Shown here one piece after another: positions 1-37,765 of a DNA stretch of 37,765 nucleotides. The DNA comes from a virus. The notes under the pieces are model-generated. The model was given only the letters and a program-made list of their open reading frames with translations. It made no database searches and was not told where the DNA came from. The stretch's first letter is position 1, and each line of letters begins with the position of its first letter. The stretch covers positions 1-37,765 of IMG/VR virus record IMGVR_UViG_3300030090_005017; one strand, written 5' to 3'. Both the position numbers and the translations under genes were made by a program.

Positions 1-77
1 CAGACGTGGGAGTTTCTGACGGACTCAAACAACGTTAAGGCGATTTTGTTTAGCGTGTTTACCGACGACGACGGAAC
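1..77. repeat. 77-bp exact repeat of 36764-36840 (left contig end)
   Basis: Bases 1-77 equal 36764-36840 base for base; the next base differs (T at 78, C at 36841). An exact 77-base match ending at a mismatch is what an assembler using k=77 leaves at a graph branch point, so this is probably an assembly overlap rather than a biological terminal repeat. Confidence 0.9.
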
Positions 78-234
78 TGAGACAGAGGGGCAGATTCAAG
101 AAGTAACTTTGACTGCCAACACTTTGACGATTGTAAATTTTAACATGAAGCTTGGTCATACTCGATGCAAGTTTGACGACACGGGTAGCTCAATGAGCGG
201 CACGCTTCGAATTAAAGCAACAGCAGCAAAGTAG
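1..234 (+). CDS. Small virion-associated protein, 5'-truncated (allele A)
   Basis: This reading frame is open at the left edge and lacks its start. Its 77 remaining residues match the C-terminal part of the 106-residue protein at 36677-36997, differing at only two residues (T/S and F/Y), so the missing N-terminus can be read from that copy. It lies 9 bp before the fibre gene. A small beta-rich protein directly upstream of a fibre suggests a fibre-attachment or head-decoration role, but this is inference only. No named family was recognised. The first 77 bases are identical to the other copy, after which synonymous changes begin. Confidence 0.8.
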   Translation, partial: QTWEFLTDSNNVKAILFSVFTDDDGTETEGQIQEVTLTANTLTIVNFNMKLGHTRCKFDDTGSSMSGTLRIKATAAK

Positions 235-243
235 GAGTAAATC

Positions 244-1572
244 ATGGCAGATGCAAAGATTATTAATTACGGTCAGCCTATTGGTGGGGGCACTACGGCT
301 ATCCCAGACAACACAAGCACAGCGCTTGATATTGAGTCGACGGATGCGAAAGACTACATCACGATTGATACGACGGACACTTCAGAAAAACTGACCCTGA
401 AGGCAGGCAGTCACGGCATTCAAGTTTTGGACGCTGGCGCAGTGATGTCCACAAAGTCAAACAGTTGGTCCTTGCTTGCCGAGGATGCAACGGCAACAAA
501 TCCGATCCTTATCCCTTATTCGGGTGACCCTGACACCGGCATCGGGCGAGCAGATGCTGACCAGCTTTCGCTCATTGCGGGCGCGACAGAAGCAATGCAG
601 CTCAGAAGTGGGCCCGAAGTGCACTTGGGGGACTATGCAAATGACGCCGGAAGCAACTCTTTAGTGTTTAAAAAATCACGCAGCACCACGACCGGAACGG
701 CTGCAATTGTTTCCGATAACGACGTGCTCGGTTCGATTGAATTTCAAGGCGCAGATTCAGCAGGGACGGCAGATTCAAATTTTGCAGCAGGCGCGAAAAT
801 ATTTGCACGGGTAAACGGCACGCCGGGCGATGGCGATATGCCTACCGAGATTGTTTTCTGTACGTCCGCCGACGGCAGCGAAACACCTTCGGAGCGTGTG
901 CATATTTTTTCAAATGGCAGCCTTGGAGTAGGTGATACCAGCAACACATCAAAAGTAATTTCTGCGGCAGGCGATGTGCGTTTCAGCGCTAACGTTTTGG
1001 GTAACAGTTTCGCGTGGGTCTCAAACTCCAGTTTTAGAATAAAGCCCGGCGCTACTGACTCATTCAACAAATTAGCAGGCCCCTTAGCTTTTCAATCCAC
1101 ATCCGAACCAAGCGGATTCACCGACTGCGCCGAGATTTACGCGAAAGATGTTTCAACAAGTGCGGAAATGTTTGTTCGTGATGAGGCTGGAAACGAAACC
1201 CAGATTTCTCCTCACAACTTTGCAATGTTTGAACCCGACCCATCGCAAACACAGCCTTGGTCTTATACGTCTAAAAATAGCTACATCGGAAAAGAAATCG
1301 GTGTTGATATGTTTGGTTTGGTGAAGGCGGTCGAAGAGTTAAGCGGCAAAACTTTGATGCATGAGCGCGACCTACCGGACGAAGAAGTCAAAGACTGGTA
1401 CGTTGAGCAGGGTAAAATTCAAGCAGCTAGAGAAACCGAGATTGCAGAATGGGACGCAAGCAAGGAGGCAGAGGACGGCGGCATTTCAGACGAACAGCCA
1501 CGGCCTGAGCCATACGTTATTAAGGACCCGCCCGATTGGTTGAAGTCGCGACTGAAGCTTGGTGGTGGCTGA
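244..1572 (+). CDS. Tail fibre / receptor-binding protein (allele A)
   Basis: A 442-residue fibre-like protein. Residues 1-46 are nearly identical to the second copy at 37008 and are probably the virion-attachment part. Residues about 47-150 are variable between the copies. From about residue 150 they converge again on a pattern common in phage tail proteins (LGSIEFQGAD, AGAKIFARVNGTPGDGDMP, ERVHI). The C-terminal third (SPHNFAMFEP, PWSY, IGKEIGVDMFGLVKAVEEL) resembles the end domain of other phage fibres; this is family knowledge recalled, not searched. The ATG follows GTAGGAGTAAATC, a good ribosome site. The stop is followed after 1 nt by the next ATG. Confidence 0.8.
   Translation: MADAKIINYGQPIGGGTTAIPDNTSTALDIESTDAKDYITIDTTDTSEKLTLKAGSHGIQVLDAGAVMSTKSNSWSLLAEDATATNPILIPYSGDPDTGIGRADADQLSLIAGATEAMQLRSGPEVHLGDYANDAGSNSLVFKKSRSTTTGTAAIVSDNDVLGSIEFQGADSAGTADSNFAAGAKIFARVNGTPGDGDMPTEIVFCTSADGSETPSERVHIFSNGSLGVGDTSNTSKVISAAGDVRFSANVLGNSFAWVSNSSFRIKPGATDSFNKLAGPLAFQSTSEPSGFTDCAEIYAKDVSTSAEMFVRDEAGNETQISPHNFAMFEPDPSQTQPWSYTSKNSYIGKEIGVDMFGLVKAVEELSGKTLMHERDLPDEEVKDWYVEQGKIQAARETEIAEWDASKEAEDGGISDEQPRPEPYVIKDPPDWLKSRLKLGGG
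844..920. repeat. 77-bp exact repeat of 37689-37765 (right contig end)
   Basis: Bases 844-920 equal the last 77 bases of the window, and the base just before differs (T at 843, A at 37688). It lies in the conserved part of both fibre alleles, in the same reading frame (codon 201 here, codon 228 in the other copy). It marks the point where the two alleles join the same downstream sequence. Confidence 0.9.
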
Positions 1573-1573
1573 C

Positions 1574-1957
1574 ATGGAGTCCGGACTGATTGAAGCTGGC
1601 GCATTGTTTGGAACGATGATGGCTTTAATTAAGGTCATCGAAAAGCTTGTCGATAAAAAGATGGGCAACGGGCACAAACCAGTTCAGGTTGATTTGCATC
1701 AAACTGAGATTGCAAATCAAATGGGTCAAATGACTGAATGCCTGCAAGCAACCGGACAGACGCTTGAGCGTATCAATGACAAAATTGATGACGTTCATAC
1801 AAAGGTTACTAAGGTAGAAACTATCTCTGACAATATGAATAGGGTAACAACAGAAACCGGAGCGAACGTATTCAAGCTACTTGAAGACGTAAGGCTTAAG
1901 GAAGCTGAGGAAAGAGGCCGAGCACAAGCGATGGCCGGAAACAGGGGTGAGCAGTGA
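1574..1957 (+). CDS. Membrane-anchored coiled-coil protein, lysis region
   Basis: A 127-residue protein starting at the ATG that follows the fibre stop by one base. Residues about 5-25 form a hydrophobic or amphipathic helix (GALFGTMMALIKVIEKLV). The rest is a long charged helix with heptad-like spacing (ERINDKIDDVHTKVTKVE). One N-terminal membrane helix with a periplasmic-type coiled coil would suit an inner-membrane spanin or a holin-like accessory, and it lies directly before a candidate holin with a 4-base overlap. No sequence family was recognised; the lysis role rests on context. Confidence 0.65.
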   Translation: MESGLIEAGALFGTMMALIKVIEKLVDKKMGNGHKPVQVDLHQTEIANQMGQMTECLQATGQTLERINDKIDDVHTKVTKVETISDNMNRVTTETGANVFKLLEDVRLKEAEERGRAQAMAGNRGEQ

Positions 1958-2184
1958 TTAAAGGTCAGACAAATGGCAAGTTCAGTTCGGAGTTTTTTCT
2001 ATCTATGCTGGGTATGGTTGGCGGAATCTTGTGTGCAATTTTTTCAGATGCACAATGGGTTCAAATCGCTGGGCCAATCCTATCGGCCGTGTGCGGTGCC
2101 AGTTACTCGCACTCTCGCGGAATCGTCAAGAAAGCGCTCACTGGAGCGGAGGCGGTAAAAGCTGTGGGAAAGCAGAAGGATTAG
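1954..2184 (+). CDS. Candidate holin (two membrane spans)
   Basis: A 76-residue protein starting at GTG in a GTGA overlap with the previous stop. It has two hydrophobic segments, residues about 12-30 (FFLSMLGMVGGILCAIF) and 35-50 (WVQIAGPILSAVCGA), then a basic tail (SHSRGIVKKALTG). Size, two spans, a charged C-terminus and the position near an endolysin suit a small phage holin. Marine phage holins of the GTA-type often have this layout, but family membership was not tested. Confidence 0.6.
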   Translation: MIKGQTNGKFSSEFFLSMLGMVGGILCAIFSDAQWVQIAGPILSAVCGASYSHSRGIVKKALTGAEAVKAVGKQKD

Positions 2185-2187
2185 CCA

Positions 2188-2322
2188 ATGTCATGGCAGC
2201 AGGCTTTGCAGAAGCTTCGAGTCTACCGGATGATACGGTCGACCTTATGCTTGGTGCTGCTATCGGTCCTAATGGCCCCCGGGGTGTTGGCAATCTTAAT
2301 CTCAAACTTGCACAAGACGTAG
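2188..2322 (+). other. Nested 44-codon hydrophobic reading frame
   Basis: An ATG at 2188 preceded at 7 nt by AAGGA (2176-2180) opens a 44-residue frame with the segment STLCLVLLSVLMAPGVLAIL, a plausible single membrane span after a basic start (KLRVYRMIR). It overlaps the 2193 gene in another frame. It has the better ribosome site of the two, but its codon pattern is less gene-like. It might be a small lysis peptide or chance. Confidence 0.3.
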
Positions 2323-2396
2323 TCGCTTTTGCCAGTGGGGAATTTGCAAACAGTAATGACTGGGCAGCAACTGCGGGCCTGAAAATGAGGTGGTGA
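2193..2396 (+). CDS. Small hypothetical protein, lysis region
   Basis: A 67-residue frame from ATG 2193 (MAAGFAEASSLPDDTV) to the TGA one base before the next gene. Its codons show a strong G-first pattern typical of coding DNA here, which supports it over the overlapping frame at 2188. The ribosome site is weak (AAGGA is 12 nt away). There is no recognised family; the end (WAATAGLKMRW) is slightly like that of the next gene (AYWANKVRW). Confidence 0.5.
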   Translation: MAAGFAEASSLPDDTVDLMLGAAIGPNGPRGVGNLNLKLAQDVVAFASGEFANSNDWAATAGLKMRW

Positions 2397-2397
2397 T

Positions 2398-2700
2398 ATG
2401 CGTAAAGGTGGCGGCAAGAAAAAAGACCCTCGATTAGCGCGAGCCGGAGTTAGCGGTTACAATAAGCCAAAGCGAACGCCGAATCACAATACCAAGACGC
2501 ACGTCGTTGTTGCCAAAGAGGGTGATAAAGTTAAGCTTATACGATTTGGTCAAAAAGGAGCCAAGACTGCTGGTAAACCAAAGGCTGGTGAAAGTAAAAC
2601 TATGAAAAAGAAACGAGCTAGTTTTAAAGCGCGTCATGCTAAGAACATAGCCAAGGGCAAAATGTCGGGAGCTTATTGGGCGAACAAGGTAAGATGGTGA
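2398..2700 (+). CDS. Very basic small protein (100 aa)
   Basis: A 100-residue, lysine/arginine-rich protein. It starts MRKGGGKKKDPRLARAG, has a short beta-like middle (THVVVAKEGDKVKLIRFGQ) and ends KARHAKNIAKGKMSGAYW. Similar short basic proteins are, as I recall, common in marine phage genomes, usually unnamed. The gene overlaps the next by one base (TGATG). It is the first of four basic reading frames in a row, suggesting a role in DNA compaction or a virion-packaged basic peptide. That is inference. Confidence 0.75.
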   Translation: MRKGGGKKKDPRLARAGVSGYNKPKRTPNHNTKTHVVVAKEGDKVKLIRFGQKGAKTAGKPKAGESKTMKKKRASFKARHAKNIAKGKMSGAYWANKVRW

Positions 2701-2906
2701 TGGCAGTAAAAAAGAAAAGTTCAAAGAAGAAATCAAAAAGCCGAGTCAATGAAGCGGGTAATTATACAAAGCCTGAAATGAGAAAGCGGATTTATCAAGC
2801 AATACTAAGAGGCAACAAAGGCGGACGGCCAGGACAATGGTCTGCACGTAAGGCACAGCTTCTGGCCTCTCGATACAAGAAAGCCGGTGGGGGATATACG
2901 TCGTGA
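2700..2906 (+). CDS. Very basic small protein (68 aa)
   Basis: A 68-residue protein starting at the ATG overlapping the previous stop; an in-frame ATG at 2694 is an alternative. The N-terminus is a lysine tract (AVKKKSSKKKSKSR), followed by a recognisable block: VNEAGNYTKPEMRKRIYQAI, then GGRPGQWSARKAQLLASRYK and AGGGY. I recall this block from other phage proteins of unknown function. The conserved W and aromatic residues argue against a mere low-complexity artefact. It ends within a GTG start of the next basic peptide. Confidence 0.75.
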   Translation: MAVKKKSSKKKSKSRVNEAGNYTKPEMRKRIYQAILRGNKGGRPGQWSARKAQLLASRYKKAGGGYTS

Positions 2907-3028
2907 AGAAGAAGGTTAAGAAGGTCGCAAAAGCGCTGCGAAAAGCTTCAAAGCTTCATGCTGCTCAAGCCAAGTCTCTTGAGAGTGTGATGAAGAAGAA
3001 AAAAGTTTCTCGCAAGAAAAAGAAATAG
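2903..3028 (+). CDS. Tiny basic peptide (41 aa)
   Basis: A 41-residue frame starting GTG inside the end of the previous gene (4-base overlap): KKKVKKVAKALRKASKLHAA then SLESVMKKKKVSRKKKK. About half the residues are Lys or Arg, with alanines and leucines spaced as in an amphipathic helix. It fills the gap exactly between the 68-aa and 88-aa basic genes (2 bases to the next ATG), which supports real translation. It could be a histone-like or antimicrobial-like peptide; no family was recognised. Confidence 0.55.
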   Translation: MKKKVKKVAKALRKASKLHAAQAKSLESVMKKKKVSRKKKK

Positions 3029-3030
3029 CG

Positions 3031-3297
3031 ATGGCGGTTAGAAAAAAAAGAGCAACAAAAAAGAAACCGACCCAGAGAAGTCTTGACCGATGGTCTAGTC
3101 AGAATTGGCGCACACCGTCCGGCAAGAAGTCTTCTGAGACGGGCGAGGTTTACGCTCCAGCCGCTACAATACGCAAGCTTAAGAGCACGGCAGCAGGCCG
3201 CAAAAAACTAGCGGCGGCAAACAAAAAGAAAAGAGCAGCAACAAAGGCAGGTAAGCAACATGCACGACATGGCTTACACAAGGGGAAGAAACGATGA
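3031..3297 (+). CDS. Very basic small protein (88 aa), SLDRW/GKQH type
   Basis: An 88-residue basic protein. After a lysine-rich start it has the block SLDRWSSQNWRTPSGKKSS, TGEVYAPAATIRKLKS, then KKKRAATKAGKQHARHG. The pattern W..Q.WRT.SGK..S.TGE.Y, followed by KxKRAxxKxGKQ, is one I recall from a widespread domain of unknown function in phages and aquatic microbes (possibly DUF5872, not verified). It overlaps the next gene by 4 bases (ATGA). Last of the four-gene basic cluster. Confidence 0.75.
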   Translation: MAVRKKRATKKKPTQRSLDRWSSQNWRTPSGKKSSETGEVYAPAATIRKLKSTAAGRKKLAAANKKKRAATKAGKQHARHGLHKGKKR

Positions 3298-3989
3298 GCT
3301 TTCTGGTTGCAAACCTTCCTCTTGAGCCCGTCTACGTTCGCAACGAGTTTCTGTACAATTTCAAAAAAGGACACGGCGAGTTTACCAGGGGGTATTGGGT
3401 TAGCGTCAAAGCGCAAAAGCACCGGGCGTTGCTTTTTGAGACGTTGCTGGAGAACGGTGCCCTTTACGACAAGCTGCCCATCGAGGCATTTGTTCACGAC
3501 AAAGAAGGCAACTTTCGTTTTAATCAAGGTGAGCTGGCGCTTTGGGATATGGATTCTTGGTACATTACGACAATTGTTAAAGATGCCTTGCGGCACCTTG
3601 ATGCGAAAGTGCGGGTCGGCAACGAGCTAGTTAGCGGCACCTACGTCTGCACCGTTGACCAGGTTGATGCGAGTGGTGAACTAATGTCTACGTGTGCATC
3701 GATACCAAAAGAGCACAAGAGTCAGAACATTCTTGCTCTGGATAATGGACAGTTTTGCTCAATGCCCAACAATCGTATCTTGTGGACAGAGCCGAGCCTT
3801 ACCAAGGTAGTGGGGCCGCCAGACTACGAAGCGTGCGAAGAAATTTATTTTAGCAACACAGGACTAAACTACTGCCACACAGACGCGTGGTTTTACGAGG
3901 GGAAGCCAGATGAAAAAACCAATGAAGCCGAAGCCGAAAAAAGTAATGCCAAAAAAGAAGAAGCCAAAAAAGAAGCCGAAGAAAATTAA
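3294..3989 (+). CDS. Hypothetical protein with charged C-terminal tail
   Basis: A 231-residue soluble protein with no recognised family. Residues 1-200 look globular and rich in aromatic residues (FLYNFKKGHGEFTRGYWVSV, LALWDMDSWYITTIV) and contain six cysteines. Residues about 203-231 are a low-complexity Lys/Glu/Ala tail. The ATG overlaps the previous stop (ATGA). It sits between the basic cluster and the endolysin in one operon. The DNA of the tail also encodes a Lys/Pro-rich peptide in another frame (3910-4002). Confidence 0.7.
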   Translation: MSFLVANLPLEPVYVRNEFLYNFKKGHGEFTRGYWVSVKAQKHRALLFETLLENGALYDKLPIEAFVHDKEGNFRFNQGELALWDMDSWYITTIVKDALRHLDAKVRVGNELVSGTYVCTVDQVDASGELMSTCASIPKEHKSQNILALDNGQFCSMPNNRILWTEPSLTKVVGPPDYEACEEIYFSNTGLNYCHTDAWFYEGKPDEKTNEAEAEKSNAKKEEAKKEAEEN

Positions 3990-4002
3990 TTACTATGGGT
4001 AA
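3910..4002 (+). other. Overlapping 30-codon Lys/Pro peptide frame
   Basis: ATG 3910 is preceded by GAGGGGAAG at proper spacing and opens a 30-residue frame, MKKPMKPKPKKVMPKKKKPK and onward, ending INYYG. It lies in the +1 frame over the tail of the 231-aa gene and crosses the endolysin start. It resembles the upstream basic peptides in composition, but low-complexity AAG/CCA repeats could produce it by chance. Confidence 0.3.
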
Positions 4003-4417
4003 AGTGGGGCAATACTTTTCGGCGTCAGAGTTTGCGTGTAACTGCTGCGGTAAAACAAACCCAGCTCAGTCGCTCGTAACTGTTCTTGATAGCGTTCGCA
4101 AACAGCTTGGCCCACTAAGAATCAACTCGTCTTACCGTTGCGAGGAGCATAATAAAGCGGTGGGTGGCGCGTCCAAGAGCTGGCATTTGCCAAGAGATGG
4201 GATCTGCTACGCCGCAGATGTTACTTATGTAGACGCGACTAAGAGGCATGGCGCGTACATGCTTCGTTTATATATCGAGCTTGAGAATGCAGCTCGCAGA
4301 CTAGGTACTGGGTTCGGATTAGGGCTTTACGAGAATTTTACTCACTTCGATACTCGGGGCTCTTCGCCAGAAAAAGCAAAGGCCGCTAGGTGGTTCAAGT
4401 ACAATTGGCCTCGTTAA
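3995..4417 (+). CDS. Endolysin, peptidase M15 (D-Ala-D-Ala carboxypeptidase-like)
   Basis: A 140-residue zinc peptidase of the M15_3/VanY-like type that would cut peptidoglycan peptides at lysis. Visible features: FSASEFACNCCG at the N-terminus, INSSYRCEEHNKAVGGAS (residues 43-60), and the metal site with H64 (SWH), D75 (AADV) and H117 (FTHFDTR). The usual SxHxxGxAxD motif is stretched here: H64 to D75 is 11 residues rather than 7. FGLGLY before FTHFD is typical. There is no signal peptide, so release should need a holin. The 3' end overlaps the convergent methyltransferase by 23 bp. Confidence 0.9.
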   Translation: MGKVGQYFSASEFACNCCGKTNPAQSLVTVLDSVRKQLGPLRINSSYRCEEHNKAVGGASKSWHLPRDGICYAADVTYVDATKRHGAYMLRLYIELENAARRLGTGFGLGLYENFTHFDTRGSSPEKAKAARWFKYNWPR

Positions 4418-5357
4418 TTCTTTGAAGTAGAGCTCTGCCAACTTGATAAGCAACTGCCGGTACAACGGCATTGCCAAGGGCTTTTAGTCTAGCCACCCGT
4501 CCGGGAAACCCATTAGGTATGACTGGACAAAATCTGGGTTCAACATTCCCCCCATGACTTCCGGCAATTGAGGCGTATGTCCATTCTCCTTGCGCCCTTT
4601 CCCGCTCTTGAAGTCCCTCGCGCTCGGGGTTGGCAGAATCCCCTTCTTTGCCATCGTCCACAGACTGGGCTTGCCTGCCTGCTTGAACGTTGACCCGTCT
4701 GCTCGTGTCCCGTTTTGACTTGTCCCGTACTGGCTCGCGCTCGGGGTTGGCAGAATCATGCGCCCCTTCCCGCCGTCCTGTTTTGCCCAGTCCGTCAGGC
4801 TCGTCCCTGCGTTGGCTTTGCTGTTTGCCGTGTTCCGACTCCCGCTCGACTTCGCGTCTCCTGCTGTTGGGGTCGGTATTGTGGGCAATGATAAAAAGTC
4901 TATCGCGTCGATGGCACGCCCCGATGGATGCCGCGCTGATGCAATCCCATTCCGCATCGTACCCGCAAGAGGCCAAGTCTCCGAGTACGGTTCCGAGCCC
5001 CCGCCCAGTAAGAGCTGGGACGTTTTCCACGACGACGAATCGGGGTCGAATCTCGCGAATGACCCGGTACATTTCCCCCCAAAGGCCGGACCTCTCCCCA
5101 GCCAAACCGGCTCCGCTTCCCGCCAGGCTGATGTCTTGGCAGGGGAATCCTCCGCAGATGATGTCTGCATATTTGAGATTGTTAGCTCCAACTGTTTTGA
5201 TGTCATCGAATCGCTCCGCTTCAGGCCAGTGCTTTGCAAGCACGTTCCTGCAAAAATCATCCTGCTCAACTTGCCAGATTGTTTTGCCGACACCCGCAAC
5301 CTCGAGACCTAGCTCGAGGCCACCGATGCCAGAGAAAAGACTACCTATTGTAAGCAT
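4395..5357 (-). CDS. dcm: DNA (cytosine-5) methyltransferase
   Basis: A 320-residue C5-cytosine methyltransferase, methylating phage DNA (protection from host restriction is the usual role). Motifs in order: I FSGIGGLELGL (residues 8-18), acidic motif II near E31, IV with catalytic C73 in GGFPCQ, VI ENV (111-113), VIII HRRDRLF (149-155), and X LKALGNAVVPAVAYQVGRAL near the end. The target-recognition stretch between VIII and X is very charged and contains DSANPERE twice. The start is ATG at 5357 with AAGGTGG 8 nt upstream; the upstream in-frame GTG at 5369 lacks room for a ribosome site. By eye the gene is richer in G+C than its neighbours, which suggests transfer. Confidence 0.93.
   Translation of the reverse strand: MLTIGSLFSGIGGLELGLEVAGVGKTIWQVEQDDFCRNVLAKHWPEAERFDDIKTVGANNLKYADIICGGFPCQDISLAGSGAGLAGERSGLWGEMYRVIREIRPRFVVVENVPALTGRGLGTVLGDLASCGYDAEWDCISAASIGACHRRDRLFIIAHNTDPNSRRREVERESEHGKQQSQRRDEPDGLGKTGRREGAHDSANPEREPVRDKSKRDTSRRVNVQAGRQAQSVDDGKEGDSANPEREGLQERERAQGEWTYASIAGSHGGNVEPRFCPVIPNGFPGRVARLKALGNAVVPAVAYQVGRALLQRINEANCT
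4484..5299 (-). other. Second reading frame inside dcm with protein-like motifs
   Basis: In the +1 frame of the methyltransferase, an open frame of 271 codons reads like a known kind of phage protein. It has SPAKTSAW, FDPDSSSWKTSQLLL, YSETWPLAGTMRNGI, then three LPTP-type repeats (IPTPTAGDAKSS, ILPTPSASQYGTSQNG, ILPTPSARDFKSG) and the ending LNPDFVQSYLMGFPDGWLD. I recall this order of motifs from annotated phage and MTase-linked proteins. It may be a true overlapping gene, a relic of an ancestral frame for the recognition domain, or an ORF conserved only because dcm is conserved. Confidence 0.4.
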
Positions 5358-5361
5358 GAGA

Positions 5362-5433
5362 TGCCCCACCTTCTAAGTAAATAATTTTCATAAGGGATTC
5401 GACAATCATTCACATCGTTGCGAAGGTGGGGCA
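5362..5433. repeat. Perfect 12-bp inverted repeat before dcm
   Basis: TGCCCCACCTTC at 5362-5373 is the exact reverse complement of GAAGGTGGGGCA at 5422-5433, 48 bp apart. The inner arm contains the dcm ribosome-binding site. It could be a paired operator for autoregulation, or an RNA stem masking the ribosome site. Confidence 0.75.
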
Positions 5434-5437
5434 AGTT

Positions 5438-5596
5438 TCATAATTCGTCTTGCTTCTTGTTGCGCTGAAATCGTGCAACTTCTTTCTGGATGCCTTTGCT
5501 AAGCCTGCGGCGAGTCGTCAGCTCAATCCCGACTGCAACAAAAAAAAGAGCAAAGGCGAGAGCCAGAAAGCAAAGTGCGAATACTATACCGCCCAT
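5438..5596 (-). CDS. 52-residue single-span membrane protein
   Basis: This short frame starts at an ATG overlapping the SSB stop (TGATG) and ends at TGA 5440-5438. The N-terminal half is a strong membrane helix (GGIVFALCFLALAFALFFVA). The second half is basic and helical (TTRRRLSKGIQKEVARFQRN). By the positive-inside rule the tail would be cytoplasmic. Overlap with ssb suggests translational coupling. No family was recognised; its place between SSB and a methyltransferase gives no clear function. Confidence 0.6.
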   Translation of the reverse strand: MGGIVFALCFLALAFALFFVAVGIELTTRRRLSKGIQKEVARFQRNKKQDEL

Positions 5597-5946
5597 CAGA
5601 AAGGAGTCCCGCCGCCGCTAGGCGCGTTCTTAGGCGTCATAAACTGCATTTCATAGCCGATGATATCGGTCGTGTAACGAGTGTTGCCTTCTTTGTCTTG
5701 ATACTGTCCGTACTCAATGCGTCCCTCAATGTAGACTTTCTGGCCCTTTTTAAGATGCTCCCCGCATACCTCTGCTTTTTTCCCGAACATTGTGACCTTG
5801 TGCCACTGGGTCGAATCTTCCCCGTCTTTTTTCTTCTGGCTGGTGGCCATTGTAAATTTACAGATAGCCATGCCTTGACCAGAGAAAGCCATCTCCGGGT
5901 CTCTCCCTAGATTTCCAATCAAGATAACCTTGTTTACTGAACTCAT
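5596..5946 (-). CDS. ssb: Single-stranded DNA-binding protein
   Basis: A 116-residue SSB of the bacterial OB-fold type: SSVNKVILIGNLGRDPEMAF at the start, FTMATSQ, WHKVTMFGKKAEVCGEHLKK, KVYIEGRIEYGQY, then YTTDIIGYEMQFM. It binds single-stranded DNA during replication and recombination. It is shorter than the E. coli protein: the linker is almost absent and the end is GGGTPF, keeping the final Pro-Phe but not the acidic tip. The ATG at 5946 has AGGGAG 7 nt upstream. It is divergent from the exonuclease gene and shares a control region with it. Confidence 0.93.
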   Translation of the reverse strand: MSSVNKVILIGNLGRDPEMAFSGQGMAICKFTMATSQKKKDGEDSTQWHKVTMFGKKAEVCGEHLKKGQKVYIEGRIEYGQYQDKEGNTRYTTDIIGYEMQFMTPKNAPSGGGTPF

Positions 5947-5962
5947 ATTGTCACTCCCTGAT

Positions 5963-6006
5963 GTTAGATTTCTGTTGACGTTAACCGCAACAACACTTAA
6001 GGTCAA
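5963..6006 (-). promoter_or_regulatory. Early promoter for ssb operon
   Basis: On the minus strand: -35 TTGACC (6006-6001), 17-bp spacer, -10 TAACGT (5983-5978), 7 nt, then AATCTAAC (5970-5963), 24 nt before the ssb ATG. It overlaps the opposing exonuclease promoter almost completely. Confidence 0.6.
5975..5990. promoter_or_regulatory. Candidate operator TTGACG-TTAA-CCGCAA
   Basis: An imperfect inverted repeat matching the TTGCGG-N4-CCGCAA element at 11562 and 12763. It covers the -35 of the rightward promoter and the -10 of the leftward one, so one bound protein could shut both. Confidence 0.55.
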
Positions 6007-12814: not shown

Positions 12815-13117
12815 ATGACTGACAACGAAAACAAGGAACTTTTTAAAGCTGCCGCGCAAGAGGCAGAAGAGCTGTGCGGGGTGTCGCTCGCTGAGATTAT
12901 GAGCAACCCTGACAAGTATGAGCGGTTTGACGAGCCAAGCAGTAACGCGATGATGTGCGCCGCCGCTGCTGAGTCAGAAGATGTTGAGCGAATCAAGAAA
13001 GAGTTAGAAGACACCAAGGAAGAGCTGGAGCGCTTGCAAAAATTCCATTCTGAGATGGTGTTGGGGATTTATGCTTTTCTTGAAGACTCTGAAGCTAGCC
13101 CCAAAGGGGGCGAGTGA
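12815..13117 (+). CDS. Acidic coiled-coil hypothetical protein
   Basis: A 100-residue acidic protein. The N-terminal 50 residues are helical (ELFKAAAQEAEELCGVSLAE), and residues 58-85 form a clear heptad coiled coil (VERIKKELEDTKEELERLQK). Ribosome site GAAAGGGT. First gene of an early four-gene operon with 1-4 base overlaps; it probably oligomerises, function unknown. Confidence 0.7.
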   Translation: MTDNENKELFKAAAQEAEELCGVSLAEIMSNPDKYERFDEPSSNAMMCAAAAESEDVERIKKELEDTKEELERLQKFHSEMVLGIYAFLEDSEASPKGGE

Positions 13118-13521
13118 TGCCAGCATTTAGCGAAAAAGAACTTAAGAAGTTAGCGCGCATCTGGTGGGGTTGGCTCCAGTCTTTCGAAGCCGGAGCCCCC
13201 TCTTCTCATGCTGTACGGGTTGCCACCTTCAAGGGGCTGGAGTCTGAGACGGGGCGAAGCTGGAAATCTTACGAATATAAGACTTTTGAGTTTTCCGCTT
13301 GTGCTGCTTGGCTTGGCGTTGGGCCTGTCATGGGCTTCCCCGGCTGCCCTTCACAAAAGGACAAGCAAGAACAAAAGCCAAACGGTGTCGAGTTTGACGG
13401 GGTAGGCTTTCTGCGCTGGCATGGTGGCCGGTCTGCAACACGTAAAGCCGTGGAAGATGTAGCACGAGAGAACAACAAAGAATTGAAGCCGCTTATCAGG
13501 GCGGGGAAGGTGAAGAAATGA
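13117..13521 (+). CDS. Hypothetical early protein
   Basis: A 134-residue protein starting at the ATG that overlaps the previous stop (GTGATG; a GTG start 3 nt earlier is possible). It has an aromatic N-terminal helix (FSEKELKKLARIWWGWLQSF) and a basic C-terminal end (RSATRKAVEDVARENNKELK). No family was recognised. The end overlaps the next start by 4 bases, so it is translated together with its neighbours. Confidence 0.65.
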   Translation: MPAFSEKELKKLARIWWGWLQSFEAGAPSSHAVRVATFKGLESETGRSWKSYEYKTFEFSACAAWLGVGPVMGFPGCPSQKDKQEQKPNGVEFDGVGFLRWHGGRSATRKAVEDVARENNKELKPLIRAGKVKK

Positions 13522-14108
13522 TGGATGAATGGGTAAAGATTTTTGACAAGCTCAAGTCTAAAGAAATTAAGACAATTCAGGCCGAGTTTAATGGCGTGAT
13601 GGGTGGCGGTACTGGTGGGCTGAGGGAATTCAGAGCGGGGCGCCGGTCCAAGCCTAGAACCTGGAGCATGGGCGCAGACCGTTGGGAGAAAGAAGGGATC
13701 ATGATTATCCCGACGAGTGAGGCGAAGAAAAGAACTGCCGCAAATGCCTTCAGGCTCTGGAAAAGCACAAACCTAAACACGGGAAAGGCTTCAATCATGG
13801 CTAGCGTAGGGAATATGGGCCTGAATATTAAAAAGCTGGTTTCTTGGTCTGTTCTTGATATTCAAGTTGATATTGAGCGGGAAGACTACCCCCATCCGTT
13901 ATGCACTTTTAAAATTATGATTGATGACGAGCCGTTTCAGCTTGATGAGTGGCTAAATACGGACAACACCTTAGAGCGTAAAGATTCTCACATTAAGGTC
14001 TGCCAGCCCGAATTATTTAAGCAAGTAGCTGAAGTGCTGAGTTTTTCCGATGATGAGTTGTGGGGTGCTCTTGAGGAAGCTGTAAAGAATGAGGTGGGCC
14101 ATGAGTAA
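13518..14108 (+). CDS. Hypothetical early protein (196 aa)
   Basis: A 196-residue protein with a Gly/Arg-rich loop near residues 27-45 (GVMGGGTGGLREFRAGRRSK). A middle part, ADRWEKEGIMIIPTSEAKKR, looks alpha/beta. The C-terminal half is acidic (DIQVDIEREDYPHPLCTFKI, LSFSDDELWGALEEAV). No catalytic motif or family is recognised. Alternative start ATG 13521. Confidence 0.65.
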   Translation: MMDEWVKIFDKLKSKEIKTIQAEFNGVMGGGTGGLREFRAGRRSKPRTWSMGADRWEKEGIMIIPTSEAKKRTAANAFRLWKSTNLNTGKASIMASVGNMGLNIKKLVSWSVLDIQVDIEREDYPHPLCTFKIMIDDEPFQLDEWLNTDNTLERKDSHIKVCQPELFKQVAEVLSFSDDELWGALEEAVKNEVGHE

Positions 14109-14340
14109 GGAATCAATTGCATCGGGCAAGCTTCGAGGAGCCAAGAAGAAAGTTCAACCAAAACCGAAGCGCTTCGAGGTGGGGGACTGGGTTGTCTTTG
14201 GCTGGCCAATTGGTAGACAAGTGCAGATTGTCGAGGTTGGGACGGTTCAACCACTTCGATATAAAGTGTCTTATTATACCCGTGACGAGAGGAAACGGGC
14301 CGAAATGTGGGTGGACTGGACCGATTTAGCATTGCGCTAG
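14101..14340 (+). CDS. Small SH3-like basic protein
   Basis: A 79-residue protein starting at the ATG inside the end of the previous gene (8-base overlap). The first 22 residues are basic (KLRGAKKKVQPKPK). The rest (FEVGDWVVFGWPIGRQVQIV, KVSYYTRDE, MWVDWTDLAL) has the strand pattern of a small SH3/KOW-like barrel. Such domains bind nucleic acid or ribosomal parts; function is not shown here. Last gene before a terminator. Confidence 0.6.
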   Translation: MSKESIASGKLRGAKKKVQPKPKRFEVGDWVVFGWPIGRQVQIVEVGTVQPLRYKVSYYTRDERKRAEMWVDWTDLALR

Positions 14341-14366
14341 CACCGCACGAAGAAATATTTTCATAC

Positions 14367-14405
14367 ATGCTCCGCACGGTTTCGATCATGCGGGGCATTT
14401 TTTTT
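14367..14405 (+). terminator. Rho-independent terminator ending early operon
   Basis: ATGCTCCGCA (14367-14376) pairs with TGCGGGGCAT (14389-14398, one G-U pair), followed by a run of eight T. Placed 27 bp after the last early gene. Confidence 0.9.
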
Positions 14406-14437
14406 GCTGTGAAGCATGCACGAAGAGAGGCGAGCAC

Positions 14438-14580
14438 TGCGCAAGCCATGCACGAAACATGTAGCGAAAAGCGGTTGTTTTGATGTCTAAAACCCAACAG
14501 GATGCCACTAGTGCATGAAACATGTATTGAAAGATAATAACATAAAAGAGTTTGCAAAAAGGCCTGATAGGGCTTGCGCA
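14438..14580. repeat. Inverted-repeat-flanked direct repeats (iteron-like)
   Basis: TGCGCAAGCC at 14438-14447 is the exact reverse complement of GGCTTGCGCA at 14571-14580. Between them lie two imperfect 21-22 bp direct repeats, 14449-14470 and 14512-14533, sharing GAAACATGTA. Related inverted copies (TTTCATACATG at 14359-14369 and GTTCATACATG at 14604-14614) lie just outside. The arrangement is like initiator-binding iterons. Confidence 0.6.
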
Positions 14581-14662
14581 AAAGTTTGGGCAGATTTTCG
14601 GTAGTTCATACATGGTAGACAACTCGCCCGAAGATGTGAGAATCTAATCGAGTTAACTTCGG

Positions 14663-14714
14663 GGCTGGACACATTGCAGACTTAATCCAACCCTATTTTG
14701 TAGTGTGTCCGGCC
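14663..14714 (+). repeat. 11-bp stem with 30-nt loop
   Basis: GGCTGGACACA (14663-14673) pairs with TGTGTCCGGCC (14704-14714) with one G-U pair. TATTTTATCC follows. It could be a regulatory RNA stem or a weak terminator. Confidence 0.55.
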
Positions 14715-14806
14715 TATTTTATCCCCTTAGAAGCTATTCTCCGGCGCTTGTGGTGCATTTATCGGCGCCCCCGGTGATGATTTATTGTTGGCCGAAGGGC
14801 TGGCGG

Positions 14807-14844
14807 TAGATTTTTATCTATTTTGATAGATTTTTATCTATTTT
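14807..14844. repeat. 18-bp perfect direct repeat, 20-bp period
   Basis: TAGATTTTTATCTATTTT occurs at 14807-14824 and 14827-14844. Each unit contains the inverted repeat TAGAT-TTTT-ATCTA, so both a tandem protein site and paired hairpins are possible. Confidence 0.85.
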
Positions 14845-14970
14845 TTGGTGCCGTGCGCGTTTTATGCGCGCGCTAAGTGCTACGCTCGAGACCTCGAGAC
14901 CTGTGCGCGGGTTTTTTCCGTGGCTGGTGCGTGGTTTGTGCGTGGTCGGCGCCTCAAGAGCTCGCAGATG

Positions 14971-14985
14971 CCGAAGGTCATTCGG
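14971..14985. repeat. Small hairpin CCGAA-N5-TTCGG (copy 1)
   Basis: A 5-bp inverted repeat with loop GGTCA. A longer version with loop GTCAA lies at 15174-15190. Confidence 0.5.
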
Positions 14986-15034
14986 TGGGCGTGATTCGGT
15001 GAAATAGGCTATTTCCGACACCCCCTAAAGTATC

Positions 15035-15047
15035 AAGGTAGTACCTT
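15035..15047. promoter_or_regulatory. Perfect palindrome AAGGTA-G-TACCTT
   Basis: A 6-bp inverted repeat about one central base, typical in size for a dimeric repressor site. No second copy was found. Confidence 0.4.
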
Positions 15048-15173
15048 TCCGGCATGGTCACCCGTCGTTTATTCTGTAGAGGTCGACCGCAACCGAATAA
15101 GTCAAACGAGCGTAACCCATTGACCTGAATAAGTAAAAAATCATTGTTTTTTGTGCGGCGTTGCGGCGTACTT

Positions 15174-15190
15174 TCCGAAGTCAATTCGGA
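15174..15190. repeat. Small hairpin TCCGAA-N5-TTCGGA (copy 2)
   Basis: A 6-bp inverted repeat with loop GTCAA, related to copy 1 at 14971. It is followed by a G8 run at 15192-15199 and GCCCCC. Confidence 0.5.
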
Positions 15191-15297
15191 TGGGGGGGGT
15201 GCCCCCGCGCCGGGCTTTTCCCTTTTTTATTAATTACCCTCACACTCACTCCCCCCAAAGTGCATTTGACGCAATGCGTTGTTGATTCCACTTTTAT

Positions 15298-15312
15298 ATT
15301 TATTTAATAAAT
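15298..15312. repeat. AT-rich palindrome ATTTATT-T-AATAAAT
   Basis: A 7-bp inverted repeat about one base inside an AT-rich patch. It could be an unwinding element or a host-factor site (IHF/H-NS type). Confidence 0.45.
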
Positions 15313-15373
15313 CGCCACGGGGGATGTGCTTAATAAAACGAGCTCTGTAGGCCGACCGGCTAACCCCGTCCAC

Positions 15374-15402
15374 TTGTTTTTATTCAGGGTCCAGCGTATC
15401 CT
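15374..15402 (+). promoter_or_regulatory. Candidate late promoter
   Basis: -35 TTGTTT (15374-15379), 17-bp spacer, -10 TATCCT (15397-15402), 21 bp before the ATG at 15424. It lacks the GGACTAAC start sequence of the early promoters, in keeping with a separate control class. Confidence 0.45.
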
Positions 15403-15423
15403 TTGCTCAACAGGAGATGGGGC

Positions 15424-16200
15424 ATGGCAGAATATGTTAAAACGGTAGTTTCGGCGCTTTCTAGTAGATCTTCGGACTACTCAAGCCCTCATGTGTTTTT
15501 AAACGAGGCCACCCAAACCCAGACTGATGAGAAGGTTGTCCGTGTCGATGGTCGTCTTGAGGCGCAAACAACGGTTGGAACTAGCACTCTTTATAGTGCG
15601 GTAGACTATGTAGATTTGTCCCTTCAAGGCTTAACCTCTGTAAACACCTTTATTCTGCACAATCGCTCAGATTATGAACTTCTCTTACAGTGCTACATTC
15701 TCCAGGCTGACCTTAGCGGGAGCACTATTGGTGTCTGCACTTTCTCAAGCAACAACCAGATTGACTCAGCCGTAGACTCTGCTTTTACAAAAGGCTTTCA
15801 AACTGGAGCCCTTCACGCAACGCACCTAAATACTTACGGGGCAAAAACCAGCAACAACAACGACTTTGCTGCAATTACTAGCATTAGTGCCTCGTCCAGC
15901 GGCTCTTTAAACCGGATCGTTGTTTCAGGGACTCCTTTTGGAACAAATGAAGCCGAAGATGCTTCAGGCCATAGTACAACGCTTGGCATCCAGCTTTTTA
16001 CTAAGAGTAATTTTTATGTACCTGCTGGGGGCGTTATTTCTCTGCCAGGCCAACTTGCCAAAATTAAGGCCAACATTGCTTCTCTTCAAGAAGTTGACCA
16101 CGAGATTCGTATCCAGCCGGGATTTACTGCGGTTAACTCTAAAACCGGAGTAACCAGCCCAATCGACTACACTATTTTTATGTCGGGAACTGTCGGATAA
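15424..16200 (+). CDS. Probable virion protein at head of late operon
   Basis: A 258-residue protein, Ser/Thr/Asn-rich and strand-forming (VDYVDLSLQGLTSVNTFILH, NRSDYELLLQCYILQADLSG, FYVPAGGVISLPG). This looks like an all-beta structural or decoration protein. ATG 15424 is chosen because AGGAG (15412-15416) sits 7 nt before it; an in-frame TTG upstream has no ribosome site. It is the first late gene, just before the terminase genes. No family was recognised. Confidence 0.65.
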   Translation: MAEYVKTVVSALSSRSSDYSSPHVFLNEATQTQTDEKVVRVDGRLEAQTTVGTSTLYSAVDYVDLSLQGLTSVNTFILHNRSDYELLLQCYILQADLSGSTIGVCTFSSNNQIDSAVDSAFTKGFQTGALHATHLNTYGAKTSNNNDFAAITSISASSSGSLNRIVVSGTPFGTNEAEDASGHSTTLGIQLFTKSNFYVPAGGVISLPGQLAKIKANIASLQEVDHEIRIQPGFTAVNSKTGVTSPIDYTIFMSGTVG

Positions 16201-16226
16201 AATTTTAAAATGTTGCAGGAATTTTT

Positions 16227-16670
16227 ATGTCGAAGAAGATTTATATGGGGAAGAGCCTTGAGGTCCGTTACGACGAGGCTTGCAAGACCAAGGGCGGAAA
16301 ACTAGACCGCCGGGAAATCCTAGAACTCGCTGAGCAAGACCTTGAAACCGAGGGGTCCAGAGTTCAGATAAACAAGCGCCAGGCAGACCTAATTGATATT
16401 CGGGTTATGCCGAGCCTCCACAGCATTATGGAAAACGCCCTTGCGGTGATTGATTCCGAAGTACGGCACCATCTTAGGGTTTCTACTTCTAGCAGCGGCC
16501 TAGACCGCCAACAGGTGCATTCTTTTGGTCAAATGACCCGTTCACTGGCCCAGATTGTTGGTATCGAAAAAGAGCTCAAGGAGCAGTCTGACCTAGACGC
16601 CATGAGTGATGCCGATTTAATCAAGTTGGCCGAGATGACAAGCAACAGATTAAAGGATGGCGATAAATGA
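16227..16670 (+). CDS. Putative terminase small subunit
   Basis: A 147-residue mostly helical protein (LDRREILELAEQDLETEGSR, SLHSIMENALAVIDSEVRHH, DADLIKLAEMTSNRL). Size, helical nature and position upstream of the large subunit suit TerS, the DNA-recognition ring of the packaging motor. A clear N-terminal helix-turn-helix is not obvious, so the call rests mainly on context. The stop overlaps the next start. Confidence 0.5.
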   Translation: MSKKIYMGKSLEVRYDEACKTKGGKLDRREILELAEQDLETEGSRVQINKRQADLIDIRVMPSLHSIMENALAVIDSEVRHHLRVSTSSSGLDRQQVHSFGQMTRSLAQIVGIEKELKEQSDLDAMSDADLIKLAEMTSNRLKDGDK

Positions 16671-17173
16671 CCATTGAAGCGGCGCCACCATACAACCCGA
16701 TGATGCATAACGAGCGTTTGCCGGTCTATATTCGCCTAGCAGACCAAGGGGATTCGAGCTTTGTCTATAAAAGCTGGTTAGATGCTTGGTGGGTCCAAAA
16801 TAAAGACCAGTATCAGCCCCTTTTCTTTAAATCCCATCGAGAAGTTATAAAAAACCTCATGGAAAACTCGATTACGGTTATTGCGTGCTCAAGTGAAGAC
16901 CCGAATTTAATTTTTAGCTGGGTTTGCGGTGTGCGAACTAAAAATAATCGTTTCATTGTTCATTTCGCTTACACCAAGAAATCATTACGAAAATTTGGGC
17001 TGTGCAAGGCCCTTTTAGGCTTTTTTGAGCACGAGAAGGGCGAACCTATCCTCTGTAGTCATAAAAGTTTTATATTCAAAGACCTAAAGCAGCCTTATAA
17101 TCTGTTTTATGTCCCAAACCTCCAAAGACCAGAAGGCTTGGAGAAGATTGAGAGTGAAGAATGGAGATTGTAG
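16667..17173 (+). CDS. GNAT-like protein next to terminase
   Basis: A 168-residue protein with features of a GNAT acetyltransferase fold: a helix-rich start (SFVYKSWLDAWWVQ), a strand ITVIACSSEDPNLIFSWVCG, then IVHFAYTKKSLRKFGLCKAL. The last part has the R..G..KALL pattern like the acetyl-CoA pyrophosphate loop (Q/RxxGxG/A), but Gly is partly replaced. Similar genes lie between terminase subunits in other podoviruses, as I recall. Its substrate, or even activity, is unknown. Confidence 0.6.
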   Translation: MTIEAAPPYNPMMHNERLPVYIRLADQGDSSFVYKSWLDAWWVQNKDQYQPLFFKSHREVIKNLMENSITVIACSSEDPNLIFSWVCGVRTKNNRFIVHFAYTKKSLRKFGLCKALLGFFEHEKGEPILCSHKSFIFKDLKQPYNLFYVPNLQRPEGLEKIESEEWRL

Positions 17174-17406
17174 GAGTACAGCTCACAGAGTCAGCCAGAA
17201 GCGTCTTAAATAAAAGCTTTTTAGCTTCCGATCACTATGATTTGTCTTTTGAAAAAGTAGAAGGCGTTTTAGGGGTCCGCATCATCGATAAAAAGAAAGG
17301 TTCTTATTGGTTGCCAATGAGTTCTATTTCTTGGTGCCGAACAAAAGGCAAAGCTGCCCCGAAAAAAGGTCGGCCTAAAAAGGTAACGAATGCCAAAGCA
17401 GCCTGA
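17161..17406 (+). CDS. Small hypothetical protein with AT-hook-like tail
   Basis: An 81-residue protein overlapping the previous gene by 13 bp and the terminase start by 17 bp. The first 60 residues look alpha/beta (VEGVLGVRIIDKKKGSYWLP). The tail APKKGRPKKVTNAKAA contains KGRPKK, close to an AT-hook (RGRP). DNA binding near the packaging genes is plausible but unproven. Confidence 0.6.
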   Translation: MEIVGVQLTESARSVLNKSFLASDHYDLSFEKVEGVLGVRIIDKKKGSYWLPMSSISWCRTKGKAAPKKGRPKKVTNAKAA

Positions 17407-18853
17407 GTCATACGCCTCTCGCCAGGTTCTAAAGGAGTTTGTTAAGCGCTTTGGTGATGCCAATGCCCTTAAAGAAGAAAGCGCTGCGTCAAAGGACCGC
17501 AGTTATCGTTGGCAAGAAGATTTGTTTGAGCACCAGCTTGCGTTTATTAACGACCCTTCTTCTTTTAAAACAGCCCTATGCTCCCGGCGAGCTGGCAAGA
17601 CTTACGCCAGTTGTTACTACCTAATTGAAACAGCATCTAAACATCCTGACTCGTTGTCGGCCTACATCGCACTTACACGCACAAGTGCTAAGCGCCTAAT
17701 GTGGATGGAGCTTAAAAGAGCAAACCGGCGTTACCACATAGGAATGCGGTTTAATAACTCAGAGCTCGTGGCGACACTGCCCAATAACAGCCAGATAATT
17801 TTAACAGGTGCAAACGACGAAGCTGATATCGATAAGCTTCGTGGGTCTGCTTACCGTCTAGTTATTCTTGACGAAGCTGCGAGTTTTGGTGCCCACATGG
17901 AAGAGTTGGTCCAGGAAGTTCTTGAGCCTGCGCTTATTGACCATAACGGCACACTGGCAATGATTGGGACGCCTAACGCCTCATGTAGCGGCATGTTTTT
18001 TCATGCAACGACAAACCCTGCATTTGGCTACAGCAACCACCATTGGACTATCATGGACAACCCGCACATACCTCACGCCAAGGACTGGCTTGAAAGGCGT
18101 ATGCGCCAGAAGAAGTGGGACGACACAAACCCGGTTTATCTCCGAGAATGGCGAGGCCAATGGATTAGGTCTGAAGATTCCTTGGTCTACAAATACTCTG
18201 AAGAGAAGAATTTTTACGATGAGGTGCCTTACCATGAGTACGATTTTGATTTTATTCTGGGTGTGGATTTAGGTTACGAAGATGCCACGGCTTTTGTAGT
18301 TGGAGCGTATAGCCCCGAACTGCCTTATTTTTTCGTGGTAGACACTTTCAAGCAGTCCAAGATGCTGCCTTCTGAAATTGCTATAAAAATTCAAGAATAC
18401 AATGAGATGTATAACTTTACGTCCATCGTGGCAGATACCGGCGGCTTGGGTAAATCCATTGTAGAAGAGTTTAGGCAGCGTTGGGCCTTACCTATTAAAG
18501 CAGCAGAAAAGCGAAACAAAGCCGCTTATATCGAGCTTATGAACTCGGATTTAGCTGCCGGAAATATTTTAGTAAATGAGTTGTCAGATTTAGTGGACGA
18601 ATGGCGTCTACTACAGTGGGACGAAGACCGCCGCAAAGAAGATGGTAGGTTTGACAACCACCTGTCTGATGCCTGCCTGTACGCCTGGCGAGAGTCTAAG
18701 CACTTTACTCACGAAGAAGAATTATTGCCGCCCCAGATGGGAAGCCCCGAGTTTCACAAGGAATGGGAGCAAAGGTATTGGGCCGGAGTTGCTGATAAAA
18801 TTGAAGACACCAGCGAGGAAGGGACGGGTACGCCTGAATGGATGATGAACTAA
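17390..18853 (+). CDS. terL: Terminase large subunit
   Basis: A 487-residue packaging motor and nuclease. ATPase: Walker A-like CSRRAGKT (64-71), Walker B LVILDE (157-162), coupling motif IGTP (192-195). RNase H-like nuclease: D293 in GVDLGYEDAT, D349 in VADTGG, D427 in DNHLSDACLYAW. The order and length match other TerL proteins. AAGGT precedes the ATG, which overlaps the upstream gene. It cuts and pumps DNA into the prohead through the portal encoded just downstream. Confidence 0.95.
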   Translation: MPKQPESYASRQVLKEFVKRFGDANALKEESAASKDRSYRWQEDLFEHQLAFINDPSSFKTALCSRRAGKTYASCYYLIETASKHPDSLSAYIALTRTSAKRLMWMELKRANRRYHIGMRFNNSELVATLPNNSQIILTGANDEADIDKLRGSAYRLVILDEAASFGAHMEELVQEVLEPALIDHNGTLAMIGTPNASCSGMFFHATTNPAFGYSNHHWTIMDNPHIPHAKDWLERRMRQKKWDDTNPVYLREWRGQWIRSEDSLVYKYSEEKNFYDEVPYHEYDFDFILGVDLGYEDATAFVVGAYSPELPYFFVVDTFKQSKMLPSEIAIKIQEYNEMYNFTSIVADTGGLGKSIVEEFRQRWALPIKAAEKRNKAAYIELMNSDLAAGNILVNELSDLVDEWRLLQWDEDRRKEDGRFDNHLSDACLYAWRESKHFTHEEELLPPQMGSPEFHKEWEQRYWAGVADKIEDTSEEGTGTPEWMMN

Positions 18854-19047
18854 GAGAAGCTGCCGAGTTTGCAAAATCAATCGGCGCCACAAACATTACT
18901 TATGAAACGCCAAACGGAAAAATCTCAGTAACTTTCCCTCCTCCTCTTCCAGAAGTAGGGTTTGCTATTCCTGAGAATTACCGCGAAACTACGCCTAGCG
19001 CTGAAGAGATTGATGAATCTCTCCTGTTTTACTCTTCTGGAGGATGA
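18838..19047 (+). CDS. Small acidic protein between terL and portal
   Basis: A 69-residue acidic protein (MDDELREAAEFAKSIGATNI, TFPPPLPEVGFAIPENY) overlapping the end of terL and the start region of the portal gene. No family was recognised. Its fixed place suggests a packaging or assembly accessory. Confidence 0.6.
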   Translation: MDDELREAAEFAKSIGATNITYETPNGKISVTFPPPLPEVGFAIPENYRETTPSAEEIDESLLFYSSGG

Positions 19048-19049
19048 TG

Positions 19050-20918
19050 ATGGATTACTGGTGGTCAGAAAAAAGCGACGTTCACGATAGCGTTATTAGT
19101 AAATTCAACTCAATCAAAGAAGACCAAGACTATCGAGAAGACTACAACCTAAAGCATTTACGGCTTTACGGTAATTATTACAGTGCGGGATTATCTAGCT
19201 CGAATTACTCTAGGATGAAAAGCGCTGCAATGCGTCACAGGGTAACCCTAAACGTTGTCCAATCAATGTGTGACACGGTGACCGCTAAGATTGCAAAAAA
19301 CCGCCCCCGCGCTACGTTTCTAACAAGCGGGGGAGATTATAAAATGCAGCGCAAAGCCAAGCTGTTAGAGCGGTTTTGTGACGGTCAATTTTATTCCACT
19401 GGTATCTATAACGTGGCGCCAAAGGTTTTTCTTGATGCGTGCGTGTTCGGTACTGGCGCGATGAAGATTTACGAGCACGACGGTAAAATTAAAGTCGAGC
19501 GCATTTTTCCAAACGAGCTTGTTGTAGATGATAGAGAGTCTGTTTACGGCAATCCTCGCCAACTTTTCCAAGTCAAATACGTTGACCGCGACGTGTTAAA
19601 CAATCTTTACCCGGAGCATCGAGATGCCATTTATGCGGCTCCTGCTCCAGAAGATGACGGAAGAGGCTATGATGAATCGAACCAGATCGTGTGCATCGAA
19701 GCTTGGCACTTACCTAGTGGTGAGGGAGCCAGAGACGGACGCCACGTTATTTGCATTGATGGCGCTACGCTGCTCGACGAACCGTATGAGCGCGATTACT
19801 TTCCGTTCGTGTTTATCCGATGGACTGAACGTCTTCTCGGCTTCTACGGGCAAGGGCTCGCTGAACAACTAACCGGCATACAACTGGAAATTAATAAATT
19901 GTTATTTAATATCCAGGAACAGATGCACCTAGCAAAGCCAAAGGTTTTTGTTGAGGCGGGTTCTAAAATTGCCAAGGCTCACCTTAACAATGAGACTTGG
20001 GGCGTTATCGAGTATAGAGGTACGCCGCCGCAATTTTTTGTTCCTCGAACAGTTTCGGGCGAAATTTTTAGTCACTTAGACCGGCTATTTAATCGAGCCT
20101 ACGAGATTACTGGCGTTTCTCAGCTTGCTGCGCAGTCAAGAAAACCTGCTGGCCTAGAGTCTGGTGTGGCTCTTCGTGAGTTTCAAGACATTGAAACTGA
20201 GCGTTTTATGATTACGGCGCAGCAATATGAAAAAGCATTTCTGGATGCAGCGCGTCAGATGATTGACCTAGCGCGTGAAGTTGCAGCAAGGGGAGACTCT
20301 TACGAGGTCATTAGTCACGGCGATAAAAACATTGAGAAGATAAAGTGGAAAGACATCAATCTAAAAGAAGACCAGTATGTCATGAAGATTTATCCAACCT
20401 CTTTGCTGCCGACAACGCCTGCCGCTAAGCTGCAAAAAGTCATTGAGATGCTGCAAGCTGGAATGCTTAGTCAGGAAGAATCTCGAGGTTTGCTTGATTA
20501 TCCAGATATTGAAGCAGTTAACAGCATGGCAACAGCCGCACGCGATGACGTAAATATGCTTATTGAGCAGATGCTTGAAAAAGGTGAGTACATTCCGCCT
20601 GAGCCGTTTAGTAACCTAGAGCTCAGCATTAAGCTTATGCAATCAGCGTATCTTCGAGCAAAAATTAATAAAGTGCCTGAAGAACGACTTGATTTACTCC
20701 GGCGATATATCGAGGAGTGCATCAATTTAATTACGCAAATGCAGCAAGCCGCACAGCAGCAAGCTATGGCGGCAATGGCTCCGCAGCAAGCGCAACAAGC
20801 TCAGCCAGCAGCACCAACCGAGCCTAGCGGGGCAACTCCCGCAGGGATGACGGATGAAATGATTATGGAAGAAGCAGCAGCCGCCGCAGAAGGTGAGCAA
20901 GCTGCTATGCCGATGTAG
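19050..20918 (+). CDS. Portal protein
   Basis: A 622-residue portal, the 12-fold ring at the head vertex through which DNA passes. Typical features: SRMKSAAMRHRVTLNVVQSM, DTVTAKIAKNRPRATFLT near the start, FVFIRWTERLLGFYGQGLAE in the middle with AEQLTGIQLEINKLL, AGLESGVALREFQDIETERF, and a Gln/Ala-rich C-terminal tail (MQQAAQQQAMAAMAPQQAQQ). Three successive ATGs occur (19044, 19047, 19050); 19050 has the best spacing from GGAGG. The order terL-portal-scaffold-coat supports the call. Confidence 0.9.
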   Translation: MDYWWSEKSDVHDSVISKFNSIKEDQDYREDYNLKHLRLYGNYYSAGLSSSNYSRMKSAAMRHRVTLNVVQSMCDTVTAKIAKNRPRATFLTSGGDYKMQRKAKLLERFCDGQFYSTGIYNVAPKVFLDACVFGTGAMKIYEHDGKIKVERIFPNELVVDDRESVYGNPRQLFQVKYVDRDVLNNLYPEHRDAIYAAPAPEDDGRGYDESNQIVCIEAWHLPSGEGARDGRHVICIDGATLLDEPYERDYFPFVFIRWTERLLGFYGQGLAEQLTGIQLEINKLLFNIQEQMHLAKPKVFVEAGSKIAKAHLNNETWGVIEYRGTPPQFFVPRTVSGEIFSHLDRLFNRAYEITGVSQLAAQSRKPAGLESGVALREFQDIETERFMITAQQYEKAFLDAARQMIDLAREVAARGDSYEVISHGDKNIEKIKWKDINLKEDQYVMKIYPTSLLPTTPAAKLQKVIEMLQAGMLSQEESRGLLDYPDIEAVNSMATAARDDVNMLIEQMLEKGEYIPPEPFSNLELSIKLMQSAYLRAKINKVPEERLDLLRRYIEECINLITQMQQAAQQQAMAAMAPQQAQQAQPAAPTEPSGATPAGMTDEMIMEEAAAAAEGEQAAMPM

Positions 20919-20926
20919 GAGAAATT

Positions 20927-21802
20927 ATGAGTGAAAATGCAGAAGTTGCTCAAGAAGTTGCAGTAGAACAAGAAACAGTTGCAGAGGAAACAGCCACAGA
21001 GCAGGCACCGATAGAAGAAAAAGGACCAGGACGCTCAGAATACGTTACGCATTTTGCGGCTATAGCAAAAAAAGAAGCCGCATTGCAGGATATCGCCAAA
21101 CAAGCCAAAGCAACTCAGGCAGAAAACGAGCAGCTAAGGCAAGAAATTGAACAAATTAAGGCAGCGCGAAGCCTAGCAAAGACTGACCCAGTTAAGTTCT
21201 TGCAAGAATCAGGGCTTACAATGGAAGAGCTTTTACACCAAGACCTAAATGGTGATCTTCCGGTAGAAACAAAGCTTTCCAGGCGAATTGAAGCTCTTGA
21301 AAAACAAAATGCCGACTTGCTAAAGCAGCGCGAAGAAGAAATGACGCAGCGCGAGGCAAAAAAAGAAGAAACGGAATGGAAGTCATTTGTTGACCAAGTG
21401 ACGGAATTTGTGGACAATGATCCCAGCTACGAACTTATTCGTGCTGGAGGTATGCAATGGATGGTTCCCCAGTTAATGCGGGAGTTCTACCAGAAGCAGG
21501 GGCAGCAAATCACCGCCACTCAAGCCGCGAATTTGGTCGAAGAAAGTCTTGAGGAGTCGCTGGAAGGTTATCTCAAGGCTGAAAAGTTGCAGAAGAAGTA
21601 TGGGCTCAAAGAGCTAACATCGGAGTCGCAGGATACGCCGGTTGATGACGCAGGGGGAGTTGAGCCAACAAAAAGAGCTCAGCAAAAACCAAAGACACTG
21701 ACAAATCAACTTGTTTCAGGAACAAGTGAGAAAGAGACAGGTATGCTTTCTCGCGAACAATCCCTGGAGCGTATTGCGCGTATGATAGACGCAGCAAGAT
21801 AA
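20927..21802 (+). CDS. Scaffolding protein
   Basis: A 291-residue acidic, helical protein with a Glu/Ala-rich N-terminus (VAQEVAVEQETVAEETATEQ), a coiled coil around residues 60-85 and 115-150 (KATQAENEQLRQEIEQIKAA, RIEALEKQNADLLKQREEEM) and a basic end (ARMIDAAR). Such proteins guide coat assembly and leave before or during packaging. The position between portal and coat fits. AGGAGAAATT precedes the ATG. Confidence 0.8.
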   Translation: MSENAEVAQEVAVEQETVAEETATEQAPIEEKGPGRSEYVTHFAAIAKKEAALQDIAKQAKATQAENEQLRQEIEQIKAARSLAKTDPVKFLQESGLTMEELLHQDLNGDLPVETKLSRRIEALEKQNADLLKQREEEMTQREAKKEETEWKSFVDQVTEFVDNDPSYELIRAGGMQWMVPQLMREFYQKQGQQITATQAANLVEESLEESLEGYLKAEKLQKKYGLKELTSESQDTPVDDAGGVEPTKRAQQKPKTLTNQLVSGTSEKETGMLSREQSLERIARMIDAAR

Positions 21803-21813
21803 GGTAAATTACG

Positions 21814-23094
21814 ATGGCAGCATTAGAATTAAGCAGTGGGACAACAGCCACCACGTCACATACTATCTATAATATCGACGGTGCCCTAAAAGAGCACTAT
21901 AAGCCGCAGCGCATTAAAGAGATGAGCTACAAAAACAATCCTTTGCTGGCGCTAATGCCTAAGTATGAGAAGTTTGGCGGCGAAAATATGCCGATTCCAA
22001 TCATTCTTACCGGGCCGCAGCGACGAAGCGCGGATTTTACATCCGGCCAAGGCAACGCATCTACATCTGAAATTCGTCAGTTTTTGCTGACTCGGGCAAA
22101 AGATTATTCCTTCGCTCAGATTTCACACGAGGCTATTCGTGCAAGTGCTTCAAACACTGATGCATTTGTTCGCTACGCCACAATGGAAATCGACGGCGCT
22201 ATTCACAGCCTTAAGCGTTCACTTGCTGTAGCAATGTATCGCGATGGCACTGGCTCTATCGGGACAGTTGCTGGTGAGGATGCAAGCGGTACTGACCCAG
22301 CAGGGTCAGCAGCAACTCTTTATCTTTCAAATGCTGAAGACATTACCAACTTTGAAGTTGGAATGAAGATTGAGTTTTATGCAAACTCCAGTGGCGCTCC
22401 TAGTGGCTCAGCTCGGGCAGGCGGCCCTTACACTATTCTAAAAGTAAGCCGAGGCGGTACACAGCCATTTATTACGTTTAGCGGAAACTTAAACAGCGCA
22501 GTGGCCAATACTGATCACTTGGTGCAGTTTGGCGACAAGGACGCTAAGATTAAGGGCCTCGATTCCTGGGTTCCTTCTTCTGACCCTACATCAGCGCTGC
22601 ACTTTGGTGTTGACCGTACATCGGACACGACTCGCTTGGGTGGTGTGCGCTTTGACGGTTCAGCTCTTCCAATTGAAGAGGCTCTTATTGGCGGTGCTTC
22701 AGAAATTGCCCGAGAAGGCGGCGCTCCTGACCACATCTTTATGGACTTTGCGAGCTACGCAAACCTTGAAAAAGCCCTCGGGTCCAAGGTGCAGTATGAC
22801 AAAGTATCATCTAACGATGCTGACATTGGCTTTGACGCTCTTGTGGTTAACGGTCCTCGCGGTCGAATGAAGGTTATTCCTGACCACAACTGCCAGCCTA
22901 ACGTTGCATGGATGCTTCAACTGGATACTTGGTGCCTCAACTCACTTGGTGCGGCGCCTCAAATCCTTAACGCTGATGATGCCGGTCAGATGCTCCGCGT
23001 GTATAATGCGGATGCGTACGAGGTACGCGTTGGTTTTTACGGGAACGTATCTTGTAACGCTCCTGGCTATAACTGCCGCGTAGCATTGGCATAA
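21814..23094 (+). CDS. Major capsid protein
   Basis: A 426-residue coat protein, presumably HK97-fold. Features: HYKPQRIKEMSYKNNPLLAL, KYEKFGGENMPIPIILT, FAQISHEAIRASASNTDAFV, EIDGAIHSLKRSLAVAMYRD, a Gly-rich insertion around residues 148-240, IFMDFASYANLEKALG, and the closing block LRVYNADAYEVRVGFYGNVS. The pattern and the position after the scaffold are typical of a phage coat; no exact homologue can be named from sequence reading alone. Confidence 0.88.
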   Translation: MAALELSSGTTATTSHTIYNIDGALKEHYKPQRIKEMSYKNNPLLALMPKYEKFGGENMPIPIILTGPQRRSADFTSGQGNASTSEIRQFLLTRAKDYSFAQISHEAIRASASNTDAFVRYATMEIDGAIHSLKRSLAVAMYRDGTGSIGTVAGEDASGTDPAGSAATLYLSNAEDITNFEVGMKIEFYANSSGAPSGSARAGGPYTILKVSRGGTQPFITFSGNLNSAVANTDHLVQFGDKDAKIKGLDSWVPSSDPTSALHFGVDRTSDTTRLGGVRFDGSALPIEEALIGGASEIAREGGAPDHIFMDFASYANLEKALGSKVQYDKVSSNDADIGFDALVVNGPRGRMKVIPDHNCQPNVAWMLQLDTWCLNSLGAAPQILNADDAGQMLRVYNADAYEVRVGFYGNVSCNAPGYNCRVALA

Positions 23095-23120
23095 TTCAGA
23101 CTCAGAGAGGAGATTGAGTT

Positions 23121-23483
23121 ATGGCGAATAGAGATTTTAAAGATGTTCAGGCGCTTGAGCGTGCGGTAAAAATCCTCGCGTTTCGGGTATCAGGGCTAAA
23201 CAACGCTACTAACACGGTAACACCCTCGACCGGTGTTGCCTCTTCAACAATTACCGGTGACCGTGTAACCATTACCTTAACAGACAAATACAGTTCTCTG
23301 TTATCGGCACAGTTTACAATGGGCGCTAGTGATGGAACATCTATTGGCGGAAACGGCCCTCTTCTTCAGGGCCATGACGTTAATGGTGCAAAAACTGTCG
23401 TTGTTGACATGGGCGGGTCTACCCCTGATGCCAACGACACACTGGATGTGGCGTTGTTCCTGAAAAACAGCAGTGTAACCTGA
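23121..23483 (+). CDS. Probable head decoration / minor virion protein
   Basis: A 120-residue protein. A short helical start (FKDVQALERAVKILAFRVSG) is followed by Thr/Ser/Gly-rich strands (STITGDRVTITLTDKYSSLL, AKTVVVDMGGSTPDANDTL). Directly behind the coat gene this suits a decoration or minor head protein. AGAGAGGAGATTGAGTT gives a good ribosome site. No family was recognised. Confidence 0.6.
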   Translation: MANRDFKDVQALERAVKILAFRVSGLNNATNTVTPSTGVASSTITGDRVTITLTDKYSSLLSAQFTMGASDGTSIGGNGPLLQGHDVNGAKTVVVDMGGSTPDANDTLDVALFLKNSSVT

Positions 23484-23484
23484 T

Positions 23485-23706
23485 ATGAAGCCTGACGGAT
23501 TATCAGTTCTTGTCTTGGAAAAGGCGAGAAAAAAGTTTGGGGAGCCTGAAGAGGCAAGCGGTGAAGAAGAGAAGTCGGCTCCATCGTTTGCTCTGAGTGA
23601 GGCTTCACAAAAAGTACATGCGGCTTTTAAGGGTGATGACGCAAACGCACTAGGCCAAGCGCTTGGTGAGTTTTTTGACATCTACTCTTCTAGGTCCAAG
23701 TCTTAA
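23485..23706 (+). CDS. Small acidic virion-operon protein
   Basis: A 73-residue acidic helical protein (GLSVLVLEKARKKFGEPEEA, FALSEASQKVHAAFKGDDAN, ALGQALGEFFDIYSS). It starts one base after the previous stop and is followed within 10 bp by a strong terminator. I recall similar short acidic proteins near phage coat genes; role unknown. Confidence 0.6.
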   Translation: MKPDGLSVLVLEKARKKFGEPEEASGEEEKSAPSFALSEASQKVHAAFKGDDANALGQALGEFFDIYSSRSKS

Positions 23707-23712
23707 GTTGGA

Positions 23713-23737
23713 GGGGGGCTTCGGCCCCCTTCTTTTT
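23713..23737 (+). terminator. Terminator/attenuator behind coat genes
   Basis: GGGGGGC (23713-23719), tetraloop TTCG, GCCCCCT (23724-23730), then TCTTTTT. It would give more coat, scaffold and decoration mRNA than tail mRNA unless antitermination operates. Confidence 0.9.
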
Positions 23738-23751
23738 AGGGGGGATTAGCT

Positions 23752-24438
23752 GTGGCATCTTTTACAGAAGAAACCCTGAGAACCCGTGCCCGCCGAATGG
23801 CGGATATGGAAAATTCCACCTTTATCACTGACGCTGAGTTGCGAGATTATATTAATGCAGCAATTGCAGAGCTGCACGATATCGTTGTTGAGAAATACGA
23901 GGACTATTATTTAAAAACCTCGACCTCAATGGACCTTTCAACTGGCGATACTTTTGACCTTCCAAGCGATTTCTACAAGGCTTTAGGCGTAGACCTTGAT
24001 GTTGGCGGGAACACTTACAGTATTGCAAACTACTCGTTTCAAGAAAGAAACCGGCACAATACCACGGCTTATTCTGGTGACCGCCTGTACGCCCACACCC
24101 AGTACCACATTCAGGGTGACAGCATTAAGTTTATTCCGACAAGTAGCAGCGGCACGGCATTGCTTTACTATGTTCCAGTAGCCACCCAGTTTTCTGGCCC
24201 TGATTTTAGCAACAAAGAAATTAAATCGATTATTCCCGGATACGAAGATTATGTCTGCGTTACGGCCACGATTGCTTGCTTGATGAAAGAAGAAAGCGAT
24301 ACACGTATCCACATGGCAAGAAAAGCTGAGATTCGAGCAAGAATTGAATCTTCAGCAGGCAAGCGGAACGCTGGCGATTCCTACGCTATTACAGATATAG
24401 ACGTTGGTCGTGGCGCCGGAATGGATTTTCATTATTGA
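23752..24438 (+). CDS. Head-tail adaptor protein
   Basis: A 228-residue protein starting at GTG after GGGGGGATTA. The N-terminal helices (TLRTRARRMADMENSTFITD, AELRDYINAAIAELHDIVVE) match the start of podovirus adaptor/completion proteins (P22 gp4-like or gp6-like). A strand-rich middle (TSTSMDLSTGDTFDLPSDFY) and a helical end (SDTRIHMARKAEIRARIES) also fit. It would bind below the portal and link the tail hub. The family is inferred from pattern and place. Confidence 0.72.
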   Translation: MASFTEETLRTRARRMADMENSTFITDAELRDYINAAIAELHDIVVEKYEDYYLKTSTSMDLSTGDTFDLPSDFYKALGVDLDVGGNTYSIANYSFQERNRHNTTAYSGDRLYAHTQYHIQGDSIKFIPTSSSGTALLYYVPVATQFSGPDFSNKEIKSIIPGYEDYVCVTATIACLMKEESDTRIHMARKAEIRARIESSAGKRNAGDSYAITDIDVGRGAGMDFHY

Positions 24439-24446
24439 GGTGAACT

Positions 24447-24767
24447 ATGGCAACTCGCCTTTCAGAACAATCCAGCTTTCCAGCCGAATCAAGTGAGTCG
24501 GAATTAAGTCGCAGCGCCGATAGAGAAGCCTTAAGAAGTATTCGTGATGTCGAAATCCTTAACGGTAAGCTTGTTTCTGACCTGGCAGTAACAACGACTA
24601 CGCAACGATTTTTGCATAACCTTGGCCGCGCCTATCGCGGATTTCTTGTCACCAAGAAAAATTCCGATAAGCATGTTTATGTTGACGACACTGTGGACGC
24701 AGACAAAGAAAAGTTTATTGTTCTAAAATCGGACGGCGCTGTTACAGCCAGCTTGTGGGTGTTTTAA
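24447..24767 (+). CDS. Small virion protein before tail hub
   Basis: A 106-residue protein. The second half, TQRFLHNLGRAYRGFLVTKK and FIVLKSDGAVTASLWVF, is a pattern (FLHxLGRxxxGxxV ... LWVF) I recall from short structural proteins of marine and P22-like podoviruses. The stop overlaps the hub start (TAATG). Probably a small tail or head-joining protein. Confidence 0.6.
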   Translation: MATRLSEQSSFPAESSESELSRSADREALRSIRDVEILNGKLVSDLAVTTTTQRFLHNLGRAYRGFLVTKKNSDKHVYVDDTVDADKEKFIVLKSDGAVTASLWVF

Positions 24768-27700
24768 TGGTTCTTAAGAAACAAACTCTCACGTTTCCTT
24801 TTGGGAAAGGTCTGAACGATAAGGTATCAGACAAGGTTTTGCCTGTAGGTGAGCTTACAGAGGCTAAAAACGTTGTTTTTGACAAAGTAGGGAAAGTCTC
24901 AAAACGAGGCGGGTTTGTTCGAGAAGACAATAACGTGGCTTACAGTCACGCCAGCTTGGGAAACAGCTTATCTGATGCTACCTACGGAACCGAATATAAC
25001 GGTGAAGTTCTTATAGGTAGCAAGCGTCGATTGTTTGGGCGTTCGAGCTCTAACCTTAGCAGTCGTTACGTGGACAAGGGCGCGCTTATACCTTGCGAAG
25101 TTGAGAATAACTTTTTATTTAGAAACGACAATTACAAAACAAGTCCAGTTCAGATTGGCTACGTTTACACAGGGTCTGTTCCTGTTTTTATGATTTGTGC
25201 GTATGTCAGATGGCCCTTTGGAACGTCCACTAATTATAGCGTTATGGGTGAAATCCGTGACGCTACAACAGGCAGTTTACTTTACGAACAAGTTATTGAC
25301 ACGGTCACAATAGAAACCGCTACGACTCAATCCAGTAGACTGTATCGTGTTCCTGATCCACATGTTTGCGTATTAGGCTCCAAAGCATTTATCTTGTATC
25401 TTTCTCCCCAGCAAAGCCCGACAGACACCAAAGTAAAATATTCGGGAATAGACCTTACAAGCGCTACAAGCGTAGGACATACCTTCGACACCTCTGGTAA
25501 CCAATTCCAATCTCCCGCAAACTTAGGCTCTTTTGGCCTGTCTTATCACCGACCAATGTTTTCAGCAGACGTGGCAACAGCAGCAGGCAATGCAACAGTT
25601 GCCGCTGAAGGTGTAACGTCAGCAATAGTCTGCGGAGGTTTGGTAGGGAGCTTTTTAAATCCCCTAAGCTTTATTGATTCAACTTGCGACACTACAAACA
25701 CGTCAAGAACTGTTAACATGAACGCTTCAACGTCACTCATGGTTGGAGATGGTGTTAGCGGCACAGGCATACCTGTAGGGGCAACTGTTTCATCGATACC
25801 CAGTGCAACCAGTTTTGTTTTATCTGCTGCGGCAACCGCAACAAATACAAACATTGGTTTAACTTTTACTAGAGGAAAAGATGAAAGCAGCGCCAATGGA
25901 ACTCTTAGGTTTGAGTATTTGAAATGCACTTCTGGCACTACTCTTACATCTTTTGCTTCAACTGCCGCTAATGGACTAAATAACAATGGCGTTGGGTCAT
26001 CTTTTGGAAACGCTGAGGCTTTACCAGAAATGGCAACAAATGATGCTGTGGCCCCTGGCTTTTATATTAAAGCAATTAATGACTCGACAGCCGCAAATGG
26101 GCAGATATTTTTTGCAGCTACCAACTGGGCTAGTGGGTCCTCTGAGCCAAGGCAAATATATGCGTTTCTTCGTCATAACTGGGACAGTGGCTCTAGTGCT
26201 GATGAAGTTGGAAGAATGCTCGATGACCAAAGCGGCTATCTTTTAAGGGCCTCTGTTCACGTTGAAAGCGATTCTCAAGCAAGAGTTATTGCTGAACTTG
26301 TTACGGATAACAGTGTCGGGTCTAAGGCAAGTGGGCGACCAGATAACCATGTTATTAAATATTTTGAAATGTCCAGAACCGGCACAAGCCAAACAAGTTT
26401 TGTTAATGAGAAAACCGTAGCTTATAACGCAAGCATTGCCAGTGATTTATTTAATGACGGCACAGACACTTACTTTGTTCTCTCTCATACAAACGGGACA
26501 AGGGGTTCCTTAAGCGGAAACATGGTGCTAATGCTAGCCCCTCCCATAGCAAACACGGTGCGTGAGTGGGATTCTGTGGGGGCGGTTGGAACCGGCAACA
26601 ATCCGACCAACTTTACTTCTGATAGTGGCGCCTCTCTTGAAAACAATATTCGGTTTTTTACAAGTGCGTCACGGGTTACTTTGACTAGCACTGATGTGTA
26701 TAGCTTTGGGTCTAACAGGTTTACGAATTTGGTTGAGTACGATACAGGCTCAGCGACAAATACTTTCGAGGATGAGGCTCATTCTCCTTCTGTTGTTTCA
26801 ATAAATTTAAACCCTGACCGGCCTCATAAGTCGTTAAGAACACCTAATGGATTACTGCTTACTGGTGGAATGCTTTATCACTACGACGGCGTTTCTTTGA
26901 CAGAAAACAATTTTTTTGTTTTTCCTGTTGTCCAAGAATCTGGTGCGAGCTCTGGAGGCTCAATTACCGCAGGCACTTATCTTTATAGGGTTATTTACGA
27001 GTGGTATGATGCAATGGGGAATGTCCATAGGTCAGCCCCATCTAATTCAATGAGTGTCACCTACACTGGAACTACCAACAAAACTGAACTAACTATCTAC
27101 ACGCTGCAATTAACAAGAAAAAGAATTGGCCTTTACAATGATAGCTTAAATGGGGTGCGCGCAGTTGTTTTTAGAACAGGAGCGGGAGGCTCAATCTATC
27201 ATCGAGTAGGGGCAGCTAATCTTTCAGGGAAAGAAAGCAGTGTTGTTGTTACTTGGTCAGATTACGGCGGGATTACTGACGCCGAGCTTTTTGATAACGA
27301 GCTCCTCTATACGCAAGCAGGTGTTCCGGCCAATGCGTTTATTGGTTCTTGCAAAGATGCTGCGTTTCACAAGGAACGAGCATTTATTACAACCAGCGAA
27401 AATGCGGTTAAGTTTTCTAAGCACATGAGTGGCCTTGATGGGGTTAATTTTACTGACAGCAACGAAATTAGGGTAAGCAGCGAAAACATTGAAATTGCTG
27501 CTATAGAATCTGCGCGTGAAGCTTTGCTTCTTTTTACTAAAGATGACGGATACTATGTTGCGGGTGAAGGGCCAGATAGCTCAGGCGTAGGGTCGTTTAC
27601 TCAGCCAAAAATGTTTGCCCCTGGCGTCGGTGCTTTGCCAGGTGCTGACCATGCATATCACTCTGGCGGCACACTAATTCAAACACGTCGCGGCATTTTT

Positions 27701-28423
27701 AACATTCTCCCCAATTTGCAACCCGATTATATTGGGGCAAATGTTGAAGACAGTATATCTTTAAGGCAAGTGTCAACCGACCTTACAGTTAGGGATATTT
27801 TTTCTATTGCTGTAGATGAAGACCAAAACGAGATTTACTTCTTCGTTGAAAATACTGCTTCAGGGTCAAGTAACTCGATACTTGTTTTCAATACGATTGC
27901 ACGGCAATGGTCAGAGTTTACCGTGGGGTACTCAGGTAGCAACTACGGTGTTTCTGGTTTTTTGCGAAACAACTCTCTGTACATGCTTAATGCTGACGGT
28001 AACCTGCACAAGATGGACCCTAAGCAATACGTAGACCAAACAACAGGGTCAGATGTTCCTTATGACATGGTTTTGCAAACCGGCTATATTTCTGTGGCGG
28101 GACTGCAAAACATGCAGCGAGTTTACCGGTTTATGGTGCTTGGCGATTACATTACGCCGCATGACTTAACAGTTGATGTTTTTACTGATTACGATGACGC
28201 TACGCCGGTTTCGCATACGTCGTCAATATCAGCAGAAACCAACCCGTATCATTACCGTGGGCACATGAAAAACCAAAAATGCCGAGCGGTAAAAATAAAA
28301 ATAACGGCAGGAGGAACATCGGCTACAGGGGCGGCAGTTGTTCTTGATGGGTTAGCCCTTGAGATTGGCCTGCGTCCTGGAGCGTTTAAGCTCCCAGCAG
28401 CTCAAACAGTGGAGGCTAGTTAA
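24767..28423 (+). CDS. Large tail hub / DNA-stabilisation-like protein
   Basis: A 1218-residue protein. Its start (LTFPFGKGLNDKVSDKVLPV, ELTEAKNVVFDKVGKVSKRG) has the form of P22 gp10-like stabilisation or tail-hub proteins, but the protein is over twice that length. The body is strand-rich and would suit a propeller or nozzle. Around residues 305-370 lies what looks like an inserted beta module (MVGDGVSGTGIPVGATVSSI, FVLSAAATATNTNIGLTF), common in phage adhesins. The C-terminal part (YFFVENTASGSSNSILVFNT, ARQWSEFTVGYS) resembles propeller repeats. It overlaps the upstream stop. Confidence 0.68.
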   Translation: MVLKKQTLTFPFGKGLNDKVSDKVLPVGELTEAKNVVFDKVGKVSKRGGFVREDNNVAYSHASLGNSLSDATYGTEYNGEVLIGSKRRLFGRSSSNLSSRYVDKGALIPCEVENNFLFRNDNYKTSPVQIGYVYTGSVPVFMICAYVRWPFGTSTNYSVMGEIRDATTGSLLYEQVIDTVTIETATTQSSRLYRVPDPHVCVLGSKAFILYLSPQQSPTDTKVKYSGIDLTSATSVGHTFDTSGNQFQSPANLGSFGLSYHRPMFSADVATAAGNATVAAEGVTSAIVCGGLVGSFLNPLSFIDSTCDTTNTSRTVNMNASTSLMVGDGVSGTGIPVGATVSSIPSATSFVLSAAATATNTNIGLTFTRGKDESSANGTLRFEYLKCTSGTTLTSFASTAANGLNNNGVGSSFGNAEALPEMATNDAVAPGFYIKAINDSTAANGQIFFAATNWASGSSEPRQIYAFLRHNWDSGSSADEVGRMLDDQSGYLLRASVHVESDSQARVIAELVTDNSVGSKASGRPDNHVIKYFEMSRTGTSQTSFVNEKTVAYNASIASDLFNDGTDTYFVLSHTNGTRGSLSGNMVLMLAPPIANTVREWDSVGAVGTGNNPTNFTSDSGASLENNIRFFTSASRVTLTSTDVYSFGSNRFTNLVEYDTGSATNTFEDEAHSPSVVSINLNPDRPHKSLRTPNGLLLTGGMLYHYDGVSLTENNFFVFPVVQESGASSGGSITAGTYLYRVIYEWYDAMGNVHRSAPSNSMSVTYTGTTNKTELTIYTLQLTRKRIGLYNDSLNGVRAVVFRTGAGGSIYHRVGAANLSGKESSVVVTWSDYGGITDAELFDNELLYTQAGVPANAFIGSCKDAAFHKERAFITTSENAVKFSKHMSGLDGVNFTDSNEIRVSSENIEIAAIESAREALLLFTKDDGYYVAGEGPDSSGVGSFTQPKMFAPGVGALPGADHAYHSGGTLIQTRRGIFNILPNLQPDYIGANVEDSISLRQVSTDLTVRDIFSIAVDEDQNEIYFFVENTASGSSNSILVFNTIARQWSEFTVGYSGSNYGVSGFLRNNSLYMLNADGNLHKMDPKQYVDQTTGSDVPYDMVLQTGYISVAGLQNMQRVYRFMVLGDYITPHDLTVDVFTDYDDATPVSHTSSISAETNPYHYRGHMKNQKCRAVKIKITAGGTSATGAAVVLDGLALEIGLRPGAFKLPAAQTVEAS

Positions 28424-29443
28424 ATGGCAGCAGAAAACTCTTACGCTGGTCTTTTGGCAGGAACCCTTGGTGGTGTAGGTGCTGGAATAATGGGCGCAGG
28501 CATTGCTTCTGGGCTCGGTGCGTACAAACCTCTTCCTGCCCTTGACCTTACTGACCAAACAGAGCTTCGCGGCGCTACAACTTCTCGCCCTGAAATTAGC
28601 AATCTTTTAAGAAAAGCGTTTGCTCAGTCAAAAGAGCGAGAATCTTTGCTAGGTTACCTTGTAGACGAAATGGCTGGAGGGGTCGTGTCTGCTGGGACGG
28701 CTCAACAAGTAGCACGAGCCGCCCAAAAAGATGCCAGCGTAGGCCGAGCTTACTTAAGCGCAAGGCTAGATGAGGGATCCCATAAAACAACAATGACTAG
28801 AGCTAAGGACGCTTTTGTTAATGATTTAATTAAAAAAAGCGTTGAAGGGGCTGCTGTTTTTGGGGCCGACCTTCTTGCTACCTCAAGTCCCGATGGCGGC
28901 GACCCCGTGGAAAGCTCGGTAAAAAGTGGGCTTAGAGAGCAGTTGTCGCCAGGAGACATTACCGCACCGTCAAGTATGCCAAACTTAAGGCTACAGGAAG
29001 CTGCAAGAAAACAAGGCCAAGAAAGCGTTTTTGGACCAGTTGATTTAGCCCTTGATCCTGGGGCTGCTGTTTTAGGTATGCAACCAGAGCTAGGCTCAGT
29101 ACAAGCGTTTGACCCTAATGCCCCTTTTGGAGCAGTTGACCCTTCGGTAACAGGCAAATATGTTTCCGCAAGCCCTCTTGTCCCTAGTATGATGATTCCT
29201 GAGAACCAGATGACTCGAGATGAATCAAAGCTACAAGATGCGACTGAAGGAGCTATGCCTGTTACAAGAGTAAGGGCTGCTCCGTCATCAGAATCAATAG
29301 AGTTTCAAGGAGCACTAGGCCAAGAGGGAGAAGTCGGAAAAGGTAAACCTAAAGCCAAGATGCCCGATAGCTTAAAAGAGCTCGATAAGCTTGACCCTGA
29401 AACAAGAGAAATGCTGGTAAGGTTACTTGGAGGGCAGATATAA
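28424..29443 (+). CDS. Putative internal virion protein I
   Basis: A 339-residue protein with a Gly/Ala-rich hydrophobic segment at residues 8-33 (LLAGTLGGVGAGIMGAGIAS), followed by polar, partly helical sequence with low-complexity stretches and a Lys-rich end. A Gly-zipper-like membrane helix in a structural gene between hub and ejection proteins suggests an ejected protein that enters the host envelope. No family was recognised. Confidence 0.6.
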   Translation: MAAENSYAGLLAGTLGGVGAGIMGAGIASGLGAYKPLPALDLTDQTELRGATTSRPEISNLLRKAFAQSKERESLLGYLVDEMAGGVVSAGTAQQVARAAQKDASVGRAYLSARLDEGSHKTTMTRAKDAFVNDLIKKSVEGAAVFGADLLATSSPDGGDPVESSVKSGLREQLSPGDITAPSSMPNLRLQEAARKQGQESVFGPVDLALDPGAAVLGMQPELGSVQAFDPNAPFGAVDPSVTGKYVSASPLVPSMMIPENQMTRDESKLQDATEGAMPVTRVRAAPSSESIEFQGALGQEGEVGKGKPKAKMPDSLKELDKLDPETREMLVRLLGGQI

Positions 29444-30342
29444 TGGCTAGAAAAGAATCAGGTGACTACACGGTTCCATTTAGCAGTAGCGGCATCAGGG
29501 GGTCAGAAAATGCCTCTGATGATGAAGAGCTTTTGTACTCTGAGAGTGGTCAACTAAAAGGAGTTACTGGAGGAGAAAACGCCGGGGACATGTTCTTAAG
29601 CGGCCAGCAGTTTGGGGTAAATGAAATCGGGCAGATGTCCGAGTTTGAGCAAAATTATTTAGCTGGGTTGCAGGATAGGGCACTTGGTCAAGTTGACACG
29701 TTGGCTCAACAACAGATGCGGAGAAACCTTGCTCAGCTTGGTGGCGGTCAAATGGGGATTGCCCGTGCTCTTGGGTCCAGAAATGCCGCAGGCGCATTAA
29801 GGTCTGGCAGGGAAAGAGCTGAGCAAGTTCGTGCGATGGGCAATGAGCAGATGGCAGCGCTACAGGAGGCGGAAAAGCAGCAAGCTGCTGACTCCTTGCG
29901 TGGTCAAATACTTCAAAGACTTACCGGGCAAAGGCAGTTAGAAATGCAGCAGCAGGCTGCTAGTGCCGGTCAGGGCTGGGGAATGGCCCAGAGCGCCCTT
30001 GGTGGGCTTGCAGCTATTGCCGCAGCATTCATATCGGATGAGCGGGTAAAGTCTAAGAAATCGCCAAAGAAGGGCGAGAAGGCTATCTCTGAAATGCTTT
30101 CTAAGATGAAGCCAGTCAATTACGATATGGCTGGTAAAAACGAGACTGGGATACTTGCTCAAGACCTCGAAAAGTCTGAAGCTGGCAAAGAAATGATTCG
30201 CCAAGGACCGGCGGGTTTAAAAACGATTGATAGCGGTGCTGCCTTGAAGAAAATGATGGCTGGAATGGCTATGCTTAAAAAAGAAAACGAAACCTTAAGC
30301 GAGCGCCTAGCAAAAATTGAAGGCAAGAAAAGAGGTAAGTGA
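29443..30342 (+). CDS. Internal virion protein with S74-like chaperone end
   Basis: A 299-residue protein. Residues 60-175 are a long Gln/Ala/Arg-rich helix (QVDTLAQQQMRRNLAQLGGG). Residues 178-196 are hydrophobic (GWGMAQSALGGLAAIAAAF). From 198 the sequence follows the intramolecular chaperone (endosialidase, peptidase S74) pattern: SDERVKSKK, ISEMLSKMKPVNYDM, TGILAQDLEKS, TIDSG, then a coiled coil. In that family the Ser-Asp at the border is the self-cleavage site. Having it in a probable ejection protein instead of a fibre is unusual. Confidence 0.65.
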   Translation: MARKESGDYTVPFSSSGIRGSENASDDEELLYSESGQLKGVTGGENAGDMFLSGQQFGVNEIGQMSEFEQNYLAGLQDRALGQVDTLAQQQMRRNLAQLGGGQMGIARALGSRNAAGALRSGRERAEQVRAMGNEQMAALQEAEKQQAADSLRGQILQRLTGQRQLEMQQQAASAGQGWGMAQSALGGLAAIAAAFISDERVKSKKSPKKGEKAISEMLSKMKPVNYDMAGKNETGILAQDLEKSEAGKEMIRQGPAGLKTIDSGAALKKMMAGMAMLKKENETLSERLAKIEGKKRGK

Positions 30343-32087
30343 TGTCAGATTCGATGTTTCCGCCTTCAGACGTTTATGAGGCTGAAGTAGCTCGCCAGCA
30401 AGCAGAGCGGCGGGGGGCAGACCCAAGGCAAGCAGAGCGAGACGCAGCGTTTGCTGCTGAATCGGCTAAGCGCCGAGAAAATATGGAGCGTTACCGATAT
30501 CGCCCAGAAGAATACCTTGCGGCAAATCCAGGGCTTTCTGATGCGGCGAAATTAGATTATTTAAGAGCCACAAAAGGCGACCGTGCAGCAGCGCTTAGCA
30601 CGGAAACTGAGTTTGCCAGAGAGCAGCAAGCCGCTGCCGATCAAGGTCTTCGCGATAAGTTTGAACTAGAGGCTTTTCGTCTGGGTATTCCAGAGTCTCG
30701 CTGGTCCGAGTACGTTGACCAAAGAATTCTTGAGTCAAAATCTGCACCCGTTGAAAGACCACTGGTAGATGCCGCAGGCGGTGAACTAGAAAGACAACGC
30801 CTTAAAAACGAACAAGACCGAATGCGCCGGGGCATAGCCGAAGAAACAGCTCTTGCAAGAGGTTACCTTGGCGACTTGGACCGCATTCAGGGGGAGTCTG
30901 CCGAGATTGCTGGGCTTGAAAAAGATGCGGCTCTTTATGATTACCGCGTTCGTGCTCAGATGGCCGAAGAAGAGTCCAGGGCAAAACGAGACTATCGTAA
31001 CGAGGTCCGTGACCTTATGCAGCAAAAGCAAGCTGCCGATAAACTAAGAAAAGAAGCAAAAGAGAAAGCCTCTGCTGACATTGATGAAGCAATTAATGAG
31101 GTGTCTGAGTTTAAAATTAACCCTAACCGAATTTTTGATTCTTTAGGGAAGCGTCTTTTATCTGCCCTTGCTCAGGGCCTTGGGGCTTTTGCTGGCTCTG
31201 ATGTTGCTTCAAAGATAATTGAAGGTGCTATTAATCGAGACATTGATGCTCAGAAAGCCCAGCTTGCAAATAAAAAGTTTGGTATTCGATTGCAAGAAAA
31301 TGCCTATAGCCGACTTCTTGACCGCCACGGCGACGAGGAAAAGGCTGAGCTCTTGGCTCGCCAGCAAGCTTATACTCTTGTTGAAATGAAGCTTGGCGAG
31401 GTTGCTGACAAGTACAAGGTAGACTTGTCCAAGACGGGACTTGCCAAGGTTGTTGCCAACATAGAAAAATCACGGTTAGCAACTGAGCTTTCTTTGGCCG
31501 ACAAGGAATTCGCAGCAAGAACTGCTGCTGCTCAGTTAAGAGCGAGAACGGTTAAGGCTCCAAAGCTATCCGAAAAAGATAAAGAGTTTTTCTCTCAGTT
31601 TGAGTCGCAGTTCTTGCCTCAGTTAAAGGCTGTGGAGGATTATTATTACGGAAGAGGAAAATTTCAGGGACGAGGCTTAAAAGATAGCCCTATGTGGCGA
31701 CAAACTACAGGCATGCTTCCTCAAGACATTGGCCGCATGATGGGAACCGACGCCGCTGAGTTTTACGAACTTGCTGCGAACCTATCTAAAACGTTCTCAG
31801 AGATTAAAGAAGGCGGTAAAATTTCTGACCACGATTTAAAGTTTTATCTTGAGCGTGTTCCTCTTCCTACGGATTCAAACAGCATGATTGAGTTTAAGTT
31901 GCAGCAACTAAGCGCACTGGGTCAAGCAGCAGCAGAGTACCGAAAAGGGTCTTTAAGTGACTCTGAGCTGCAAACAGTTATTCGGGCTGGAAAGCGTGCT
32001 TTTGGGGAATCCAACGCTACAGCAAGCGCTGAACTGTCTAAGGAGATTATGAGCCGAATGGAACGGTATAAGGGTCAGGGGCAGTAA
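30342..32087 (+). CDS. Internal virion protein II, coiled coil
   Basis: A 581-residue mostly helical protein. It is rich in Glu/Arg/Ala heptads (EVARQQAERRGADPRQAERD, RVRAQMAEEESRAKRDYRNE). A short apolar block at residues 270-290 (RLLSALAQGLGAFAGSDVAS) leads into IIEGAINRDIDAQKAQLANK, a phrase I recall in other phage structural proteins. It starts at ATG 30342 overlapping the previous stop. By place and composition it is an ejection protein like P22 gp16/gp20 or T7 gp15, though without visible sequence identity. Confidence 0.62.
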   Translation: MSDSMFPPSDVYEAEVARQQAERRGADPRQAERDAAFAAESAKRRENMERYRYRPEEYLAANPGLSDAAKLDYLRATKGDRAAALSTETEFAREQQAAADQGLRDKFELEAFRLGIPESRWSEYVDQRILESKSAPVERPLVDAAGGELERQRLKNEQDRMRRGIAEETALARGYLGDLDRIQGESAEIAGLEKDAALYDYRVRAQMAEEESRAKRDYRNEVRDLMQQKQAADKLRKEAKEKASADIDEAINEVSEFKINPNRIFDSLGKRLLSALAQGLGAFAGSDVASKIIEGAINRDIDAQKAQLANKKFGIRLQENAYSRLLDRHGDEEKAELLARQQAYTLVEMKLGEVADKYKVDLSKTGLAKVVANIEKSRLATELSLADKEFAARTAAAQLRARTVKAPKLSEKDKEFFSQFESQFLPQLKAVEDYYYGRGKFQGRGLKDSPMWRQTTGMLPQDIGRMMGTDAAEFYELAANLSKTFSEIKEGGKISDHDLKFYLERVPLPTDSNSMIEFKLQQLSALGQAAAEYRKGSLSDSELQTVIRAGKRAFGESNATASAELSKEIMSRMERYKGQGQ

Positions 32088-32092
32088 GGGCT

Positions 32093-35000
32093 ATGGCTAG
32101 ACTGTATAACTACGAATCCAATGCGTATGAAACCATTGACGACGACAAGGTTAAGGACGCGGTTGCGTCTGGGGCGTATGGGTTTGCTAAGGATGCAGAG
32201 GTAAACATTGTTTTACCTAACGGCCAGCCTTATAAAATTCACGGGTCAGATGCTTTTGAAGCCTTTAAAATGGGCGCGCAGTTTGAGTCTAAAGAAGCAG
32301 CAACGAACAGGGCTTTTAAGCAAGAGTATGGGTCAGGCTTAGGCAACGCAATGCTGGCGTTTGGTGCTGGCCTTGGTCGTGGCGTTACGTTTGGCATTTC
32401 TGACGCAATGCTTTCAACCGTTGTTGACCCGAAAATTCTTCAGACCTATCAAGAGGAATTTGGCGGTTTAAGTTTAACCGGTGAAATTGGCGGCGCGGTT
32501 TTGCCTGCTTTGTTTACTGGTGGCGCCGGAGCACTGGGCACTGCTGCCAGGCTAACTCCTGCCGGTCGTTCTGCAATGCTGTCTACGCGGCTGGGCGAAA
32601 AAGCAGGAGAAGCTACCTTTAAAAAAATCGCGGCTGACTCGCTTGCCAGAAAAGTAGGGCAAACCGGCGTTTCTCTTATGGTCGCTGGTGCTGTAGATTC
32701 AGGCATCTATGAATCGGGGATGGAGCTTAGCGAGCTTATAACTTCCGATAAGCCTAAAGCTGCAAGCGATATTATTGCCAATGTAGGCTTAAGTGCTTTG
32801 CTTGGCGGTGCCCTTGGCGGTGTTTTTGGCTCAGGTGCGGTCCTTGGTGTTGCCGGTACAAAGAAAACAGCCACGTCTATTAAAAGCATGTTCGAGAAAA
32901 CGCTAGATATGCCAATGGTAAACGGCGCCTCTGATATGCTTGCTCAGGCTGTGGCCACTATGACTGGTGAGCCTGTAGATGTTGTTCGCAAGCTAATTCG
33001 TCCAGGAAAAAGCGGCCTAGATGAGAAGCGAGTTATTTTAAACGACGTAGACGCGGCAAAGCAGGCGCTTGAAGATATTAAGGCCGAGCGCTATGCCTTG
33101 AGTGTTCAAAAAGTAAGAAACCGCGTAAACAAAATAGACGAGCAGATTAACCTCGATAACGATATCGACATGGCCTCTCTTAGTTTGGCGGAAGAAAAAA
33201 CCGTTCTTGCGAAAAAGCGTCAAGCATTTGTTCGAGAGCTTAGGGATGACGATGTAGAGCTAATCATCCAAGACATGGAGATAAACGGTAAGCTTGATGA
33301 ATTAAATGCCGACAAAAACGCAGTAAAAGAACTTACCATTGAAGAAAAGCGCCAGTTCATTAACGACAACTTTGAGATGCTTCAGAAGCACAACGCCGAA
33401 AAAGCCTCAGAGCTTAGCCAGCTTGATGCGTTAAACACTCGTGCCGTTGATATTCGTGAGCGAATGCTAGGTATTAAGAACCGTGGCGCCGATAGCATTG
33501 ACTCTCTTCGTTCTCAGTTAAGACGACACAAGGAGGAAAACCTTCTTGAGATTGATAATCTCCGCAAAGAGCGTCGTAACTTTATTGAAAGGTTTGACGA
33601 TTCCGAAATTGAGTTGGGCCTTAAGCAGCTTCGAGAGCAAGGCATGCTTACGGAGGACTTGTTTAACCTTGATAAGCTGAGCGCTGCAAAGAAGCGTGAG
33701 TTTGCAATCGACAACGCTGAATACTTGTTTCGCCAGGCTGACGACGAAGCGCGTCGCTCTGTGATGTTTTCTGAGATTCAAGAAAAAGTCATTGCCGACC
33801 AGCTTCACAAGATAGACGTTACCGACCGAATCAACGCCACCCGCGAAGCAATGAAGGGTCTTCAGGGCGAGCAAAAAGATGAGATGGGTAAGCTTATCGC
33901 TGATGCTGAAGGCTACATGAGCCGCATAGGTGATCGTGCTGTTATTGACACAAACGCCCTTCTCGAGTCTGCCGAGCAATTAAGTGTTTTTATGCAGCGA
34001 AGAGGCGGAGAGCCAGGAGCCGATAAGGTTAAGGCTGGGTTTTTTGATGAGCTGCTGCCAAAACTGGTTGAGCCTGCCCCGGCAGTAGCAAGAGAGATGC
34101 GGGACGAAGCGCGCAACTATTGGTCTAAGATAGAAGACACTCTTGAGGGTATTCGCGATAATATCGACAAGGAATTATCTTCCGCGTTAGGTACTAGACT
34201 AAACGAAGTATCCGAAAGATTGACTGACGCGCTAGATGGCAACCTGCCTGTTGATGTGATGTTTAAAGAGCTTGATGATGCAAAGCGGCAGATTCAAGAA
34301 GTTCTTTACTCGAAGCCAGTTAAAGAGTCTGCTGCAATGCGAGGAATATCTGACGTAAGAACAATTACGGACGGATTTAACTCTATCCTGACTAATGAAA
34401 AGTATTTTGGCAAAGCTGCTGTGGATATGTATAAGGATGTTAATCAGGCTATTAGCCACTACATCCGAGCAAGAGATGCGATTCAGACCGGACTTACAGC
34501 TAAAGCGTTTAAGCCTGAACTCTCCGGCAGAGCTGCAAGCATTACACCTTTTGCAAATAATCGAGAGGCACGTATAGCGGCAGTACACAACATGGTGCGC
34601 TCTGCCAGTGTAACTAATTTACGCAAAGGGTTTGACCTTTATCGAAAGCAAGCTGAAAACCTAGCAGACGTTTTTGAGCGTTACTTTAAAGGTAAAGGCG
34701 AAGAGTTTGATGCAGTGCTGGGCCAGTTTCGTAATGGAGCAAAAGGGCTAGAGGAATCATTTAATCAGGCGACACTAGCAAGAAACTCGCTCGAAGCTTA
34801 TCGAATGGTTACCGGCAGAAAAATACAGGTTAAAGAGCTGCCTGATTTTGCCCAACAAAAACTTAGCAACTATACGCGAAGAGCCCAGGAAATCGATGAA
34901 TTGGGCCAAAAGCTAGGAGCGCTTACAAGAGAGCGTTCACGCATTGGCGGCGACACACTTGCCGAGTCAAAAAGATTCGCGGCAGAAACAAAGCAGATTC

Positions 35001-36625
35001 TTGCAAACAAAAAAGCCCATAGCAGTTGGCTTAAAACAGGGCAGCTCAAGCAGCTTGATGACCTGGCAAAGTCAAGGCTTCCAATTGCTCGCCAACTTGA
35101 CTCTTTAAAGCAAGAAAAAGCAAAGCAAAAGCTGGCGTCTAAAGGCGAGAAGACTAAAAAGCTAAACGAGATTGATGCAAAGATAAAAACTGTTCAGGCT
35201 AAAATGCGAAGCATTGATAACCAGTCAGCGGCAATCGAGGCAACAATTAAGAAAAGCGTTCGTGATGAGCTGTCTAAAGAAACCAGTGGTCTTTCAGATT
35301 TAAAGAAAGCCATGCTTAGCGAAAAGTCTACGCTAAAAATCAAAGAGCAGTTTCGCAAGGAAGAGGTTGCACGGCTTAAAGCTAAGCACCAGGAGACTAT
35401 TCTTGAGCTTGAAACTGAAATGCTTTCAATCAAGGCAAAGCAGGAAGTTGCTCGTGCAAAAGTTAAGAATGCTCGCAATGTCTACAAAACAAAGAAGGCT
35501 GTCAAAAAAGGCGAGATAACGGACGAGTCAGAAGCGTTAAAAGTTCGGGCTGCTGAGATACAAGAAGAGATAACGAAGAGAAGAGCAGAGCTCAGGGCAG
35601 CAGATAAGATTACGGACAAGGACGTAAACGAGCAATTGCTCGCGCTTATGCAAAGAGAGCTTGCGGCTAAAGAAACTTTGCGCGGCATTGGTGCCGGGTA
35701 TGATGGCGTTGGGGCTGCAATGCTTGCAGGGGCTGTGGGTTCGGTTCCATTTGGTTTAGGCGGCGGTATAGCGGCAGCAACAATTGCAGCAATGAGCAAG
35801 CCAACAACCTTTGCTCGGGCTAACGTTGCTATATGGGACCTCATTGACGGGACAGAAAAGGCGCTTGTTGAAAACCTGGACCACGTTATTGATGTTATGT
35901 TCAACAAAGCACGGCCTCGCAAAACAACTCAGTCAAATGTACTGCCCAGTTTTCTTGCACCAATAGGAGCCCTGGTTGACGCTGAGACTGCCGCCGAGCG
36001 CCAAGAGGAGTATGAGGTAGTAGTTGACCGTTTGAACCAGTTGACAACAAACCCTGCTCTTCAGGCAAAGGTTTTCGAAGAAATTGCAGAGCCCTTTGGG
36101 GAACGTAAGGAACTTGGCCAGGAAGTTGTTCGGCAAGTGTCGGGCCAGATTCAGTACATTAAAGAACATGCGCCAAAAGTAGCGGCAGCTAACCCTACCC
36201 AGTTGTTTCAGCGGCGACAAAAGGCGCCTGACTCAGAGATAAGAAAGTTTGCAGAAATTTGCGCGGTAGCTGAAGACCCTGTTCGTCGTATTTGTGAAAA
36301 CCTGGAGAACAGCACTATCTCTTATGCTGAAATTGATTATTTAAAAGTAGCGCATTCTTCATTGTACGAAAGAATGGCTGTGTACATAATGGAAAAAGCT
36401 TCTGACCGCGTAGCAGATGGCGAAGTTTTAAGTGATGCCTTCAAGAGAACCATGCACAAGTTTTTGCCTGCTGACGTGGCGCCGGGGATGATGACCGCCC
36501 AGCTTGCAGTTACTCAAGGTGTCTACAAGGCAGAGCCTCAAGCGCCTGCACCAAGAAAGCGCCTAGAGGGTTTACAAAACCAAGCAAATCGAGCGACACT
36601 ACCACTACAGACTGCGATGACATAA
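32093..36625 (+). CDS. Giant internal virion (ejection) protein
   Basis: A 1510-residue protein, the largest in the genome. The N-terminal 80 residues are a compact domain (YNYESNAYETIDDDKVKDAV, VNIVLPNGQPYKIHGSDAFE). Gly/Ala-rich membrane-like segments follow at about 82-108, 131-152 and 228-260 (LSALLGGALGGVFGSGAVLG), with another near 1200-1235 (AAMLAGAVGSVPFGLGGGIA). Between them lie about 900 residues of charged coiled coil. No lytic transglycosylase motif is seen. The size and design match a DNA-ejectosome protein such as T7 gp16, lacking the muralytic domain. Confidence 0.65.
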   Translation: MARLYNYESNAYETIDDDKVKDAVASGAYGFAKDAEVNIVLPNGQPYKIHGSDAFEAFKMGAQFESKEAATNRAFKQEYGSGLGNAMLAFGAGLGRGVTFGISDAMLSTVVDPKILQTYQEEFGGLSLTGEIGGAVLPALFTGGAGALGTAARLTPAGRSAMLSTRLGEKAGEATFKKIAADSLARKVGQTGVSLMVAGAVDSGIYESGMELSELITSDKPKAASDIIANVGLSALLGGALGGVFGSGAVLGVAGTKKTATSIKSMFEKTLDMPMVNGASDMLAQAVATMTGEPVDVVRKLIRPGKSGLDEKRVILNDVDAAKQALEDIKAERYALSVQKVRNRVNKIDEQINLDNDIDMASLSLAEEKTVLAKKRQAFVRELRDDDVELIIQDMEINGKLDELNADKNAVKELTIEEKRQFINDNFEMLQKHNAEKASELSQLDALNTRAVDIRERMLGIKNRGADSIDSLRSQLRRHKEENLLEIDNLRKERRNFIERFDDSEIELGLKQLREQGMLTEDLFNLDKLSAAKKREFAIDNAEYLFRQADDEARRSVMFSEIQEKVIADQLHKIDVTDRINATREAMKGLQGEQKDEMGKLIADAEGYMSRIGDRAVIDTNALLESAEQLSVFMQRRGGEPGADKVKAGFFDELLPKLVEPAPAVAREMRDEARNYWSKIEDTLEGIRDNIDKELSSALGTRLNEVSERLTDALDGNLPVDVMFKELDDAKRQIQEVLYSKPVKESAAMRGISDVRTITDGFNSILTNEKYFGKAAVDMYKDVNQAISHYIRARDAIQTGLTAKAFKPELSGRAASITPFANNREARIAAVHNMVRSASVTNLRKGFDLYRKQAENLADVFERYFKGKGEEFDAVLGQFRNGAKGLEESFNQATLARNSLEAYRMVTGRKIQVKELPDFAQQKLSNYTRRAQEIDELGQKLGALTRERSRIGGDTLAESKRFAAETKQILANKKAHSSWLKTGQLKQLDDLAKSRLPIARQLDSLKQEKAKQKLASKGEKTKKLNEIDAKIKTVQAKMRSIDNQSAAIEATIKKSVRDELSKETSGLSDLKKAMLSEKSTLKIKEQFRKEEVARLKAKHQETILELETEMLSIKAKQEVARAKVKNARNVYKTKKAVKKGEITDESEALKVRAAEIQEEITKRRAELRAADKITDKDVNEQLLALMQRELAAKETLRGIGAGYDGVGAAMLAGAVGSVPFGLGGGIAAATIAAMSKPTTFARANVAIWDLIDGTEKALVENLDHVIDVMFNKARPRKTTQSNVLPSFLAPIGALVDAETAAERQEEYEVVVDRLNQLTTNPALQAKVFEEIAEPFGERKELGQEVVRQVSGQIQYIKEHAPKVAAANPTQLFQRRQKAPDSEIRKFAEICAVAEDPVRRICENLENSTISYAEIDYLKVAHSSLYERMAVYIMEKASDRVADGEVLSDAFKRTMHKFLPADVAPGMMTAQLAVTQGVYKAEPQAPAPRKRLEGLQNQANRATLPLQTAMT

Positions 36626-36676
36626 CCATTTGAGTTGAAGATATGACTCGGCCTTGTGCCCTAGGAGGATTTTGAG

Positions 36677-36997
36677 ATGAGAACCCTTAATTTTAAAACC
36701 GCTGTCAGCGGAACCATTAGCGCGACAACCGCCCTTGATTTAAAGGTGCAAGAAAATGCGCGCCAGACGTGGGAGTTTCTGACGGACTCAAACAACGTTA
36801 AGGCGATTTTGTTTAGCGTGTTTACCGACGACGACGGAACCGAGACAGAAGGGCAGATTCAAGAAGTTTCTTTGACTGCCAATACTTTGACAATCGTAAA
36901 TTTCAACATGAAGCTTGGCCATACTCGATGCAAGTACGACGATACGGGTAGCTCGATGAGCGGAACGCTTCGAATTAAAGCAACGGCAGCAAAGTAA
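36677..36997 (+). CDS. Small virion-associated protein (allele B, complete)
   Basis: A 106-residue protein, the full-length form of the gene cut at the left edge. It is beta-rich (LNFKTAVSGTISATTALDLK, NTLTIVNFNMKLGHTRCKYD) and basic at the end. AGGAGG (36663-36668) lies 8 nt before the ATG. It stands 10 bp before the fibre. Probably a fibre adaptor or decoration protein; no family was recognised. Confidence 0.75.
   Translation: MRTLNFKTAVSGTISATTALDLKVQENARQTWEFLTDSNNVKAILFSVFTDDDGTETEGQIQEVSLTANTLTIVNFNMKLGHTRCKYDDTGSSMSGTLRIKATAAK
36764..36840. repeat. 77-bp exact repeat of window bases 1-77
   Basis: This is the internal partner of the left contig end. It lies in codons 30-55 of the small virion gene and marks where the two alleles split. 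Confidence 0.9.
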
Positions 36998-37007
36998 GGA
37001 GCAAGCC

Positions 37008-37765
37008 ATGGCAGATGCAAAGATTATTAATTACGGCCAGCCTATTGGCGCAGGCTCTACGGCTATCCCAGACAACAACAGCACGGCGCTTGATATCGAA
37101 TCGACTGATGCAAAGGATTATATTACCGCTAATACAACCGATGGCAGCGAAAGTATAACCCTTGGTCAGAAAACTATTATCACCGGCATTGGTGGATCAA
37201 GCGGGCGCACATTTCCAACGGGCGCCGCAACTCCAACGCTTGTTCTTGATGGCGGCACAGCAAACAGTTCCGACCGAACAATGTTGTATATGAACAGTGA
37301 GGCGAGCAACGGCCCACAGATCGACATGTATCAAGCCGGAGAGCGTCGCTTAATTATTCAAGCAACATCTTCACAGCAGAAAATTGAAGCCGAAGATACT
37401 TTAGTTTTTTCGTCTGACCCGTCAGCAGTGACAAGAGCATCTATCAGCGCGTCAAACTTTAACGTTCAAGACTTGGCAACGATTCATGCTAAAAACTCAG
37501 CCGACGCGCTTGGTGCAAGCTATGAATTTCGTAAATCGAGACATGCCGGTGATGGCTCTCACACCGTCGTACAGGATGACGATGTATTAGGGGAAATTGA
37601 ATTCAGTGGGTCTGATGGAGACTCCTACGCATCAGGCGCAAAAATCTTTGCGCGCGTAAATGGCTCGCCTTCAGACGGGGATATGCCAACCGAGATTGTT
37701 TTCTGTACGTCCGCCGACGGCAGCGAAACACCTTCGGAGCGTGTGCATATTTTTTCAAATGGCAG
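37008..37765 (+). CDS. Tail fibre / receptor-binding protein (allele B), 3'-truncated
   Basis: The first 252 codons of a second fibre version; the window ends before its stop. Residues 1-46 match allele A almost fully. Residues about 47-180 are unrelated to it (TIITGIGGSSGRTFPTGAAT, MLYMNSEASNGPQIDMYQAG). Then the conserved part returns (YEFRKSRHAGDGSHTVV, GEIEFSGSDG, AGAKIFARVNGSPSDGDMP). It is 27 residues longer than A up to the shared 77-mer. The last 77 bases equal 844-920, in frame, so the missing C-terminus is probably the one seen at 921-1572. Confidence 0.8.
   Translation, partial: MADAKIINYGQPIGAGSTAIPDNNSTALDIESTDAKDYITANTTDGSESITLGQKTIITGIGGSSGRTFPTGAATPTLVLDGGTANSSDRTMLYMNSEASNGPQIDMYQAGERRLIIQATSSQQKIEAEDTLVFSSDPSAVTRASISASNFNVQDLATIHAKNSADALGASYEFRKSRHAGDGSHTVVQDDDVLGEIEFSGSDGDSYASGAKIFARVNGSPSDGDMPTEIVFCTSADGSETPSERVHIFSNG
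37689..37765. repeat. 77-bp exact repeat of 844-920 at right end
   Basis: This is the right contig end. It matches the conserved fibre segment in frame, so the sequence can be continued into 921 without a break. Confidence 0.9.

Follow-up and report, generated by a model that had tools for sequence, protein, structure and literature searches.

A candidate transcription control region with a predicted bistable leader RNA between the early and late genes of an uncultured tailed phage

What does a gene-free stretch do when it separates the rightward early genes of a tailed phage from its late operon? This question is raised by positions 14341–15423 of IMGVR_UViG_3300030090_005017, a virus contig of 37,765 bases from an uncultured phage, which is analysed here at its full length (the window).

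The gap and its neighbourhood

The recognisable products of the window are TerL (17390–18853), the portal, the major capsid protein and an SU10-type adaptor, together with a D5-type helicase, RecE/RecT-like proteins and an SSB. The nearest isolate has a TerL about 25% identical; no close isolate of this phage was found, and nothing in the phage collection matched the gap at the DNA level. All comparisons are based on about 80 relatives obtained by TerL searches of viral contigs.

The preliminary description of the gap, which called it gene-free and striking, was borne out in that this is a special, conserved non-coding locus. Stop-free stretches do not exceed 88 codons, relatives conserve the region, and no conserved protein was found in it. 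In relatives with TerL identity of at least 88%, most of the gap can be aligned; indels are frequent, and no reading frame is kept across this alignment. Beyond these close relatives, a profile search of overlapping blocks gave sequence matches essentially only around 15190–15290. Rfam 15 gave no gathering-level covariance-model match in the window, and in five relatives searched at E≤0.5 the sole match was an irrelevant sub-threshold microRNA, elsewhere in L078.

The gap is followed by the first late gene (15424–16200, plus strand, ATG at 15424), whose product is unassigned. It is missing from L006, L007 and L008, in which the late element described below directly precedes the gene found at 16227 in the window. 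The product of 16227–16670 has no family match, and its structural model is helical and of low confidence (pLDDT 62); it is a putative TerS by position only. The placement of the gap just before a terminase operon therefore stands for TerL (17390) and is positional only for TerS.

Most of the features first listed in the gap either arise by chance or are restricted to close relatives. A perfect inverted repeat of 10 bp (14438–14447/14571–14580) is present, but as many are found in 27.5% of shuffles; it is broken in L007, L008 and L009, and was rejected as a meaningful feature, being at shuffle level. The iteron-like repeats amount to a 21-mer present twice, with 86% likeness; they are degenerate and not kept in relatives, and do not form the conserved direct-repeat array of an iteron origin. 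The outer copies of CATGTATGAAA are present and are explained in part by their neighbours: the copy at 14359–14369 overlaps into the early terminator, and that at 14606–14614 lies immediately upstream of a −35 hexamer. The tandem 18-mers TAGATTTTTATCTATTTT are exact (14807–14824 and 14827–14844), occur in close relatives only and are absent in L009; with the preceding G-U-rich stem (14779–14812) they are possibly a terminator. A second small hairpin on the plus strand (14751–14772), with the conserved loop TTTATCG, is also confined to close relatives. The long stem is real, and its switching design, the promoter with its palindrome, and the element at 15229–15280 were all absent from that description.

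The early operon ends at an intrinsic terminator on the plus strand (14367–14405), with a stem at 14368–14376/14389–14397 followed by 8 T. Stem changes in L006 and L009 stay paired, and the loop GGTTTCGATCAT is constant.

A predicted promoter, a palindrome and a three-segment hairpin

A sigma70-type promoter is predicted on the plus strand at 14616–14645, with TAGACA as the −35 (14616–14621; also listed with a 16-nt spacer) and a degenerate −10, GAATCT (14640–14645), which keeps A at −11 and T at −7. It is followed by the palindrome GTTAAC (P, 14652–14657, plus strand), the core of AGTTAACT. With 16 lineages lined up by their palindromes, a TTGACA-like hexamer stood out only 35–36 nt upstream of P, and the −10 region had A at −11 in 13/16 and T at −7 in 11/16, these lineages being not fully independent. 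From the spacing alone, the palindrome is the predicted transcription start; the −10 is weak.

A perfect palindrome of 6–10 bp is present at this place in 18 of 19 lineages, which are likewise not fully independent (null mean 3.4, maximum 11, in 2000 draws), and a linker of about 3–8 nt separates it from the paired 5′ region. Its letters differ by lineage (GTTAAC, GAATTC, AACGTT, GATATC, GTATAC, AGATCT, TGCGCA), and sister sequences with similar flanks differ by compensating changes, as in L078 (GAATTC) versus L084 (GATATC) and L095 (GTTAAC) versus L100 (GAATTC). A rare cleavage site was rejected, since the palindromic 6-mers are not rare in the genomes. The idea of a physical genome end at either the palindrome or the late element was also rejected, since long contigs run through both; three contigs (L051, L103, L131) end at one or the other, and assembly breaks are expected at conserved blocks.

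The long stem begins a few nucleotides downstream (14662–14715) and has 19 pairs. Its many G-U pairs make it far more stable on the plus strand (−28.8 kcal/mol) than on the minus strand (−15.8). The 5′ arm (A, 14662–14680) pairs with a long final partner (A″, 14697–14715; 19 pairs, 5 of them G-U), and the loop between them holds another, shorter stretch complementary to this 5′ arm (A′, 14686–14694; 8/9 pairs with 14661–14669). Among seven close relatives, five A:A″ pairs are changed on both sides. Within the window, 14652–14720 has no other match of at least 11 nt on either strand that could serve as a target in trans.

When the strongest hairpins ahead of the late element were read in distant relatives, they had this three-segment design in unrelated letters; it is kept on the same strand where TerL identity is 58–76%. 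In a scan for A-A′-A″, a score of at least 33 was reached on the plus strand by 19 of 24 upstream regions, and by none of the 168 controls (0/24 minus strand, 0/96 Markov-resampled, 0/48 late-region); the scan itself was drawn up once visual inspection of part of these loci had shown the pattern, and the controls went through the identical scan. L075, L097/L101 and L106, which were scanned afterwards, have scores of 40–46, without the palindrome and without a match to the late-element model R1. The window itself does not reach the threshold, owing to a single mismatch in its A:A′; in 16 other lineages A′ has 7–12 pairs with A.

Pairing is specific to the lineage. Matched to its own partner rather than to those of other lineages, A scores 0.98 versus 0.51 for A:A″ and 0.99 versus 0.41 for A:A′, and the comparison indicates that both helices are kept by co-variation. 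Their energies range from −20 to −31 kcal/mol (A:A″) and from −8 to −16 (A:A′), and the minus strand is weaker in 17/17. Minimum-energy folding gives A:A′ for a prefix of 42–49 nt in all 17 lineages; in the RNA of 66–72 nt, A:A″ is formed and no A:A′ pair is left in 17/17, A:A″ being near full length in 16/17 by script count. By energy folding, then, an early hairpin is replaced by a later and more stable one in every lineage. A simple intrinsic attenuator was rejected, as a T-run after A″ is lacking in most lineages, with at most a short TTTT in some.

In L066, L077, L089, L091 and L103, a small rightward gene lies about 100–200 bp after the leader hairpin; in L077 and L089 its product starts MxTLRISDNEVA. 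This gene may be the target of the leader in those relatives.

The late-operon element

Between the hairpin and the late genes, the plus strand carries two copies of an 8-mer in tandem, TGCGGCGT (15154–15169), about 60 bp upstream of the late element and kept in close relatives with one mismatch in L009. A terminator-like hairpin of a G-run and a C-run with a T-rich tract (15192–15229, plus strand) stands just upstream of the element, with analogues in L089, L091, L110 and L078.

The late element itself (15229–15280, plus strand) consists of CCCTCACACTCACTC and TGACGCAATGCGTTG; in the window, ACCCTCACACTCACTC (15236–15251) is followed after about 15 nt by the imperfect palindrome TGACGCAATGCGTTG (15267–15281), and the starts of these two halves keep a fixed spacing of 30–32 bp. 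Across relatives the palindrome half has the consensus TGACGCAnTGCGTyA, also imperfect. The sequence model R1, built from 31 sequences, finds the window with E=3.6e-14, has one full-length copy per record, and matches L078, L080 and L084, all outside the training set, with E=1.3e-7. Wherever the distance was measured, the element precedes the first late ATG by 65–190 bp, whether this ATG belongs to the putative TerS or to another gene, and it stays with the first late gene when genes before the putative TerS are gained or lost. As for a T7-like promoter, there was no PF00940 match (in a search run without a positive control) and no Pfam match in the largest proteins; the element is single-copy.

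A second copy of the palindrome, TGACGCAATGCGTC, occurs just upstream of a minus-strand gene for a PAPS-reductase-like protein in G007, G008 and G019, which represent two lineages (L113:1547, or G007:3046–3067; L114; L115, or G019:21154–21176). This copy suggests a site for a shared regulator. In these comparisons, the late element behaves as a regulator site more than as a packaging site.

Possible roles of the locus

We tentatively propose, with a confidence a little short of even, that the gap controls transcription at the boundary of the early and late modules, with a bistable leader RNA taking part in an early/late switch. The order of parts would be the early terminator (14367–14405), the promoter, the two-step hairpin leader (14652–14715), further hairpins, the terminator-like hairpin at 15192–15229, the late element and the late genes. 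The host-type, sigma70-like promoter (14616–14645) would start a rightward transcript from or beside the palindrome at 14652, and the first ~65 nt of this RNA would act as a kinetic switch: A would pair with A′ once A′ is made, and A″ would then displace A′ to give the longer hairpin. Such a timer would expose one structure while the polymerase is at around +55 to +60 and a different one once it is past about +80; these positions combine the lengths from prefix folding with the stretch of RNA that the polymerase usually covers. Most likely, the leader would time or modify the passage of polymerase through the leader and the terminator-like hairpins toward the late operon, and the element at 15229–15280 would control the start of late transcription itself.

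The geometry, the plus-strand bias, both helices, the palindrome and the late element are shown by the comparison of relatives; we infer that the RNA is produced, that it starts at the palindrome, refolds in the cell and affects the late genes. The layout, with terminators flanking the leader, is in favour of this proposal. Against it, several distant lineages have a small plus-strand gene between the leader and the late element, some with a promoter-like sequence of its own, and the RNA may therefore serve that gene. The palindrome keeps its symmetry and not its sequence, for which the switch offers no explanation.

The preliminary description had seen in the gap a candidate replication origin or packaging locus. 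A transcript-primed (R-loop) origin of the ColE1 type, in which the refolding RNA would decide if the hybrid persists and primes replication further downstream, would fit a single locus per genome with about 270–1400 bp from leader to late element, an AT- or pyrimidine-rich tract ahead of that element, and a phage with its own helicase/primase, SSB and recombination genes. We consider it quite unlikely, as the late element closely tracks the first late gene, conserved iterons were not found, and the cumulative GC skew is nearly monotonic with no turn at the gap, although coding bias confounds skew; the claim of an origin was left without support. A pac or cos site at 15229–15280, recognised by the small terminase subunit, seems unlikely too. 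Packaging would suit an element that occurs full-length once in each record, upstream of the terminase genes, with halves 30–32 bp apart and some contigs ending near it, but the element keeps its place beside the first late gene when the genes before the putative TerS change, near-complete contigs cross it (an end at a conserved block can come from an assembly break), and the recurrence of the palindrome half before the PAPS-reductase-like gene suggests a regulator.

Two further readings concern the leader. The palindrome could be the operator of a phage regulator of fast-changing specificity, with the hairpin only insulating or stabilising the transcript; dimer-type symmetry at the start site and a palindrome sequence that changes between lineages agree with this, but there is no second co-varying site and A′ is left unexplained, so that we give this reading little credence. 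In particular, an operator shared with the early promoter was rejected, as the two do not co-vary: L118 has GAATTC at P, yet retains the GTTAAC found at the early promoter of the window. Alternatively, the 5′ hairpin could bind its own polymerase and cause read-through of the terminators into the late operon, by RNA-only antitermination in cis as for put of HK022. There, putL lies just downstream of PL, has about 70 nt and two stem-loops, and the put RNAs share sequence similarity (PMC9378689). Like put, the leader is a structured RNA of ~65–70 nt predicted at the 5′ end of a sigma70-dependent transcript, ahead of terminator-like hairpins. Unlike put, it has one long hairpin with an internal alternative partner rather than two stem-loops, and its sequence varies between lineages, which fits a function of pairing only better; we hold put-like antitermination to be improbable. 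For the early/late switch that we prefer, polymerase in cis, as in HK022 put, would still be the most economical candidate for the target of the two-step fold.

Other known systems share parts of this design. In lambda, PR′ is a single late control region with promoter, leader, terminator and late genes in order, and works with Q. The present locus has the same single region and order, but differs in its bistable RNA and palindromic start, and no Q homologue was identified in a non-systematic look (for Q, see PMC7171158). The type I toxin mRNAs hok and aapA3 have metastable hairpins, in hok at the 5′ end (PMC6733600). Leaders with metastable hairpins are united by their kind of folding and do not make up a family by sequence. 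Such a hairpin is predicted here at the RNA 5′ end as in hok, although no toxin gene was found, the final partner is local (~65 nt), and the setting is a phage early/late boundary. ColE1 RNA II is a long non-coding leader in which one segment has two alternative partners. Both traits recur here, unlike an antisense RNA or a priming site, neither of which was identified, and the order and lengths differ.

Switching RNAs are usually found via conserved sequence. This leader is conserved in geometry, that is, in promoter spacing, palindrome symmetry and two alternative helices, with nearly all letters changed, and sequence-based searches and Rfam therefore miss it. If the proposal is true, it would be a compact timer of gene expression relying on pairing and not on specific letters, and it offers a testable entry into late-gene control in an uncultured phage group. 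It is doubtful, though conceivable, that it represents a new class of phage RNA device, in which a transcript starting at a palindrome and carrying a two-step hairpin would be selected only for pairing geometry, may dimerise via the palindrome, act on polymerase and set the early-to-late switch without a protein.

Elsewhere in the window, the contig ends (244–1572 and 37565–37765) apparently encode near-identical tail-fibre segments (...EIVFCTSADGSETPSERVHIFSNGS...), and the genome may be circularly permuted or have duplicated fibre parts. The protein of 3294–3989 strongly matches phrog_3704 (ferredoxin / host takeover, E 1.7e-56). The divergent SSB/exonuclease promoter (5947–6033) carries GTTGACGTTAACCGCAAC in the clade of the window; in L134 it has an extended inverted repeat, TTGACGGTAGCATCATAATGATGCTAACGTCAA, and in L135 a similar one.
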